Shown here in pieces: positions 1 to 64,000 of a stretch of DNA of 64,000 nt; the stretch's first letter is position 1; every line of letters starts with the position of its first letter. Made by a program: the position numbers and the translations under genes. This DNA comes from Hydrogenophaga taeniospiralis (GTDB lineage Bacteria; Pseudomonadota; Gammaproteobacteria; Burkholderiales; Burkholderiaceae_C): NCBI RefSeq assembly GCF_020510445.1, contig NZ_JAHBAG010000001.1:1650501-1714500 (forward strand). Direction: 5' to 3'. A model generated the notes under the pieces. The model did not search any database, had not been told where the DNA came from, and saw only the letters and a list, made by a program, of their open reading frames with translations.

Positions 1-41
1 AGCGCCCCCTGACTCTGTCCCCAACCGAATAGGAGATCCAA

Positions 42-1214
42 ATGCAGTTCACCCACGAACACCGCGAAATCCAGGCCACGCTCAAGCGCTACATCGACGA
101 ACACATCAACCCGCACGTGGACGAGTGGGAGGCGGCCGAAATCTTTCCGGCGCACGAGGTGTTCAAGGGCCTGGGCCGGCTGGGCCTGCTGGGCCTGACC
201 AAGCCCGAGGCCTACGGCGGCGCGGGGCTGGACTATTCGTACAGCCTGGCCATGGCCGAGACCCTGGGCCACATCCATTGCGGCGGCGTGCCCATGGCCA
301 TCGGCGTGCAGACCGATATGGCCACGCCCGCGCTGGCGCGCTTCGGCAGCGACGAGCTGCGTGCCCAGTTCCTCGCGCCGGCCATCGCGGGCGACGCGGT
401 GGGCTGCATCGGCGTGAGCGAACCCGGCGCGGGCAGCGACGTGGCCGCCATCAAGACCACGGCGCGCAAGGACGGCGACGATTACGTCATCACCGGCCAG
501 AAGATGTGGATCACCAACAGCCTGCAAGCCGACTGGATGTGCATGCTGGTCAACACCAGCGATGGCCCGGCGCACAAGAACAAGAGCCTGGTGATGGTGC
601 CCTTGCGCGAGGACGGCAAGCTCGTCCAAGGCATCGAGGTGGCGCAGAAGATCAAGAAGATCGGCATGAACAGCAGCGACACCGGCCTGATCTATTTCGA
701 CGAGGTGCGTGTGCCGCAGCGCTACCGCATCGGCGCCGAGGGCGCGGGCTTCGTCTACCAGATGCAGCAGTTCCAGGAAGAGCGCCTGTGGTGCGCCGCG
801 AGCACGCTGCAGAGCCTGTCCAACTGCATCGAATGGACCATCGAGTGGGCGCAGGAACGCAAGCTCTTCGGCGCCACGCTGGCCGACCAGCAGTGGGTGC
901 AGTTCAAGCTGGCCGAGCTCAAGACCGAGGTGGAAAGCCTGCGCGCGCTCACCTATTTGTCTTGCGAACACTATGTGGCCGGTGAAGACGTGACCGAGTG
1001 GGCCACCATGGCCAAGCTGAAAGCCGGCCGGCTCAACAGGCTGGTGCCCGACACCTGTTTGCAGTTCTGGGGCGGCATGGGCTTCACTTGGGAGAACAAG
1101 GTTTCGCGCATGTTCCGCGACGGGCGGCTGGCGTCGATCGGTGGTGGGGCCGATGAGGTGATGTTGGGGATCTTGGCCAAGACCATGGGGATTGCGAAGA
1201 GGGCGGTGAAATGA
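42..1214 (+). CDS. acyl-CoA dehydrogenase (isovaleryl/citronellyl-CoA type)
   Basis: FAD flavoenzyme of 390 residues, the usual length, that would introduce an alpha,beta double bond into an acyl-CoA. The flavin/substrate motif SEPGAGSD is at 126-133, QFWGGMGF at 341-348 and IGGGADEVM at 366-374. At the place where medium-chain enzymes carry the catalytic Glu (IxEGT) there is Gly. A Glu-Arg pair in QEERLW (Glu247) sits where isovaleryl-CoA and long-chain dehydrogenases have their base. This favours a branched or isoprenoid acyl-CoA substrate (inference). An AGGAGA ribosome site precedes the ATG. It is the first of four same-strand acyl-CoA genes. Family is certain, substrate is not. Confidence 0.93.
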   Translation: MQFTHEHREIQATLKRYIDEHINPHVDEWEAAEIFPAHEVFKGLGRLGLLGLTKPEAYGGAGLDYSYSLAMAETLGHIHCGGVPMAIGVQTDMATPALARFGSDELRAQFLAPAIAGDAVGCIGVSEPGAGSDVAAIKTTARKDGDDYVITGQKMWITNSLQADWMCMLVNTSDGPAHKNKSLVMVPLREDGKLVQGIEVAQKIKKIGMNSSDTGLIYFDEVRVPQRYRIGAEGAGFVYQMQQFQEERLWCAASTLQSLSNCIEWTIEWAQERKLFGATLADQQWVQFKLAELKTEVESLRALTYLSCEHYVAGEDVTEWATMAKLKAGRLNRLVPDTCLQFWGGMGFTWENKVSRMFRDGRLASIGGGADEVMLGILAKTMGIAKRAVK

Positions 1215-1230
1215 AGCTGCTTTTCGCGGG

Positions 1231-1371
1231 CCCCCACCCCAACCCTCCCCCAGAGGGGGAGGGCGCAAAGTCCAGAGTCCCCTTCTTTTCCCCTCCCATG
1301 CAGAGCGAGGGAGTCAGAGCAGAACTATCCCTCTTTCTCCCTCCCCCTCTGGGGGAGGGCAGGGGTGGGGG
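1231..1371. repeat. pair of inverted CCCTCCCCC...GGGGGAGGG palindromes (family A)
   Basis: Two copies in opposite orientation: CACCCCAACCCTCCCCC-AGA-GGGGGAGGG on the left, and CCCTCCCCC-TCT-GGGGGAGGG followed by CAGGGGTGGGG on the right. They resemble a bacterial interspersed mosaic element made of two REP-like units. They fill the gap between the dehydrogenase and the next crotonase gene. Transcribed, each copy folds into a 9-bp GC stem, so partial attenuation between the two genes is possible. Confidence 0.8.
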
Positions 1372-1404
1372 CTCCCCCGCCAACACCTCACAGGACAGCC
1401 AACC

Positions 1405-2289
1405 ATGACCCCCTTCCACACCACCCGCCACCAAGACGTCGAACACTGGACGCTCAACGACCCGAGCACCCGCAATGCCCTCAGCGACGCCATGGTGCTC
1501 GGCCTGTTCGAAGCCTGCCTGCGCGCCAAGCAAGACACCACCTTGCGCGGCATCGTGCTCACCGGCGCCAGCGGGGCCTTCAGCGCCGGCGGCAGCCTGG
1601 GCGGTCTCGCCAGCGCCATCGGCCAAGCCTTGCAGCCCGGTGAAGACGACCCGTTGATCGCCATGAACCGTGGCTTTGGCGACGTGCTGCACGCGCTCAC
1701 CGAACTGCCGCAGTGGCTGGTGATCGCGGTGGACGGCCCGGCCATGGGCGGGGGCTTCGGCCTGGTGTGCTGCGCCGATCTCGTGATTGCCACCGAGCGC
1801 TCGGTGTTCGCCACACCCGAGGTCACGCTGGGCCTGCCGCCGGCGCAGATCGCGCCCTTCGTCTGGCAGCGCCTGGGCGACGCGGTGGCGCGTCAGTGCC
1901 TGCTGAGTGGTGCGCGCTGGAGCGCCGCCCAGGCGCAGACGGCCGGCCTGGTGAACACCGTGGTGGCCGACGACGCGCTCGACGCCGCCGTGGCCGACGC
2001 CGTGCGGGCCTTGCGCACCGCGGCCCCGGGCGCGGTGGCCGCCACCAAACAGCTCCTGCACCGCCTGCGCGCCAAGGCGCCCGACCTGCGCACCGAAGCC
2101 GCGATCGCCTTCGCCGCCGCGCTGCGCGGTCCCGAAGCCGCGGCCGGCCTGAGCGCCTTCGCGAAGAAGCAGCCCGCGCCGTGGTTGGATGTACCCCCAC
2201 GCTCCACCGCTGCGCGGGTCGCTGCCCCCCAAGGGGGCGGATCCGGCTTGGGGCGGCCCGGCGCCGGATCGAAGGACGGCGCTGCATGA
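1405..2289 (+). CDS. enoyl-CoA hydratase/isomerase family protein with a repeat-encoded tail
   Basis: Crotonase-fold enzyme, probably hydrating an unsaturated acyl-CoA (AtuE/methylglutaconyl-CoA hydratase-like role by context). Oxyanion-hole segments are GAFSAGGSLGG (57-67) and GPAMGGGFGL (111-120). Glu139 in PEVTLGL is a candidate catalytic acid. The crotonase fold should end near residue 260 (KKQPAPW). The last ~33 residues (PPRSTAARVAAPQGGG and onward) are a translation of a GC-rich intergenic repeat that has been read through, so the tail is unlikely to be functional. The gene runs into the start of the carboxylase gene, leaving 4 bases overlapping, which suggests translational coupling. 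Confidence 0.9.
   Translation: MTPFHTTRHQDVEHWTLNDPSTRNALSDAMVLGLFEACLRAKQDTTLRGIVLTGASGAFSAGGSLGGLASAIGQALQPGEDDPLIAMNRGFGDVLHALTELPQWLVIAVDGPAMGGGFGLVCCADLVIATERSVFATPEVTLGLPPAQIAPFVWQRLGDAVARQCLLSGARWSAAQAQTAGLVNTVVADDALDAAVADAVRALRTAAPGAVAATKQLLHRLRAKAPDLRTEAAIAFAAALRGPEAAAGLSAFAKKQPAPWLDVPPRSTAARVAAPQGGGSGLGRPGAGSKDGAA
2196..2279. repeat. GC-rich repeat with CTGCCCCCCAAGGGGGCG core (family B)
   Basis: CACGCTCCACCGCTGCGCGG is followed by CGCTGCCCCCCAAGGGGGCG and CTTGGGGCGGCCCGG. This is the type of element often found between genes in this group. Here it lies inside the 3' end of the crotonase gene and codes for its extra C-terminal residues. Confidence 0.75.
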
Positions 2290-4304
2290 AAAAACTGCTG
2301 ATCGGGAACCGGGGAGAGATCGCCCGCCGCATCATCCGCAGCGCGCACGCCATGGGCATCGCCACGGTGGCCGTGTATTCCGACGCCGACCGCGACGCTC
2401 TGCACGTGCGCGAAGCGGGTAGTTCGTTCGCGCTCGGCGGCCTGGCCTCGGCCGACTCCTACCTGCGCGTGGACAAGCTGCTCGAAGCCGCGCGCGCCAC
2501 CGGCGCCGACGCCGTGCACCCGGGCTACGGCTTCCTAAGCGAAAACGCCGACTTCGCCCAGGCCGTGATCGACGCCGGTTTCACCTGGGTCGGCCCGCCG
2601 CCGGCGGCCATCCGCGCGCTGGGCAGCAAGTCGGCGGCCAAGGCGCTGGCCCACGCGCACGGCGTGCCCTGCCTGCTGGGCTACAGCGGTGACGACCAGC
2701 GCGACGAGACCTTCATCGCCGAAGCGCAGTGCATCGGCTTCCCGCTCATGGTCAAGGCCGTGGCGGGCGGCGGCGGGCGCGGCATGCGGCTGGTGCACGG
2801 GGCGGCGCAGCTGCTGCCGGCCTTGCACAGCGCGCGCTCGGAAGCCTTGTCCGGCTTCGGCAACGCCGAGCTGCTGATCGAGCGCGCCCTGCTGGCGCCG
2901 CGCCACGTGGAGGTGCAGGTGTTTGCCGATGCGCACGGCCACTGCATCCACCTGGGCGAGCGCGACTGTTCGGTGCAGCGCCGCCACCAGAAGATCATCG
3001 AAGAAGCGCCCAGCCCGGCGGTGTCGCCCGCGCTGCGCGCCGAGCTCGGCCGCTGTGCCGTGGCGCTGGCGCAGGCGGCGGGGTATGTGGGGGCGGGCAC
3101 GGTGGAGTTTCTGCTGGACGACGGGTGGGGGGAGAGCCCTCACCCCAACCCTCTCCCGCAGGCGGGAGAGGGGGCCATGCCCTTTTTCCTGATGGAGATG
3201 AACACCCGCCTGCAGGTCGAACACCCGGTCACCGAGATGATCACCGGGCTCGATCTGGTCGAGTGGCAGATCCGCGTCGCGCGCGGCGAACCGCTGCCGC
3301 TGACCCAGGAGCAGGTGCGGTTCAGCGGACACGCCATCGAGGTGCGCCTGTGCGCCGAAGACGAGCACCACACGCCGCACACCGGCCGTGTGCGCCACTT
3401 CGCCGAACCGCCGATGGCGCCCGGCCTGCGCTTCGACCACGCGCTGGAAACCGGTGCCGAAGTCACGCCGCACTACGACGCCATGCTCGGCAAGCTCATC
3501 GCCCACGCGCCCACGCGCGCCGAGGCCGTGCACCGGCTCGCCCACGCGCTGGACCACACCCGCGTGCTCGGCTTGCCCACCAACCGCGCTTTCCTCGCCG
3601 CCTGTCTGCGCCACCCGGTGTTCGGCGCGGGCGGGGCGCGCATCCCGTTCCTGGCCGAACACGGCGACGCGCTGCGCGAAGGCCTGCGGCCCGCGGCCGA
3701 TGCACAGCGGGTGGCGGCGCTGGCGCTGCTGTACGCGCAGCGGCCACCGGCCAGCGCCCTGGCCTGTCCGTTCCCGCGCGGCCTGCGGCTGGGCCTGGGC
3801 GCCGAGCTGCTGGAACTGGCCGTGCAGGAAACCGCGGGCGGCCAACTGGTGGTGACGCAGGGCGATCGGACCTGGCGCGCCAGGCTGCGGCCCGACGCGG
3901 GCGGCCTGCGCATCACACTCGACGGTGTGGGCTGGGTGGCGCACGCCGTGCCCGTGGTCGGTGCCGGCGGCGCTGCGCCGCGCTGGCAGGTGCAGCTCAG
4001 CGGCGGTGGGGCGGGCGATGCCACCCGCGCCGAACTCTGGCTCGACGACCTGAGCCACACGCCGCGCGAGCGCGCCGGCGGCGCGGGCGCCACGCGCGAG
4101 TTGCGCGCCCCTTTCAACGGCAAGCTCGTCGCCCTGCACGCGCAGGAAGGCCAGGCGGTGCTGCGCGGTGCGCCGCTGCTGGTGATCGAGTCCATGAAGC
4201 TGGAGCACACCCTGGCCGCACCGCGCGACGCGGTGATCGAAAGCCTGAACGTGGCGCCCGGCCAGCAGGTGTCTCCCGGCCAGTTGCTCGCAACATTCGA
4301 ATGA
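2286..4304 (+). CDS. biotin-dependent acyl-CoA carboxylase alpha subunit (biotin carboxylase + BCCP)
   Basis: 672 residues. It carboxylates its own biotin with ATP and bicarbonate and would pass CO2 to a carboxyltransferase beta subunit, which is not in this window. N-terminal biotin carboxylase domain: MKKLLIGNRGEIARR, glycine-rich ATP loop AGGGGRGMR (160-168), ERDCSVQRR (225-233), EMNTRLQVEHP (304-314). The biotinyl domain is at the end, with target Lys638 in IESMKLEH. Odd feature: the two metal-binding Glu (274 and 304; E. coli AccC 276 and 288) are 30 apart instead of 12, because an 18-residue insert encoded by a palindromic repeat lies between them. An upstream in-frame extension exists, but the ATG giving MKKLLIGNRG is the family start. 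Likely a methylcrotonyl-, geranyl- or propionyl-CoA type. Confidence 0.93.
   Translation: MKKLLIGNRGEIARRIIRSAHAMGIATVAVYSDADRDALHVREAGSSFALGGLASADSYLRVDKLLEAARATGADAVHPGYGFLSENADFAQAVIDAGFTWVGPPPAAIRALGSKSAAKALAHAHGVPCLLGYSGDDQRDETFIAEAQCIGFPLMVKAVAGGGGRGMRLVHGAAQLLPALHSARSEALSGFGNAELLIERALLAPRHVEVQVFADAHGHCIHLGERDCSVQRRHQKIIEEAPSPAVSPALRAELGRCAVALAQAAGYVGAGTVEFLLDDGWGESPHPNPLPQAGEGAMPFFLMEMNTRLQVEHPVTEMITGLDLVEWQIRVARGEPLPLTQEQVRFSGHAIEVRLCAEDEHHTPHTGRVRHFAEPPMAPGLRFDHALETGAEVTPHYDAMLGKLIAHAPTRAEAVHRLAHALDHTRVLGLPTNRAFLAACLRHPVFGAGGARIPFLAEHGDALREGLRPAADAQRVAALALLYAQRPPASALACPFPRGLRLGLGAELLELAVQETAGGQLVVTQGDRTWRARLRPDAGGLRITLDGVGWVAHAVPVVGAGGAAPRWQVQLSGGGAGDATRAELWLDDLSHTPRERAGGAGATRELRAPFNGKLVALHAQEGQAVLRGAPLLVIESMKLEHTLAAPRDAVIESLNVAPGQQVSPGQLLATFE
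3137..3172. repeat. palindromic repeat (family A) inside the biotin carboxylase coding region
   Basis: CCCTCACCCCAACCCTCTCCC, then GCAG, then a GGCGGGAGAGGG arm. It is the same element that occurs between genes at 23.5 and 36.6 kb. In this reading frame it encodes SPHPNPLPQAGEG, and the frame is preserved on both sides. Confidence 0.9.
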
Positions 4305-4305
4305 A

Positions 4306-4392
4306 GCACCCCCGCAGCGCTTCGCGCTACCCCCTCAAGGGGGCGGCACTGGCCGTCCGGCAAAGCCGGCCCGGCGGTGCCCTGGGATGGGC
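4306..4392. repeat. GC-rich intergenic repeat (family B)
   Basis: CGCTTCGCGCTACCCCCTCAAGGGGGCGGCACTGGCCGTCCGG continues into CAAAGCCGGCCCGGCGGTGCCCTGGG. Fifty-eight consecutive bases (4329-4386) are identical to the copy at 8377-8434, in the same orientation. Contains short stems CCCCCTcaAGGGGG and GCCGGcccGGC-like arms. Confidence 0.85.
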
Positions 4393-4437
4393 CTCTTCAT
4401 TCGTCGCGGTTCGCGCTCGGCGTAAGGGAGCCACTAG

Positions 4438-5604
4438 ATGAACAGTCCTCAGCCTGACAGCCTCACCCCCAAAGACCGCCGCGCGCTGCTCGACACCGTG
4501 CAACGTTTCGCCACCCAGGCCATCGCGCCGCACGTGAGCGCCTGGGACGAGGCGGGCGAGTTCCCGCGCGCGCTTTACACGCAGGCGGCCGATCTGGGCC
4601 TGCTTGGCCTGGGCTACCCCGAGCACCTGGGCGGCACGCCCGCGCCCTGGGCCGTGCGCAACGCCGTGTCGCAGGCGCTGGCGCGCCATGGCGGCAGCGG
4701 CGGCGTGATGGCCGGCCTGTTTTCACACAACATCGGTCTGCCTCCGGTGCTGGCGCACGGCACGGCGGCGCAGCAGGCACAGATCGTTCCGCCGGTGCTG
4801 CGCGGCGAGCGGATCGCGGCGCTGGGCATCACCGAGCCCGGTGGCGGCTCCGACGTGGCGAGCCTGCGCACCACCGCGCGGCTCGACGGCGGCGACTACG
4901 TGATCGATGGCGAAAAAGTGTTCATCACCTCGGGCATGCGCTGCGACTGGATCACGCTCGCCGTCCGGACAGACGCCAGGAGCAAGGGCGCCAGTGGCCT
5001 TTCCATGATCGTCGTGCCGTGCGACGCGAAAGGCCTCTCGCGCACACCGCTGCAGAAGATGGGCTGGCTCTGCTCCGACACCGCGCACCTGCGCTTCGAC
5101 GGCCTGCGGGTGCCGGCGCGCTACCGCCTGGGCGAAGAGGGCGCGGGCTTTCGCATGGTCATGGGCAACTTCAACGGCGAGCGCCTGGCGCTGGCCGCGA
5201 TGGCGCTCGGTTTTGCCGAGGCCTGCTACGACGAGGCCCTGGCCTGGGCGCGCCAGCGCCAGACCTTTGGCGCGCCGCTGATCGAGCGCCAGGTGATCCG
5301 CCACAGGCTCATGGACATGCGGATGCGCATCGCGTCCACCCTGGCCTGGGTCGATGCGGTGGGCGCCTGGGCCGACGCGGGCGACACCGGGCCGGAATGG
5401 GTGGCCCAGGTGTGTCTGCTGAAAAACCACGCCACCCAGGCGATGCAGTTCTGCGCCGACGCCGCCGTGCAGATCCTCGGCGGCATGGGTTTCATGCGCG
5501 GCACCGTGAGCGAACGCCTTTATCGCGAAGTCAAGGTCCTGATGATCGGCGGCGGCGCCGAAGAGATCATGAAAGAGCTGGCCGCGCGGCAACTCGGCCT
5601 TTGA
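4438..5604 (+). CDS. acyl-CoA dehydrogenase (second copy, distant paralogue)
   Basis: 388-residue FAD-dependent acyl-CoA dehydrogenase. Motifs: TEPGGGSD (132-139), QILGGMGFMRG (345-355), IGGGAEEIM (370-378). As in the first gene of the window, the IxEGT Glu is replaced by Gly, and a Glu-Arg pair in NGERLALA (Glu248) matches the isovaleryl-CoA-type catalytic base. The two proteins differ throughout, so they are not a recent duplication and probably act on different intermediates. GGGAG lies 7 bases before the ATG. Last gene of the rightward acyl-CoA block; a convergent terminator follows. Confidence 0.92.
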   Translation: MNSPQPDSLTPKDRRALLDTVQRFATQAIAPHVSAWDEAGEFPRALYTQAADLGLLGLGYPEHLGGTPAPWAVRNAVSQALARHGGSGGVMAGLFSHNIGLPPVLAHGTAAQQAQIVPPVLRGERIAALGITEPGGGSDVASLRTTARLDGGDYVIDGEKVFITSGMRCDWITLAVRTDARSKGASGLSMIVVPCDAKGLSRTPLQKMGWLCSDTAHLRFDGLRVPARYRLGEEGAGFRMVMGNFNGERLALAAMALGFAEACYDEALAWARQRQTFGAPLIERQVIRHRLMDMRMRIASTLAWVDAVGAWADAGDTGPEWVAQVCLLKNHATQAMQFCADAAVQILGGMGFMRGTVSERLYREVKVLMIGGGAEEIMKELAARQLGL

Positions 5605-5610
5605 AAACAA

Positions 5611-5637
5611 CAAAGCCCCGCTCAGTAGGAGCGGGGC
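5611..5637 (-). terminator. rho-independent terminator for the DUF4148 gene
   Basis: Nine-bp stem GCCCCGCTC/GAGCGGGGC with a 5-base loop. Read on the minus strand it is followed by TTTGTTGTTTTC, so it terminates the leftward gene. It probably also blocks rightward transcripts from the dehydrogenase block. Confidence 0.8.
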
Positions 5638-5676
5638 CGTGGATCGGGAGCCTGCGCACAGCGCAGGGGCTCGGGT

Positions 5677-6045
5677 TCAGCGCGTGGCGGTGAAGCTGCC
5701 GCCCATGGTGGGGGCGGGGTAGCGGCTGGGGTACAGCTCCTTCAGCTTCTTGCCCGACTCGCCGTCGGCCACCACGTCGCCGGTGCGAATGGCTTCGGCC
5801 AGTTCGGCTTTCACCTGTTCACGGGTCTTGCCGGCCGACTGCTCTTTGGCGGGGTACAGGTCGGGGCGGGCCTGGTTGAGCATGAGGCCGCTTTCGTTGT
5901 TGGCGATCATGTTGCCGGTGCGGATGGCTTCGGCCAGCTCGGCCTTCACTTGTTCGCGGGTCAAGGGGCCGTCGGCGGCGAACACCTGGCTGGCGGACAG
6001 GGTGAGGAGGGCGACGGCGATGGCGGAGAGGTGCTTGCGGTTCAT
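5677..6045 (-). CDS. DUF4148 family secreted protein with two tandem motifs
   Basis: 122 residues; exported by a Sec signal peptide (MNRKHLSAIAVALLTLSASQVFA, cleavage near residue 23). The mature part holds two nearly identical copies of REQVKAELAEAIRTGN/D, each followed by an acidic-Gly segment and a LYP(A/S) motif (LYPAKE; LYPSRYPA). DUF4148 proteins are short periplasmic proteins common in Burkholderiales and of unknown function. Start chosen at the ATG with AAGGAG 8 bases upstream; the longer reading frame has neither a ribosome site nor a signal peptide. Single gene with its own terminator, divergent from the response regulator. Confidence 0.88.
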   Translation of the reverse strand: MNRKHLSAIAVALLTLSASQVFAADGPLTREQVKAELAEAIRTGNMIANNESGLMLNQARPDLYPAKEQSAGKTREQVKAELAEAIRTGDVVADGESGKKLKELYPSRYPAPTMGGSFTATR

Positions 6046-6254
6046 GGTGAAACTCCTTGGAGGGCTGTGAAACGGTGGGTCGAATCCTGTTGGAGGGCTT
6101 CGATGGGAAAGCCGTTGTGCCTTCCCTGGGGATGAATTCTTGACAACCAAAACCACGTTTTCCGAACCGCCAGATTACAAATATGTCATCACGCGCTGGC
6201 ACGGCATATGCGACCATTCCAGCCTGATCGGTCAACCCCTTTGTGAGCCCAGCG

Positions 6255-6941
6255 ATGCGTGTCCTTGTCGTCGAAGACGAACCCAAACTGGCGCAGTACC
6301 TGCACCAGGGCCTCAGTGAAAACGGCTACGTCGTGGACGTGGCGCGCGACGGCATCGAAGGCCGCCGCCTGGCCACCGGCGGCAGCTACGACCTGATGCT
6401 GCTCGACGTGATGCTGCCCGGCGTGGACGGCTACGGCGTGCTCGCCGCCCTGCGCGCCGAAGACAGCAAGACGCCCGTGCTCATGCTGACCGCGCGCGAC
6501 AAGATCGAAGACCGCGTCAAGGGGCTGGAGGGCGGGGCCGACGACTACCTCGTCAAACCCTTCGCCTTCTCCGAACTGCTCGCGCGCATGGGCGCGCTGC
6601 TGCGCCGCGGCGCCTTCGCCAGCCCGCAGGCCGCCACCGTGCTGCGACTGGCCGACCTGGAGGTGGACCTCGTCTCGCGCCGCTGCTCCCGTGGCGCACA
6701 GCGGCTGGACCTCACCGCCAAAGAATTCAACCTGCTCGCGCTGCTCACGCGCCGGCGCGGCCAGATCCTGTCGCGCACCACGCTGGCCGAGCAGGTGTGG
6801 GACATGCATTTCGACTCCGACACCAACGTGGTGGAGGTGGCGGTGCGCCGCCTGCGCGCCAAGCTCGACGACCCCTTCCCCACCCGGTTGCTGCACACCG
6901 TGCGCGGCATGGGTTATGTGCTGGAGGAGCGCGCCGAATGA
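6255..6941 (+). CDS. OmpR/PhoB-family response regulator
   Basis: 228 residues. Receiver domain with acidic pocket Glu7-Asp8-Glu9, phospho-acceptor Asp51 (LLDVMLPG), Thr79 and Lys101 (YLVKPF). C-terminal winged-helix DNA-binding domain with the [12 protein letters not shown] helix and [11 protein letters not shown] recognition region. This arrangement is typical of CusR/CopR-like regulators. The ATG giving MRVLVVEDE is chosen; a GTG 12 bases upstream is possible. It overlaps the kinase gene by ATGA. The signal is unknown; resemblance of the kinase to heavy-metal sensors is only suggestive. Confidence 0.92.
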
Positions 6942-8347
6942 ACCCCGCCACCGGGCTCGCCCAGCCCACTCCCCAGCCAGCCACAGAGCCCACCGGGCTG
7001 TGCCTGCCCCTGCCTTGTGGGCCGTCCATCGCACGGCGCCTCTCGCGCGCCATGGCCCTGCTCATGTTCGTGGCCCTGGGTGTGCTCAGCGTGGCCAAGT
7101 ATTCGGCCATCGCCATGCGCATGGAGGTGGACCAGCAGACAACGCTGGACGACAAACGCGAGTACCTGTCTCATGCGATCGGGGTTGCCTGCGAAAGCGG
7201 CGAGGCCGGCCTGCTCCAGCGCATGACCCTGTTCGACCCCGTGCGCTCGTCCACCCGCATGCAGCTGTGGCGCGGCGACGGCACCGAACTCTTCCGCGAC
7301 GAGGTGGCTCCGTTCGCGTCCAGCCGCAGTCTGGAATTCGACGTGCCGGCCGAACGCCTGCCCGGCGGCAAGGTGCGCGTCCGGCTGGAAATGGACACCA
7401 CGCACGACCACCGCATCCAGCGCGAGGCCGCCATCACCCTGTTCATGACCACGCTGTTCGGCTCGGCCGCGGCCGGCTTTGCGATCCAGTGGCTGGTGCG
7501 CCGCGAGCTGCGTCCGCTGCTCTCGCTGGCCCGGCAGATGAACGGCATCTCGCCGCGGCGGCTCGACCAGCGCCTGGTGGTGGAACGCTCGTCCGAAGAG
7601 CTCGACCCCTGGGTGGCCCAGTTCAACGCCCTCATGGAGCGGCTGCAGAAAGCCTACGAACAGCTCGAAGCCTTCAACGCCGACGTGGCGCACGAACTGC
7701 GCACGCCCCTGACCGCCCTGATCGGCCAGACCGAGGTGACCCTCTCGCGCGAGCGCAACGTCGAGTCGCTGCGCGACACGCTGGCGTCCAACCTGGAAGA
7801 AATGCAGCGCCTCTCGGCCATCGTCAACGACATGCTCTTCCTCTCGCAGGCCGACCGCGGCGCCACCGCCCGGCGCAGCGAGCCGGTGAGCCTGGCCGAG
7901 CTTGCTCACCAGGTGGCCGAGTTCCACGAAGGCGTGCTCGACGAAGCCGGCCTGCACTTCACGGTGGAGGGCGACGCCCGCGTCGCGGTGGACGCGGCCC
8001 TCGTCAAGCGCGCCATGTCCAACCTCATGGGCAACGCCTCGCGCTTCGCCGAGCCCGGCTCCACCGTGCGGGTGAAGATCGAGCCGCGCACCGACGGGGC
8101 CGCCAGCAGCGAGGTGCAGGTCGTGGTGGAAAACCAGGGCCCCGCCATCGAACCGCAGCACCTGCCCCACCTGTTCGACCGCTTCTTCCGCGCCGACGCT
8201 GCGCGCTGTTGCCCCAATGAAACCCACCACGGCCTGGGCCTGGCCATCGTCGCGGCCATCGCCCGCATGCACGCCGGCAACACCTTCGCCCGATCGCAAG
8301 ACCGCGTGACGCAGATCGGCTTCACGCTCGGCCCGCAGACCGCTTAG
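6938..8347 (+). CDS. sensor histidine kinase
   Basis: 469 residues, cognate partner of the response regulator by ATGA overlap. Two membrane segments (about 38-57 and 166-187) bracket a periplasmic domain of ~110 residues. HAMP-like linker follows ([17 protein letters not shown]), then the dimerization helix with phospho-acceptor His252 ([13 protein letters not shown]), an N-box ([11 protein letters not shown]) and a glycine box (HHGLGLAIV). The linker between N and G2 boxes has an unusual RCCPNETHH stretch rich in Cys/His near the ATP lid. Family as for CusS/IrlS-type kinases; ligand unknown. Confidence 0.9.
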
Positions 8348-8354
8348 GACGAAA

Positions 8355-8441
8355 CACCCCCGCCGCGCTTCGCGCGACCCCCTCAAGGGGGCGGCACTGG
8401 CCGTCCGGCAAAGCCGGCCCGGCGGTGCCCTGGGCTGGACC
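8355..8441. repeat. GC-rich intergenic repeat (family B)
   Basis: Starts just after the kinase stop codon. Same orientation and 58-base identity with the copy at 4329-4386. Carries the CCCCCTCAAGGGGG palindrome and the GGCCGTCCGGCAAAGCCGG arm. It stands between the two-component genes and the thioesterase. Confidence 0.85.
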
Positions 8442-8550
8442 GCTTCCTGCGTTGCGGGGGGCGCTCCGGCTGACCTGTGCGCGACACCCGGGCCCGCTCG
8501 CCGCGCGGCCGGAGTGTGTGGCCGCGAGCCGCATCGGCCACAATGGCCCG

Positions 8551-9033
8551 ATGCGCACCCCACCCCCGACACCTACCGAATTCGAGCCCGAATTCGTGGC
8601 CGGCCTGCGAGCCATCTTTGAAGAAAAAATCGTCTTCAACCAGGTGCTCGGCCTGAAGATCACCAGCCTCAAACCCGAACGCGTCGCCGCGCGCATCGAC
8701 ATGCGGCATGAGCTCGTGGGCCACTACAGCTACAACCGCATCCACGGCGGCGTGATCAGCGCCGGGCTCGACGCCATGGGCGGCCTGGCCTGTATGGCCG
8801 CCATCGGCGCGCGCCACATGGACGAAGCGCCCGAGCAGCGCCTGCACCGCTTCGCCAAACTCGGCACCATCGACCTGCGCATCGACTACCTGCGCCCCGG
8901 CATCGGCGAGTTCTTTGAACTGCGCGCCGAAGTCATGCGCCTGGGCTCGCGCGTGGCGAGCACGCGCATGGAGTTTCTGGGGGCCGACGGGAAGCTGCTG
9001 TCTTGTGGCTCGGGCGCGTACATCGTGTCGTGA
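8551..9033 (+). CDS. PaaI-family hot-dog thioesterase
   Basis: 160 residues, single hot-dog domain that probably hydrolyses an acyl-CoA. The motif HGGVISAGLDAMGG (65-78) is the helix and catalytic region of PaaI/YiiD-type thioesterases, and a DLRIDYLRPG strand follows. The ATG giving MRTPPPTPTEF is preferred; a longer in-frame start would run back into repeat sequence. Substrate unknown; neighbouring acyl-CoA genes make a fatty-acid role plausible. Confidence 0.85.
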   Translation: MRTPPPTPTEFEPEFVAGLRAIFEEKIVFNQVLGLKITSLKPERVAARIDMRHELVGHYSYNRIHGGVISAGLDAMGGLACMAAIGARHMDEAPEQRLHRFAKLGTIDLRIDYLRPGIGEFFELRAEVMRLGSRVASTRMEFLGADGKLLSCGSGAYIVS

Positions 9034-9059
9034 GGCCGGACGCGCATTCAACTGCCGCC

Positions 9060-9485
9060 ATGCCGTTCGGGCTGAGCCTGTCGAAGCCGCAGCGAAGCCG
9101 TCGTCTGTTGCACTGGGCCCGCGTGCTCTGGGCCTCGCCCAACACCTTCATCGGCCTCGTGCTCGGCCTGCTGCTGCTCCCGCTGGGCGCGCGCTTTCGG
9201 CGGGTGGACGGTGTGCTCGAAATCGCCGCCCTGCGCAGACAGCCCAGGCACCGCTGGCCCTTCGCCGCCATCACCTTCGGCCACGTGATCCTGGGCACCC
9301 ACGTGCAGGAACTGGAACACCTGCGCGCCCACGAGCGGGTGCACGTGCGGCAGTGCGAGCGCTGGGGGCCGCTGTTCCTGCCGGCGTATTTGCTGGCTGG
9401 GGCTTGGCAGTGGGTGCGCGGGCGGCGCGCCTATTGGGACAACCCGTTTGAGGTGGAGGCTCGGCGGGCTGGGGCGGTTGAGTAG
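9060..9485 (+). CDS. small membrane-associated protein with HERVHVRQ metal-site-like motif
   Basis: 141 residues if started at this ATG. One hydrophobic segment (TFIGLVLGLLLLPLGA) near the N-terminus is followed by a histidine-rich region, ELEHLRAHERVHVRQCERWGP, then FLPAYLLAGAWQW and DNPFEVEA. HERVHVRQ resembles the zinc-binding HExxH plus Gln pattern of small DUF4157-like putative metalloproteases, but the second position is Arg, so it is not a canonical HExxH in that register. The first ~14 residues (MPFGLSLSKPQRS) are encoded by a common intergenic repeat, so the true start may be the GTG at 9123. Function unknown. Confidence 0.6.
   Translation: MPFGLSLSKPQRSRRLLHWARVLWASPNTFIGLVLGLLLLPLGARFRRVDGVLEIAALRRQPRHRWPFAAITFGHVILGTHVQELEHLRAHERVHVRQCERWGPLFLPAYLLAGAWQWVRGRRAYWDNPFEVEARRAGAVE
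9062..9090. repeat. CCGTTCGGGCTGAGCCTGTCGAAGCC repeat (family C)
   Basis: This motif (reverse complement begins GGCTTCGACAGGCTCAG) is a widespread proteobacterial interspersed element, recognised here by its sequence. It lies at the start of the preceding-described small gene and is translated there as FGLSLSKP. A partial relative, CACCTGTCGAAGCC with an inverted GCTTCGACA-like arm, occurs near 51430-51475. Confidence 0.6.
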
Positions 9486-9841
9486 GAGATTTCGACCCTG
9501 AAGGGTCATCCACAGTCCTGATCTCGTCCCCGCGAAGCTGACGATCGGCCCCCGCACGCATGCGCCCGTTGGTGCCCCCTCAGCAGCGGGCACACATTGG
9601 CGGACAGCACTCATGGCGATTCGTTGCTGTCACCGACGCGCCGACGTTTCCCCGGCACGGGCGTGGCTGAATGGCACGCGGGCGGCAGCCTCCGTGTTGC
9701 TAAACTCGGCCTGGAGCGGACGCTGCAATCGGTAAGTCTCACCCTCGCCCGCGTGGCCCTGGCCGGTACTCTGGCCACGCGCCGCCGCCGCACCCCTGGC
9801 GGCTGATCCAGAATCGAGGCCCCCCGGCCTCGCCCTGACGC
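9486..9841. other. non-coding gap, no gene recognised
   Basis: About 356 bases without a convincing reading frame. It contains CGACCCTGAAGGGTC (a short palindrome, 9494-9508) and several GC-rich stems. I see no tRNA, no clear promoter and no protein similarity in any frame. A candidate -10 (CTAAACT) at about 9700 and the lack of other signals leave its role open; it may be decayed sequence at the left edge of the 9.5-12.5 kb scar. Confidence 0.4.
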
Positions 9842-10915
9842 ATGAACAACGACCTCAGTCTCTGGGACAGCGCACTGCTGCTGCCCGCCAGCTTCGATCA
9901 GGCCTGCCTGGGCCTTGAGCGGTTGGAGGCCCAGCGGCCGGGGCCCAACCCCAAGTTCCTCGCCTTGGCGCAGGCGCTGCAGGCCCAGCCTCGCGTGGAG
10001 TCCGGCTGGTCGGCCCCGCTGGCCGAACGGGTGCGGCGTGCGCCGGAAGCGGTCTGGAACCTCAGCCTGCCTGCCGACGATCTGGTCTCCGCACTGCAGG
10101 CCGTCGTCAACCAGGCCACGGCGCTGGGCCTGGTCGTCTTCTCCGAGCCGCTGGCCATGGTGTTCCTGCCGGGCGGTGGCGTGCTGCCGCCCGAGATGCA
10201 GCCGCAATGGGCGGAGCTGACGGCCCAGTTGCAGGACTCGCCGCCGCTCACCAAGACCGAGGTGGCGCAACTCACCGCAACGCTGCTGCGCGAGCGGCTG
10301 GCGCCCCATGGTTTCGTGCCTCGCATGATCGGCACGGGCTGGGATGCCGGGTTCGTGCGGCCCACGCTCGACGGCTATCAGAGCGTGCAGATGCGCGTGA
10401 CGGGCAGTGGCCCCGATTTCAAGTGCATGCTGCGGTGCGGCCATCGCAGCGACGAGGTCGAAACGATCTTCGAGCAGATCTTCGGCAATGAGGTCCGGAT
10501 ACCGGAGACCTTCTGGTTCCATCCGACCGCGTTTGTCGGCGCCAAGTCCGGGTCGGTGCCCATCGAGAACTCTGGCGAAATCCGCGCACTGCTCGACCTC
10601 TTCGACCGCCACGCCCTGCCGGTGCTCGAACTGGCGCGTCAGCCTGGAGGCCTGGACCAGGTCATGAACGAGCCGCAGCGGTTCCCGTTCGACTACCCAG
10701 GCCTGCATCCGCTCGCGTCGCAGAACCTGGCCGATGAATATGTCTCCTATGGCCGCAACCTGAGCCTGAAGCCACTGATCGTCGCCTGGCTGGCCAGGAA
10801 CCCGGCGTTCAAGAACCGTGTCGCTGATCTGCGCAAGTTCGTCGAGCAGCGTGTCGACGTCTCGCAAAAGGATCTCGCCCGCGTGGTCGACCATCTGCGC
10901 GCCATGCCGGCCTGA
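9842..10915 (+). CDS. hypothetical protein, 357 residues
   Basis: I do not recognise a function. No signal peptide or membrane segment; likely cytoplasmic. The N-terminal ~60 residues (SLWDSALLLPASFDQACLGL..., with PNPKFLALAQAL) resemble a short helical leader seen in several uncharacterised Burkholderiales proteins. The middle has a beta-rich region (LGLVVFSEPLAMVFLPGGGV) and the C-terminal half has FWFHPTAFVGAKSG and helices. Codon use matches the chromosome, and the frame is intact over the full length, so it is a real gene. It stands alone between two gene-poor stretches. Confidence 0.75.
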   Translation: MNNDLSLWDSALLLPASFDQACLGLERLEAQRPGPNPKFLALAQALQAQPRVESGWSAPLAERVRRAPEAVWNLSLPADDLVSALQAVVNQATALGLVVFSEPLAMVFLPGGGVLPPEMQPQWAELTAQLQDSPPLTKTEVAQLTATLLRERLAPHGFVPRMIGTGWDAGFVRPTLDGYQSVQMRVTGSGPDFKCMLRCGHRSDEVETIFEQIFGNEVRIPETFWFHPTAFVGAKSGSVPIENSGEIRALLDLFDRHALPVLELARQPGGLDQVMNEPQRFPFDYPGLHPLASQNLADEYVSYGRNLSLKPLIVAWLARNPAFKNRVADLRKFVEQRVDVSQKDLARVVDHLRAMPA

Positions 10916-10949
10916 CGCTTGTGTGCCTGCGGCAGCGTCGACCGGCGCG

Positions 10950-11215
10950 CGGCGCCCGCTCCAACCGCTGAACGGCTTCGCCAGGCCATGGCGGACCGCG
11001 AGGCCGCCTCGGTCGCGCTGGCCAGCGCCGAGCTGCAGGGCGCCTAAGGCCAGATGACGCTCGCGGAGACCAAGCTGGCGCGCGCGCCTGGTCGCGCCGA
11101 TGGACGGCCTGGTCGTCACCGCCGACGGGGTGCAGCAGCTGGGCAGCCCGTGGAACTGGGCAAGGAGATGTTCAAGGTCGCCTCCGAAGGCTACCGCGTC
11201 GTCAGAAGGTTGGAG
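10950..11215 (+). pseudogene. decayed HlyD/efflux-adaptor gene fragment
   Basis: Pieces of a membrane-fusion protein can be read only by changing frame. ADREAASVALASAELQGA is followed by a TAA stop, then MTLAETKLAR, then (one-base shift) RARLVAPMDGLVVTADGVQQ, then (shift back) PVELGKEMFKVASEGYRVV. These match, in order, the coiled-coil hairpin, the lipoyl-like VAPxDGxV motif and the beta-barrel start of HlyD-family adaptors. No start, no C-terminal half and no partner transporter remain. A remnant of a deleted or rearranged secretion/efflux locus. Confidence 0.65.
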
Positions 11216-11657
11216 CGGCCGACGAATCGCGACCCGGCCCAACTACTTTGTCGACCTGCCGACTGCGGGTCACTGCGAAGGTCTTCCACAGGGAGGGGCA
11301 AGTTCACGAGGCTGGTGGTTGATTTCGGTGGGGAGGCTGTTGGCCTGACCGAAAGCTTCCGGCCCCGACTGGCGACTCCTGGCCGACTGCAGGCATCCGC
11401 CCAGCGCTCCCTCACAGCGGTCGCGAGCGCCCGTGTTCGATGAATTTCTAGCCAGTAGTGCCTTGTCTGGCCAGGGGCCGCAGGTCCCGTCCTGGCCATA
11501 ATGACTGCGCCGAAAAGTGGGGGAGGCCATCCACTCCCAGCGTTTTGCCAACCCAATCCGATCACACCACCGCCACCTAGGCGGTTCAGCTCAACATGGT
11601 TCATCTTCCGCGCACTCGCCTTGCCTCGCTTCGGTGGCGTCTTGTCGCGGTGGACAA
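11216..11657. other. gene-poor scar region
   Basis: About 440 bases in which every open frame is short and lacks a ribosome site. The composition is less GC-rich than the neighbouring genes. I see no terminal inverted repeats or transposase fragment that would identify an insertion sequence. Best read as decayed DNA continuing from the HlyD fragment. Confidence 0.4.
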
Positions 11658-11669
11658 ATGCTGATGGTT

Positions 11670-12188
11670 ATGTCTCACAAGATGCGCTTCATCGTGGCTG
11701 TTTTCGTTGCCGTCGGCATCGCCGTGGCCGGCTTCTTCGCTGGCAGGGCCTATGAGGCCCGACAAATACCACCAGACGGCCGGATCGAAGACTACGCGCT
11801 GCAAAACGTCCTCGCCGACCTTGCGTACGCCGGCTACGCAGAGAAGGGCAACTTGACGGCGATACGCAGCTTTTCTGACATGAACCTCAATCTGAATCTC
11901 ACCCTCGTTCGGCAGCATGCCGGAAGCATCCAAGACGCTGGATTTACCGAGGCGAAAATCCGCACGCTGAATGCCGTGGCGCTGCGTTGGCAGGCCGAAG
12001 CGCCATTCACGGGGGCGGACTACCAGCCGACACCCACGAACGCTTTCTGGTTGCCCGAATGGACCCAGAACCATGAGAAGAACCTGCAGATGCTGGCGTG
12101 GGCGCAGAGCCAGTGCGCGTCCAGTCCCTCGCTTCAATGTAAAAAGAGCCTGCGTTCAAACGACGGTGACACCTCGTCCAAGCCATGA
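11670..12188 (+). CDS. hypothetical membrane-anchored protein
   Basis: About 172 residues. An N-terminal hydrophobic anchor (MRFIVAVFVAVGIAVAGFFA) is followed by a soluble domain with DYALQNVLADLAYAGYAEKG, a polar MNLNLNLTLVRQHAG stretch and a C-terminal Trp/Gln-rich part containing two Cys (QSQCASSPSLQCKKS). Probably periplasmic, attached to the inner membrane. ATG starts at 11658, 11664 and 11670 are all in frame; the last is closest to the anchor. Overlaps the next gene by ATGA. No function recognised. Confidence 0.65.
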   Translation: MSHKMRFIVAVFVAVGIAVAGFFAGRAYEARQIPPDGRIEDYALQNVLADLAYAGYAEKGNLTAIRSFSDMNLNLNLTLVRQHAGSIQDAGFTEAKIRTLNAVALRWQAEAPFTGADYQPTPTNAFWLPEWTQNHEKNLQMLAWAQSQCASSPSLQCKKSLRSNDGDTSSKP

Positions 12189-12454
12189 AAACCGCACCAG
12201 CGAAAGCCAAGGCCCTGTTCTCGAATCGCCGGTTCTATCTGGCTTGGGCCTTGGTGTCGGCCGCCGGGCTCACCGTGGCGCGGTACGTCGACCCGTATGT
12301 GTTCGGCTTCTCCGCTTTCGGTGCGGCCTTTCTGTCGGGTTTTCTCATCCTGGGCGCCGTTGTTCTGAGCTGGCGTCTTTGGCCTTGGGCCGTTTTGAGC
12401 GCCATTCCCACGGTGTTGGCGTTCATGCTGCTGTCCACCTACAAGTGGGCGTAG
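12185..12454 (+). CDS. small hypothetical inner-membrane protein
   Basis: 89 residues with three likely membrane segments (YLAWALVSAAGLTVA; FSAFGAAFLSGFLILGAVVL; WAVLSAIPTVLAFMLL) and a basic N-terminus (MKTAPAKAKALFSNRR). Overlaps the stop of the preceding anchored protein by four bases, so the two are probably co-translated and may work together. Not recognised as a known family. Confidence 0.65.
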   Translation: MKTAPAKAKALFSNRRFYLAWALVSAAGLTVARYVDPYVFGFSAFGAAFLSGFLILGAVVLSWRLWPWAVLSAIPTVLAFMLLSTYKWA

Positions 12455-12477
12455 CCTGGCGCGGGCGGCTGGCCGCC

Positions 12478-13350
12478 TCAATCCAGCGCCAAGCTGGCCG
12501 CCAGATGCCCATACACCGCTGCCACGCGCCGCAGGTGCCGTGATTCCGGGTGCGTCAGCAGCCAGAGCTCGGTCTGGGCGTCGTCGAGCGGCTCGGTGAG
12601 TCGCACGAGGTCCGTCCGCGTCTCGGCCAGAAACAGGGGCAGGATGCCCACGCCCAGCCCGAGCGCCACCAGCTCCGCCACGGTCAGGATGCTGTTGACC
12701 CGGTAGGCCGGCACGGCCTTGGGGTAGTGGCGCTTGCGCCAGACCACGGAAGGGTGGTCGGGCAGGGCCTCGTCTGGTGCGATCCAGGCTGCATGGCCGG
12801 CCTCCACGTCGGCGAGCCGCTTGATGCCGCCCCTCTTCGCCGTGTACAGCGCCACCCGGATGGGGCCAATGCGCTTGCCCACCAGATGCTGTGGCGGCCG
12901 CTTCGTCGCCCGCACCGCAATGTCGGCGTCGCGCCGGGTCAGGCTGGCGAGTTCGTTGCCCGTCTGGAGCTCGTAGTCCAGCCGCGGGTGCGCGGTTTTC
13001 AGGGCCTTGAGGGCCGGGGCGACCAGGCCGTGCAGCACGGTGTCGGTGGTGGTGATGCGCACCCGGCCGGACACTTGTTCTGGCCGCTGCTGTGCGGCCG
13101 TGCGGGCCGCTTCGATCGAGGCCTCCATCTGCTCGGCATGTTCCACCAGCGTCTGGGCAAGCTCCGAGGGCAGGTAGCCGGAGCGTGTGCGCTCAAAGAC
13201 GCGTTGCCCCAGGCCGCGTTCGAGCCGCTGCAGCGTGCGGAAGACCGTGGACGAATCCACCCCGAGCCGCTCGCCAGCGTCGGCCAGCGTGCCGGCCCGG
13301 GCCAGCGCGAGCACGGTCTGCAGGTCGGCGGCGCTCAGGTTGTATTGCAT
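12478..13350 (-). CDS. LysR-family transcriptional regulator
   Basis: 290 residues from the chosen ATG. N-terminal winged helix (LQTVLALARAGTLADAGERL, then STVFRTLQRLERGLGQRVFER) and a periplasmic-binding-like effector domain. Divergent from the glutathione S-transferase gene 89 bases away, which it may control. Alternative in-frame starts at 13362 and 13380 exist; the one giving MQYNLSAADL fits the family start best. Confidence 0.88.
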   Translation of the reverse strand: MQYNLSAADLQTVLALARAGTLADAGERLGVDSSTVFRTLQRLERGLGQRVFERTRSGYLPSELAQTLVEHAEQMEASIEAARTAAQQRPEQVSGRVRITTTDTVLHGLVAPALKALKTAHPRLDYELQTGNELASLTRRDADIAVRATKRPPQHLVGKRIGPIRVALYTAKRGGIKRLADVEAGHAAWIAPDEALPDHPSVVWRKRHYPKAVPAYRVNSILTVAELVALGLGVGILPLFLAETRTDLVRLTEPLDDAQTELWLLTHPESRHLRRVAAVYGHLAASLALD

Positions 13351-13439
13351 TTGTGCATGCATGGTTTGTCCGTTTGCCATTGCTGATGCGATGCCGCAAT
13401 CCTACAGTGCAGCCTTCCTGGCTTCACCTCCTTCATCAC

Positions 13440-14162
13440 ATGCACACCACGACCCCCCACGAGCCCGGCGCCCACCGTGTCACCACACAGCCCACCGGCC
13501 TCGTGCTGGTGTCCCACGCGCTCTGCCCGTATGTGCAGCGCGTTGCCATCGTCCTGGCGGAGAAGGGCATTCCCGTCGAGCGCCGCGACATCGATCTCGC
13601 CAACAAGCCGGCCTGGTTTCTGGACATCTCTCCGCTGGGCAAGACGCCGGTGCTGCTGGTGGATGGCGAGCCGGTGTTCGAGTCCGCCGTGATCTGCGAA
13701 TACCTCGACGACACGCTTCCGCCCAGGCTGCACCCCGAAGACCCGTTGCAGCGGGCGCGCGACAGGGCCTGGATGGAGTTCGGCTCCGCCGTGTTGAACA
13801 GCATCGCCGGCTTCTACAACGCCGCCGACGAAGCCGCGCTCCAGGGCCGGGCCCGCGAGATCCGTGGGCGGTTCGAGCAACTGGAGCATGCGCTGGGGGC
13901 CGGGCCGTTCTTCCGCGGCGAGGCGTTCTCTGTGGTGGACGCCGTTTTCGGCCCGGTGTTTCGCTACTTCGATACCTTCGACACCATCGCCGAATTCGGC
14001 TTCATGGAAGGGCTCCCGCGCGTGATGCGCTGGCGCGGCGCGCTGGCGGCCCGGGCGTCCGTCCGCGATGCCGTGCACCCGGACTACCCCGAGCGGCTGA
14101 TGGCGTTTCTCCGGCGGCGCCCGTCGGCGCTGGCCGCGCGGGCGGCGGCCTGCGCCCTCTGA
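13440..14162 (+). CDS. glutathione S-transferase family protein
   Basis: 240 residues. Thioredoxin-fold N-domain with a Cys29-Pro-Tyr site (SHALCPYVQR), as in Cys-type (omega/beta-like) enzymes, cis-Pro in GKTPVLLVDG (68-77) and the glutathione-contacting ESAVICEYLDD (81-91). All-helical C-domain follows. It would conjugate or reduce small electrophiles or mixed disulfides. Divergent LysR gene suggests inducible expression. The last ~20 residues are Arg/Ala-rich. Confidence 0.87.
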   Translation: MHTTTPHEPGAHRVTTQPTGLVLVSHALCPYVQRVAIVLAEKGIPVERRDIDLANKPAWFLDISPLGKTPVLLVDGEPVFESAVICEYLDDTLPPRLHPEDPLQRARDRAWMEFGSAVLNSIAGFYNAADEAALQGRAREIRGRFEQLEHALGAGPFFRGEAFSVVDAVFGPVFRYFDTFDTIAEFGFMEGLPRVMRWRGALAARASVRDAVHPDYPERLMAFLRRRPSALAARAAACAL

Positions 14163-14163
14163 A

Positions 14164-14565
14164 TCAGCGCCGAGGCCGCACCCACCACCAGGCCACCGCC
14201 ACCAGCACCGCAAACGACGTGTAGGCCACCTCGAACACCCACCAAGGCGCATCCCAGTACAGCAGGCGCGAGAGCCAGTGTTCGATGAAGCCTTCCCGGT
14301 AGCCGCCTTGTCCGGCCAGGCGCCGCAGGTCCTGTTCCCACACGGTCAGCGGGCAGAGCTGGCCGAGCCAGGTCTGCGCGGCGATGTACAGGATCAGCCC
14401 CAGGTGCGTGAACCGCAGGCCGCGGTGGTGCACCCAGCGCCAGCCCAGCGCGCCGCCGATGAGCACCAGCGGCAGCAGGCCGACCACAAACACCACCACG
14501 CCCACGTGCAGTGTGAGCAGGGCGTCGGCCAGCAGGGCGGCCCACCTGGGGCTGATGGGGTTCAT
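14164..14565 (-). CDS. DUF2784 family inner-membrane protein
   Basis: 133 residues with four membrane segments. The conserved CPLTVWEQDLR and GFIEHWLSRLLYWD motifs mark DUF2784, a bacterial membrane family of unknown function. Starts MNPISPRWAALLADALL. Its stop lies two bases from the GST stop (convergent genes). It begins just upstream of the Liv-operon terminator on the same strand, so it has its own promoter. Confidence 0.82.
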   Translation of the reverse strand: MNPISPRWAALLADALLTLHVGVVVFVVGLLPLVLIGGALGWRWVHHRGLRFTHLGLILYIAAQTWLGQLCPLTVWEQDLRRLAGQGGYREGFIEHWLSRLLYWDAPWWVFEVAYTSFAVLVAVAWWWVRPRR

Positions 14566-14586
14566 GCGGCCATGGTACGAGGACGC

Positions 14587-14618
14587 AAAAAAACCGCCAG
14601 CACACAAGGCACTGGCGG
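14587..14618 (-). terminator. rho-independent terminator of the Liv/acyl-CoA ligase operon
   Basis: On the minus strand a CCGCCAG/CTGGCGG stem with an 11-base loop is followed by seven T. It stands ~50 bases after the binding-protein stop and ends the six-gene leftward operon. Confidence 0.85.
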
Positions 14619-14668
14619 CTGCTGCGCATGGCCTACCGAGGCAGGCGGCGCGACATCAAAACCGGGCT

Positions 14669-15841
14669 TTATTTGGCGTCGATCTGCATGTATTCCGAGA
14701 CCACTTTCCAGCGGTTCTCCTGCAGTTGCGACAGGCGCGTGGCGTTGCTGCCCAGGCGCTTGGTGGGGCTGAAGGTCATCTCGGCGCTGCCGAAGATGTC
14801 GGGCGGGATCTTCATGGTGTCCATGGCCTTGATGAAGCTCTCGGTGCTGAGGTTGGGGCCGGCCTTGCCAGCGGCTTTCAGGAAGGTGTCGACCAGGCTG
14901 TAGCCATAGACGGAGAACACGGTCGGGTCTTCGTTGAACTTGGTCTTGTACTTGTTGGCCCAGAAGCGGATCGGCTGCGAAGCTTCGTCGGTGTAGGGGT
15001 TCTGCACCGTCATGGTGGCGTACAGGCCGTTCATGGCCGGGCCGCCGAGCTTGTGGATCAGGTCGGTGTAGGCCGCGCTGGAGCCGACGAAGGTGGGGTT
15101 GAAGCCCAGGCGCTTGGCGGTGGCGATGCCGCCGATGGTCTCTCGGATGATGGTGCCCAGCACGACCATGTCGCACTGGCTGGCCTGCAGCTTCTGCATC
15201 TGCGAGGCGAAGTCGGTGGCGCCGCGTTTGTAGCTGGTTTCTTCGGCCAGGGTCATGCCGATGGACTTCAGGCCTTCTTCGGCGCCGCGTTTCACTTCCA
15301 GGCCGAACTCGTCGTCCTGGTACATGGTGCAGACCTTCTTGGCGCCCTTGTCTTTCACCAGCTTGGGCACGGCGATCTTCATCTGGTCGAAGTAGGGGGC
15401 GGCGAAGCTGTACTTGAGCTTGTGGAAGGGCTCGTACATCTCGCGCGCGGCGGTCACGGGGAAGAAGTTGACCACGTTCTTCTGGAACTGCACCGGCATG
15501 GCGGCCATGTTCTGCGCGGTGCCGATGTGGCCCACCATGGCGAAGATCTTGTCCTGGTTCACCAGCTTCTGCGCGGCCAGCACGGCGCGGCGCGGGTCGT
15601 AGGCGGAGTCTTCCACCAGCAGCTTGATCTTGCGGCCGTTGACGCCGCCCTGCTCGTTGACCTCGTCCACGCGCAGCATCATGCCCAGGCGCACCTGCTT
15701 GCCAAAGCCGGCGATGGGGCCGGACAAGTCCTGGATCGAGCCCAGCACGATTTCGTCTTTGCTCACGCCCTGCGACTGGGCCAACGCGGTGCCGCCGGTC
15801 AGCGCCAGCGCGGCGCCGATCAAAGAGAGTCTGGCTTTCAT
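14669..15841 (-). CDS. branched-chain amino-acid-type ABC transporter substrate-binding protein
   Basis: 390 residues. Sec signal peptide (MKARLSLIGAALALTGGTALA) and a periplasmic type I binding fold beginning DEIVLGSIQDLSGP. Delivers ligand to the LivHM permease. AGGAG 7 bases before ATG. Lies last in the operon after an acyl-CoA ligase. In this lineage such Liv-type systems often import carboxylic acids rather than amino acids, and the ligase and nearby acyl-CoA genes favour that here (inference). Confidence 0.9.
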   Translation of the reverse strand: MKARLSLIGAALALTGGTALAQSQGVSKDEIVLGSIQDLSGPIAGFGKQVRLGMMLRVDEVNEQGGVNGRKIKLLVEDSAYDPRRAVLAAQKLVNQDKIFAMVGHIGTAQNMAAMPVQFQKNVVNFFPVTAAREMYEPFHKLKYSFAAPYFDQMKIAVPKLVKDKGAKKVCTMYQDDEFGLEVKRGAEEGLKSIGMTLAEETSYKRGATDFASQMQKLQASQCDMVVLGTIIRETIGGIATAKRLGFNPTFVGSSAAYTDLIHKLGGPAMNGLYATMTVQNPYTDEASQPIRFWANKYKTKFNEDPTVFSVYGYSLVDTFLKAAGKAGPNLSTESFIKAMDTMKIPPDIFGSAEMTFSPTKRLGSNATRLSQLQENRWKVVSEYMQIDAK

Positions 15842-15912
15842 GGGGGTGGTCTCCTGGGGTTGTTTCGGGCGGTTGTTGTGGGGTGACAGGCTGGGTCGGT
15901 CTGCAGGGCGCT

Positions 15913-17769
15913 CTAGCGGTACATGGCGTCGATCTGCGGGGCGTATTTCTGTTGCACGAGTTTGCGCTTGAGTTTCATGGTGGGGGTGAGTTCTTCGTCT
16001 TCGGCGCTGAGCTGGGTGTCGAGCAGGAAGAACTTCTTGATCTGTTCCACGCGGGCAAATTTCTTGTTCACGCGGTCGATCTCGGTCTGGATCAAGGCCT
16101 GCACCTCGGGCGCGCGGGTGAGGCTGGCGTAGTTCGAGAACGGCACGTCGTGGTCCTGCGCATACTTTTCCACGTTCTCCTGGTCGATCATGATGATCAC
16201 GGTGAGGTAGGCCCGCTGGTCGCCGATCACCACCGCGTCGGTCACGTAGGGCGAGAACTTCAGTTCGTTTTCGAGCTCGCTCGGGGTGATGTTCTTGCCG
16301 CCTGCGGTGATGATGATGTCTTTCATGCGGTCGGTGATGCGGAAAAACCCTTCCTCGTCGACCGTGCCCACGTCGCCGGTGCGCAGCCAGCCGTCTTTGT
16401 CGAAGGTCTCGGTGGTCTTTTCCGGCTGGTTCAGGTAGCCCATGAACACGTTGGGGCCGCGCACCAGGATCTCGCTGGTGAGCGCGTCCAGCCGCACCTC
16501 GTTGTACGACGCGGCCGGCCCGATGGAGCCGGGCTTGATGCGGCTGGCGGGGATCCCGGTGGCGGCGCCGCAGGTCTCCGTCATGCCCCACACCTCCAGC
16601 ATGGGCACGCCCAGCGCCAGGTACCAGCGCACCAGCTCGGGCGAGATAGGCGCGGCGCCCGTGACGAGAAAGCGTGCGCGGTGGATGCCGATGATCTTGC
16701 GCACGTTGTCCAGCACCAGCAGGCGCGCCAGCCGGAACTGCAGGCGCAAGCCACCGGGCACTTCCTGCCCCGCCATCACGTGTTCGGCCACGCGCTGGCC
16801 CACGCCGATGGCCCAGGCGTAGGCGGCCTGCTGCAGCGCGCTGGCCTCCTTGAGCGCGATCATCACGCCCGAATAGAACTTTTCCCACACGCGGGGCACG
16901 GCGGTGAACACCGTGGGCGCGATCTCGCGCACGTTCTCGGGCACGGTCTCGGGGTTCTCCACGAAGTTGAGCTTCGCGCCGGTGTAGAGCGAAAAATACT
17001 CGCCACCCAGGCGCTCGGCGATGTGGCACAGCGGCAGGAAACACATGCACTCGTCGCGCTCGTCGCGCGCGATCAGCGTGTTGTAGCCGCGCACGGTGTA
17101 GACCAGGCCCTGGTGGCTGTGCATGGCGCCTTTCGGCTTGCCCGTGGTGCCCGAGGTGTAGACCAGGACCGCGAGGTCGGCGGGGTGGCAGCCGGCCACG
17201 CGCTCTTGCAGCAGGCCGGGGTGGGCTTGGGCATGTTCGCGGCCCAGGGCGCGCAGGGCTTCGAGGCTGATCACCTGCGGGTCGTTCAGTTCGCGCAGGC
17301 CCTCCATGTCGAACACCACGATCTTCTTCAGGCGGGGCAGCCGCTCGCGCACTTCCAGCGCCTTGTCGAGCTGTTCGTCGTCTTCCACGAACAGCACGGT
17401 GGTGCCCGAGTCTTCGCAAAGGAACTGCACCTGCTCGGCTGCGTCGGTGGGGTAGACGCCGTTGGACACTCCGCCCGCGCTCAGCACGGCCAGATCGGCC
17501 AGCACCCATTCCACGGTGGTGTTGGAGAGCACGGAGGCCGTCTCGTGCGGCGCAAAGCCCAGCGCCATCAGCCCGTGGGCGATCTCGCGCACGGCTTCGC
17601 CGGTCTGGTCCCAGGTCCAGCTGCGCCAGATGCCGAACTCTTTCTGCCGCATCCACACATGGGGGCCGCGCCGCTGCACCGCGTTCCAGAACAGCGTGGG
17701 AATGGTGTCGCCGGGCAGCACGACCTCGGTCTGCGGGCGGATGTGGGAGAGGTCCCAGAGGTAGCTCAT
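15913..17769 (-). CDS. AMP-dependent long-chain acyl-CoA synthetase
   Basis: 618 residues. ATP-dependent activation of a carboxylic acid to its CoA ester. AMP-binding P-loop YTSGTTGKPKG (204-214), WGMTETCGAATG, GWLRTGDVG hinge region, and near the C-terminus PTMKLKRK with the likely catalytic Lys. Start chosen at the ATG giving MSYLWDLSH, which has GGAG six bases upstream; an ATG two codons earlier lacks spacing. Encoded between LivF and the binding protein, two bases from the livF stop, so import and CoA activation are coupled. Confidence 0.92.
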   Translation of the reverse strand: MSYLWDLSHIRPQTEVVLPGDTIPTLFWNAVQRRGPHVWMRQKEFGIWRSWTWDQTGEAVREIAHGLMALGFAPHETASVLSNTTVEWVLADLAVLSAGGVSNGVYPTDAAEQVQFLCEDSGTTVLFVEDDEQLDKALEVRERLPRLKKIVVFDMEGLRELNDPQVISLEALRALGREHAQAHPGLLQERVAGCHPADLAVLVYTSGTTGKPKGAMHSHQGLVYTVRGYNTLIARDERDECMCFLPLCHIAERLGGEYFSLYTGAKLNFVENPETVPENVREIAPTVFTAVPRVWEKFYSGVMIALKEASALQQAAYAWAIGVGQRVAEHVMAGQEVPGGLRLQFRLARLLVLDNVRKIIGIHRARFLVTGAAPISPELVRWYLALGVPMLEVWGMTETCGAATGIPASRIKPGSIGPAASYNEVRLDALTSEILVRGPNVFMGYLNQPEKTTETFDKDGWLRTGDVGTVDEEGFFRITDRMKDIIITAGGKNITPSELENELKFSPYVTDAVVIGDQRAYLTVIIMIDQENVEKYAQDHDVPFSNYASLTRAPEVQALIQTEIDRVNKKFARVEQIKKFFLLDTQLSAEDEELTPTMKLKRKLVQQKYAPQIDAMYR

Positions 17770-17771
17770 CG

Positions 17772-18560
17772 TCATCTCCAGTTCTTCTTCTTTTTCCAGC
17801 GCCGGTCGGCGCGCACGCCCGCTTCCTTCATCCCCAGGTAGAACTCCTTGATGTCGTCCTTCTCGCGCAGGCGCGCACAGGTGTCTTCCATCACGATGCG
17901 GCCGTTTTCCAGTACGTAGCCGTAGTCGGACGCGTTGAGCGCCATGTTGGCGTTCTGCTCGACCAGCAGGATGGTGGTGCCGCGCTCGCGGTTGATGCGC
18001 ACCACGATCTCGAAGATCTCCTTGGTGAGCTTCGGGCTCAGGCCCAGGCTGGGTTCGTCCAGCAGGATCAGGTCGGGGTTGGCCATCAGCGCGCGGCTGA
18101 TCGCCAGCATCTGCTGCTGCCCGCCCGAGAGCAGGCCGGCGTCCTGCACGGCGCGCTCGCGCAGGATGGGGAAGTAGGTGAATACCGCCTCCATGTCGCG
18201 CGCCACGCCATCGCGGTCTTTGCGGGTGTAGGCGCCCATGAGCAGGTTGTCGCGCACCGAGAGCAGCGGGAACACCTCGCGCCCCTCGGGCACGTGGCTC
18301 AGGCCCAGCTGCACGATGGCGGCCGGGTCCTGCGCGGTGATGTTCTCGCCCTTGAACTCGATGCTGCCCTTGCGCGGGTCGATGATGCCGCTGATGGTCT
18401 TGAGGATGGTGGTCTTGCCCGCGCCGTTGGAGCCCAGCACGGTGGCGATCTCGCCACGGCGCACCTGCAGGCTCACACCGCGGATCGCCTTGATGGGGCC
18501 GTAGGCGCTCTCGACGTTGAGCAGCTTGAGCACCGCGTTGTCGGTCACGGGCGCGGTCAT
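17772..18560 (-). CDS. livF: Liv-type ABC transporter ATPase (LivF)
   Basis: 262 residues. Walker A GSNGAGKTT, Q-loop, signature LSGGQQQMLAISRAL, Walker B LILLDEPSLGL, H-switch region LLVEQNANMAL. The family motif VPEGREVFPLLSV is typical of LivF. A basic tail (RRWKKKKNWR) extends past the usual end. Works with LivG and LivHM to energize uptake. Confidence 0.92.
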   Translation of the reverse strand: MTAPVTDNAVLKLLNVESAYGPIKAIRGVSLQVRRGEIATVLGSNGAGKTTILKTISGIIDPRKGSIEFKGENITAQDPAAIVQLGLSHVPEGREVFPLLSVRDNLLMGAYTRKDRDGVARDMEAVFTYFPILRERAVQDAGLLSGGQQQMLAISRALMANPDLILLDEPSLGLSPKLTKEIFEIVVRINRERGTTILLVEQNANMALNASDYGYVLENGRIVMEDTCARLREKDDIKEFYLGMKEAGVRADRRWKKKKNWR

Positions 18561-18561
18561 A

Positions 18562-18640
18562 GGGCCCCCACGCTTGTCGCTGCGCGTACTGCGCTGCCCC
18601 CCAGGGGGGCGTTCGAACCTTGGGGCGGCCCGGCGGTTCT
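18562..18640. repeat. GC-rich repeat (family B) between livG and livF
   Basis: CACGCTTGTCGCTGCGCGTA, then CTGCGCTGCCCCCCAGGGGGGC, then CTTGGGGCGGCCCGGCGG. It separates two ATPase genes of one operon and even overlaps the end of livG, so the operon tolerates it. Confidence 0.75.
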
Positions 18641-19470
18641 CATGCTGTCGTCCTCACGTGGTTCTCCCGGCGCAGGCTGGACACGTCGTCCACCGTGCCC
18701 AGGTAGGCCTCGATCACGCCGGGGTCGTTCTGCACCTCGGCCGGCGTGCCGGTGGCCAGCTCTTCGCCCATGCTCATGGCCAGCACGCGGTCGGACACCT
18801 TGGACACCAGCGTCATGTCGTGTTCGACCATCAGCACCGTGATGCCGAGCTCGTTCTTGATGTCGGTGATCCAGAACGCCATGTCTTCGGTCTCCTCCAC
18901 GTTCAGGCCCGAAGACGGCTCGTCCAGCAGCAGCAGCTTCGGCTCGGTGCACAGCGCCCGCGCCAGCTCCACCACCTTGCGCACGCCGTAGGGCAGGCCG
19001 GCGATCATCGACTCGCGGTGGTGCTGCAGGTTCAGGAAGTCGATCACCTGCTCGACCTTGGCGCGCGCCTCGATCTCGGCGGCGCGCGTCTTGCCGGTGA
19101 AGAAGATTTCGCTCCACAGGCCGGTGCGGCGGTGCGTGTGGCGGCCGATCAGCAGGTTCTGCAGAACCGTTGCATGCTCGAACAGCTCGATGTTCTGGAA
19201 CGTGCGCGCGATGCCCAGGCCGGCGATCTTGTGCGGTGGCTGCTCGGTGAGCCGCAACGTACCGTTCGGGCCCGCGAAATCGATGTGGCCGGTGGTGGGC
19301 GTGTAGATGCGGCTGATGAGGTTGAACACCGTCGTCTTGCCCGCGCCGTTGGGCCCGATCAGGGTGAACACCTCGCCCTTCTTCACGTCGAAGCTCACGT
19401 TGTTCACCGCGAGCACGCCACCGAAGCGCACGCTGAGGTTTTTCGCTGAAAGAAGGATGTCGTCGTTCAT
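18640..19470 (-). CDS. livG: Liv-type ABC transporter ATPase (LivG)
   Basis: 276 residues. Walker A GPNGAGKTTVFN, Walker B LLLLDEPSSGL, LMVEHDMTLV. The ABC signature is unusual: LPYGVRKVVELARAL instead of LSxGQ(Q/R). This variant occurs in this subfamily, so it is probably functional. Start MNDDILLSAKNLSVRF overlaps the LivM stop by four bases (ATGA). The C-terminus runs into the family-B repeat. Confidence 0.9.
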   Translation of the reverse strand: MNDDILLSAKNLSVRFGGVLAVNNVSFDVKKGEVFTLIGPNGAGKTTVFNLISRIYTPTTGHIDFAGPNGTLRLTEQPPHKIAGLGIARTFQNIELFEHATVLQNLLIGRHTHRRTGLWSEIFFTGKTRAAEIEARAKVEQVIDFLNLQHHRESMIAGLPYGVRKVVELARALCTEPKLLLLDEPSSGLNVEETEDMAFWITDIKNELGITVLMVEHDMTLVSKVSDRVLAMSMGEELATGTPAEVQNDPGVIEAYLGTVDDVSSLRRENHVRTTA

Positions 19471-20543
19471 TTCAACCGGTCCGATTTCTGGAACGTCTTC
19501 TGGCGTTTGAACAGGCCACGCCGGTAGAACGGAAACAGCTGGAACCAGGTGCGCACCTTGAGCCAACGGCCGTACAGGCCCATGGGCTCGAACAGCACGA
19601 AGGCGATCAGCACCAGGCCATACACGGTGCCCTGCAGGCCGGCGGCCTGACCGATGGCGTCGGGCAGGTGGTCCTTGCCCAGGGCGATCAGCTGCGGCAT
19701 CACGATGAGGAAGATGGCGCCGAGGAAGGCGCCGTGGATCGAGCCCAGTCCGCCGATCACCACCATGAGCAGCAGGTCGATCGACTGGATGATGCTGAAC
19801 TGCTCGGGCGAGAGGAACTGGATCTTGTGCGCGTAGAGCGCGCCGCCGATGCCCGCGAGCGCGGCCGAGAGCGCGAACGACAGCGTCTTGTAGCGCGCGA
19901 GGTGGATGCCCATGCTCTGCGCCGAAATCTCCGAATCGCGGATCGCCACGAAGGCGCGCCCGGTGCTGGAGCGCATGAGGTTGACGATGGCCAGCGTGGC
20001 GCCCACCGTGACCACGAGGCAGAGGAAATAGAACTCGTTGGTGCTCTCCAGCTCCCAGCCGAACAGCGCGGGCGGGTTCACCGACAGGCCCGAGTTGCCG
20101 CCGGTCACGCTTTCCCAGCGCGCCAGCGCCTCCTCCACGATGAAGCCGAACGCCAGCGTGGCCATGCCGAGGTAGATGCCCTTGACGCGCAGCGCCGGCA
20201 GCCCCACCACCATGCCCACGGCCGCGGACAACAGGCCAGCGCAGGCCAGCGCCAGCGGAAACGGCAGCCCGGCGTTGACCATCACGGCCTGGGTGTACGC
20301 GCCCACGCCGAGGAACGCCGCATGGCCCAGCGAAAACAGGCCGGTGAAGCCGGCCAGCAGCATCAGCCCCAGGCCCACCACGGCGTAGATCAGCACAAAG
20401 GTGAGCTGCGCCAGCCAGTACTCCTCGATCAGCCAGGGCGCGGCCAGCAGGAACAGGCCCAGCAGGCTGTACCAGAACACGTGCCCGCCGTGTTTGGCGA
20501 GCTGGATGTCCTGGTTGTAGTCCGTTTTAAAAATGAAGCGCAT
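19467..20543 (-). CDS. livM: Liv-type ABC transporter permease (LivM)
   Basis: 358 residues, about ten membrane segments. Contains the LivM core GLMLLAGFTGLFSLGHAAFLGVGAY region and the ATPase-contact EISAQSMGIHLARYKTLSF loop. Start MRFIFKTDYNQD; the in-frame upstream extension is not needed. Pairs with LivH. Confidence 0.9.
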   Translation of the reverse strand: MRFIFKTDYNQDIQLAKHGGHVFWYSLLGLFLLAAPWLIEEYWLAQLTFVLIYAVVGLGLMLLAGFTGLFSLGHAAFLGVGAYTQAVMVNAGLPFPLALACAGLLSAAVGMVVGLPALRVKGIYLGMATLAFGFIVEEALARWESVTGGNSGLSVNPPALFGWELESTNEFYFLCLVVTVGATLAIVNLMRSSTGRAFVAIRDSEISAQSMGIHLARYKTLSFALSAALAGIGGALYAHKIQFLSPEQFSIIQSIDLLLMVVIGGLGSIHGAFLGAIFLIVMPQLIALGKDHLPDAIGQAAGLQGTVYGLVLIAFVLFEPMGLYGRWLKVRTWFQLFPFYRRGLFKRQKTFQKSDRLK

Positions 20544-20601
20544 GTTCTTGATCGGTTGGGGGCAGAGCACATCGCTTCGCGAGTGGTCTGACCCGCAAGG
20601 T

Positions 20602-21477
20602 CTAGACCTTTTTCCTGAGTTTCTCGCCAAAGAGGCCGTTGGGCTTGAGCACCAGCATGATCAGCACCACGATGTAGGGCGCGATGTCCTTGAAGCCTTC
20701 GGGCAGATAGAAGCCCGAGAACGCTTCGACGATGCCGATCACCAGCCCGCCCACGATGGCGCCGGGCAGGCTGCTGAAGCCGCCCACCACGGCAGCGGGG
20801 AAGGCCTTGAGGCCGATGAAGCCCATGTTGGCGTGCACGAAGGTGATGGGCGCGAGCAGCAGGCCGGCGATGGCCGCCACGCCCGCGGCCAGGCCCCACA
20901 CCAGGCCGTTGAGCCGCTTGACCGGAATGCCCATGTAGTAGGCCGCGAGCTGGTTTTGCGACGAGGCCTGCATGGCCAGACCGAGCCGGGAGTAGCGGAA
21001 CATGGCGAACAGCCCGGCGCACAACACGCCGGTGACCCCGATCACCACGATCTGCTCGGCCGAGACCACCAGCGTGCCCAGGCGCAGCACCTCACCCGCG
21101 TAGGGAACGGCCAGGGTGTGGGTGTCGGTGCCGATGTTGGGAATCATGGTGATCGCGCCGCGCAGCACGTAGCCCACACCGATGGTGAGCATGACGATGG
21201 AGAAGGCGGGCTGGCCGAGGATGGGGCGGATCACCAGGCGCTCCAGCGCGACACCGAACGCGCCCATGCCGACGATGGCGGCCGGCACCGACAGCCAGAA
21301 CGGAAAGCCCAGCACGGTCATGGCGGCCAGACCACCGAACGCGCCCACCATCATCAGGTCGCCCTGGGCGAAGCTCACCGTTTCGGTGGCCTTGTAGATC
21401 AGCACGAACCCCAGGGCGATCAGGCCGTAGATGCAGCCCTGGGCCACACCGCTGATGAGCAGTTGCAGCAGTTGCAC
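20602..21477 (-). CDS. livH: Liv-type ABC transporter permease (LivH)
   Basis: 291 residues, about eight membrane segments. LGFVLIYKATETVSFAQGD and the ATPase-contact loop SSQNQLAAYYMGIPVKRLNG are family marks. GTG start with GGAG six bases upstream. First gene of the six-gene leftward operon (livH-livM-livG-livF-ligase-binding protein). Divergent from the AtuA-like gene, with a 238-base control region between them. Confidence 0.9.
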   Translation of the reverse strand: MQLLQLLISGVAQGCIYGLIALGFVLIYKATETVSFAQGDLMMVGAFGGLAAMTVLGFPFWLSVPAAIVGMGAFGVALERLVIRPILGQPAFSIVMLTIGVGYVLRGAITMIPNIGTDTHTLAVPYAGEVLRLGTLVVSAEQIVVIGVTGVLCAGLFAMFRYSRLGLAMQASSQNQLAAYYMGIPVKRLNGLVWGLAAGVAAIAGLLLAPITFVHANMGFIGLKAFPAAVVGGFSSLPGAIVGGLVIGIVEAFSGFYLPEGFKDIAPYIVVLIMLVLKPNGLFGEKLRKKV

Positions 21478-21715
21478 GCTTGTCTCCTGTGGAGCCCGGA
21501 CACGCTGGCCGCTGCTGCTGGCAGGGTGGCGGGACGTCCTGTTGTTGTGGGCTGTTTATAGCTGGCCGACCCCACTCTGGCGCTAGGGGTTGACCCCCAT
21601 CCGCAGTCGCCCAGGTTCCAGCGCCGGGCGGGTTGGCTCATATTTATGAAAAGCAAATGCTTGGCAAAAATAGGCCGGGGCCGTATCCTGTCGCTTCCAC
21701 TTTGTTTGGCATGCC
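21478..21715. promoter_or_regulatory. divergent control region of the Liv operon and the AtuA-like genes
   Basis: 238 bases between two divergent starts, with an AT-rich core at 21636-21670 in an otherwise GC-rich sequence. Two short perfect palindromes are visible: AAGCAaaTGCTT (21651-21662) and TGGCATGCCA (21707-21716) touching the AtuA start codon. No regulator gene is adjacent. Shared control of uptake and catabolism is an inference from the layout. Confidence 0.45.
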
Positions 21716-23119
21716 ATGAAGTCCATCCGCATCGGTGCCGGCCTCGGTTTTTACGGCGACAACTGGGAGCCCGTGGCCGCGAGCATCGAGCGCGGCGGCG
21801 TGCGGTTCATCGCCAGCGACCACCTGGCCGAACTCACCCTCGCCATCCTGCAGAAAGACCGCCAGCGCGACCCGGCGCTGGGCTACGCGCGCGACGTGGT
21901 GCCCATGCTGCTGCGCCTGTGGCCGCTGATGCGCGAGCGCGGTGTGCGCTTCGTCTGCAACGCGGGTGGCCTGAACCCGATGGGCGCGGCGCAGGCGGTG
22001 CTGGCCGCGTTCGCCGCCAAGGGCTGGCAGGCGCGCATCGCGGTGGTGAGCGGCGACGACGTGTTGCCGCGTTTGCTGGACGCTTCGACCCCGTCGGACG
22101 AACTGACCCATCTGTTCACCGGCGAGTCGGTTTCGCAGGTGCGCGAGCGGCTGGTGTTCGGCAACGCCTACCTGGGCGCGGCGCCCATCGTGCAGGCGCT
22201 GGACGCCGGGGCCGACATCGTGATCACCGGCCGCGTGGCCGACGCGGCGCTCTTTCTCGGGCCACTGGTGCACGGCCTGGGCTGGACGCTCGGCGGCGCC
22301 ACCGAGCCGCAAGACCTGAACCGCCTCGCGCAGGGTCTCACCGTGGGGCACCTGCTCGAATGTTCGGGCCAGGGCAGCGGCGGCAACTTCGGCAGCCAGG
22401 GCGCGTGGCAGGCCATCCCCGATCTGGCGCACATCGGCTATCCCATCGCCGAGGTCTGGGAAGACGGCACGGCGCTGATCACCAAGGCGCCCGGCACCGG
22501 CGGGCGGGTGAACTTCGACACCGTGCGCCAGCAACTGCTCTACGAGGTGCACAACCCGCACGCCTACCACTCGCCCGACGTGGTGCTGGACATGGGCGGC
22601 ATCGTGCTGCACGACGAGGGCCACGACCGCGTGCGCCTGACCGGCGCGCGCGGCCAGGCGCCGGGGCCGATGCTCAAGGTGGTGGCGGGTTACCGCGATG
22701 GCTACAAGGCCGAGGTGACCTGGGGCTTCTCGTGGCCCGACGCCTGGGACAAGGCGCAGGCCGCCACCGCCACCATCCGCCAGTTGCTGCAGGACAAGTG
22801 CATCCCGCACGACGAGTTGTTCGTGGAGTACCCGGGCCTGAATTCGGCCCACGGCGCGCTGGCGCCGCTGCCCGACGCGGCCGCGCTCAACGCCATGAAC
22901 GAGGTCTGGACGCGGCTGGTGCTGCGCACGCCGGCGAAGTCCGCCGCCGACGGCTTTGGCCGCCTGTTTCCCTGGCTGGCCTTGAGCGGCCCCGCCTACA
23001 CCTGCGGCTTCAACGGTCTGCACAACACCAGCGAGCTGCTGGGCATCTGGCCCACGCTGATTGCGCGCGCGCTGGTGGAGCCGAACATCCAGGTAGACCT
23101 GTTGGGAGGTGCCCCATGA
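21716..23119 (+). CDS. AtuA-like protein, large domain (DUF1446)
   Basis: 467 residues, the N-terminal family domain of AtuA from acyclic terpene utilization clusters: RIGAGLGFYGDNWEP start, DHLAELTLAIL, VCNAGGLNPMG, ADIVITGRVADAALFLGP. Biochemical activity of AtuA is not established. In typical AtuA this domain is fused to a C-terminal ferredoxin-like domain in one chain of about 600 residues. Here the C-terminal part is a separate overlapping gene. Divergent from the Liv importer; followed by a crotonase. Confidence 0.88.
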   Translation: MKSIRIGAGLGFYGDNWEPVAASIERGGVRFIASDHLAELTLAILQKDRQRDPALGYARDVVPMLLRLWPLMRERGVRFVCNAGGLNPMGAAQAVLAAFAAKGWQARIAVVSGDDVLPRLLDASTPSDELTHLFTGESVSQVRERLVFGNAYLGAAPIVQALDAGADIVITGRVADAALFLGPLVHGLGWTLGGATEPQDLNRLAQGLTVGHLLECSGQGSGGNFGSQGAWQAIPDLAHIGYPIAEVWEDGTALITKAPGTGGRVNFDTVRQQLLYEVHNPHAYHSPDVVLDMGGIVLHDEGHDRVRLTGARGQAPGPMLKVVAGYRDGYKAEVTWGFSWPDAWDKAQAATATIRQLLQDKCIPHDELFVEYPGLNSAHGALAPLPDAAALNAMNEVWTRLVLRTPAKSAADGFGRLFPWLALSGPAYTCGFNGLHNTSELLGIWPTLIARALVEPNIQVDLLGGAP

Positions 23120-23529
23120 GCAAGACCTTGCGCATTCCCCTGGCCCGCATCGCCCACGCACGCAGCGGCGACAAGGCCGACTGGGTGGACTTCGGCCTGT
23201 TCGCCTGGAACCTGGCGGGCTACCGGCTGCTGGAGCGCGAGGTCACGGCCGCTCGCGTGCGCGCGCACTTCGCGCCCTGGCTGCCGGGCGAGGTGGACGC
23301 CTGGGCGCTGCCGAACATCCTGGCGCTGAAATTCGTGCTGCGCGGCGCGCTGCAGGGCGGCGGCGCGCGCAACCTGCGGCTGGACAACCTCGGCAAGGCC
23401 ATGGCGGGTGCGCTGCTGCGGCTGGAGATCGAGGTGACGGAGGCCGAGTTGGCCGAGGCACTGGACACGCCGCGCGTGGGCTGGTGGGGCGATGTTCCTC
23501 CCTCTCCCTCTGGGAGAGGGTTGGGGTGA
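23116..23529 (+). CDS. AtuA C-terminal ferredoxin-like domain as a separate protein
   Basis: 137 residues, family AtuA_C. RIPLARIAHARSGDKADWVDFGLFAWN (first part) and LPNILALKFVLRGALQGGG are the domain marks. It overlaps the upstream stop by ATGA and has its own GGGAGG seven bases before ATG, so it is a true separate gene, not a sequencing frameshift. The two chains together equal one full AtuA. The final ~11 residues (PPSPSGRGLG) are encoded by a palindromic repeat that also supplies the stop codon. Confidence 0.85.
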   Translation: MSKTLRIPLARIAHARSGDKADWVDFGLFAWNLAGYRLLEREVTAARVRAHFAPWLPGEVDAWALPNILALKFVLRGALQGGGARNLRLDNLGKAMAGALLRLEIEVTEAELAEALDTPRVGWWGDVPPSPSGRGLG

Positions 23530-23532
23530 GGG
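23500..23532. repeat. palindromic repeat (family A) at the end of the AtuA_C gene
   Basis: CCCTCTCCCTCTGGGAGAGGG followed by TTGGGGTGAGGG, the reverse complement arrangement of the copy inside the carboxylase gene. The TGA inside GGGGTGAGGG terminates the upstream gene. Confidence 0.85.
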
Positions 23533-23566
23533 CCCGTCCGCCCGCCCGTCCGTTCGAAAGACTGAA

Positions 23567-24367
23567 ATGAAGTCCTCCGCCGTCACCACCGAAAAACAGG
23601 GCGACATCTGGGTCGTCACCCTGAACCGCCCCGAAGCGCGCAACGCCGTCGACAGCCCGACCGCGTTGGCCCTGCACGCCGCCTTCCTGGCCTTCGAAGA
23701 CGACCCCGACGCGAAAGTCGCGGTGTTCCACGGTGCCAATGGCCACTTCTGCGCCGGCTGGGACTTGCAATACGGCGCCCGGCTGGCCGCATCGGGCGGG
23801 TCCGGCGGGCTGGACCAGCTGGACTTCGATGCGGAAGACCCGCGCGCCCTAGGCCCCATGGGCCCGTCGCGCCTGCGCCTGTCCAAACCGGTGATCGCCG
23901 CGGTGAGCGGCGCGGCCGTGGCCGGCGGCATGGAACTCGCGCTCTGGTGCGACCTGCGCGTGATGGAAGAAGACGCCTACTTTGGCGTCTATTGCCGGCG
24001 CTTCGGCGTGCCGCTGATCGACGGTGGCACGGTGCGCCTGCCGCGCCTGATCGGCATGGGCCACGCCATGGACCTGATCCTCACCGGTCGCCAGATCGAA
24101 GCGGACGAAGCGCTGCGGATCGGCCTGGCCAACCGCGTGGTGCCCACCGGCACGGCGCGCGCAGCGGCGATCGCACTCGCGCAACAGCTGGCGGCCTTCC
24201 CACAGGCCACGATGCGCGCCGACCGCGAGAGCGCTTTCGCCCAGTGGGACCTGCCGCTGGGCGAGGCCCTGCAGCAGGAGTGGCAACGCGGCAAGGCCCG
24301 CATCCCCGATGCGCTGGAAGGGGCCACGCGCTTCGCGCAAGGGCAGGGCCGCCACGGCCGGTTCTGA
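23567..24367 (+). CDS. enoyl-CoA hydratase/isomerase family protein
   Basis: 266 residues, crotonase fold. Oxyanion-hole segments HFCAGWDLQ (60-68) and AAVAGGMELAL (116-126); acidic ME123L and MEED (133-136) and the CRRFGVPLIDGGTVRLPR stretch are typical of EchA-type hydratases. Third gene of the AtuA-like group, so it may hydrate the intermediate of that pathway (inference). Start MKSSAVTT follows the repeat; the longer in-frame start lies inside the repeat and is rejected. Confidence 0.88.
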   Translation: MKSSAVTTEKQGDIWVVTLNRPEARNAVDSPTALALHAAFLAFEDDPDAKVAVFHGANGHFCAGWDLQYGARLAASGGSGGLDQLDFDAEDPRALGPMGPSRLRLSKPVIAAVSGAAVAGGMELALWCDLRVMEEDAYFGVYCRRFGVPLIDGGTVRLPRLIGMGHAMDLILTGRQIEADEALRIGLANRVVPTGTARAAAIALAQQLAAFPQATMRADRESAFAQWDLPLGEALQQEWQRGKARIPDALEGATRFAQGQGRHGRF

Positions 24368-24405
24368 ACCGGTCGGGAGCCCCAGGCTCTGCGCTATGAG
24401 GCCGA

Positions 24406-25203
24406 TCAGAACCGATAGATGTATCCGACGCTGACCCTCGACTGGCTGGACTTCTCAACCAGCGGGCTGTCCTTGATGGCGTCGCCATATCCCGTGACGC
24501 CGAGGTCGAGGAACACGGTGTGTTGGCGCGCAGGGCTGTAGTCGACGCGAAGTCCTGCCTCCACGCCGGTGCTGGAGTCGCCCTGGTAGGCGCTGCGCGT
24601 CGCGGTCGCCTCCGAAGCCTTCACGCCGTAGTAGTACTCGACATACTTGCGGTCGTAGAACTCCGCGCCCAGGCGGGGGGTGATCCCGAACGATCCCATC
24701 CCAAAGCGGTGATCCACCTGGAGCTTGAAGCGCGAACCCTTGCTGTTGCCCGAAGCGTCGCCCAGCAGTTCGGCGGAGACGTTCGCGATGTCGTTTTTCC
24801 AGATCGCCGCGCCACCGGCCCAGACGCTGCCCTTGCGTTCATCCATGCCAGCGAGATAAGGGGAGTCTTCGCTCTCGTATCCGTCGCCCGCGTAGCGCGC
24901 CCTCAGCCGGAAGGACAGGGCGGGGGAGGTGTACAGCTTGACATCCACCCGGGGGACACCAACGCTGACCCACTTGTTTTCAAAGTTGAGAATGGGCAGG
25001 GGAGTGTTGTCCCTGTCGATGTCGCGATAGGCCTTCTGCACGCTGGCGGCACCCAGGCCCAGCGACCACTGCGACTCGGAGCCGCTTGCGCTTGGGGTGC
25101 TCTGGGCCATGGCCACGGACGACCCGCACAGGATGACGCCCAGCGTTGTCGCCGCTGCGCGCGTGGTGCGCACGGTCGCCGTGGTGTGGAAGAAGCGATT
25201 CAT
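24406..25203 (-). CDS. MipA/OmpV family outer-membrane protein
   Basis: 265 residues. Signal peptide (ATTLGVILCGSSVAMAQ), then alternating beta-strand sequence ending in the aromatic GYIYRF, the usual outer-membrane barrel C-terminus. MipA/OmpV proteins act as porins or scaffold proteins and are often coupled to efflux or two-component systems. Start MNRFFHTT has AAGG six bases upstream. Lies next to the TetR gene, same strand. Confidence 0.87.
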   Translation of the reverse strand: MNRFFHTTATVRTTRAAATTLGVILCGSSVAMAQSTPSASGSESQWSLGLGAASVQKAYRDIDRDNTPLPILNFENKWVSVGVPRVDVKLYTSPALSFRLRARYAGDGYESEDSPYLAGMDERKGSVWAGGAAIWKNDIANVSAELLGDASGNSKGSRFKLQVDHRFGMGSFGITPRLGAEFYDRKYVEYYYGVKASEATATRSAYQGDSSTGVEAGLRVDYSPARQHTVFLDLGVTGYGDAIKDSPLVEKSSQSRVSVGYIYRF

Positions 25204-25247
25204 GATGTGCCTTTTCATTCAAGAGTGGTGGTAAAAGCAGCCGCCGT

Positions 25248-25931
25248 TCAGGCGGCCGAAGGGGATCGATAGGCCCGAAGAAAGACGTCCACCGCGCGGT
25301 CGACGACCTCTGCGATGTGTGCTTCTTCCAATGTGGTTCTGACGTTGAACAGGCCGGCTTCATGCACCTCGGACTGCAGCAGTCCACGGAAATGGCGCGC
25401 GACCACGACGGGGTCTGCCTGGCGGAGCTGACCGGAGGCGATGAGGCTGCCGAAGTAGCCCTCCGTGAGCTTCATGGCCCGCACCGGTCCTTGTTCGTAG
25501 AACATCCGGCCGATGTCGGGCTTGGCCGCCGCTGCGATCACCATGCGGGCAGCCGCGAAGCGCTGGGGGGTGTGGAAGTGCGTCAGGGCATGCCGCCCGA
25601 ATGCCTTGAGGGTCTGCTCGATGTCGCGGGTGGGGTCGAGCAGCGAGATGACGTCCATGGCCTCTTTGGGCAGCTCCGCTCCCGCGCTCGCGCCGATGCT
25701 CTTGTACAGAAAAGACATCGCGTCGCCACCAAACTCATTGGCCATCCGGCTGATGAGTTCCTGGAACAAGGCTTCCTTGGTGTCGAAGTAGCGATACAGC
25801 GTCGCCTTTGAACTCCCGACGCGCGCAGCGATTTCGTCCATCGACGCGCGGTCAAAGCTGACTTCCTGGAAGACTTCCTTCGCCGCGGCCAGGATGGCCT
25901 CGCGGCGGGCTTCTGTTTTCACTCTGACCAT
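25248..25931 (-). CDS. TetR-family transcriptional repressor
   Basis: 227 residues. N-terminal helix-turn-helix (REAILAAAKEVFQEV, then GSSKATLYRYFDTKEALF) and a helical ligand-binding domain. Start MVRVKTEARRE has GGAG seven bases upstream. Divergent from the tripartite efflux operon; palindromes in the gap are its likely operators, giving repression of itself and of the pump until an exported compound binds. Confidence 0.92.
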   Translation of the reverse strand: MVRVKTEARREAILAAAKEVFQEVSFDRASMDEIAARVGSSKATLYRYFDTKEALFQELISRMANEFGGDAMSFLYKSIGASAGAELPKEAMDVISLLDPTRDIEQTLKAFGRHALTHFHTPQRFAAARMVIAAAAKPDIGRMFYEQGPVRAMKLTEGYFGSLIASGQLRQADPVVVARHFRGLLQSEVHEAGLFNVRTTLEEAHIAEVVDRAVDVFLRAYRSPSAA

Positions 25932-25998
25932 TTCAATGCTCCTGCTGCTGTGTGGGTCCGCACTGCAAAAGGCTCTTTGCAATGCGGCTTGATTCAAT

Positions 25999-26045
25999 AC
26001 GATACTTTGAGGTATCGTTATGTTTTTCGAAACTATACCGTTTCG
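25999..26045. promoter_or_regulatory. two palindromic operator candidates for the TetR repressor
   Basis: Perfect palindromes ACGATACtttgagGTATCGT (25999-26018) and CGAAACtataccGTTTCG (26028-26045), 10 bases apart, between the divergent tetR and efflux genes. The AT-rich stretch (TATACC, TTATGTTTTT) between them is promoter-like. Repressor binding to both would close both promoters. Confidence 0.7.
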
Positions 26046-26082
26046 TTTTGTCATGGTCAAGATTCTTTTCCTTCATCCCGAG

Positions 26083-27570
26083 ATGTCTGAGAATCACCGA
26101 TCCCGTTGCGGGCCCCCGCCTTTGGCGCTGTTCCTGGCCACCGCAGTCCTCGCATCCAGTGGCTGCGCGCTTCAGGGGGCGTACAAGTCACCGAACCGGC
26201 ACGGCGTGGCGCCCGCGGCGTGGTCTGTTGGAGCGGGGACCGTGGATGTCCCCGGACGCTCGCCGACCGAACGGTGGTGGTCCGAATTGCACGACCCCGC
26301 GATCGACCGTCTCGTGGAGGTGGCGCTTGCCGATGGTCCGACGCTGGCAGAGGCCGTCGCCCGCGTTGACGAAGCACAAGCCCTGTTGCGTGCGAATGCG
26401 GCGCAATCCACGCCGACGGTTGGCGCGAGTGCAGACGTCATCCGTGCCCGGCAACAGAACACCTCCAGCGCGGCGACGGAACCGACGCTGCTGGTCACGG
26501 CGGTCTCGCCGGGCCTGAGCTTCAGCTGGGAGGTCGATCTCTTCGGGCGAATACGCCAGTCGGTCGAGGCCGCCCGCAGCCGGATCGACGCCCGCACGCT
26601 CGACGCGGCGGCGATTCGCCTGAGTCTTGCGGCCGACGTCGCCAGTGGAGTGCTCGCCTTGCGCGCCTGTCAAAGCGCTCAGTCCGTGTTGACCGCGGAC
26701 ATCGCATCCCGAGAGCGCAGCCTGGCGCTGACGCGACGCCGATGGGCCGCAGGGTTCGCCACGGCGGCTGACGAGACGCGCGAGCGCATCGGGTTGGCGT
26801 CGGCACGCACCACCTGGTTCAGCCGGCAGGAGCAGTGCGCGCTCCAAACGAATGCCCTGGTCGCGCTGGCGGGCCAGGACAGCAGCACCATCCGGGCCCT
26901 CACCGCACCCAGCGACGAAAAGACGCTGACCGACCCGACGCTGGGATTCGTGCCCACGGTGCCGGGCGCTGCGGCCGAGCTTCCCGCTGAAGTCCTCAGC
27001 CGGCATCCGGCGATCCTCTCTGCCCAGCGGGAGGCGCAGGCCGCCTGGGCGGACATCGGTGTGGCCCGGGCCGAACGCCTGCCCCGTCTGGATGTCGCGG
27101 CACTGCTGACCGGCCAGTGGTTGCGTGTGGGCGGTGTCGGCCAGCATCTGACCACCTGGTCGGTCGGACCCACGCTGTCCGGCACTTTGTTCGACGGTGG
27201 CGCCGGCGCGGCCAACGTGAGCGCCGCCGAGGCCCGTTACCGCCGTGCGCACGCAGTGCTCCAGCGCACCTTGCGCACCACCGTGCAGGAAGTGGAGAAC
27301 GCGCTGGCCGAGCAAGTCTCGGCCGAGGCACGCGCCAGTTCGGCCGGCGAAGGCGTTGCGGGCGCGCAAGCCCTCCTGGCCACCTCGCAGGCGCGGTGGC
27401 GCGCCGGTGCCATCAGCCAGCTCGAACTCGAAGACAACCGACGGCAACTGACTTCTATGCAGGACGCCCTCATCACCGCACGGCGCGACCAGGCGCACTC
27501 ATGGGTGGCATTGGTCAAGGCCACCGGCGGAGCCGTCACCCTATCTGTCCAGGAACCACCCCATGAATGA
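26083..27570 (+). CDS. outer-membrane efflux lipoprotein (NodT/OprM family)
   Basis: 495 residues. Lipoprotein signal with lipobox LASSGC (acylated Cys28), then two repeats of the TolC-type helical/barrel fold (SWEVDLFGRIRQSVEAARSR; LDVAALLTGQWLRVGG). Forms the outer-membrane channel of the pump. Upstream ATGs at 26020 and 26053 fall in or next to the operator region; MSENHRSRC is the best start. Overlaps the adaptor gene by 8 bases. Confidence 0.88.
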   Translation: MSENHRSRCGPPPLALFLATAVLASSGCALQGAYKSPNRHGVAPAAWSVGAGTVDVPGRSPTERWWSELHDPAIDRLVEVALADGPTLAEAVARVDEAQALLRANAAQSTPTVGASADVIRARQQNTSSAATEPTLLVTAVSPGLSFSWEVDLFGRIRQSVEAARSRIDARTLDAAAIRLSLAADVASGVLALRACQSAQSVLTADIASRERSLALTRRRWAAGFATAADETRERIGLASARTTWFSRQEQCALQTNALVALAGQDSSTIRALTAPSDEKTLTDPTLGFVPTVPGAAAELPAEVLSRHPAILSAQREAQAAWADIGVARAERLPRLDVAALLTGQWLRVGGVGQHLTTWSVGPTLSGTLFDGGAGAANVSAAEARYRRAHAVLQRTLRTTVQEVENALAEQVSAEARASSAGEGVAGAQALLATSQARWRAGAISQLELEDNRRQLTSMQDALITARRDQAHSWVALVKATGGAVTLSVQEPPHE

Positions 27571-28684
27571 ACCCCGATCCGAAACGTCGAGCAGCACCCG
27601 GCGAAGCCGCATGATCGCAGCCATTCTGGCCACCGCGGTTGTCGCTGGCGGTCTCACCTTCTTCTCTGCTCATACCGCAACCAAACCCGAAGCAACCCAG
27701 GCGCCACCGCCTGCAACCGCGATGGTGGCCAACGTGGCCCCGGCCGCGGAAGTCCGCTGGCCGGTTGCGTTGCAGGCGATGGGACCCATCGCTCCCTGGC
27801 AGGAGGCGTCGATCGGCGCCCAGGTCGCAGGCCTGCGACTGGCCGAGATCAAGGCCGATATCGGCGACCGTGTCCGGCGTGGCCAACTCCTGGCACGCTT
27901 TGACCGCGCAGCGCTGGAAATCGAACAGGCTCGGCTACAGGCCCAGTGGCGACAGGCCGAGGCCAACCGCGGGCGCGCCCTTCAACTCGAAGGAACCGGT
28001 GGCATCAGCGAGCAGGAGCTCCTGCAGCATGTGACGCAAGCGGACGTTGCCAAGGCGCAGCTGCAATCCGTTCAGCTGCAGATTCGCCAGGCCGACGTGG
28101 TCGCGCCGGACAACGGCGTCGTCAGCGCGCGCAGCGCCACCCTCGGTTCTGTGGCCACGTCCGGGCAGGAACTCTTTCGCCTCATCAGGAAAGACCGCCT
28201 GGAGTGGCGAGGCGAGCTGACCGCGGAGCAGCTGGGGCACGTCCGGCAGGGTCAGCGGGTCCGGCTCGCCTTGCCGGGCAGCGGTTCCGCCACGGCCACC
28301 GTTCGCCAGGTGGCGCCGACGCTGCAAGCGCAAAACCGTTTGGGGATCGTGCTGGCCGACATCGATGCCGGTAGCCACGCGCGCGCCGGCATGTATGCCC
28401 AAGGCGTCGTGGAATTGGCGGAGAGTCGCGCGGTCATCGTCCCGGCCAACAGCATCGTGCTTCGCGACGGTCGCAGCTACGTGATGACCCTGACCGATGA
28501 CAGCCGGGTGCAGGAGCGCCGTGTCGAGGTCGGGCGCCGTCGTGGTGTCATGGCTGAGATCCTGTCCGGTCTGGAGGCTGGTGAACGGGTGATCACGCAA
28601 GGGGCCGGCTTCTTCAATGAGGGGGACACCGTCCGTGCCGTTCCGGCGGCGGGCGAATCGGCCAAGGGGAAGGGCCGGTCATGA
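27563..28684 (+). CDS. RND efflux periplasmic adaptor subunit
   Basis: 373 residues. N-terminal membrane anchor (MIAAILATAVVAGGLTFF), lipoyl halves (GAQVAGLRLAEIKADIGDRV and ADVVAPDNGVVSAR), short coiled-coil hairpin between them, beta-barrel and membrane-proximal domains. Bridges the permease and the outer-membrane channel. Overlaps both neighbours by a few bases, so the three are translated together. Confidence 0.92.
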   Translation: MNEPRSETSSSTRRSRMIAAILATAVVAGGLTFFSAHTATKPEATQAPPPATAMVANVAPAAEVRWPVALQAMGPIAPWQEASIGAQVAGLRLAEIKADIGDRVRRGQLLARFDRAALEIEQARLQAQWRQAEANRGRALQLEGTGGISEQELLQHVTQADVAKAQLQSVQLQIRQADVVAPDNGVVSARSATLGSVATSGQELFRLIRKDRLEWRGELTAEQLGHVRQGQRVRLALPGSGSATATVRQVAPTLQAQNRLGIVLADIDAGSHARAGMYAQGVVELAESRAVIVPANSIVLRDGRSYVMTLTDDSRVQERRVEVGRRRGVMAEILSGLEAGERVITQGAGFFNEGDTVRAVPAAGESAKGKGRS

Positions 28685-31600
28685 ACTTCGCCACGTGGTC
28701 CATTCGAAACCCGGCACCCGCCATTCTGTTGTTCATCTTCCTGACACTGGTCGGGCTCCACAGCTTTCAGCAACTCCCGGTCGCCAATCTGCCGGACATG
28801 GACGTGCCGACCGTCACGGTCAGTCTGAGTCAGCCCGGCGCGGCACCCGTCCAACTCGAAACGGAGGTCGCACGCAAGGTCGAAAACTCCCTGGCGACGC
28901 TCTCCGGCCTCAAGCACATCAAGACCTCGATCACCGACGGTCAGGTCCAGATCCGGGTTGAATTCGTTCTTGACAAAGGCGTCTCGGACGCCCTGATCGA
29001 GACCAAGGACGCGGTCGACCGCGTGCGCTCCGATCTGCCGAGTGATCTGTTGCAGCCCACGGTCAGTGCCGTGCGCGCGGGGAGCGATCCTCTGTTGATC
29101 TATGCCGTGTCGTCCCCCCGAATGGATGAGGAGGCGCTGTCGTGGTTCGTCGACGACGTTGTCAGCAAGGCCGTGATGAGTGTGCCCGGCATCGGGCGGT
29201 TCGAGAGAACGGGCGGGGTGCAGCGACAGGTGCGCGTGGAAGTGGATCCGGTCCGGCTCACGTCCCTGGGGACCACGGCCGTCGATGTGTCGAAGGCCCT
29301 GCGCGCGGTCCAGCAGGAGGCCTCGGGAGGGCGCGCCCAGCTGGGCAAAGGTGAACAGGCGCTGCGCACGACCGCCACAGTCGCACAGGCCGACGCGCTG
29401 CGCAGCCTGCCCATCGTGACCAGCGATGGGCGGCGTGTCGGCCTGGACCAAGTCGGGGAGGTGGTGGACACCCATGCCGAACGCATGCAGATCGCCCTGC
29501 TCGACGGGAAACCGGTCGTCGGGTTCAGGATCTACCGTGCGGCCGGATTCGATGAGGTGCAAGTCGCCGAGAGCGTGGAGGCCGCAGTGAGTCGACTCCA
29601 TGCCACCCATGGCTCGCTGGCATTCACCAAGGTCGCCGGCTCGATCGAGGGCACACGTGAGCAGTTCGATGGTTCCATGCGCATGTTGTACGAAGGCGCG
29701 CTGCTGGCGATGCTGGTCGTCTGGTGGTTTCTGAGGGACTGGCGTGCCACGGTGATCTCGGCATCGGCGCTGCCTTTGTCGATCCTTCCGACGTTCGCCG
29801 CCATGCACTTTCTGGGCTACTCGCTCAACACGCTCACGCTGCTGGCGCTGGCCGTGATCGTCGGCATCCTGGTCGATGATGCGATCGTCGAGATCGAGAA
29901 CATCGAGCGGCATCGGCGCATGAGCAAGCCCATCATGCAGGCGGTGCGCGATGCGGTGACCGAGATCGCCACGGCCGTCATCGCCACCACCATGACGCTG
30001 GTCGTGGTCTTTCTTCCCACCGCCATGATGGGCGGCATCACAGGCAGGTTCTTCCAGCAATTCGGTTGGACATCTGTGGTGGCCGTGCTGTCTTCCTTGC
30101 TGGTCGCGCGGCTTCTGACGCCCATGATGGCGGCATACCTGCTCAAGGATGGCCAACCAGGCCACGAGGAAGCGGCGCCCGCGCGCGACTCGCGACTGAT
30201 GCGCACCTACCTGTCGTGGGCCAGATGGTGCCTGGCCCACCGTCGCACCACGCTCGTGGCCTGCATGGCGATCTTTGCGGCGTCGCTCGCGCTGATTCCG
30301 CTGATGGACAAGGGTCTGATTCCTCCGCCCAACAGTGGGTACAGCAATGTCAGCATCGAGTTGCCTCCTGGCAGCGGCATCGACGGCACTGTTGCGGTGG
30401 CGGAAACGGCACGCGTGGCCTTGCTGGACATCCCGGGCATCAAGCGGGTGATGACCAGCGTGGGCGGAGGGGCGGAACAAGCCGCGAACGTGCGTCGCGC
30501 CACCCTGACGCTGGTCCTGGGACCACGTGGCGAGCGACCCGATCAGACGGTCATCGAGACCCGCGTGCGCGAGGCGCTGGCCGATGTTCCCGGTGCCCGC
30601 TTTTCGCTCGGTGCCGGGGGACCTGGCAAGAAGATGTCCTTGATCCTGGCCAGCGACGCTCCTGAGGCGCTGAAAACCACCGCCAGAGCGTTGGAGCGCC
30701 AATTGAGAACCATCCACGGGCTGGGCAACGTGACGTCCACGGCGACGCTGGAGCGACCGGAGATTGTGGTTCGTCCGGACGTTCAGCAAGCGGCGATGCA
30801 CGGTGTGACCACATCAGCCATCGCAGAAACGGCGCGCATCGCCACCACCGGTGATTTCGATGCCCGACTGGCGAAGCTCGATCTGGATCGCCGCCAACTG
30901 GGCATCCTCGTGCGCGTTGCGGACGCCGATCGCCAGGACCTGGACGCCATCAACGCTTTGCGCGTGCCTGGACGAGACGGCCTCGTGCCGCTGGCCAGCG
31001 TCGCGCAGCTGTCCGTGGAAAGCGGTCCGTCCGAGATCGAGCGCTACGACCGGCGGCGTTACGCCACGGTCACCGCCGATCTCGGCGGCATGTCGCTGGG
31101 CGCGGCGCTCGAAGCGGCCAAGGCCTTGCCCGCCGTGGCCTTGATGCCCGCCAGTGTCGAGTTGGTCGAGACGGGGGATGCGGAGATCATGGCGGAGCTG
31201 ATGGGCGGGTTCGGCCTGGCGATTGTCGTGGGCTTGTTCTGCGTCTATGGAGTGCTCGTGCTGCTGTTCCACGATTTCTTTCAACCGCTGACCATCCTCT
31301 CGGCAGTGCCGCTGTCGCTCGGTGGCGCGTTCGTCGCGCTGCTGGCGACCGGCAGCATGTTGAGTCTTCCCTCACTCATCGGTCTGGTCATGCTGATGGG
31401 CATCGTCACGAAGAACTCCATCCTGCTGGTGGAGTACGCCGTTCTTGGCATTCGAGAACGTGGACTGTCCGTGCAGGATGCGCTGCTGGACGCTTGCCAC
31501 AAACGCGCCAGGCCGATCGTGATGACCACCATCGCCATGGTGGCCGGCATGGCCCCGATCGCGATAGGGCTGGGGGCCGATGCGAGCTTTCGCCAGCCGA

Positions 31601-31758
31601 TGGCGGTGGCGGTCATCGGCGGGCTCGTCACATCGATGGCGCTGAGTCTGCTGGTGGTGCCTGTTGCATTCACCTATGTGGCCGGCGTGGAACGCCGTGT
31701 GCGGGGCTGGTTCGGGCGCAAAGGGAATCGGCAAACCTTCGTCCCTCGCAGCCCATGA
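28681..31758 (+). CDS. RND family efflux permease (HAE1-like)
   Basis: 1025 residues, twelve membrane segments with two large periplasmic loops. Proton-relay Asp pair in GILVDDAIVEIENIERH (TM4), and LMGIVTKNSILLVEYAV (TM10). Exports toxic organic compounds using the proton gradient. Start overlaps the adaptor stop by ATGA. Specificity cannot be told; the operon is complete (channel, adaptor, pump, repressor). Confidence 0.93.
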   Translation: MNFATWSIRNPAPAILLFIFLTLVGLHSFQQLPVANLPDMDVPTVTVSLSQPGAAPVQLETEVARKVENSLATLSGLKHIKTSITDGQVQIRVEFVLDKGVSDALIETKDAVDRVRSDLPSDLLQPTVSAVRAGSDPLLIYAVSSPRMDEEALSWFVDDVVSKAVMSVPGIGRFERTGGVQRQVRVEVDPVRLTSLGTTAVDVSKALRAVQQEASGGRAQLGKGEQALRTTATVAQADALRSLPIVTSDGRRVGLDQVGEVVDTHAERMQIALLDGKPVVGFRIYRAAGFDEVQVAESVEAAVSRLHATHGSLAFTKVAGSIEGTREQFDGSMRMLYEGALLAMLVVWWFLRDWRATVISASALPLSILPTFAAMHFLGYSLNTLTLLALAVIVGILVDDAIVEIENIERHRRMSKPIMQAVRDAVTEIATAVIATTMTLVVVFLPTAMMGGITGRFFQQFGWTSVVAVLSSLLVARLLTPMMAAYLLKDGQPGHEEAAPARDSRLMRTYLSWARWCLAHRRTTLVACMAIFAASLALIPLMDKGLIPPPNSGYSNVSIELPPGSGIDGTVAVAETARVALLDIPGIKRVMTSVGGGAEQAANVRRATLTLVLGPRGERPDQTVIETRVREALADVPGARFSLGAGGPGKKMSLILASDAPEALKTTARALERQLRTIHGLGNVTSTATLERPEIVVRPDVQQAAMHGVTTSAIAETARIATTGDFDARLAKLDLDRRQLGILVRVADADRQDLDAINALRVPGRDGLVPLASVAQLSVESGPSEIERYDRRRYATVTADLGGMSLGAALEAAKALPAVALMPASVELVETGDAEIMAELMGGFGLAIVVGLFCVYGVLVLLFHDFFQPLTILSAVPLSLGGAFVALLATGSMLSLPSLIGLVMLMGIVTKNSILLVEYAVLGIRERGLSVQDALLDACHKRARPIVMTTIAMVAGMAPIAIGLGADASFRQPMAVAVIGGLVTSMALSLLVVPVAFTYVAGVERRVRGWFGRKGNRQTFVPRSP

Positions 31759-31863
31759 ACGGGCTTGGTCGGGAGCGGCACAACGATCCATCCGTCGGCG
31801 GCCCCCGCCATTCACACCCAATTGGTCCCCCACACAAGCCCTTGCCAGCCCATCATCGGCACC

Positions 31864-32601
31864 ATGAACGCTCCCCCGAACGACGGCACCGAGGTGCTGG
31901 TGCTGCAGCACCTGGACGAAGACGGCCCAGGTTATCTTGGCCAGTGGCTCGACGGGCAGGGCGTGCGCTGGCAGGTGCGCTGTGCCGAAGCCGGCGAGGC
32001 CTATCCGGCGTCGGTGCGGGGGTTGAAGGGGCTGGCGGTGCTGGGCGGCGCCTGGAGCGCCAACGATGAACGCCCCTCGCTGCGCCAGGCCGAAGCCCTG
32101 ATCCGCGAGGCCGATGCGCTGGGCATTCCGGTGATCGGCCATTGCCTGGGTGGCCAGCTCATGGCGCGGGCGTTCGGTGGCCGCGTCGAGCCGCTGAAGC
32201 AGCCCGAGATCGGCTGGCTGCCGATCCGGCACAACGGCAGTGCGACCGCGCGTGAATGGTTCGGCGACACACCCGAGGCCACGGTCTACCAGTGGCACCA
32301 CGACGGCTTCGTCGAGCTGCCGCCCGGGGCCGAACTGATCGCCGGTTCACCCGCCTGCGCCCACCAGGCTTTTGCCCTGCGGCAACACCTGGCGATGCAG
32401 TTCCACATCGAGATCACGCCGGCCAAGATCGCCGACTGGCTGGAACGCCCGGGCCAGGCCTATCCGGTCCAGGTGCTGCTGCACCGCGACAGCGTGCAGG
32501 ACCCTGCCGGCATGCACGCCGCCACCGACCGGCACCAGGCGGGCAGCGAGGCGCTGGCCCGGCGCATCTATGAAACCTGGCGTGCGCGCTGGCGGGGCTG
32601 A
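31864..32601 (+). CDS. class I glutamine amidotransferase (GuaA-like single domain)
   Basis: 245 residues. Catalytic triad Cys94 (IGHCLGGQ), His181 and Glu183 (MQFHIEITP). Such single-domain proteins hydrolyse gamma-glutamyl amides or peptides, in some bacteria gamma-glutamyl-putrescine or glutathione conjugates. No synthetase domain is attached. Own gene after the efflux operon, with a 105-base gap holding no other feature. Confidence 0.87.
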   Translation: MNAPPNDGTEVLVLQHLDEDGPGYLGQWLDGQGVRWQVRCAEAGEAYPASVRGLKGLAVLGGAWSANDERPSLRQAEALIREADALGIPVIGHCLGGQLMARAFGGRVEPLKQPEIGWLPIRHNGSATAREWFGDTPEATVYQWHHDGFVELPPGAELIAGSPACAHQAFALRQHLAMQFHIEITPAKIADWLERPGQAYPVQVLLHRDSVQDPAGMHAATDRHQAGSEALARRIYETWRARWRG

Positions 32602-32629
32602 TTTGGAAATGGCTGCTGGCGGCGGATCT

Positions 32630-34084
32630 TCACTCGTGCGCCAGCGATTGCAGCAGCTCGCTCGCGCCCATCCAGTAGCAGAGCAAGGGGGCGGGGATGC
32701 GCATGATCTGGGTGACGGCCTGTTCATTCGATGGCCCTGACTTCATGACACCAAAGTCGTCCAGCGATTTGGTGACCACGTAGCCGCGGGCGATGTTCTT
32801 TTGCTCGCACAGTTCGAACAAACCCTTGAGTTCGCGCGCGCCGGTGTGCTGGGCGCGGTACTTCACTTCAAAGGGAATGATCTGACCGTCCACCTCGGCC
32901 ACGAGGTCGACCTCGCGGTCCCGTCTGCCACGCCAGTAGGTGAAGCGCACGTTCTGAGCGTAGTAGCGCGCAAACAGGTGTTTGAACACGGCGGTCTCAG
33001 TGGCCACGCCGAGTGCGGCCGGGTCTTCCAGAATGGCCTTGCCTTTGAGCATGACGGCGGGCGCGATGGCGGCGTCGGCCAGGTACACCTTGAAGCGGGC
33101 GCGCAGCACGTCTTTGCCATAGCCATAGGGCGGCAACCTGTAGATCAGGTGCGTGGCTTCCAGCAATTCGATGAAGTGTTGTGCCGTGGGGCGTTTCACT
33201 TCCAGGTTGGCGCACAGGTCACCCATGTCGAGCAGACCCCCGTCGTGCATGCACAGGTAGAGGAAGGTGTGCTCCAGGTCGAGCACGCGGCGCACGCCGA
33301 AGAGCGCGGTCATGTCGCGCTTCAGGACCTTGTCGATGATGTCTTCGCGCAGCAGGCGCTGGGCCTGGGTGATGCTCTCGACCTGCGCGGTCTGCGGGAA
33401 ACCACCCCGCACCAGGTATTCGTGGAAGTGCCCCACGTAGGGCGCGGCGGCTTCGCCGGTGCGGTAGAAGTCGGCCGCGTTCCAGTCGAACAGATCGCGC
33501 AGCGACTTGAGCGGCGGCAGCGCCGGCAGTTGCAGGTTCTTGATCTGCAGGTATTCGTAAAACGAGAGCGTGGTCAGACGAATCGTGTGCCAGCGGCCCA
33601 CGCCAGACTCCTGGCCCGCTTCCACCAGCGGCATGGCCGAGCCCGTGAACGCAATGCGGCGGTCTTTGCGAAAGTCCACCTGGTGCTTGACCCAGGTGCC
33701 CCAGTCGCGAATGAACTGGGCTTCGTCCAGGAACAGGTATTCCAGGCCATCGGCTTTGGGTTCGCGTTCGCGCCATGCGTCCAGCACGGCGTCGATACCC
33801 GCCAGTTTCAGGAGTGGGTGGTCAAAGGTCGCATACAGGATGTTCGAGGCGGGTACACCGGATTTCAGCAGGGCATCCGCGGCCTGCAGCATCAAGGTGG
33901 TCTTGCCGATCTGGCGTGCGCCGGAGAGCAGCACCGCGCGTGGCGCGGGTGGGTTGTTCATCCAGACACTGAGTTCCCGGTAGGCGGCGCGGCGCCAGCC
34001 CGGCAGGTCGGCAATGCTTTCATCGCGCCACCAGGGGTTGAACTGGGACAGGACCGCAATGAGCTCTTCTTTAGATACCTTCAT
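32630..34084 (-). CDS. AAA ATPase with DUF4143 and PD-(D/E)XK-like C-terminal domain
   Basis: 484 residues. Walker A GARQIGKTT (55-63), Walker B LFLDEAQ (117-123), sensor FTGSAM, central DUF4143 winged-helix region, and near the C-terminus a REVDLVAEVDGQ then PFEVKYR pattern (D-x18-ExK) of nuclease-like folds. This family is common in genomic islands; function is unsettled (proposed in defence or toxin-antitoxin contexts). The leader before the start codon (34085-34170) is much more AT-rich than its surroundings. Stands alone. Confidence 0.86.
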   Translation of the reverse strand: MKVSKEELIAVLSQFNPWWRDESIADLPGWRRAAYRELSVWMNNPPAPRAVLLSGARQIGKTTLMLQAADALLKSGVPASNILYATFDHPLLKLAGIDAVLDAWREREPKADGLEYLFLDEAQFIRDWGTWVKHQVDFRKDRRIAFTGSAMPLVEAGQESGVGRWHTIRLTTLSFYEYLQIKNLQLPALPPLKSLRDLFDWNAADFYRTGEAAAPYVGHFHEYLVRGGFPQTAQVESITQAQRLLREDIIDKVLKRDMTALFGVRRVLDLEHTFLYLCMHDGGLLDMGDLCANLEVKRPTAQHFIELLEATHLIYRLPPYGYGKDVLRARFKVYLADAAIAPAVMLKGKAILEDPAALGVATETAVFKHLFARYYAQNVRFTYWRGRRDREVDLVAEVDGQIIPFEVKYRAQHTGARELKGLFELCEQKNIARGYVVTKSLDDFGVMKSGPSNEQAVTQIMRIPAPLLCYWMGASELLQSLAHE

Positions 34085-34202
34085 GCACTGAATGCTAACA
34101 AAAATAGGCTATCAGTGTATGTATAGTTTATTTAAATGGTAGTTTTAAAGAAGAAATGACGGTTTTCGGTGGGGCTTGCAGATCGCGCCGACCGGGGTGT
34201 GG
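34085..34202. promoter_or_regulatory. AT-rich leader of the DUF4143 ATPase gene
   Basis: The stretch CTATCAGTGTATGTATAGTT and the following TTATTTAAATGGTAGTTTTAAAG is far richer in A/T than the chromosome. It probably contains the leftward promoter of the ATPase gene and may mark the edge of an acquired segment. No inverted repeats of an insertion sequence are visible. Confidence 0.5.
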
Positions 34203-34643
34203 TCAGCCCACCAGCCCCGGGATGTTCAGCCCATCCCTGGGAATCGGCCGCGGCCGGCCGTCGTTGTCGATCGCCACATAGGTCAGGCTGGCCTCGGTCA
34301 CTTTCACGTACTGGCCCTGGGCCGAGAAACGTTCGGCGAACACCTCCACCTGCACCGTGATGGACGTGTTGCCCACGCGCGTGACGTGCGAGAAGAAGCT
34401 CAGGATGTCGCCCACGCGCACCGGCTGCTTGAAGATGAACTGGTTCACCGCGACGGTCGCCATGCGGCCACGCACGTAGCGCGCCGGCAGCACGGCGCCG
34501 GCCAGGTCGACCTGGGCCATGACCCAGCCGCCGAAGATGTCGCCGTTGCCATTGGTGTCGGCCGGCATGGGAATCACCTTGAGCACCAGTTCGCGGTCTT
34601 GGGGCAGGGGGGTTTGTGGGCGGGGGCTTGATTCGCTGGACAT
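34203..34643 (-). CDS. YciA-type acyl-CoA thioesterase
   Basis: 146 residues, hot-dog domain. NGNGDIFGGWVMAQVD (31-46) is the YciA hallmark, with the likely catalytic Asp35. Hydrolyses a broad range of acyl-CoAs. Start MSSESSPRPQ; a very long in-frame extension on the same strand only shadows the ABC gene and is rejected. Divergent from the ABC exporter with 36 bases between the starts. Confidence 0.88.
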   Translation of the reverse strand: MSSESSPRPQTPLPQDRELVLKVIPMPADTNGNGDIFGGWVMAQVDLAGAVLPARYVRGRMATVAVNQFIFKQPVRVGDILSFFSHVTRVGNTSITVQVEVFAERFSAQGQYVKVTEASLTYVAIDNDGRPRPIPRDGLNIPGLVG

Positions 34644-34679
34644 GGGCACAATCTCCGGATAGTTGTCCGATTGTCCCGC

Positions 34680-36542
34680 ATGCGCCACGCCCATTCCTCC
34701 CAAGCCACCATTCCCCTGCCGGCCAGCGCGCCCCCTGCGGGCGCGCCCGCAGCGCGCCGTTCCGATTGGGCCACGCTGGCGCGCCTGCTGCCCTATCTGT
34801 GGCAGTACAAATGGCGCGTCGTGCTGGCGCTGGGCTTCATGGTGGGCGCCAAGGTGGCCAACGTGAGCGTGCCGCTGCTGCTCAAGGAGCTGGTGGACGC
34901 GATGACCATCCGGCCGGGCAGCGTGGAGTCGATGCTGGTGGTGCCGCTGGGCCTGCTGTTGGCCTACGGCGGGCTGCGCCTGTCCACCACGCTGTTCACC
35001 GAACTGCGCGAGCTGGTGTTCGCCAAGGCCACCGAAGGCGCCACGCGCAGCATCGCGCTGCAGGTGTTCGGCCACCTGCATGCGCTGTCCCTGCGCTTTC
35101 ACCTGGAGCGCCAGACCGGCGGCATGACGCGCGACATCGAGCGCGGCACGCGCGGCGTGCAGTCGCTCATTTCGTACTCGCTCTACAGCATCTTTCCCAC
35201 GCTGATCGAGGTGGTGATGGTGCTCGCGCTGCTGGGCACCAAGTTCGACATGGGTTATGTCTGGATCACCCTGGTGGCGCTGGTGCTGTATGTCACCTTC
35301 ACCGTGACCGTGACCGAGTGGCGCACGAAGTTCCGGCGCCAGATGAACGAGCTGGAGTCGGTGAGCCAGACGCGCGCCATCGACTCGCTGCTGAACTACG
35401 AGACCGTCAAATACTTCAACAACGAGGCTTTCGAGGCGAGCCGCTACGACGAGGCGCTGGAGAAGCTGCGCCGCGCCCGCATCAAGAGCCAGACCACGCT
35501 GTCGCTGCTCAACGCTGGGCAGCAGTTGGTGATCGCCATCGCGCTGGTGCTCATGCTCTGGCGCGCCACCCAGGGCGTGGCCGAAGGGCACATGACGCTG
35601 GGCGATCTGGTCATGGTCAACGCTTTCATGATCCAGCTCTACATCCCGCTGGGTTTCCTGGGCGTGCTCTACCGCGAGATCAAGCAGAGCCTGACCGACC
35701 TGGACAAGATGTTCGTGCTGCTGGAGAAAGAGCGCGAGATCGCCGACGAGCCGGACGCCCAGGCGTTGCAGCTCGCCGGTGCGCCGTCGGTGAAGTTCGA
35801 GAACGTGCGCTTCTCGTACGAGCCGGCGCGCGAGATCCTGCACGGCATCAGCTTCGAGATCCCGGCCGGCAAGACGGTGGCCGTGGTCGGGCCGTCGGGC
35901 TCGGGCAAGAGCACGCTGGCGCGGCTGTTGTACCGCTTCTACGACGTGACGAACCACGAGGCGGGGGGGCCGCACGGCGGTGGCCGCATCACCATCGACG
36001 GTCAGGACATCCGGCAGGTGACGCAGTCCAGCGTGCGCCAGGCCATCGGCATCGTGCCGCAGGACACGGTGCTGTTCAACGACACCATCGAATACAACAT
36101 CCTCTACGGCCGGCCCGACGCGGGCCACGACGCGGCGGTGGCGGCCGCCCAGGCCGCGCACATCCACAGCTTCATCCAGCGCCTGCCGCTGGGTTACGCC
36201 ACCATGGTCGGCGAGCGTGGCCTGAAGCTCTCGGGCGGCGAAAAGCAGCGCGTGGCGATTGCGCGCACGCTGCTGAAGAACCCGCCCATCGTGATTTTCG
36301 ACGAGGCCACCTCGGCACTGGACTCGGCCAACGAGCGTGCGATCCAGGCCGAACTGAAGAGCGCCGCGCGCAACAAGACCACGCTGGTGATCGCGCACCG
36401 GCTGTCCACGGTGGTGGACGCGCACGAGATCCTGGTGCTGGTGAACGGCGAGATCGTGGAGCGCGGCACGCACGCCCGGCTCATCGCCCTCGGCGGGGTC
36501 TATGCGGGGATGTGGGCGTTGCAGCAGTCCGGGACGGACTGA
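34680..36542 (+). CDS. Atm1/HMT1-type ABC exporter (ABCB7 family)
   Basis: 620 residues, membrane domain fused to ATPase. The Atm1 hallmark NYETVKYFNNEAFE is in the membrane domain. ATPase motifs: Walker A GPSGSGKST, signature LSGGEKQRVAIARTL, Walker B IVIFDEATSALDS. Family members export glutathione-linked or metal/sulfur compounds. ATG giving MRHAHSSQ is preferred over a TTG three codons earlier. Confidence 0.9.
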   Translation: MRHAHSSQATIPLPASAPPAGAPAARRSDWATLARLLPYLWQYKWRVVLALGFMVGAKVANVSVPLLLKELVDAMTIRPGSVESMLVVPLGLLLAYGGLRLSTTLFTELRELVFAKATEGATRSIALQVFGHLHALSLRFHLERQTGGMTRDIERGTRGVQSLISYSLYSIFPTLIEVVMVLALLGTKFDMGYVWITLVALVLYVTFTVTVTEWRTKFRRQMNELESVSQTRAIDSLLNYETVKYFNNEAFEASRYDEALEKLRRARIKSQTTLSLLNAGQQLVIAIALVLMLWRATQGVAEGHMTLGDLVMVNAFMIQLYIPLGFLGVLYREIKQSLTDLDKMFVLLEKEREIADEPDAQALQLAGAPSVKFENVRFSYEPAREILHGISFEIPAGKTVAVVGPSGSGKSTLARLLYRFYDVTNHEAGGPHGGGRITIDGQDIRQVTQSSVRQAIGIVPQDTVLFNDTIEYNILYGRPDAGHDAAVAAAQAAHIHSFIQRLPLGYATMVGERGLKLSGGEKQRVAIARTLLKNPPIVIFDEATSALDSANERAIQAELKSAARNKTTLVIAHRLSTVVDAHEILVLVNGEIVERGTHARLIALGGVYAGMWALQQSGTD

Positions 36543-36611
36543 TCCCGCGTCGCCATTGGTTTGTGGGCTTTCGTGACGCGCCGGGTCCGGCGCGGCAGCC
36601 GTGCTTTCACT

Positions 36612-36647
36612 CCCTCTCCCGCTGGCGGGAGAGGATTGGGGTGAGGG
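36612..36647. repeat. palindromic repeat (family A) between convergent genes
   Basis: CCCTCTCCCGCTGGCGGGAGAG then GATTGGGGTGAGGG. Twelve-bp GC arms with a short loop. Lies between the convergent ABC exporter and CoA-transferase genes. Confidence 0.85.
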
Positions 36648-36653
36648 GGGCTC

Positions 36654-38204
36654 TCAGACCGCCAGCATCTTCCCCGTCCGCTCATACCGGCTGTGCCAGG
36701 ACAGCGCCTCGTCCAGCAGATGCGGCGTGTGCAGGCCGCCGTGCCCGGCGCGGGCGTTGGCCTCGCTGCGTTCCACGTAGTCCAGCAACGCGGGCCTGAA
36801 GTCCGGGTGGGCGCAGCGCTCGATGATCAGGCGTGAGCGCTGGCGCGGCGAAAGGCCGCGCAGGTCGGCCAGGCCTTGTTCGGTCACGATGATCTGCACG
36901 TCGTGTTCGGTGTGGTCCACGTGGCTGACCATGGGCACGATGCAGCTGATGCTGCCGCCCTTGGCGGTGGACGGCGTCATGAACACCGAGAGGTAGGCGT
37001 TGCGCGCGAAGTCGCCCGAGCCGCCAATGCCGTTCATGATGCGCGTGCCCATCACGTGGGTGGAGTTCACGTTGCCGTAGAGGTCGGCCTCGATCATGCC
37101 GTTCATGGCGATCAGCCCCAGGCGGCGGATCACCTCGGGGTGGTTGCTGATCTCCTGTGGCCGCAGCACGATGCGCTCGCGGTAAAAGTCCAGGTTCTCC
37201 ACGAATTCCTGCATCACCGGCGCCGAGAGCGAGATGGCGGTGGACGAGGCCATGCGCATCTTGCCGGACTTGAGCAGGGCCAGCATGCCGTCCTGCAGCA
37301 CCTCGGTGTAGCCCTGCAGGTCGTTGAACGGGCCCTCGTTCAGGCTCTCCATCACCGCATTGGCGATGTTGCCCACGCCCGACTGCAGCGGCAGCAGCTC
37401 GGGCGGCAGCCGGCCTTGCTTCACTTCGTCCTGCAGGAAGGCCATCAGGTGGCCGGCGATGCGCTTCGAAGCCTCGTCGGGCGCCGAGAAGCGGGTGTCG
37501 CGGTCGGGCAGATGCGTCTCGACGATGGCGACGATCTTGCCCGGGTCGCAGCGCAGGTAGGGCTCGCCGATGCGCTCGCCCGCGTGCGTCATCGGGATCG
37601 GCTTGCGGTGCGGCGGGCGCTCGGTGCCGTAGTAGATGTCGTGCATGCCTTCCAGGCCGAGCGAGTGGCCGTGGTTGACTTCCAGAATCACCTTGTCGGC
37701 CTGGTCCAGCCAGGTCTTGTTGTTGCCCACCGAGGTGGCCGGGATCAGGCGGCCGTCTTCCAGGATGCCCGCGACCTCGATCACCGCCACGTTGAGCTGG
37801 CCGAGAAAACCGAACCACACGTACTGCGCCACGTGCGAGAGGTGAATGTCGATGTAGGCCATCTCACCGTCGTTGATGCGCGCGCGGCAGGTCGGGTCGG
37901 ACTGGTAGGGCAGGCGCATGTCCATGCCGCCGACCTTGGCGAGCGCGCCGTCCAGCTCGGGCGCGGTGGAGGCGCCGGTCCAGACGCCGATGCGGAAGGC
38001 TTTGCCGGCGTCGTGGTGCGCCTGGATGTGGCGGGCCAGCGCCAGCGGAATCGCTTTCGGGTAGCCGGCGCCGGTGAAACCGCTCATGCCGACGTGGTCG
38101 CCGTGCTGGATGAGGGCGGCGGCCGCCTCGGCCGACATGATCTTCTGGCGCAGGCCGGCGTGGGCGATGCGGGACGGGCTGATGGGGGGCGGATTCTGGG
38201 TCAT
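36654..38204 (-). CDS. acetyl-CoA hydrolase / succinyl-CoA:acetate CoA-transferase family
   Basis: 516 residues, the usual length. CoA-transferase core: GDHVGMSGFTGAGYPKAIP, GVGNIANAVMESLNEGPF with the family's catalytic-Glu region, and VTEQGLADLRGLSPRQR. Transfers CoA between succinyl-CoA and acetate or hydrolyses acetyl-CoA. Divergent from a LysR regulator that may control it. A palindrome lies in the gap. Confidence 0.9.
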   Translation of the reverse strand: MTQNPPPISPSRIAHAGLRQKIMSAEAAAALIQHGDHVGMSGFTGAGYPKAIPLALARHIQAHHDAGKAFRIGVWTGASTAPELDGALAKVGGMDMRLPYQSDPTCRARINDGEMAYIDIHLSHVAQYVWFGFLGQLNVAVIEVAGILEDGRLIPATSVGNNKTWLDQADKVILEVNHGHSLGLEGMHDIYYGTERPPHRKPIPMTHAGERIGEPYLRCDPGKIVAIVETHLPDRDTRFSAPDEASKRIAGHLMAFLQDEVKQGRLPPELLPLQSGVGNIANAVMESLNEGPFNDLQGYTEVLQDGMLALLKSGKMRMASSTAISLSAPVMQEFVENLDFYRERIVLRPQEISNHPEVIRRLGLIAMNGMIEADLYGNVNSTHVMGTRIMNGIGGSGDFARNAYLSVFMTPSTAKGGSISCIVPMVSHVDHTEHDVQIIVTEQGLADLRGLSPRQRSRLIIERCAHPDFRPALLDYVERSEANARAGHGGLHTPHLLDEALSWHSRYERTGKMLAV

Positions 38205-38214
38205 GGGGTGGTGT

Positions 38215-38228
38215 TAGGGTTAACCCTA
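38215..38228. promoter_or_regulatory. palindrome TAGGGTTAACCCTA between the CoA-transferase and LysR genes
   Basis: Perfect 14-bp inverted repeat with a T...A pattern as used by LysR proteins, 11 bases before the CoA-transferase start and ~80 before the LysR start. A candidate operator for the divergent LysR protein. Confidence 0.6.
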
Positions 38229-38309
38229 GGTTTTGCTATCGTAACGGATGCCCGTGTCGGCAAAGCGCCAAAAAGCACCGTTTTTGACGGGCGCGCATAA
38301 TCCGCCGCC

Positions 38310-39236
38310 ATGGAAACCAAGTGGCTGGAAGACTTTGTGAGCCTGGCTGAAACCCGCAGCTTCAGCCGTTCGGCGCAGCTGCGCCACGTCACCCAGCCCG
38401 CGTTCTCGCGCCGTATCCAGTCGCTCGAGGCCTGGGCCGGCACCGATCTGGTGGACCGCTCCTCGTACCCCACGCGCCTCACGCCCGCGGGCAAGACCCT
38501 GTACGAGCAGTCGCTGGAGATGTTGCAGGCGCTGCAGAGCACGCGCGCCATGCTGCGCGCCCACACCGCGGCGGCGCAGGACGTGATCGAGTTCGCCGTG
38601 CCGCACACCCTGGCCTTCACCTTCTTCCCCTCCTGGCTGTCGGGCCTGCGCGAAACCTGCGGGCCGATCAAGAGCCGCCTGATCGCGCTCAACGTGCACG
38701 ACGCGGTGATGCGCCTGGTGGAGGGCAGCTGCGACCTGCTGATCGCCTACGACCACCTGGCGCAGCCGCTCCAGCTCGACGCCGAGCGCTACGAAATGCT
38801 GCCCCTGGGGCGCGAACTGCTCGCGCCCTACGTGCGGCCCAACGAACAGGGCGGGCCGCTCTATGCCCTGCCGGGCACCGTGGGGCAGCCCCAGCCCTAC
38901 CTGGCCTACGCGCCGGGCGCCTACCTCGGCCGGGCGGTGGACCAGATGCTCAAGCAGAGCAAGACCCCGGTGCACCTGGACCGGGTCTATGAAACCGACA
39001 TGGCCGAGGGCCTCAAGGCGATGGCGCTGGAAGGCCACGGCATCGCCTTTCTACCCTCCAGCGCGGTGCGCAAGGAAGTGCGGGCGAAAAAACTGGTGTC
39101 CGCCGGCGGCGGGCTGGAGACCGAGCTGGACATCCGCCTCTACCGCGCCCGCACGCTCGACCCGCAGAAGGGCAAACGGGCGGTGCAGCAGTTCTGGAAC
39201 CGCCTGAGCGAAACCCTGGTCCGCCCCTCGGTTTGA
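38310..39236 (+). CDS. LysR-family transcriptional regulator
   Basis: 308 residues. Helix-turn-helix (LEDFVSLAETRSFSRSAQLR, then FSRRIQSLEAW) and effector domain with IAYDHLAQPLQL. A TAATCC -10-like element lies just before the start. Divergent from the CoA-transferase gene, a usual arrangement for regulator and target. Confidence 0.9.
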   Translation: METKWLEDFVSLAETRSFSRSAQLRHVTQPAFSRRIQSLEAWAGTDLVDRSSYPTRLTPAGKTLYEQSLEMLQALQSTRAMLRAHTAAAQDVIEFAVPHTLAFTFFPSWLSGLRETCGPIKSRLIALNVHDAVMRLVEGSCDLLIAYDHLAQPLQLDAERYEMLPLGRELLAPYVRPNEQGGPLYALPGTVGQPQPYLAYAPGAYLGRAVDQMLKQSKTPVHLDRVYETDMAEGLKAMALEGHGIAFLPSSAVRKEVRAKKLVSAGGGLETELDIRLYRARTLDPQKGKRAVQQFWNRLSETLVRPSV

Positions 39237-39248
39237 GACAATCGGGGC

Positions 39249-40295
39249 ATGAACGCCACAGCCCCCACCGCCACCCTGACCCTCACCCGCCCGGACGACT
39301 GGCACCTGCACGTGCGCGACGGTGAGGCGCTGCGCACCGTGGTGCCGCACACGGCGGCCCAGTTCGGCCGCGCGATCATCATGCCCAACCTCAAGCCGCC
39401 GGTGACCACCGCGGCGCAGGCCCTGGCCTATGCCGAGCGCATCCGCGCCGCTGTGCCCGAGGGCATGGCCTTCGAGCCACTGATGACGCTGTACCTCACC
39501 GACAAGCTGCCGCCCGACGAAATCGCCCGCGCCAAAGACGCCGGCGTGGTCGCCGTCAAGCTCTACCCGGCCGGCGCCACCACCAACAGCGACGCCGGCG
39601 TGACCGACATCCGCAAGACCTACCCCACGCTGGAAGCCATGCAGCGCGCCGGCATGCCGCTGCTGGTGCACGGCGAAGTCACCAGCCCCGAGATCGATCT
39701 GTTCGACCGCGAAGCCGTGTTCATCGACCAGCAACTGATCCCGCTGCGCCGCGACTTCCCCGAACTCAAGATCGTGATGGAACACATCACCACGAAGGAA
39801 GCCGCGCAGTACGTGGCCGAAGCCGGCCGCTTCACCGCCGCCACGCTCACCGCGCACCACCTGCTGTTCAACCGCAACGCCATCTTCACCGGCGGCATCC
39901 GCCCGCACTACTACTGCCTGCCGGTCCTGAAGCGCGAAACCCACCGCCTGGCCCTGCTGGCCGCGGCCACCAGCGGCAGCGACCGCTTCTTCCTGGGCAC
40001 CGACAGCGCCCCCCACCCGGCCCACCTGAAAGAACACGCCACCGGCTGCGCCGGCTGTTACACCGCGCACGCCGCCATCGAGATGTACGCCGAAGCCTTC
40101 GACAACGCCGGTGCGCTCCACCAGCTCGAAGCCTTCGCCAGCTTCCACGGCCCGGCGTTCTACGGCCTGCCGCGCAACACAGGCACCATCACCCTGAAGC
40201 GCGAGAACTGGACGCCGCCCGAGAGCTTCGCCTTCGGCGAAGCCGAGCTCAAGCCGCTGCGCTCGGGCGAGGCCCTGCCCTGGAGGCTGGTGTGA
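39249..40295 (+). CDS. pyrC: dihydroorotase (PyrC type)
   Basis: 348 residues. Cyclizes carbamoyl-aspartate to dihydroorotate in pyrimidine synthesis. Binuclear metal ligands all visible: His19 and His21 ([10 protein letters not shown]), carboxylated Lys104 (AVKLYPAG), His141 (VHGE), His179 (EHIT), Asp252 (GTDSAPH). Class II, homodimeric form. Twelve bases after the LysR stop; its stop overlaps the next start (GTGA). Confidence 0.96.
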
Positions 40296-41062
40296 GCGCG
40301 CGCGAGGCGCTGCGCGCCGAACCGCACATCGCCTTGCTGATCGATGCCGACAACTCGCCCGCGGCCAAGATCGACGTGATCCTGACCGAGCTCTCCACCT
40401 TCGGCGTGACCAATGTGCGGCGCGCCTACGGCAACTGGAAGAAGAGCGAACTCAAAGGCTGGGAAGAGAAGCTGCACGAACACGCGATCCGGCCCATGCA
40501 GCAGTTCGACTACTCCAAGGGCAAGAACGCCAGCGACATGGCGATGGTGATCGACGCGCTGGAACTGCTCTACACCGACCGCCCCGACGCCTTTGGCATC
40601 GTGTCCTCGGACGCCGACTTCACCCCGCTGGTGATGCACTTGCGTGCCAAAGGCGCCGCGGTGTACGGGTTCGGTGCGCAAAAGACGCCCGAGCCCTTCG
40701 TGAACGCCTGCTCGCGTTTCCTCTACCTCGACAAACTCGGCACCGACGTGGCCGCCGAGACGGACGAGGCGGTGCCGGTGGCGCCGCTGCGGGTGCCCAC
40801 GGCCCAGCTCAAGCAGGACGCCCGGCTGGTCGGGCTGCTGCGCAACGCGGTGCAGGCGGCGGCCGACGAAACCGGCTGGGCGCGCGTGGGCGCGGTGGGG
40901 CAGCAGATCGGCAACCAGGCCTCGTTCGACTCCCGCAACTACGGCTACTCCACGTTGACCAAACTGCTGGCGGCTTCGCAGCTGTTCGAGCTGGCCCACG
41001 AAGGCACCTCCCAGGTCGCGGTGCGCGACAAGCGGCAAGGCAAGGCGGCCCGCGCCGGATGA
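40292..41062 (+). CDS. NYN-domain RNase-like protein with OST-HTH (LOTUS) domain
   Basis: 256 residues. NYN (PIN-like) domain with acidic residues Asp18/Asp20 (LLIDADNSP), Asp82/Asp87 ([11 protein letters not shown]) and Asp107/Asp109 ([10 protein letters not shown]). The C-terminal ~90 residues form an OST-HTH/LOTUS domain ([19 protein letters not shown]...SQVAVRDKR), known to bind RNA. Likely a Mg-dependent nuclease acting on structured RNA; target unknown. GTG start overlapping the pyrC stop, with GGAGG upstream, so made together with PyrC. Confidence 0.88.
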
Positions 41063-41814
41063 ACCCCGGGCTGGCCCACATCGACTGGCGGGCGCCCTGG
41101 CTGGCGCCGTGCCGGGCGCTGGGCGAACCCCTGGCGCAGCAGGTGGTCACCGGGCACTGTGGCCGCGCGGCGCTCAACGTGGCCGGTACGGCTCCGGTGC
41201 GTTTCGTGCCCCAGGCCGATCTGCCCCCCGGCATGGCCTACGAGCAGTTCATCCACGACACCGGCTGCGTGCCCACGCGCGACGGCCTGCACGACTTCTT
41301 CAACGGCCTGTGCTGGATGCGTTTCCCGCGCACCAAGCGCCTGCTCAACCGCCTGCAGGCGGCCGAAATTCAGGCCGCTGGCGTAGGCCCGGTGCGCGGG
41401 CCGGTGCGCGACGCTCTCACCCTGTTCGACGAAAACGCCGCGCTGCTGCAGGCACCCGATGCGCTCTGGGACGCGCTGCTGGCGCGCGACTGGCAGCGCC
41501 TGTTCGTCGACCTGCGGCCGCTCTGGGCGCAGGCGCGGCTGGACCTGTTCGGCCACGCCCTGCTGGAGAAACTGGTGGCGCCCTACAAGTCCATCACCGC
41601 CCACGTCTACCGTGCGCCCGTGCCCACCGGGCTGGGCGGCGACACGGCCGGCTGGGACGCCTGGCTGGAGGGCCGCCTGAGCGCCGCCGAACTGGGCACC
41701 AAGCCCTTCACGCCGCTGCCGGTGCTGGGCGTGCCCGGCTGGTGGCCCGCGAACGAAGACCCCGCGTTCTACACCGATGCCGCCGTGTTCCGGCCCGCGC
41801 GCGTGAGCGCCTGA
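41059..41814 (+). CDS. DUF3025 family protein
   Basis: 251 residues. DUF3025 marks: PPGMAYEQFIHDTGCVPTR, HDFFNGLCWMRFPRTKRLLN and DLFGHALLEKLVAPYKSITAHVY. Cytoplasmic, no known activity. ATG overlaps the NYN gene stop by four bases, third gene of the pyrC-NYN-DUF3025 chain. Confidence 0.86.
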   Translation: MNPGLAHIDWRAPWLAPCRALGEPLAQQVVTGHCGRAALNVAGTAPVRFVPQADLPPGMAYEQFIHDTGCVPTRDGLHDFFNGLCWMRFPRTKRLLNRLQAAEIQAAGVGPVRGPVRDALTLFDENAALLQAPDALWDALLARDWQRLFVDLRPLWAQARLDLFGHALLEKLVAPYKSITAHVYRAPVPTGLGGDTAGWDAWLEGRLSAAELGTKPFTPLPVLGVPGWWPANEDPAFYTDAAVFRPARVSA

Positions 41815-41886
41815 CCTGACCCCCTTCGCTGACACCCCTTCACCGTCCGGCGACGGTCTCGCAACACCATCCCTTGCAGCAACCCC

Positions 41887-43272
41887 ATGACCTTGCCCGC
41901 TTCGCCCTCGTGGTCCCATCTGAACCTGGCGCAGGACGCCGATCGCGCCCAGCTCGCCGCGCATTTCAAGGCCGCCGGTGTGCGCGACGTGGAGTGCCTG
42001 TTCGCCGACGTCACGGGCTACCCGCGCGGCAAGCTCATGCCCGCGGCCAGCTTCGCGGCGGGTGGCGAGCTGCGCATCTGCCAGGCCATTCCCATGCAGT
42101 GCGTGACGGGCGAATACAGCTACGACCCGATCTTCCCGGACAGCGACCCGGACGTGCGCCTGGTCCCCGATCTGGCCACGCTCAAGCCCGCGCCCTGGGC
42201 CAGCGTGCCGCGTTATCTGGCGGTGCACGACTGTTATGAGCTCGACGGCAGCCTGTGCGAGTTCGCGCCGCGCTCGGTGCTCCAGCAGGTGGTGGCGCGG
42301 TACCAGGCGCGTGGCCTCAGGCCGGTGATCGCACCCGAGATCGAGTTCTACCTGACCGCCGCGATGACCGACCCGGCCCAGCCCCTGACCTACCCGGTGG
42401 GCCGGGGCGGCCGGCCCGAAGTGGGGCAGTCGGCCTTCAGCTTGAACCAGCTCAACGAGCTGGCGCCGTTCTGGGACGCCTTGCACGCCGCCATCGACGG
42501 CCTGGGCATCCGCGCCGACACCTGGCTGCACGAGGTGGGCCAGAGCCAGTACGAGATCAACCTGCTGCACGGCGACCCGGTGGCCGTGGCCGACCAGGCC
42601 TTTCTGTTCAAGACGGCGGCGCGCGAGATCGCGCTGCAGCACGGTCTGAACGCCGTCTTCATGGCCAAGCCCATCAGCGGCCAGGCCGGCAGCTCCATGC
42701 ACCTGCACCAGAGCGTGGTGGACGCACAGGGCCGCAACATCTTCAGCCAGGCCGACGGTTCGGCCAGCGAGGCCTTTTTCCACTACCTCGGCGGCCTGCA
42801 GGCCTACACGCCCGACCTGGCGCTGATCTACGCGCCGTCGGTCAATGCCTACCGCCGCTACGTGGCGGGCAGCCAGGCGCCGATCAACGTGGCCTGGGGC
42901 CACGACAACCGCACCACCGGCCTGCGGGTGCCCGACAGCCCGCCCGCGGCCCGCCGGGTGGAAAACCGCCTGGCCGGTGCCGACGCCAACCCCTACCTGG
43001 CGATGGCCGCCACGCTGGCCGCCGGGCTGGCGGGGATCGACGAGCGCCTGCCGCCCAGCGAGCCGGTGCAGGGCAACGGCTACGACCTCGCGCGCGGCCT
43101 GCCGCGAACTTTTTCCACCGCCCACGACCAAATGGCGCACAGTGAGCACGCGCCGCGCCTGCTGGGCGAGCGCTTCGTCCGGGGCTATCTGGCGGTGAAA
43201 GCGCTGGAGCACGACCACTACCTGAACGAAGTGAGTGCCTGGGAACGGCGTTACCTGCTGCCACAGGCTTGA
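41887..43272 (+). CDS. glutamine synthetase family protein (gamma-glutamylamine ligase-like)
   Basis: 461 residues. Beta-grasp N-domain ([15 protein letters not shown]) and catalytic domain with PEIEFYL metal-binding Glu residues, [19 protein letters not shown] and [16 protein letters not shown]. These match GlnA-like ligases such as PuuA (gamma-glutamyl-putrescine synthetase) rather than GlnA; the adenylylation Tyr region is absent. Substrate amine not clear. Confidence 0.88.
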
Positions 43273-43330
43273 AATACACCCCGTTCACCCTCACCATGAT
43301 CTGGCCGTTTTTCCTACCTTCGGAGACTTC

Positions 43331-44200
43331 ATGAAACGCATCCTGCTGTTCGTCCTGACCAACTTTGCCGTCATGGCGGTGCTGTTGATCACCACCCGCA
43401 TCCTGGGCGTGGACCGTTTCCTCACGGCCAACGGGCTGAACATGACGGCGCTGGCCGGGTTCTCGCTGGTGATCGGTTTTGGCGGCGCCATCATTTCGCT
43501 GCTCATCAGCAAGCCCATGGCCAAGTTCAGCACCGGCGCGCGGGTCATCAACCAGCCCCAGACCGCCGACGAGGCCTGGATCGTGCAGACGGTGCAGAAC
43601 TTTGCCAGCAAGGCCGGCATCGGCATGCCCGAGGTGGCCATCTACGAGGGCGCGCCCAACGCCTTCGCCACCGGCGCCTTCAAGAACTCGGCCCTGGTGG
43701 CCGTGTCCACCGGCCTGCTGCAGAACATGACCAAGGAGGAAGTCGAGGCCGTGATCGGCCACGAGGTGGCCCACGTGGCCAACGGCGACATGGTCACCAT
43801 GACGCTGATCCAGGGTGTGATGAACACCTTCGTGGTGTTCCTGAGCCGTGTGATCGGCTATGCGGTGGACGCCTTCCTGCGCCGCGGCAGCGACAGCCAC
43901 TCCGGCCCCGGCATCGGCTACATGGTCACCACCATCGTGATGGACATCGTGCTGGGTTTCCTGGCCGCCATCATCGTGGCCTGGTTCAGCCGCCAGCGCG
44001 AGTTCCGCGCCGACGCCGGTGCCGCCAACCTGATGGGCCGCAAGCAGCCCATGATCAACGCCCTGGCCCGCCTGGGTGGCCTCACCCCCGGTGAGCTGCC
44101 CAAGACCATGCAGGCCATGGGCATCACCGGTGGCCTGGGCAAACTGTTCTCGACCCACCCGCCGATGGAAGAGCGCATCGACGCGCTGCAAAAACTCTGA
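43331..44200 (+). CDS. htpX: membrane protease HtpX
   Basis: 289 residues. Zinc motif HEVAH (144-148) with third ligand Glu in [10 protein letters not shown], four membrane segments (two N-terminal, two after the HExxH). Degrades misfolded inner-membrane proteins together with FtsH. Start [15 protein letters not shown]; the in-frame extension upstream is rejected. Followed by a strong terminator. Confidence 0.95.
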
Positions 44201-44222
44201 AACCGAACCGTTGAAAGCATGC

Positions 44223-44252
44223 AAAAAGGGCGACCCGAGGGTCGCCCTTTTT
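44223..44252. terminator. bidirectional rho-independent terminator
   Basis: AAAAA-GGGCGACC-cgag-GGTCGCCC-TTTTT. Serves htpX from the left and the glycine-zipper gene from the right. Confidence 0.92.
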
Positions 44253-44272
44253 GTGGCCCGATGCCCGGGCGC

Positions 44273-44947
44273 TCAGCGCCACTCACGGTCCCAGTGGTCG
44301 TCCGCCGAGCGGCGGGGGTAGTCTTCTTCATAGGCGATCTGCGCCTCGACCGGTTCGGCCTGGTAGGCGCGGGAGCCGCTCACCACACGCGTCATTACGG
44401 GCTGCAGGTCTTGCCGCTGCTGATAGCGGCCGTATCCGTCGTGGCGCGGATACGGGCTGGCCATGGCCGGCGTCACGTTCACCCGCACGAAGCGACCCGG
44501 CTCTTCCGGCATCTGCACCTTGTATGTGACGCCGGCGTATCGGTAGACCACGTCGTAGCCCACGGTGCGGCTCTGGTAGTGGGTCTGGGTCTGGCACTGG
44601 CGCACCACCTGCGTGCTGGGTTGTCCATGGCCTTCGATGCGGTTGCCCACCACGGCACCGCCCACCAGGCCGATCACGGTGGCCAGGGCGCGGCCGTTGC
44701 CGTCACCGATCGCGTTGCCCATGGCGCCGCCAGCGATGCCGCCGATCACCGCGCCAGCGCCCGTCTTGCGCCCGGGCACCACGACGGTCTCGTCGCGGCA
44801 GACTTCGCGCGGCACGGCAATGCGCTCGACCACGGGTGTGCTGCTGAGCACACGGGCCTTTTCCATCCGGGCTTGTGCCAGGCCGCTGGCGCTCACGCCG
44901 ATCAGGCCGGCAAGGACGGGAATCAGGACGGGCTTGTTCAGAGTCAT
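44273..44947 (-). CDS. glycine-zipper 2TM-domain envelope protein
   Basis: 224 residues. Signal peptide (VLAGLIGVSASGLAQA), then the glycine-zipper GAGAVIGGIAGGAMGNAIG and VIGLVGGAVVGNRIEG, which inserts in or lies along membranes. C-terminal half is Arg/Tyr-rich with HYQSRTVGYDVVYRYAG. Related to Rick17kDa/YmgG-type surface antigens; probably an outer-membrane lipoprotein-like stress protein, though the Cys of a lipobox is absent. RBS AGGAGCTCTCC precedes the ATG. Confidence 0.82.
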   Translation of the reverse strand: MTLNKPVLIPVLAGLIGVSASGLAQARMEKARVLSSTPVVERIAVPREVCRDETVVVPGRKTGAGAVIGGIAGGAMGNAIGDGNGRALATVIGLVGGAVVGNRIEGHGQPSTQVVRQCQTQTHYQSRTVGYDVVYRYAGVTYKVQMPEEPGRFVRVNVTPAMASPYPRHDGYGRYQQRQDLQPVMTRVVSGSRAYQAEPVEAQIAYEEDYPRRSADDHWDREWR

Positions 44948-45063
44948 GGAGAGCTCCTGTGTTGAGGTGCCTCCATGGTGCGCAGCCTGTGTCAAGCCCA
45001 CTTGGGGCCTGTGTAAAGCTGCCCGGCCAGTTGTAACGGCCGGTGTCTGCCCCGGCCCTGGTC

Positions 45064-46896
45064 TCAGGCGGCTGGTTGCAGGCCGAGCAGGTCGTGTGCC
45101 AGTGCCTCGGCCACCTTGAGGCCGTCCACCCCGGCCGAGAGGATGCCACCGGCGTAGCCCGCGCCTTCGCCCGCGGGGTACAGGCCGCGCGTGTTCAGGC
45201 TCTGGAGGTCGGGGCCGCGTGTGATGCGCAGCGGCGAACTGGTGCGCGTCTCCACACCGGTGAGCACGGCGTCGGCCATGTCGTAGCCCTTGATCTTGCG
45301 GCCGAACACGGGAATGGCTTCGCGCATGGCCTCGATGGCGTAGGCGGGCAGGGCGGGGACGAGGTTGCCCAGTTTCACACCCGGCTTGTACGAGGGCACC
45401 ACGCCGCCCAGCGCCGTGGACGGCCGCTGCGTCACGAAGTCGCCCACCAGCTGGCCGGGCGCCTCGTAGGTGGCGCCACCCAGCTCGTAGGCCCGGGCTT
45501 CGAGCTGGCGCTGCAGCACGATGCCGGCCAGCGGATGCGTCTGGCCCTGCGCCGCCAGCGCCTGGGCCTGCTGGGCGTAGCGCGCGCCGTCGGCATCGCC
45601 GAAGGCGGCGGTCCACAGCGGGGTGTCTTGCGGAAACTGTTGCGGGAAGTCGGCCGGCTCGATGCCCACCACCAGGCCCGCGTTGGCGTTGCGCTCGTTG
45701 CGCGAATACTGGCTCATGCCGTTGGTGACCACACGGCCCGGTTCGCTGGTGGCGGCCACCACGGTGCCGCCCGGGCACATGCAGAAGCTGTAGACCGCGC
45801 GGCCGTTCTTCGCGTGGTGCACCAGCTTGTAGTCGGCCGCGCCCAGCAGCGGGTGGCCGGCGTGGCGGCCCCAGCGCGCGCGGTCGATCACGCTTTGCGG
45901 GTGCTCGATGCGAAAGCCGACCGAGAACGGCTTGGCTTCGAGGAACACGCCCGCGTCCAACAGCAGCGCGAAGGTGTCGCGCGAGCTGTGGCCCAGGGCC
46001 AGCACCACGCGCCGCACCGGCATCTCCAGCGTGTCACCGCTGTCGAGCCGGCGCACCCGCAGCGCCGCGATGCGCTGGCCGTCGCCGTCGGGCGCCAGCG
46101 TGAGGCCGCAGACCTGGTGCTGGAAACGGATCTCGCCCCCGAGCGCGACGATCTTGTCGCGCATGGCCTCGACCACCTTCACCAGCTTGAAGGTGCCGAT
46201 GTGCGGGTGGGCCTGGTAGAGGATCTCGGGCGGCGCGCCGGCCTCCACGAACTCCTGCATCACCTTGCGGCCGAGGAAACGCGGGTCCTTGATCTGGCTG
46301 TAGAGCTTGCCGTCGGAGAACAGGCCGGCGCCGCCCTCGCCGTACTGCACGTTGCTCTCGGGGTTGAGCTGGCGCTTGCGCCACAGGCCCCAGGTGTCCT
46401 TGGTGCGCTCGCGCACCGGTTTGCCACGCTCCAGCACGATCGGCCTCAGGCCCATCTGCGCCAGCGCCAGCGCCGTGAACAGGCCGCAAGGCCCCAGGCC
46501 CACCACCACCGGCCGGTCGGACTCGTCCGCGGGCCAGCCGGCGGGCGCGTGGCCGGGCGGCTGCCAGGCCATGTCGGGCGTGGGCTGGATGTGCGGGTTG
46601 GCGGCGTGTTGCGCGAGCAGGGCCGCTTCCTGCGCCGGGTCCGCCAGCGTCAGGTCCACGATGTAGACGGCGAGCAGGTCGGCCTTGCGGGCGTCGAAGC
46701 TGCGCTTGAAGATCTGCAGGTGGGCGATGGCGGCGGTGTCCACACCCAGGGCCTGCGCGGCCAGCCGCGTCAGGGCTTCGGTCGGGTGGGGCGGCGGCTC
46801 GCGGTCGGCGTCGGTTTCGGTGGGCGCGTCGGCGGCGCGGCGGTGTTCGGCCGGCACCTCGGCCAGGGGCAGTTTGAGTTCGGCAATGCGGATCAT
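45064..46896 (-). CDS. FAD-dependent dehydrogenase (COG2509 type)
   Basis: 610 residues. An N-terminal ~100-residue region (FKRSFDARKADLLAVY) is followed by a Rossmann nucleotide fold (VVVGLGPCGLFTALALAQMG), GEGGAGLFSDGKLYS and a C-terminal flavin closure (GLYPAGEGAGYAGGILSAGVDG). Uncharacterised bacterial flavoprotein family. Divergent from the MATE exporter with a 114-base control region. Confidence 0.87.
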   Translation of the reverse strand: MIRIAELKLPLAEVPAEHRRAADAPTETDADREPPPHPTEALTRLAAQALGVDTAAIAHLQIFKRSFDARKADLLAVYIVDLTLADPAQEAALLAQHAANPHIQPTPDMAWQPPGHAPAGWPADESDRPVVVGLGPCGLFTALALAQMGLRPIVLERGKPVRERTKDTWGLWRKRQLNPESNVQYGEGGAGLFSDGKLYSQIKDPRFLGRKVMQEFVEAGAPPEILYQAHPHIGTFKLVKVVEAMRDKIVALGGEIRFQHQVCGLTLAPDGDGQRIAALRVRRLDSGDTLEMPVRRVVLALGHSSRDTFALLLDAGVFLEAKPFSVGFRIEHPQSVIDRARWGRHAGHPLLGAADYKLVHHAKNGRAVYSFCMCPGGTVVAATSEPGRVVTNGMSQYSRNERNANAGLVVGIEPADFPQQFPQDTPLWTAAFGDADGARYAQQAQALAAQGQTHPLAGIVLQRQLEARAYELGGATYEAPGQLVGDFVTQRPSTALGGVVPSYKPGVKLGNLVPALPAYAIEAMREAIPVFGRKIKGYDMADAVLTGVETRTSSPLRITRGPDLQSLNTRGLYPAGEGAGYAGGILSAGVDGLKVAEALAHDLLGLQPAA

Positions 46897-46956
46897 GGCG
46901 GTGGCTTGTGTTTATCAAGCAGCGGGGGCGTTATTGTCGCCGTTCCACCGGCGCGC

Positions 46957-47004
46957 TTGCGCTGGACAATATATCCGGGTAAAATGATTTCATCCGGGTA
47001 AAAT
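46957..47004 (+). promoter_or_regulatory. MATE gene promoter with 13-bp direct repeat operator
   Basis: TTGCGC (-35, 46957) is spaced 17 bases from TAAAAT (-10, 46980). The exact repeat ATCCGGGTAAAAT occurs at 46973-46985 and 46992-47004, 19 bases apart, one over the -10 and one just before the coding start. A repressor bound to both would block the promoter. No regulator gene is adjacent. Confidence 0.65.
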
Positions 47005-47010
47005 AAAACC

Positions 47011-48396
47011 ATGCCGCCTTCTCAATCCTCTTCGCTGTCCGCCGTGCCACCACGGGTCCCCGCGCTGTGGCGCGTCTACCTGGTGTTCCTGGCGCCCATG
47101 GTGCTGTCCAACATCTTGCAGGGCCTCTCGGGCACGCTCAACGGCATCTTCATCGGGCAGATGCTCGGCACCCACGCGCTGGCGGCGGTCTCGGGCATGT
47201 TTCCCATCGTGTTCTTCTTCATCTCGCTGGTGATCGGGCTGGGCGCGGGCGCCTCGGTGCTGATCGGCCAGGCCTGGGGCGCGCGCGAACCGCACAAGGC
47301 GAAAGCCATCGCGGGCACCGCCATCACGCTGGGCGCGCTCATCGGGCTCGTGGCCGCGGTGCTGGGCACCGCCTTCGCCCGCGAAGCCATGCTGGCGCTG
47401 GGCACCCCGGCCGACGTGCTGGCCGACGCCGTGGCCTACGCGCGGATGATGATGCTCTTCATGCCGCTGCTGCTGGTGTTCATCCTGCTCACCCAGCTGC
47501 TGCGCGGTGTGAGCGATACCGTCTCGCCCCTGCTGGCGCTGCTGCTGTCCACCACCGTGGGGCTGGTGTTGACGCCGGCGCTCATCCAGGGCTGGCTGGG
47601 CCTGCCCCGGCTGGGCATCCAGAGCGCGGCGGTGGCCGGCTTCGTCTCCACCGCCGCCGCACTGGTGTTTCTGGCGCTGCGCCTGCGCCGCCTGGGCCAT
47701 GTGCTGGCGCCCGACCGCGAGCTGCTCAAGGTCCTGCGGCTGGACCGCGCCATCCTGGGCAAGGTGCTGCGCATTGGCCTGCCCACGGGTCTGCAGATGG
47801 TGGTGATCTCGCTGTCGGAGCTGGTGATCCTGGCGCTGGTCAACGGCCACGGTTCGCAGGCCACCGCGGCCTATGGCGCGGTCACGCAGATCGTCAACTA
47901 CGTGCAGTTTCCCGCGCTCTCGATCGCGATCACGGCCTCGATCCTGGCGGCGCAGACCATCGGCGCGGGCCGGGTCGAGCGGCTGGGTGCGATCCTGGGC
48001 ACGGGCCTGTGGCTCAACGCCGTGCTCATCGGCGGCCTGGTGCTGCTGGGCTACGCCCTCTCGCACACGGTGTTGGGCCTGTTCCTCACGCAGGCGCCGG
48101 TGCTGGAGCAGGCCGAGCACCTGCTGCACCTGATGCTCTGGAGCATCCTGGTGTTCGGCTTCCAGGCCGTGATCGGTGGCGTCATGCGCGCCAGCGGAGA
48201 CGTCCTGGTGCCCATGGCCATTTCGGTGTTCTGCATCCTGGGCGTGCAGCTGCCGGTGGCCTACGCGCTGAACGCCCGCCTGGGGCTGGAAGGCATCTGG
48301 ATCGCGTTCCCGGTGGCCTATGTGGCCATGCTGGGCCTGCAGACGGCGTACTACCGGGGCGTCTGGCGCCACCGCAAGATCCGCCGCCTGGTCTGA
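47011..48396 (+). CDS. MATE family multidrug/Na+ antiporter
   Basis: 461 residues, twelve membrane segments. Typical marks: MVLSNILQGLSGTLNGIFIGQMLG (first segment region), GLGAGASVLIGQAWGAR, VFGFQAVIGGVMRASGDV. Exports cationic drugs or metabolites. Preceded by a direct-repeat promoter. Its stop lies 26 bases before rnpB. Confidence 0.92.
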   Translation: MPPSQSSSLSAVPPRVPALWRVYLVFLAPMVLSNILQGLSGTLNGIFIGQMLGTHALAAVSGMFPIVFFFISLVIGLGAGASVLIGQAWGAREPHKAKAIAGTAITLGALIGLVAAVLGTAFAREAMLALGTPADVLADAVAYARMMMLFMPLLLVFILLTQLLRGVSDTVSPLLALLLSTTVGLVLTPALIQGWLGLPRLGIQSAAVAGFVSTAAALVFLALRLRRLGHVLAPDRELLKVLRLDRAILGKVLRIGLPTGLQMVVISLSELVILALVNGHGSQATAAYGAVTQIVNYVQFPALSIAITASILAAQTIGAGRVERLGAILGTGLWLNAVLIGGLVLLGYALSHTVLGLFLTQAPVLEQAEHLLHLMLWSILVFGFQAVIGGVMRASGDVLVPMAISVFCILGVQLPVAYALNARLGLEGIWIAFPVAYVAMLGLQTAYYRGVWRHRKIRRLV

Positions 48397-48410
48397 GTGG
48401 CTGAGTGCGG

Positions 48411-48416
48411 GATAAT
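48411..48416 (+). promoter_or_regulatory. -10 element of rnpB
   Basis: GATAAT seven bases before the first base of the RNase P RNA helix. The -35 would fall on the last codons of the MATE gene and is weak (CTGGTC). Confidence 0.55.
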
Positions 48417-48422
48417 CCGCCG

Positions 48423-48823
48423 GTGAAGCGCGCCAGGCCGTCGCTGGCACAGCCCGCAAGGGAACCCGAAAGGGAGTGCTGGAGGAACGTCCGGACTGCA
48501 CAGGACAGCGTAGGAGGTAACACCTCTCCACCGACAAGCCAGAAGGGTTCGCCCGGATGACCCTAAGGTGAGGATCAGAGCAACAGAGACGAGTCACCTG
48601 GGGTGCCGCAGCGTAGGCGAAAGCCGAAGCTACGAGCAACCAAGGTGGGTGAAACGGGCAATCTCTACGCGCAGCAATACCAAATAGGCCAGCGTTGACG
48701 TGGTTCCGCGGAGCTGGCGGGTAGGTAGCACCGAGCCGATTGGGCGACCATCGGCCCAGATGAATGGCGGTCACACCGGGGGAAACCCCGGTGCACAGAA
48801 TCCGGCGTAACGGCGCGCTTCAC
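48423..48823 (+). ncRNA. rnpB: RNase P RNA (bacterial class A)
   Basis: Catalytic RNA that matures tRNA 5' ends. Closing helix P1: GTGAAGCGCGCC at the 5' end pairs with GGCGCGCTTCAC at the 3' end (12 bp). Conserved elements: GAGGAACGTCCGGACTGCAC (CR-I), GGTAACACCTC, CAAATAGGCCAGCG, GGCGGGTAGGTAGCACCGAG, GATGAATGGCGGTCAC and the terminal ACAGAATCCGGCGTAACGG that pairs with the tRNA CCA end. About 401 bases, usual for betaproteobacteria. A T-run follows. Confidence 0.95.
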
Positions 48824-48834
48824 ACTATTTTTCT
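48824..48834 (+). terminator. T-rich end of rnpB
   Basis: ACTATTTTTCT directly after the P1 helix; helix plus T-run can act as the terminator. It lies 5 bases from the stop codon of the convergent metallophosphoesterase gene. Confidence 0.6.
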
Positions 48835-48838
48835 TCGA

Positions 48839-49636
48839 TCAACCGCGTGGCATGTGGCCCGTGCGCAGGGCGTATGCCCAGTCGGGGCGGTCCCGTTGAT
48901 CGGCCAACAAGGCCATGGACTCGTGGTCGTACGGCACGCTGATCAGGTCGCAGATCCAGCGCCCGTTGTGTTTCTCGACCACCGCATACCGTGCGTGCGG
49001 GCTGCCGGTTTCGATGCGGTGGTAACGCGACAGCGGGTACGGGTGGTCGTCGTCGTAGGCGGGCAGGCCCACGCTGCCGGGGTTGACGATCAACAAGCCG
49101 GCGAGCTCCACGGACCGGGGCACATGGGTGTGCCCGCAGGCGAGCAGACCGATGTGCGGCGGAATGCGCCCATCGAGCCGTTCCTCTATTTCGGCCGGCG
49201 TGGCCAAGCGGGCCTCTTCCCCCACCGGCGTTTCCAGCAGGTACTCGATGTCGCTGCGCGGGCTGCCGTGGCACAGGGCCACATCGCTGCCCAGCCGGTC
49301 GGGCCACATCGTCGCTTGATGCAGTCGGGGGTCGCAGGGGTCCGCGTGGCTGGCCAGCCAGGCCTTGTCAGTCTCGGCCAGTTGGCCGCTGGTGTAGGCG
49401 TCCGACGGGTTCTGGCGCGGCAAGGGCAGGTGCAGGACCTGCCGCTCGTGGTTGCCCGCGACATGCAGCCAGGGCAGCGTGCTCAGGCGCTGGGCGGTCT
49501 CCATGGGCAGCAAAGGGCCGCTGAGGGTGTCGCCCAGGTTGACGACCTGATGCACCTGGCGGCGTTCGATGTCTTGCATGACGGCCTCCAGGGCGGCCAG
49601 ATTGCCGTGGATGTCGGATACCAGTGCCAGGCGCAT
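48839..49636 (-). CDS. metallophosphoesterase (YfcE/MPE family)
   Basis: 265 residues. Metal ligands Asp8 and His10 (LVSDIHGN), GDTLSGPL (35-42), GNHE (62-65), CHGSPR and GHTH. Hydrolyses phosphodiesters or phosphomonoesters. RBS AGGAGG five bases before ATG. Shares the strand with the NUDIX-MBL gene upstream (18-base gap), so they may be co-transcribed. Confidence 0.88.
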   Translation of the reverse strand: MRLALVSDIHGNLAALEAVMQDIERRQVHQVVNLGDTLSGPLLPMETAQRLSTLPWLHVAGNHERQVLHLPLPRQNPSDAYTSGQLAETDKAWLASHADPCDPRLHQATMWPDRLGSDVALCHGSPRSDIEYLLETPVGEEARLATPAEIEERLDGRIPPHIGLLACGHTHVPRSVELAGLLIVNPGSVGLPAYDDDHPYPLSRYHRIETGSPHARYAVVEKHNGRWICDLISVPYDHESMALLADQRDRPDWAYALRTGHMPRG

Positions 49637-49654
49637 ACGTCCTCCTGTTTGTGT

Positions 49655-51355
49655 TCAGAGATTGAAACCACCCAGGCTCTGGAGGCGCTCCACGTGGGCC
49701 AGCAGCGAGCGCTTGGCCACCGGCCACAGGCGTTCGGGCACGTCGTCGTAGGCCAGCTTCACCCAGTCGTCCATGGTGCCTTCGGGTTGGTGTTGCATGG
49801 CGCGCACCACCTTGGCTTCGCGCGCCAGGCGGTGGGCTTTCAGGTGGGCGATCGCCGCGCGGGCGCCGCCGTGTTCCGGTGCGCTCGGACTGTCCGCGGT
49901 TCGCCTCAGGTCGCCCAGCACGTAGCCGTGCGCGGGCAGGATGAATTCGACCCCGTGTTGCGCGCACAGCCGGTCCAGCTTGTCCAGCGAATCGAGGTAG
50001 TCGCCCATGTGGCCGTCGGGCGGGTCGATCACGGTGGTGCTGCCGTTGAGGATGTGGTCGCCGCTGAACAGCAGGCCGTCTTCTTCGAGCAGCAGGCAGA
50101 GGTGGTTGGCCGCGTGGCCGGGGGTGTGCACCACCTGCAGCGTGTGGGTGGCGCCGTCCTGGCCCTGCAAGACGAGGCGTTCGCCGTCGGCCAGCGCGCG
50201 TTCGGGCGTGAAGCGGCTGTTCTCGCGCGAGGTGGGCGCGCTGGGCAGACCGAGGATGGGCGGCTTCTCGGCACACAGGGCCTGCAGCCGCGCGGCGCCG
50301 GGCGAATGGTCGGGGTGGGAGTGGGTGCAGACGATGGCGCGGATGTCGCCACCCGCGGCGCGCCACAGGCGTTCGATGTGTTCTGGAATGTCCGGTCCGG
50401 GGTCGATGGCGATGTGGCCGCTCATCGGGTCGCCCACCAGGTAGCTGTTGGTGCCCGGGCCGGTCATGAAGCCGGGGTTGGGCGCGGTGAGCCGTTGCAC
50501 GTTTTTCAGCAGCGGCACCGGGCGCTGTGTCTGCCAGGCCAGCTCGTGCACGATCTGCCCGTGGGGGCTGACGAGCGCCAGTTCGCCAAACGGGGCCTCG
50601 TGTTCCATATGGCGCGATTCGTGGCCGTTCAGCAGGCCGGCACGCGGGCAACTGGTGAACAGCGGCTCATCGCTGACCGCACAAGCGTTCAACAGCTCAT
50701 CGACCGAGGCAAAGGCCTGCAACCGCTCCAACGTGCGGGCGGTCGGGAAGATGATGAAGAAGTCGCCCGCCGCGTGGCGCGCCAGGGCGTCGGCCGGGCG
50801 CACCCAGACCGGTTCGAACTGCTCGGTCTCATCGGCCACCGGCTCCTGACCCTCGGGCATGCGCGCGACGAGGAAGGGCACGTCGAAGCGGCGTGGCAGG
50901 TCGCGGTCGGTGATCCAGTGGGCGAGCACGAAGACCTCGGCGCCGGACAGCGTGAGGCCCTGCGTCGCGCATTGGGCGGCGAACGGCGCCTGGCGATCCA
51001 GCGCCGCGATCTGCGCCGTGCCCAGGTGCGAGCCGTCGGCGCGGCGCGCGAGCAGGATGCCGAGCTCCTCGAAGCTCTCGCGGATGGCGGCGATGGCCTG
51101 CGTCAGGTGCAGGTCGCTTTGTGTCGCGCGGCGGGTGGACTGGCCATGCGATTGCGCATCGGCGGCGTCGATGCCGCCGCCCGGAAACACGTAGGCGCCG
51201 GGCGCGAAACTCGCCGTCATGGAGCGGCGTGTCATCAGCACTTCGATGCCCGGGTTGGCGGGCTCGGCGCTGTCGCGCAGCAGCAGCACGGTGGCGGCGG
51301 GGCGCACGGCGGCGGGCGTGCGGACGGGGTGCAGGCGTTGGGATGAGCGGACCAT
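49655..51355 (-). CDS. NUDIX hydrolase fused to metallo-beta-lactamase-fold hydrolase
   Basis: 566 residues in two parts. Residues ~18-230 are a NUDIX domain of the NUDT7/NUDT19 kind, with YVFPGGGID (56-63), a long spacer and RESFEELGI (92-100), which suggests CoA-derivative cleavage. Residues ~290-480 are an MBL domain with THSHPDH (344-350) and further metal residues (HTPGHAANH; SGDHIL). A C-terminal winged-helix tail (~500-566) follows, as in LACTB2-type RNases/hydrolases. Single polypeptide, uninterrupted. Combined activity unknown. Confidence 0.88.
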   Translation of the reverse strand: MVRSSQRLHPVRTPAAVRPAATVLLLRDSAEPANPGIEVLMTRRSMTASFAPGAYVFPGGGIDAADAQSHGQSTRRATQSDLHLTQAIAAIRESFEELGILLARRADGSHLGTAQIAALDRQAPFAAQCATQGLTLSGAEVFVLAHWITDRDLPRRFDVPFLVARMPEGQEPVADETEQFEPVWVRPADALARHAAGDFFIIFPTARTLERLQAFASVDELLNACAVSDEPLFTSCPRAGLLNGHESRHMEHEAPFGELALVSPHGQIVHELAWQTQRPVPLLKNVQRLTAPNPGFMTGPGTNSYLVGDPMSGHIAIDPGPDIPEHIERLWRAAGGDIRAIVCTHSHPDHSPGAARLQALCAEKPPILGLPSAPTSRENSRFTPERALADGERLVLQGQDGATHTLQVVHTPGHAANHLCLLLEEDGLLFSGDHILNGSTTVIDPPDGHMGDYLDSLDKLDRLCAQHGVEFILPAHGYVLGDLRRTADSPSAPEHGGARAAIAHLKAHRLAREAKVVRAMQHQPEGTMDDWVKLAYDDVPERLWPVAKRSLLAHVERLQSLGGFNL

Positions 51356-51489
51356 GCCGCATTGTGCTGCGCCCTGCCCATGGGCGCTGTCGCCCCGGTG
51401 GATGCACTTTCGCCAGCGTCAGAATCCGTTCACCTGTCGAAGCCTCGCGTGGTGCGAGCACTTCGACACGGATGGCGCGCAAAGCGCTG

Positions 51490-52227
51490 TCAGGCGGTCC
51501 CGAGCGCCGCCATCTCGGGCGACAGGCCCTGCCAGGCGATGTCGAAACCTGGGGTGTGGCGAGCGGGGGGCAGCGGCGGCGTGCGCAGCGCCCAGTGGGT
51601 GCCGGCGGTGACGCTGTCGATCACCGGCACAGGCACATCGCTCTGGATGGCCGCAGCCATGCCGGCCAGGCCCGCGCCGCCGAGGATGACGGCCTGCACG
51701 CCGAGCTGGTGCGCCGCATCGCGGCAGGCCTGGGCCAGCAGGCGGTGGGCGCCGGCCGGGTCGGCGGCAAGCTGCGCGCCCGTGGGTACCACGGTGTGGA
51801 TGCCCGCGAGCTGCTGCGCCTGACCGAGCGCCTGCGCGAGGCGCTGCAGCATCGGTCCCCAGCGCTCGCCGCCGGTGACGATGGCGTAACGGCCGTGGCG
51901 CGCGGCTTCGATGAAGGCGGCCTCGGCCAGACCGGTGACCGGCGCGGGGCTGGACTCGCGCAAGGCCATCAGGCCCGGGTCGCCGAAGCAGCCGATCAAC
52001 ACCGCGTCGGGTGGGGCTTCTGCGCTCGCCAGCGCAGAAGCCCAGGCGTCGAGCGCGGCGTGGGCGGCCACGGCGTAGCTGGCTTCGTCGGCGATGTAAG
52101 GCGCGCCGAAGCGCGCGGTCACGGTGCGGACCTGCACGTGCAGACCGGCGGCGGCCTGTACATGGGTCTGCAGCAGCGCGCTCACGCGCTCCGAGGTGTT
52201 GGGGTTGATGACCAGCAGCTGTTTCAT
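51490..52227 (-). CDS. Asp/Glu/hydantoin racemase family protein with one of two active-site Cys
   Basis: 245 residues. Start motif LLVINPNTSE is typical of hydantoin racemases. First catalytic Cys80 present (LIGCFGDPGL). The second Cys, expected in the LGCAGM-like motif, is Gly184 here (ILGGAGLAGM, codon GGC). Two-base racemization would therefore be disabled, and a decarboxylase, isomerase or altered racemase activity is more likely (inference). Its start is three bases from the GntR stop, end of the ABC-importer operon. Confidence 0.84.
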   Translation of the reverse strand: MKQLLVINPNTSERVSALLQTHVQAAAGLHVQVRTVTARFGAPYIADEASYAVAAHAALDAWASALASAEAPPDAVLIGCFGDPGLMALRESSPAPVTGLAEAAFIEAARHGRYAIVTGGERWGPMLQRLAQALGQAQQLAGIHTVVPTGAQLAADPAGAHRLLAQACRDAAHQLGVQAVILGGAGLAGMAAAIQSDVPVPVIDSVTAGTHWALRTPPLPPARHTPGFDIAWQGLSPEMAALGTA

Positions 52228-52229
52228 GT

Positions 52230-52949
52230 TCAACCGAACAGTTGCATCAGGTCCGGCGCGCCGTCGCGTGTGGGCTGAAAGCTCAGTTGCGACTCCAGCC
52301 GCTCCAGGTGCTCGCGCATCAAGCGCGAGGCCTCGCGTGCATCGCGCAGCTTGATCGCCGAAAGCAGGGCGCGGTGCTCCTGGCAGCCGCAGGCGGTGGC
52401 GTCTTCGCGCGCCTGGTTGTGCGGCGCGCTGTAGGTCATGAGGATCAGCGAGGTGCGCGAGACCAGCTCGCGCAGGATGCGGCCGAGCGTGTCGTGTCCG
52501 GCGTGGTCGGCGATGTGCAGGTGGAAGTCGCCCGAGAGCCGGATCGCGCGCCGCATGTCGCCCGCGGCGCGCGCCGCCTCTTCGTCGCGGATGCAGCGGG
52601 TGAGGGTCTGGATGTCGGCCGTGGTGGCCGAGGCAATGAAGCGCTCCACCAGCGTGGGCTCGATCATGCGCCGCACCTCGAACACCTCGCGCGCCTCCTG
52701 TTCGCTGGGCTGGGCGATGGACGCGCCGCGGTTGGGCGTGAGCGTCACCACCTGTTCGTTGGCGAGGCGCACCAGCACCGGGCGGATGCGCGTGCGGGAA
52801 ACGCCGAAGGCCTCGGCCAGCCGGTCCTCCACCAGCTTGGTGCCGGGCGGCAGCCGGTGGTCGAGGATGGCCGAGACCATGCGCTCGTAGATATCCTGAT
52901 CGGACAGCGGCGTCATGGTCGTGGCGGGTGGAGCCTTCGGCTTCGTCAT
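52230..52949 (-). CDS. GntR-family regulator (FCD domain)
   Basis: 239 residues. N-terminal winged helix (IYERMVSAILDHRLPPGTKL, then FGVSRTRIRPVLVRLAN) and a C-terminal all-helical FCD ligand domain with metal-binding His/Asp (FHLHIADHAGHD). Lies within the importer-racemase operon and probably controls it through the TTGTRYRCAA sites upstream of the first gene. Start with GGAG nine bases upstream; one three codons earlier is also possible. Confidence 0.89.
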   Translation of the reverse strand: MTKPKAPPATTMTPLSDQDIYERMVSAILDHRLPPGTKLVEDRLAEAFGVSRTRIRPVLVRLANEQVVTLTPNRGASIAQPSEQEAREVFEVRRMIEPTLVERFIASATTADIQTLTRCIRDEEAARAAGDMRRAIRLSGDFHLHIADHAGHDTLGRILRELVSRTSLILMTYSAPHNQAREDATACGCQEHRALLSAIKLRDAREASRLMREHLERLESQLSFQPTRDGAPDLMQLFG

Positions 52950-52989
52950 AGGGGGCATTCTCCGGCGCCACGGTCCAGCACACACCGTG

Positions 52990-53060
52990 GAACGGGCTTT
53001 GCCCGGCCACGGGTGTGGTCCCCCCTCCTGAGGGGGGAAGATGCGAAGCGGCGCAGGGGG
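52990..53060. repeat. GC-rich repeat (family B-like) inside the importer operon
   Basis: GGAACGGGCTTTGCCCGGCC, then CCCCCCTCCTGAGGGGGG and GATGCGAAGCGGCGCAGGGGGG. It lies between the permease gene and the GntR gene and may lower expression of the downstream part. Confidence 0.65.
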
Positions 53061-53061
53061 G

Positions 53062-53934
53062 TCATCGCTTTTTCAGGAGCATGGCCACACCCACGGTGAC
53101 GCCGATCACCACGAACGACACCACGGTGGTCACGGTGCCCAGCGCGTAGATGGCTGGCGTGGTGACGGTGGAGGTGAGGCCCTGCAGCTCCAGCGGCAGG
53201 GTGTTGACGTCGCCGATGGCCTGTGAGGTGCGGGCAATCTCGTCCCAGCTGAGCGTGAAGCCGAACATGCCGATGCCGACCACCGAGGGGCCGATCAGGG
53301 GCAGTACCACGTGGCGGAAGGTCTGCCAGGGCGTGGCGCCCAGGTCGCGCGCCGCTTCTTCATAGGCCGGGTTGAAGCGGTTGAACACCGCGAACATGAT
53401 CAGCAGGCCAAACGGCAGGGTCCAGGTGAGGTGGGCACCGAGCGCCGAGGTGAACAGGCCGAGTGCGGTGCCGTATGCCTCCAGCGTGCCGGTCGCGCCC
53501 ACCGCTTCGAGCAGCCACTTGAGGCCACCGTCGAGCAGGCGGAACTGCAGGCCGATGCCCAGCGACACGATGATGGACGGCATGATCAGGCTGGCCACCG
53601 TCACATAGAACAGCGCGTTGCCACCGCTGAGCTTCTTGCGGAACGCCAGCCCCGCCAGCACCGAGAACAGCACGGTCAGCAGCATCACCACGCCACCCAG
53701 CATGAGCGAGCGCAGGAAGGCCGCGCCGATGTCCACCGTGCCCAGGCCCTCGGCGAGCTGGCGGAACCAGTGCAGCGACAGACCCCGCAGCGGGAAGGTC
53801 AGGCCGCCCTCCGGCCCTTGGAACGAGAGCACGAAGATGACGAACATCGGGCCGTACATGAACAGCACGAAGAGCGCGAAGACCAAAGCCAGTGGCCAGA
53901 AGCCGGGGGCGCGGGATTCGGTGGTGTGGGACAT
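53062..53934 (-). CDS. polyamine-type ABC transporter permease (PotC-like)
   Basis: 290 residues, six membrane segments. The ATPase-contact EAA loop is EEAARDLGATPWQTFRHVVL. Second permease of the importer. Its start lies two bases from the PotB-like stop. Confidence 0.9.
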   Translation of the reverse strand: MSHTTESRAPGFWPLALVFALFVLFMYGPMFVIFVLSFQGPEGGLTFPLRGLSLHWFRQLAEGLGTVDIGAAFLRSLMLGGVVMLLTVLFSVLAGLAFRKKLSGGNALFYVTVASLIMPSIIVSLGIGLQFRLLDGGLKWLLEAVGATGTLEAYGTALGLFTSALGAHLTWTLPFGLLIMFAVFNRFNPAYEEAARDLGATPWQTFRHVVLPLIGPSVVGIGMFGFTLSWDEIARTSQAIGDVNTLPLELQGLTSTVTTPAIYALGTVTTVVSFVVIGVTVGVAMLLKKR

Positions 53935-53936
53935 GG

Positions 53937-54860
53937 TCAGAGTTCCTTCCTGATATCAACCAGGCGGGTCAGGCACCAGATGATCATCAGCACCACCGCG
54001 AGCAGGATCACGGCGTTGGCGGCGGCCAGCGGGAATTGCAGGTAGCTGGTCTGTACCTGGATGATCTTGCCGACCGAGGCAATCTGTTGTCCGCCCATGA
54101 CGCCGATGGTCACGAAGTCGCCCATGACGATGGTGATGACGAAGATCGAGCCGATGATGATGCCGGTCTTGCACAGCGGCACGACCACGTTCCACAGCGT
54201 CTGCCAGGCGCTGGCACCGGCGTCGCTGGCGGCCTCGAGCAGGCTGCGGTCGATGCGCATCATGCTGTTGAAGATGGGCACGATCATGAACATGGTGTAG
54301 AGGTGCACGAAGGCCAGCACCACCGAGAAGTCGGAGAACAGCAGCCACTCGATGGGGGTCTCGATCAACCCCATGCCCTGCAGGCCCTGGTTCACCAGGC
54401 CGTTGCGCCCGAGCAGCGGCACCCACGAGATCATGCGGATCACGTTCGAGGTCCAGAACGGCACGGTGCACAGAATGAACAGCGCCGTCTGCATGCCGGA
54501 AGAGCGCACATGAAACGCCAGGAAATACGCCACCGCAAAACCCAGCACCAGCGTGATGCCCCAGACCAGCAGGCTGAACTTCAGCGTGGACAGATACGTG
54601 GATAGCGAGACGCAGAAATCGCCGTGTTCGGTGAGTGTCGAGCAGCCTTCAAAAATAGCGAAGTAGTTGCGCAGCGTGAATGCCGGCAACAGCTCGTACT
54701 CGTTGAAATCCCAGAAACTGACCATCACGATCAGCCCCAGCGGAATCAGGAAGAACAGCACAAACACCAGCGTGAACGGCGCCGCCTGCCACCAGGCGTG
54801 CAGCGTGCGGTTCGGGCTGTCGGCGACAGGCGCCGCGATCGAAGTGGATGTGCTGCTCAT
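53937..54860 (-). CDS. polyamine-type ABC transporter permease (PotB-like)
   Basis: 307 residues, six membrane segments. EAA loop LLEAASDAGASAWQTLWNVV. Start MSSTSTSIAAP with GGAG-like GAGAGAACC region upstream; four codons longer is possible. Works with the PotC-like permease. Confidence 0.9.
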   Translation of the reverse strand: MSSTSTSIAAPVADSPNRTLHAWWQAAPFTLVFVLFFLIPLGLIVMVSFWDFNEYELLPAFTLRNYFAIFEGCSTLTEHGDFCVSLSTYLSTLKFSLLVWGITLVLGFAVAYFLAFHVRSSGMQTALFILCTVPFWTSNVIRMISWVPLLGRNGLVNQGLQGMGLIETPIEWLLFSDFSVVLAFVHLYTMFMIVPIFNSMMRIDRSLLEAASDAGASAWQTLWNVVVPLCKTGIIIGSIFVITIVMGDFVTIGVMGGQQIASVGKIIQVQTSYLQFPLAAANAVILLAVVLMIIWCLTRLVDIRKEL

Positions 54861-54904
54861 GGAGAGAACCAATCAAGGGAAGAAAGCGAGCGTGGAGCGA
54901 GACT

Positions 54905-55018
54905 TCGCGGCGAGCGCAGCGAAGCCCCCTCCAGGCCACCGCGGAACCGGCTTTGCCGGGCCACCAGTGGCGCCCCCCTCCGGGGGGTGACGCCGCAGGC
55001 GGCGCGGGGGGCAGAGTT
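54905..55018. repeat. GC-rich repeat (family B) between binding-protein and permease genes
   Basis: CGGCGAGCGCAGCGAAGCCC, then CGCGGAACCGGCTTTGCCGG, then CCCCCCTCCGGGGGG and GACGCCGCAGGCGGCGCGGG. Multiple stems. A natural place for partial termination after the highly expressed binding-protein gene. Confidence 0.75.
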
Positions 55019-55020
55019 CG

Positions 55021-56313
55021 TCACGCAGCGACGAACTCGTTCCACTTCCTCACCATGTACTCGTTCTCATCCATCACCGCGTTCCAGCAGGCGATGCCGC
55101 CCATGCGCGCTTCGTAGCTGCCGCCGTCGCGCACCGCGCCGGCCTTGGCCAGCACGTCGCCATTCGGGCTCTTGATGTCCTGCGCGGCGGGTTTGCCTTC
55201 CATCCAGTAGGCCCACTCGTAGGCTTCCATCTTGGCCTTGGCAGTCTCCAGCACGGCGCTGTAGTAGCCCTGGCGGTTGAGGTAGGCGCCGGCCCAGCCG
55301 TCGAGGAACCAGTTGATGAACTCGTAGGCGCCGTCGAGCTTGCGGCCGCTCAGCGTGGCGGGCAGGCCGAAACCGGCGGCCCAGGCGCGATAGCCTTCCT
55401 TGAGTGGCTGGAAGTTGCAGGCGATGCCCTTGGTGCGCACGGCGGTCACGGCCGGGCTCCACATGGACTGGATCACCACCTCGCCCGAGGCCATCAGGTT
55501 CACCGACTCGTTGAAGTCTTTCCACAGCGCGCGGAACTGACCGGCCTTCTTGGCTTCGATCAGGGTCTTGATCGTCAGGTCGATCTCGGCCTTGGTCATG
55601 TTGCCCTTGTCCGGGTACTTGTGGATGCCCATGGCCTCCACCACCATCGCCGCGTCCATGATGCCGATGCTGGGGATGTTCAGGATGGCGGCCTTGCCCT
55701 TGAACTCTGGGTTCAGCAGCTCTGCCCAGGAGCTGATGGGGCGCTTGATCAGGTCGGGGCGGATGCCCAGCGTGTCGGCGTTGTAGACCGTGGGAATCAG
55801 GCTCATGAACTGGGTCGGGCTCTTGGCGAAGACCTTGCTCTTTTCGCCTTCGAGGTAGATCACCTTCTTGGGCGCCGTGCCCTGGTCGCCCACGGCCTTG
55901 CCGGCCACGGTGCCGGTGGTGAACAGCGGGGTGATCTTGTCGGCGTTCTTGATCTTCTTGACGTCGATGCCCTTCAAGTTGCCGGTGGGCACGATCTTCT
56001 TGAGCGAGAAGTACTCGGTGTCGATCAGGTCGAAGCTGTTGGGTGCGGTCACGGCGCGTTTGGTCACGTCGTCGGTGGTCACGGCCACGTACTGGATCTT
56101 GATGCCGGTGTCCTTCTCGAACTTCTCGGCAATCGTCTTGTCCTGGTTCACCGCGGTGCCCAGGTACCGCAGGGTGATCTTGTCCTGGGCGTGCACGGCC
56201 GGGGCCAGGCCGCTGGCCAGGATGCCGGCCATGCCGGCGGTGCCCTGCAGCAGGCTGCGGCGCGAGAGGCCCGTGGCGGGCGTGGCGGAAATGGGGTCGA
56301 TCGGATCGGACAT
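55021..56313 (-). CDS. ABC transporter substrate-binding protein (PotD/family 1 type)
   Basis: 430 residues. Twin-arginine-like leader (LSRRSLLQG, then AGMAGILASGLAPAVHA), so it may be exported folded by Tat. Periplasmic type II fold starting ITLRYLGTAVNQDK. Binds a small cation or amino-acid-like ligand; the GntR and racemase genes in the operon suggest a chiral amino compound rather than a plain polyamine (inference). AGGAGC precedes the ATG. Confidence 0.88.
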   Translation of the reverse strand: MSDPIDPISATPATGLSRRSLLQGTAGMAGILASGLAPAVHAQDKITLRYLGTAVNQDKTIAEKFEKDTGIKIQYVAVTTDDVTKRAVTAPNSFDLIDTEYFSLKKIVPTGNLKGIDVKKIKNADKITPLFTTGTVAGKAVGDQGTAPKKVIYLEGEKSKVFAKSPTQFMSLIPTVYNADTLGIRPDLIKRPISSWAELLNPEFKGKAAILNIPSIGIMDAAMVVEAMGIHKYPDKGNMTKAEIDLTIKTLIEAKKAGQFRALWKDFNESVNLMASGEVVIQSMWSPAVTAVRTKGIACNFQPLKEGYRAWAAGFGLPATLSGRKLDGAYEFINWFLDGWAGAYLNRQGYYSAVLETAKAKMEAYEWAYWMEGKPAAQDIKSPNGDVLAKAGAVRDGGSYEARMGGIACWNAVMDENEYMVRKWNEFVAA

Positions 56314-56367
56314 GGTGAAGCTCCTGTGGCTGGGGTTGGAACGGGGAAGGGAAGCGGAAAAGAAGGA

Positions 56368-57378
56368 TCAGGCGCTGCCGAAGCTGTGGGCCTGTTCGGG
56401 TGCCCAGGTCAGGCCGACGCGGTCGCCCGGGTGGTAGGGGGCCTGCACGAAAGCGGCCTCGGACAACATCACCGACACCTTGTCGCTGGCCTCGGCCTGA
56501 TCCAGTTGCAGGCCCAGCAGCACGTAGCTGCCCTGATACTCGACATCGCTCACGGTGGCGGGCCAGCCCGCGCCCTCGGCCGGTGCGAGGCGGATGTGGT
56601 CGTTGCGCACGGCAACCTTGCCCACGGTGGTGTTCAGCACGTTGTGGCCGCCCATGAAGCGCGCCACGAACTCGCTGGCCGGGCGGTTGTAGACCTCGTG
56701 CGGCGAGCCGACCTGTTCGATGCGGCCGTGGTTCATCACCACCATGGTGTCGGCCAGGGCCATGGCCTCTTCCTGTGAGTGGGTGACGTGGATGAAGGTC
56801 AGGCCCAGTTCCTTTTGCCAGTGGCGCAGCTCGGCGCGCATCTGGATGCGCAGGAAGGGGTCGAGCGCGGACAGCGGCTCGTCGAGCAGCAACACGCGCG
56901 GCTGGGTGATGAGCGCGCGCGCCAGCGCCACGCGCTGCTGCTGGCCGCCCGAGAGTTCGCCCGGTTTGCGCTGCGCCAGGTGGCCCATGGCCACACGTTC
57001 CAGCAGGTCCTGCGCCTGGCGCTGGCGGGTGGCCTTGTCCACGCCTTTCATCTTGAGGCTGAAGGCCACGTTGTCCAGCGCCGAGAGGTGCGGGAACAGC
57101 GCGAAGCTCTGGAACATCATGGCCGTGCCGCGCGCGGCCGCGGGCAGGCCGGTGATGTTGCGGTTCTCCAGCAGGATGTCGCCGCTGGTGGTGCTTTCGT
57201 GCCCGGCGATCATGCGCAGCGTGGTGCTCTTGCCGCAGCCCGAGGGCCCGAGCAGGCAGCAGTAGCTGTTGGCGGCGATGCGCAGGTCGATCGCGTCCAC
57301 CGCCACGCTGCCCTGGGCGTAGCGTTTGGTCAGGGCGATGAGTTCGATGGCGTTGGGCGTGGGGGTGGAGGCGTCCAT
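56368..57378 (-). CDS. polyamine-type ABC transporter ATPase (PotA-like)
   Basis: 336 residues. Walker A GPSGCGKSTT, signature LSGGQQQRVALARAL, Walker B VLLLDEPLSALD, H-switch VTHSQEEAM, and a C-terminal TOBE domain. First gene of the operon (ATPase, binding protein, two permeases, GntR, racemase-like). Start MDASTPTPN. Confidence 0.92.
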   Translation of the reverse strand: MDASTPTPNAIELIALTKRYAQGSVAVDAIDLRIAANSYCCLLGPSGCGKSTTLRMIAGHESTTSGDILLENRNITGLPAAARGTAMMFQSFALFPHLSALDNVAFSLKMKGVDKATRQRQAQDLLERVAMGHLAQRKPGELSGGQQQRVALARALITQPRVLLLDEPLSALDPFLRIQMRAELRHWQKELGLTFIHVTHSQEEAMALADTMVVMNHGRIEQVGSPHEVYNRPASEFVARFMGGHNVLNTTVGKVAVRNDHIRLAPAEGAGWPATVSDVEYQGSYVLLGLQLDQAEASDKVSVMLSEAAFVQAPYHPGDRVGLTWAPEQAHSFGSA

Positions 57379-57410
57379 GCCAGCCGTTGATGCACAAGGC
57401 GTGCCAGGCG

Positions 57411-57466
57411 TTTTGTACGCAATGCGCACAGGATTGTGTACAAAATGGCACTCTTGTTGTGCGCAA
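57411..57466. promoter_or_regulatory. three TTGTRYRCAA operator candidates upstream of the importer operon
   Basis: TTGTACGCAA (57413-57422), TTGTGTACAA (57434-57443) and TTGTGCGCAA (57457-57466), spaced 21 and 23 bases, all 35-90 bases before the PotA-like start. The first two also form a longer inverted repeat (TTTTGTACGCAAT/ATTGTGTACAAAA). The TTGT-NN-CAA palindrome style is common for GntR/FCD proteins. Confidence 0.65.
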
Positions 57467-57582
57467 AACGGTGGCGCGAGGCGACTCATGGACCGCGCCG
57501 GTGCATGCGCACCGCTGTGAGGCGCGCCCCGGCGTGCGACCCACGCACCGCCGGGCGGCGTGATGGGCGGATAATTCCGCCC

Positions 57583-58458
57583 ATGCACATCCGCTTCACC
57601 AAAATGCAGGGCGCGGGCAACGATTTCGTCGTGCTCGACGAGACGCGCGGCCTCCTGGGGCTCAGCCATGCGCAGTACCGCTGGCTGGCCGACCGCCACT
57701 TCGGCGTCGGCGCCGACCAGATCCTCAGCGTGCGGCCCTCGCCCGGACCGGGGCTGGACTTTGAATACGTGATCCACAACGCCGATGGCGGCGAGGTCGA
57801 ACACTGCGGCAACGGCGCGCGCTGCTTCGTGAGCTATGTGCGCGACAAAGGCATGACCGACGCCAACCCGGTGCGCGTGAAAGTGAAGCACGGCGAGATC
57901 AGCCTGGCGCTGAACCCCGACGGCCGGGTCACCGTGGACATGGGCGCGCCCGTGTTCGCGCTGGAGCGCGTGCCGTTTGATGCGAGCGACCTGCAGGCCC
58001 AGGCCATGGGCAACTTCGAGCGCTGGCCGCTGGCCTTGCCGGGTGGCGGCGAGGCGCTGGTGTCGGTGCTGTCCATGGGCAACCCGCACGCGGTGCAACT
58101 GGTGGACAACGTGGACAGCGCGCCCGTGTTGGCCCAAGGGCCGCTGATCGAGCTCCACGCCCGATTTCCCGCCCGCGTCAACGCCGGCTTTTTGCAGATC
58201 GTCAACCGCGGCCAGGTGCGCCTGCGGGTGTACGAGCGCGGCGCCGGCGAGACGCTGGCCTGCGGCACCGGTGCCTGCGCCGCCGTGGTGGCCGGCATTC
58301 GCCTGGGTCTGCTGGATGCGAAGGTCGACGTGCAGACGCACGGCGGCGTGCTCACCATCGAATGGGCCGACACACCGGCCCACGACGCCCCGGTTTTCAT
58401 GACCGGCCCGGCCACCACCGTGTTCGAGGGCGAGATCAATGTGCCCGACCTCGCTTGA
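57583..58458 (+). CDS. dapF: diaminopimelate epimerase
   Basis: 291 residues. Converts LL- to meso-diaminopimelate for lysine and peptidoglycan. The two catalytic Cys are present: Cys75 ([10 protein letters not shown]) and Cys227 (LACGTGAC). TAATTCC -10-like element just before the ATG. Begins the dapF-DUF484-xerC chain known from many proteobacteria. Confidence 0.97.
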
Positions 58459-58501
58459 TCGCGCGCCGTTCGCGCTCGGCTGAACCCTTTACCGCCCGAC
58501 C

Positions 58502-59188
58502 ATGACCCCCAACACCATCCCCCCGATCACCGAAGACGACATCGCCAACTACCTGGCCAACACCCCCGACTTCTTCGTGCGCCACGCCGGCCTGCTGGGC
58601 ACGGTGCAACTGACCAGCCCGCATGGCAGCCGCGCGGTGAGCCTGCAGGAGCGCCAGGCCGAGCTGCTGCGCGACAAGATCAAGGGCCTGGAGCAGAAGG
58701 CGGTCGAGATGATCCGCCACGGCAGTGAAAACTCGGCCATTGCCGACAAGCTGCAGCGCTGGACCAGCGAGTTGCTGCTCACGCGCGACCCGCGTGAGCT
58801 GCCCTGGGTCGTGGTGCGCGAGATCGCCGCGCAGTTCCAGGTGCCGCAGGTGGCCGTCAAGGTCTGGGGGGTGTCGCCCGAGTTCGCCGCAGAGCCGTAC
58901 GCGCAGGGCGCCAGCGAGGACGTGATGGCGTTTGCCGCGTCGCTCACGCTGCCCTACTGCGGGGGCAACCCCGGGCTGGAGGCCGCGCAGTGGCTGGACG
59001 ACCCCAAGGCCGTGGCCTCGCTGGCGCTGATTCCCCTGCGCAGCGTTGCCGTGCCCCAGGCCTTTGGCCTGCTGGTGCTGGCCTCGAACGACGCGCAGCG
59101 TTTCGCGGCCGACATGGGCACCAGTTTCCTGGAGCGCATCGGCGAGCTCACCAGCGCCGCGCTCTCGCGGCTGCGCCCCGAGGTCTGA
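58502..59188 (+). CDS. DUF484 family protein
   Basis: 228 residues, cytoplasmic GAF-like fold; lies between dapF and xerC in many genomes and is of unknown function. Marks: IANYLANTPDFFVRHAGLL, SLQERQAELLRDKIKGLE and LVLASNDAQRFAADMGTSFL. It stands 43 bases after dapF. Confidence 0.92.
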   Translation: MTPNTIPPITEDDIANYLANTPDFFVRHAGLLGTVQLTSPHGSRAVSLQERQAELLRDKIKGLEQKAVEMIRHGSENSAIADKLQRWTSELLLTRDPRELPWVVVREIAAQFQVPQVAVKVWGVSPEFAAEPYAQGASEDVMAFAASLTLPYCGGNPGLEAAQWLDDPKAVASLALIPLRSVAVPQAFGLLVLASNDAQRFAADMGTSFLERIGELTSAALSRLRPEV

Positions 59189-59207
59189 ACCCAGACCCGA
59201 GCACCGA

Positions 59208-60248
59208 ATGACCGGCCCGCTGTCGCGCACGGATGTGGCCCTGGGGCAGGCCGACGATGCGGCCCTGGTGCAGGCCTATCTGGCACACGTGCGGGTCGAA
59301 AAGCGGCTCGCGGAGCGCACCGTGGTGCTCTACACCGGGGATCTTGAAAAACTGGCCCATCAGGCCGCTGCCGCGGGCGTTGCCCTGCGCCGCGTGCAGA
59401 ACGCCCACATCCGCCGCTGGGTTGCGCAGATGCACAGCGGCGGACGCAGCGCGCGTGGCATCGCCCTGATCCTGTCGGGCTGGCGCGGTTTCTACGTGTG
59501 GCTGGGCCGTCAGGGCCTGGTGGAACACAACCCGGTGCAGGACGTGCGCGCGCCCAAGGCGGGCAAGCCGCTGCCCAAGGCGCTGGGCGTGGACGAATCG
59601 GTGCAGCTCGCTTCGCACGTGGAAGCGGCCGACGACCCGGCGCTGGAGGCGCGCGACGCCTGCATCACCGAGCTGCTCTACGGCTGCGGTCTGCGCATCG
59701 GCGAGCTGGTGGGGCTGGACGTGGTCGCCAGCGCCAGTGCGCGCGGCTGGATCGACGCGCAGGCCGGCGAAGCCCATGTGCTGGGCAAAGGGTCCAAGCG
59801 GCGCAGCGTGCCGGTGGGCCGCGCGGCGCTGGCGGCCTTGGCCCGGTGGCTGGAGCTGCGCACCGCCTGGGTGGGCCACAAGATCGACGCTTCCGCCGCC
59901 CTGTTCGTGGGGGCCGGTGGCCAGCGCCTCACGCCGCAGCACATCCGCGTGCGGCTCAGGCGCCGCTCGCTGCTGGCCGGCCTGGCCACGCCGGTGCACC
60001 CGCACATGCTGCGCCACTCGTTCGCCAGCCACGTGCTGCAGTCCAGCGGCGATCTGCGCGCGGTGCAGGAGCTGCTGGGTCACGCCAGCATCAGCACCAC
60101 GCAGGTCTACACCCGGCTCGATTTCCAGCACCTGGCGCAGGTGTACGACGCGGCCCACCCGCGGGCGCAGGCGCGTGCCGGGGATGCGGGTGGCAATGGC
60201 CCGGCACGCCCGCCCGCGGCGGTGCCGGCGCGCAAGCCCGGGCGCTGA
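59208..60248 (+). CDS. xerC: tyrosine recombinase XerC
   Basis: 346 residues. Resolves chromosome dimers at dif with XerD. N-terminal SAM-like core-binding domain and catalytic domain with Arg163 (GCGLRIGEL), Lys194 (LGKGSKRR), His266/Arg269 (HPHMLRHSF), His292 (LLGHAS) and Tyr301 (QVYTRLDF). The last ~35 residues are an Ala/Pro/Arg-rich tail not needed for the fold. A host housekeeping gene, not a phage integrase. Confidence 0.94.
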   Translation: MTGPLSRTDVALGQADDAALVQAYLAHVRVEKRLAERTVVLYTGDLEKLAHQAAAAGVALRRVQNAHIRRWVAQMHSGGRSARGIALILSGWRGFYVWLGRQGLVEHNPVQDVRAPKAGKPLPKALGVDESVQLASHVEAADDPALEARDACITELLYGCGLRIGELVGLDVVASASARGWIDAQAGEAHVLGKGSKRRSVPVGRAALAALARWLELRTAWVGHKIDASAALFVGAGGQRLTPQHIRVRLRRRSLLAGLATPVHPHMLRHSFASHVLQSSGDLRAVQELLGHASISTTQVYTRLDFQHLAQVYDAAHPRAQARAGDAGGNGPARPPAAVPARKPGR

Positions 60249-60371
60249 CCGGCCCGGGACGCCGGGCCAGGATGCCTGGGCGATGGGGCCGGGTTATCCC
60301 TGTAGGATTTGCCGGCCCAGCCCCGACAATCGTTCCATAAGCAATCACTACTTAATCCCAGGAGACCCTCC

Positions 60372-60809
60372 ATGCTCAAGTTCCTCATGGCCCTCAAGTC
60401 GCTGCTGCTCGCCGGGCTCATGGCCACCTCGCTGTCGGCGCAGGCGGCCGACGACGCGATCAAGGTCGTCTATCACATGAGCGAAGGCATCCCCCAGGCT
60501 TCGCGCGCCATCAACAACATCCGCAACCACCTGGCGGCCGACCCCAAGGCCAAGATCGTGGTGGTGACCCATGGCCTGGGCATCGACTTCCTGCTCGATG
60601 GCGCCACCAACCAGATGGAGCAGCCCTTCGCGGGCGCCATCGGTGAACTGGCGGCCAGGGGCGTGGAATTCCGCGTCTGCAACAACACCCTGGTCTCGCG
60701 CAAGATCGACCCGGCGAGGGTGGCAATGGAAGCCAAGATCGTGCCCTCGGGCGTGGCCGAGGTGGCCCGGCTGCAGGCGCGCGAGGGTTTTGTTTACCTA
60801 CGCCCTTGA
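60372..60809 (+). CDS. periplasmic DsrE-family protein
   Basis: 145 residues. Signal peptide (MLKFLMALKSLLLAGLMATSLSAQA) followed by a DsrE/DUF1791 fold (KVVYHMSEG, KIVVVTHGLGIDFLLDG, FRVCNNTLVSR). Conserved Cys in CNNTL may carry sulfur. Such secreted DsrE proteins occur with thiosulfate or sulfur metabolism but also alone. AGGAGA precedes the ATG. Single gene. Confidence 0.87.
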   Translation: MLKFLMALKSLLLAGLMATSLSAQAADDAIKVVYHMSEGIPQASRAINNIRNHLAADPKAKIVVVTHGLGIDFLLDGATNQMEQPFAGAIGELAARGVEFRVCNNTLVSRKIDPARVAMEAKIVPSGVAEVARLQAREGFVYLRP

Positions 60810-60815
60810 CTTGGC

Positions 60816-61028
60816 CCACCCCCGCCGCGCTGCGCGCGACCCCCTGAAAGGGGCAACGCGAGCGGCCCGGCGGAGCCGGTTCCACCGCATCCTGGGTTTG
60901 TGCACTTCGCGCCGGAAGGGGCCACCTCCCCGCACCGAGGGGGAGCCCCCAAGGGCACCGCCGGGCCGGCTTCGCCGGACGGCCGGTGCCGCCCCCTGGG
61001 GGGTGACGCCGCAGGCGGCGCGGGGGGT
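60816..61028. repeat. composite of two GC-rich repeats (family B)
   Basis: A first unit (CCCCCGCCGCGCTGCGCGCG, then CCCCCTGAAAGGGG, then GCGGCCCGGCGGAGCC) is followed by an inverted-type unit (CCGGGCCGGCTTCGCCGG, then CCGCCCCCTGGGGGG, then GACGCCGCAGGCGGC). Together they form a mosaic element of ~210 bases between the DsrE gene and rlmI. No gene in it. Confidence 0.8.
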
Positions 61029-61042
61029 GACAATCCCCCCCC

Positions 61043-62227
<1,185 letters not shown>

Positions 62228-62297
62228 AACCCGTGGGTCGCATACACTCCCCCGCTGTTTCGTCCCCCGCCACCCCGTTGCCGGAGTTTTTCCCGCC

Positions 62298-63365
62298 ATG
62301 TCCCTGATCCCTGCCACCATCCTCACCGGCTTCCTCGGTTCGGGCAAGACCACGCTGCTCAAGCGCGTGCTGACCGAGGCGCATGGGCAGAAGATCGCGG
62401 TGATCGAGAACGAGTTCGGCGAGGAGAACATTGACAACGAGATCCTGGTGGCCGACACGCAGGAAAACATCATCCAGATGAGCAACGGCTGCATCTGCTG
62501 CACCATCCGCGACGACCTGCGCGCCACGCTGCACGACCTGGCCGAGAAAAAGCGCAAGGGTGAACTCGACTTCGAACGCGTGGTGATCGAAACCACCGGC
62601 CTGGCCGACCCCGGCCCGGTGGCTCAGACCTTCTTCATGGACGACGAGGTCGCCGAGCAGTATTTGCTCGACTCCATCCTGACCCTGGTGGACGCCAAAC
62701 ACGCGGCCGACCAGCTCAACGACCGCCAGGAGGCGCGCCGCCAGGTGGGCTTTGCCGACCAGATCTTCATCAGCAAGGCCGACCTGGTGAGCCAGGAAGA
62801 GCTCGACGCGCTGATCCATCGCCTGAAACACATGAACCCGCGCGCGCCCATGCGCCCGGTGCATTTCGGCGAAGTGGCGCTCAGCGAGGTGTTCGACCTG
62901 CGCGGCTTCAACCTCAACGCCAAGCTCGACATCGACCCGGATTTCCTCAAGGTCGAAGACGAGCACGACCATGATCACGACCACCACGATCATGAGCACG
63001 GCGAGCACTGCAACCACGCCTCGCACCAGCACGGTCACGAAGGCCACGGTCATCACCACCATCACGACGACGATGTGAAGAGCTTCGTCTACCGCGCCAC
63101 CCGGCCGTTCGACCCGGCCAAACTGGAAGATTTCCTGGGCGCCATCGTGCAGGTCTATGGCCCGCGCATGTTGCGTTACAAGGGCGTGCTCGACATGCAG
63201 GGCACCGACCGCAAAGTCATCTTCCAGGGCGTGCACCAGCTCATGGGCAGCGACCTCGGCCCTCCCTGGGCCGCGGGTGAAGCCCGCGAAAGCAAAATGG
63301 TGTTCATCGGCCTGGACCTGCCGCGTGACATCCTGGTCCAGGGCCTGGACCAGTCGCTGGTTTGA
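62298..63365 (+). CDS. COG0523 (CobW/YjiA/ZNG1-like) GTPase with His-rich metal segment
   Basis: 355 residues. P-loop GFLGSGKTTL (11-20), metal motif GCICC (Cys65, Cys67, Cys68), switch ETTGLADP, base motif SKAD. A segment at 222-256 is almost entirely His with Asp/Glu and one Cys, a strong metal-binding spacer. Family members hand zinc (or cobalt) to client proteins. Located 326 bases before the dksA start. No Zur-box-like palindrome is seen before it. Confidence 0.92.
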   Translation: MSLIPATILTGFLGSGKTTLLKRVLTEAHGQKIAVIENEFGEENIDNEILVADTQENIIQMSNGCICCTIRDDLRATLHDLAEKKRKGELDFERVVIETTGLADPGPVAQTFFMDDEVAEQYLLDSILTLVDAKHAADQLNDRQEARRQVGFADQIFISKADLVSQEELDALIHRLKHMNPRAPMRPVHFGEVALSEVFDLRGFNLNAKLDIDPDFLKVEDEHDHDHDHHDHEHGEHCNHASHQHGHEGHGHHHHHDDDVKSFVYRATRPFDPAKLEDFLGAIVQVYGPRMLRYKGVLDMQGTDRKVIFQGVHQLMGSDLGPPWAAGEARESKMVFIGLDLPRDILVQGLDQSLV

Positions 63366-63690
63366 CCAGCGCCACCAGCACGCGATGGCATGACGATCGA
63401 ATGAACAGGATCTGATCGTGCTCTTTGTCTCGCTTCTCCAACGATTGGGATTTCGATCAAACCCGGCGGCGGTTGCCGCGGAGCCACCCTCGTTACAATC
63501 GCGGCCCAAGTCGGCCGCCCGACGACCCGCCGCGAAAGCGGATCGCGGCGCTCAGAAGCGGGGCCGTATTGGGGGTATAACAACGAATCCGCTGGCGCAG
63601 CCGGCGCAAGATGGCGCACCATTGGCCCCGGCCGGCGGCAGCGCTGCGCCCCTAGACCACGCATTGTCAGGTACTGAGAGGAGTCCCGTT
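63366..63690 (+). promoter_or_regulatory. control region and long leader of dksA
   Basis: No gene here. A candidate promoter is TTGCCG (63473) with TACAAT (63494); the spacing of 15 is short. If used, it gives a leader of ~185 bases containing GC stems and an AT-rich GGGGTATAACAAC segment (63572-63584). GAGAGGAG at 63676-63683 is the ribosome site. Confidence 0.45.
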
Positions 63691-64000
63691 GTGAAAGCCC
63701 CGGCCACCAGGACAGCGAAAAAAGGCAAGCCCGCCGCAACGGGTGTCAAGGCCAGCTCGTCCGCCACCGCCTCCAGGGTGTCCTCAACCAGCAAGTCCGC
63801 CGCCAAGGTGGCACCGAAGCCCTCCGCCAAGGCCGTGGCCAAACCTGCGGCCAAGACCGCGAAGACGTCCTCCGCCCCCAAATCCGTGGCGCCGGTGAAA
63901 TCCGGCCCATCCAGCAAGCCCAGCAGGGCCGCGGCAAAAACCGCCGCGGTCAGCGCCACACGACCGGTCAAGCCGGTCAGCAAAACCATGGCAAAAACTG
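63691..64000 (+). CDS. dksA: DksA, 5' part (cut by the window end)
   Basis: Open frame from a GTG with GAGAGGAG upstream, running off the window edge; 103 codons seen. All of it is a Lys/Ala/Pro/Ser-rich low-complexity tail (VKAPATRTAKKGKPAA...AKPAAKTAKTSS...RPVKPVSKTMAK). The DksA coiled-coil and zinc finger would follow beyond the edge. The identification rests on the position next to a COG0523 GTPase and on the known long AKP-rich N-terminal tails of DksA in Comamonadaceae; the Cys residues are not visible. Alternative: a histone H1-like protein with the same composition. Confidence 0.6.
   Translation, partial: MKAPATRTAKKGKPAATGVKASSSATASRVSSTSKSAAKVAPKPSAKAVAKPAAKTAKTSSAPKSVAPVKSGPSSKPSRAAAKTAAVSATRPVKPVSKTMAKT

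Follow-up and report, generated by a model that had tools for sequence, protein, structure and literature searches.

Dispersed repeats of several families lie in frame at one hairpin loop of an acyl-CoA carboxylase alpha subunit in Hydrogenophaga and its family

A palindromic repeat between the metal-ligand strands

In the genome of Hydrogenophaga taeniospiralis, a palindromic DNA repeat with copies across the genome also lies inside a carboxylase gene, between the codons of two metal-ligand residues. How did such a repeat come to be translated at this position, and does the enzyme tolerate it, suffer from it, or make use of it? The host gene occupies positions 2286-4304 on the plus strand of the window (the whole stretch of 64,000 nucleotides that was analyzed) and, judged from its open frame, Pfam domains, and structure matches, encodes the 672-residue alpha subunit of an acyl-CoA carboxylase of the MCC/GCC type (P0001), with biotin carboxylase and biotinyl domains. 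By homology, we take the stretch between these domains to be the BT region and ESMKLEH to be the biotinylation motif. The biotin carboxylase N-terminal, ATP-grasp, biotin carboxylase C-terminal, and biotinyl domains (PF00289, PF02786, PF02785, and PF00364) are all found in one chain, as in MCC and GCC alpha subunits. Names of its database relatives are mixed, some being geranyl-CoA carboxylase alpha subunit, and among the NCBIfam models listed for the protein none scores above its cut-off. The predicted fold matches MCC, PCC, and biotin carboxylases, and the top solved sequence is an MCC alpha subunit (3u9s); domain order and the conserved metal-ligand region are shared with MCC and geranyl-CoA carboxylase alpha subunits, as these appear in the sections drawn on here (PMC4673880; 3u9s).

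An enoyl-CoA hydratase gene (1405-2289), whose 3' end overlaps the start of the alpha gene, lies upstream, and an acyl-CoA dehydrogenase gene (4438-5604) lies downstream. The carboxylase beta subunit (L266) is encoded just before the window, at G000:C1:1648580-1650463.

The repeat, here called R1, is 36 nt long (CCCTCACCCCAACCCTCTCCC GCAGGC GGGAGAGGG) and spans 3137-3172 on the plus strand, a position that is read directly from the sequence. The first-pass annotation had placed it in frame here with the translation SPHPNPLPQAGEG; the reading proved correct to the base, and the 672-residue frame runs through the repeat unbroken. The flanking metal ligands, assigned by homology, are Glu274 (codon 3105-3107) and Glu304 (codon 3195-3197), both on the plus strand and both invariant in a 54-sequence alignment; their counterparts in E. 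coli AccC are presumably E276 and E288. As had been claimed, the two lie 30 residues apart, compared with 12 in 20 AccC proteins of the same genus, whose loop measures 9 aa. A MAFFT alignment of 79 orthologues plus P0039, an orthologue with an empty loop, agrees that 18 residues have been gained between them and places the whole addition at W281-M298 (3126-3179, plus strand). In an AlphaFold model built on 54 sequences (mean pLDDT 82), a coil with block pLDDT values of 51 and 55 links strands 269-277 and 300-306, on which the two glutamates reside; the model shows the insert as a low-confidence coil at the tip of a predicted β-hairpin. Unlike this alpha subunit, 3u9s has a short hairpin at the aligned position.

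The 21-letter core of R1 (including one N) matches the window four times at up to three mismatches, against a mean of 0.00 in 100 shuffles, and the genome 44 times at up to two mismatches, against none for the reversed control. These counts lie so far above the controls that a chance occurrence is excluded. An assembly error is unlikely, since the same kind of insert is carried by relatives from other sources: P0002 (97% identity), P0003 (90%), and P0004 (89%). R1 agrees with REP elements in size and shape (imperfect palindromes of 20-40 bp forming a stem-loop), being 36 nt long with a predicted stem, and in its many dispersed copies, with 44 here and a match in 41 of the 67 genus genomes searched; by eye, the ends of 43 copies share no GTAG or CGTC tag. 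It is set apart from Rickettsia palindromic elements (RPEs), which measure about 150 bp, by its length. The stem predicted for the R1 RNA has a z-score of -2.05, with 9 of 200 shuffles folding as well, and Rfam gave no match at 2900-3400.

Repeat-filled loops across orthologues

For a census of this loop, 67 Hydrogenophaga genomes and 200 genomes of the family, two of these from the genus, were searched. The alpha locus was obtained from 56 of the 67 genus genomes and from 28 other family genomes, giving 84 loci; a set of 80 named loci overlaps with these and was not added. For the remaining 11 genus genomes, the matches listed have at most 53% identity, or there is none. Outside the genus, 30 of 198 genomes matched at E <= 1e-200, and 28 of them gave a locus (G261 and G085 were left out). 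A script read the loop in 79 of the 84 loci. Omitted were L141, which is broken, L144 and L145, which lie at contig ends, and L157 and L160, whose loop motif the script did not match and which by eye have short or 18-aa-like loops without a recognizable repeat.

Recognizable repeats fill 30 of the 79 loops and belong to at least three families (R1, R2, and R3), which occur alone, combined, or in tandem. R2 is found in 18 loops, R1 in 6, R3 in 3, R1 with R2 in 2, and R2 with R3 in 1, alongside 46 empty loops of 9-16 aa and 3 loops of other kinds. The 53 loops from the genus comprise 25 empty, 13 R2, 6 R1, 3 R3, 2 R1 with R2, 1 R2 with R3, and 3 others; the 26 from elsewhere in the family comprise 21 empty and 5 R2. 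Family labels derive from peptide patterns checked on the DNA, and three of them are weak (R1 in L122, with six mismatches to the 15-base core, and R2 in L149 and L162, with three each). By these numbers the insert is not an isolated case. It had been proposed that orthologous loops of equal length lacking repeat-like DNA would speak against an insertion; the loops of undecorated orthologues are short, all within 9-16 aa, so this objection fails.

In the loops, R2 mostly reads FAAGPPQGETAPSGGSDPRSGGAWG, and it is present as two, three, four, and five tandem units in G059, G050, G056, and G005, whose loops measure 64, 103, 136, and 166 aa, respectively. R3 yields the peptide VRAEPVEA or peptides resembling LRQAQGER. 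The three loops of other kinds, each 18 aa long, may be decayed R3 copies; a database relative reads AEPVEA. Among 120 database proteins, the loop was read from 118, with 58 loops of 9-10 aa, 5 of 13 aa, and 55 longer. All lengthened loops fall at one position of the alignment (79 orthologues plus P0039), where 35 rows, two of them classed as empty, have insertions of at least 6 aa, and those of this size at five other alignment positions are not repeat-like by eye. In the G004 draft (L141, 1820-1880 of that locus), an R3-like remnant accompanies a frame-breaking deletion in which the second metal-ligand strand is lost; the deletion is either real or a misassembly.

Paralogues, picked from among the matches listed, are largely free of repeats at this hairpin. 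Among these matches, none of 20 AccC paralogues carries a repeat (all 20 loops are 9 aa long), and only one of 37 MCC-type paralogues, labeled as such from the loop motif VEFI, does so: L190 in G010 has R2 at the same hairpin, and the other 36 loops are repeat-free at 14-22 aa. Three further paralogues of 52-57% identity gave a 10-aa loop in two cases and no match in the third. An MCC/PCC-type paralogue in G049, added on account of an R1 match within it, has the repeat in another loop, so this hairpin is not the sole permissive place in the protein family.

The alpha genes are under purifying selection with the loop filled as well as empty. In nine pairs with lengthened loops, dN/dS is 0.12-0.28, and in three empty pairs 0.17-0.33, the pairs being hand-picked and overlapping, one of the nine being a pair of loops of other kinds, and the core compared taking in four codons at each loop edge. 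No stop codon occurs in the alpha orthologue rows among those listed, and the L141 draft alone is frame-broken. With dN/dS values like those of empty pairs and no stop in the rows listed, the suggestion of an impaired enzyme is not borne out, and the carboxylase probably remains active. The first-pass annotation called the repeat exapted; the evidence speaks for tolerance and persistence, and a new use is more than it shows.

The openness of the frames is partly methodological, since the loops were read from open frames, yet only one of the 84 loci (L141) is broken at the site. The R2 core in the loops has one orientation in 21 of 21 cases and one phase in 19, with L101 and L156 differing in phase. 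Its favored translation has an absolute net charge of 1, tied for the lowest of the six, and with 88% small, polar, or acidic residues the highest fraction of flexible residues; R1 as translated in the alpha subunit has a net charge of -1 and 82% such residues. This bias in R2 orientation and phase fits selection at the level of the peptide, and it also fits the lateral spread of a few insertions. For R1, 15 of 19 in-gene elements in 13 genes of this genome use three low-charge open frames, where about 11 would be expected under even use of five, so that a genome-wide frame preference is only suggestive.

Dispersal and history of the repeats

Outside the carboxylase, R1 had been described as lying only between genes. 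Instead, other genes of this genome contain at least 17 more copies in frame. Apart from the alpha copy, which is the 44th, the copies fall in 30 fetched stretches. A Pfam scan took in 30 open frames, each 200 aa or longer and with its R1 copy no closer than 60 aa to either end. It gave 17 in-frame copies in 12 genes beyond alpha, or at least 18 of 44 with alpha, a count that passes over copies close to a gene end and those in genes that lack Pfam domains. The hosts are uvrA (L235), priA (L237), uvrD (L254), polA (L255), dnaE2 (L262), metH, hsdR, the carboxylase beta subunit, an acetoacetate-CoA ligase gene, a xanthine-dehydrogenase-like gene, a B12 radical SAM gene, in which one side is below the Pfam cut-off, and a radical SAM gene that we take to be YgiQ-like. 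The names metH, polA, and YgiQ-like were assigned from Pfam domains, and a copy in a histidine kinase (L248) was left out of the count for having domain support on one side only. As a raw count, DNA replication and repair genes make up 5 of the 13 hosts including alpha. The linker segment of polA, which contains a repeat-like peptide, varies across 30 genus loci read.

In the beta subunit (L266), an in-frame pair of R1 copies lies at a variable site, which apparently links the two CT halves. Of 30 genus loci read, 18 have an R1 core there (four mismatches or fewer), 15 of them in both orientations. The true beta start is probably downstream of two R1 copies found at the beginning of that open frame. 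The R2 core has 50 copies in this genome and a match in 66 of the 67 genus genomes, and in several genomes R2 arrays with a period of mostly 81-91 bp lie at other places; in G005, minisatellite-like arrays (L386 and others) with a period of about 84 bp occupy several places. Close to the alpha gene, the hydratase frame extends 33 residues beyond its Pfam domain (2190-2286), a tail that takes in an oppositely oriented R2-like copy (core 2245-2262), and an inverted R1-like pair lies at 1230-1372, between acyl-CoA dehydrogenase and hydratase genes.

On trees built without the loop, parsimony gives 18 changes of presence or absence (79 rows, quick) or 16 (60 rows, careful), and 22 and 20 changes of repeat-family state on the 79-row and 60-row trees. 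Presence is clustered on the tree: 200 label shuffles gave a mean of 25.4 changes and a lowest value of 19, compared with the 18 observed, which argues for some inheritance of filled loops. L092 shares a nearly identical left junction with L102, L105, and L139 yet falls among R1 carriers on the tree, which means that state changes outnumber true insertions. Repeats may also be lost, as L093, whose 13-aa loop groups with the repeat-filled L136 and L137, looks like a deletion remnant. In L136, L137, and L138, different families lie side by side. Comparison of loop R2 units with genomic copies found those of the own genome no closer than those of other genomes, in small and uneven samples (5 to 28 copies).

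R1 would be a mobile element, to judge from its dispersal and scattered presence. A target-site duplication, as MITEs have, could not be made out by eye when filled and empty sites were compared in ten groups, which are too divergent for short duplications to show, and no REP-associated tyrosine transposase (RAYT) linked to R1 was found in this genome. A Y1_Tnp gene at 2053771 has ends of its own (GGGGTCAGATT...AATCTGACCCC); the nearest listed R1 is more than 100 kb away, and one R2 core lies about 1.6 kb off. Its product could act on the repeats in trans.

Competing accounts and known parallels

We consider it probable that the hairpin is permissive and retains those dispersed repeats that hold the frame and encode flexible, low-charge peptides. 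The tip of the β-hairpin between the metal-ligand strands would be a tolerant site of a catabolic, probably conditionally used carboxylase, and R1, R2, and R3 would reach it by transposition-like insertion, template slippage, or the lateral exchange of filled loops. A frameshifting insertion, or one whose peptide is sticky or strongly basic, would be lost. In-frame, low-charge peptides rich in Gly, Pro, Ala, Ser, and Glu would persist as an unstructured extension and might then grow by tandem duplication, decay, or be deleted again.

A real but lesser possibility is that the scatter mostly reflects lateral exchange, with a few insertions followed by homologous recombination that moves filled loops among related species. 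The junction shared by L092 with L102, L105, and L139 in spite of its grouping, the uniform orientation of R2, and, in a small sample, the lack of preference for own-genome copies among loop units are all consistent with such exchange. However, at least three unrelated families, two R2 phases (L101 and L156 against the other 19), and several distinct junctions require several separate insertions.

It is unlikely that the DNA itself is the target, with a mobilizing enzyme or a local sequence or structure steering repeats to the site and tolerance being secondary. That the 33 loops filled or lengthened all map to a single alignment position, that R2 has one orientation, and that different families adjoin in L136, L137, and L138 would follow from such steering, but the junctions vary by many bases with no common target duplication by eye, the same repeats sit in many unrelated genes, and no transposase linked to R1 was found. 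We regard as somewhat more doubtful still that a longer loop is adaptive, for instance by tuning substrate handling, biotin access, or holoenzyme assembly. Recurrent gain and the R1-like repeats at the variable site of the beta subunit (18 of 30 loci) point in this direction; 25 of the 53 genus orthologues, however, are empty, loop lengths range from 9 to 166 aa with unrelated sequences, and there is one apparent loss. Equally doubtful is the bolder proposal that the alpha hairpin and the beta variable site are landing pads to which several families are preferentially delivered and whose disordered modules are used; if it were true, the carboxylase would gain and swap protein segments made from non-coding repeats.

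Removal of the insert from the mature protein, by translational bypass or at the RNA level, is very improbable: the predicted RNA hairpin would suit it, but the 33 lengthened loops, read from open frames, are in frame and free of stops, which bypass would not need, and Rfam finds nothing at the site. A decaying gene or an assembly error, for which the frame-breaking deletion in the G004 draft might speak, is scarcely credible given the insert in relatives from other sources, the purifying selection, and the stop-free orthologue rows listed.

Intragenic palindromes as such are known in kind. In the portions of PMC3733652 drawn on here, REPs of the GTAG and CGTC superfamilies lie in frame in genes whose proteins are known, singly, as dimers, or in clusters that encode up to 82 aa, and the sites suggested to tolerate them are flexible linkers or loops. 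DNA repair genes are prominent hosts in that account (UvrABCD, RecBCD, Pol I, and DnaE2), with mutator effects speculated for them, and recB carries REPs at about the same site in two Xanthomonas species. R1 resembles these elements in hitting uvrA, uvrD, polA, and dnaE2, four of the kinds reported there, and differs from them in having neither a GTAG nor a CGTC tag. Whereas the same-site case in those portions concerns one gene in two species, here a single loop is filled from three families across 30 of 79 orthologues, and tandem arrays in it reach five units. RPEs, according to the part of a review used here (PMC10969869), lie in frame in unrelated metabolic genes, and their compatibility with protein folding has been proposed. 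R1 works alike, as a palindrome in frame in unrelated genes, and is not an RPE: it has 36 nt, compared with about 150 bp for RPEs, which belong to another bacterial class in that source.

Literature searches on the exact peptide and repeat strings found no report, those on Hydrogenophaga palindromic repeats gave nothing relevant among the titles listed, and recurrent filling of one loop by several repeat families was not found in the literature searched. As far as these searches reach, the refilling of one enzyme loop by several families is new. The occurrence of a tagless palindrome (no GTAG or CGTC) in several of the same DNA repair genes makes an unexplained pattern testable again. Single insertions make it hard to test whether an intragenic repeat is a tolerated accident or a source of protein change. 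The alpha loop offers a natural series of replicates in an assayable enzyme, from empty loops to one to five units and across three families, with gain and apparent loss.
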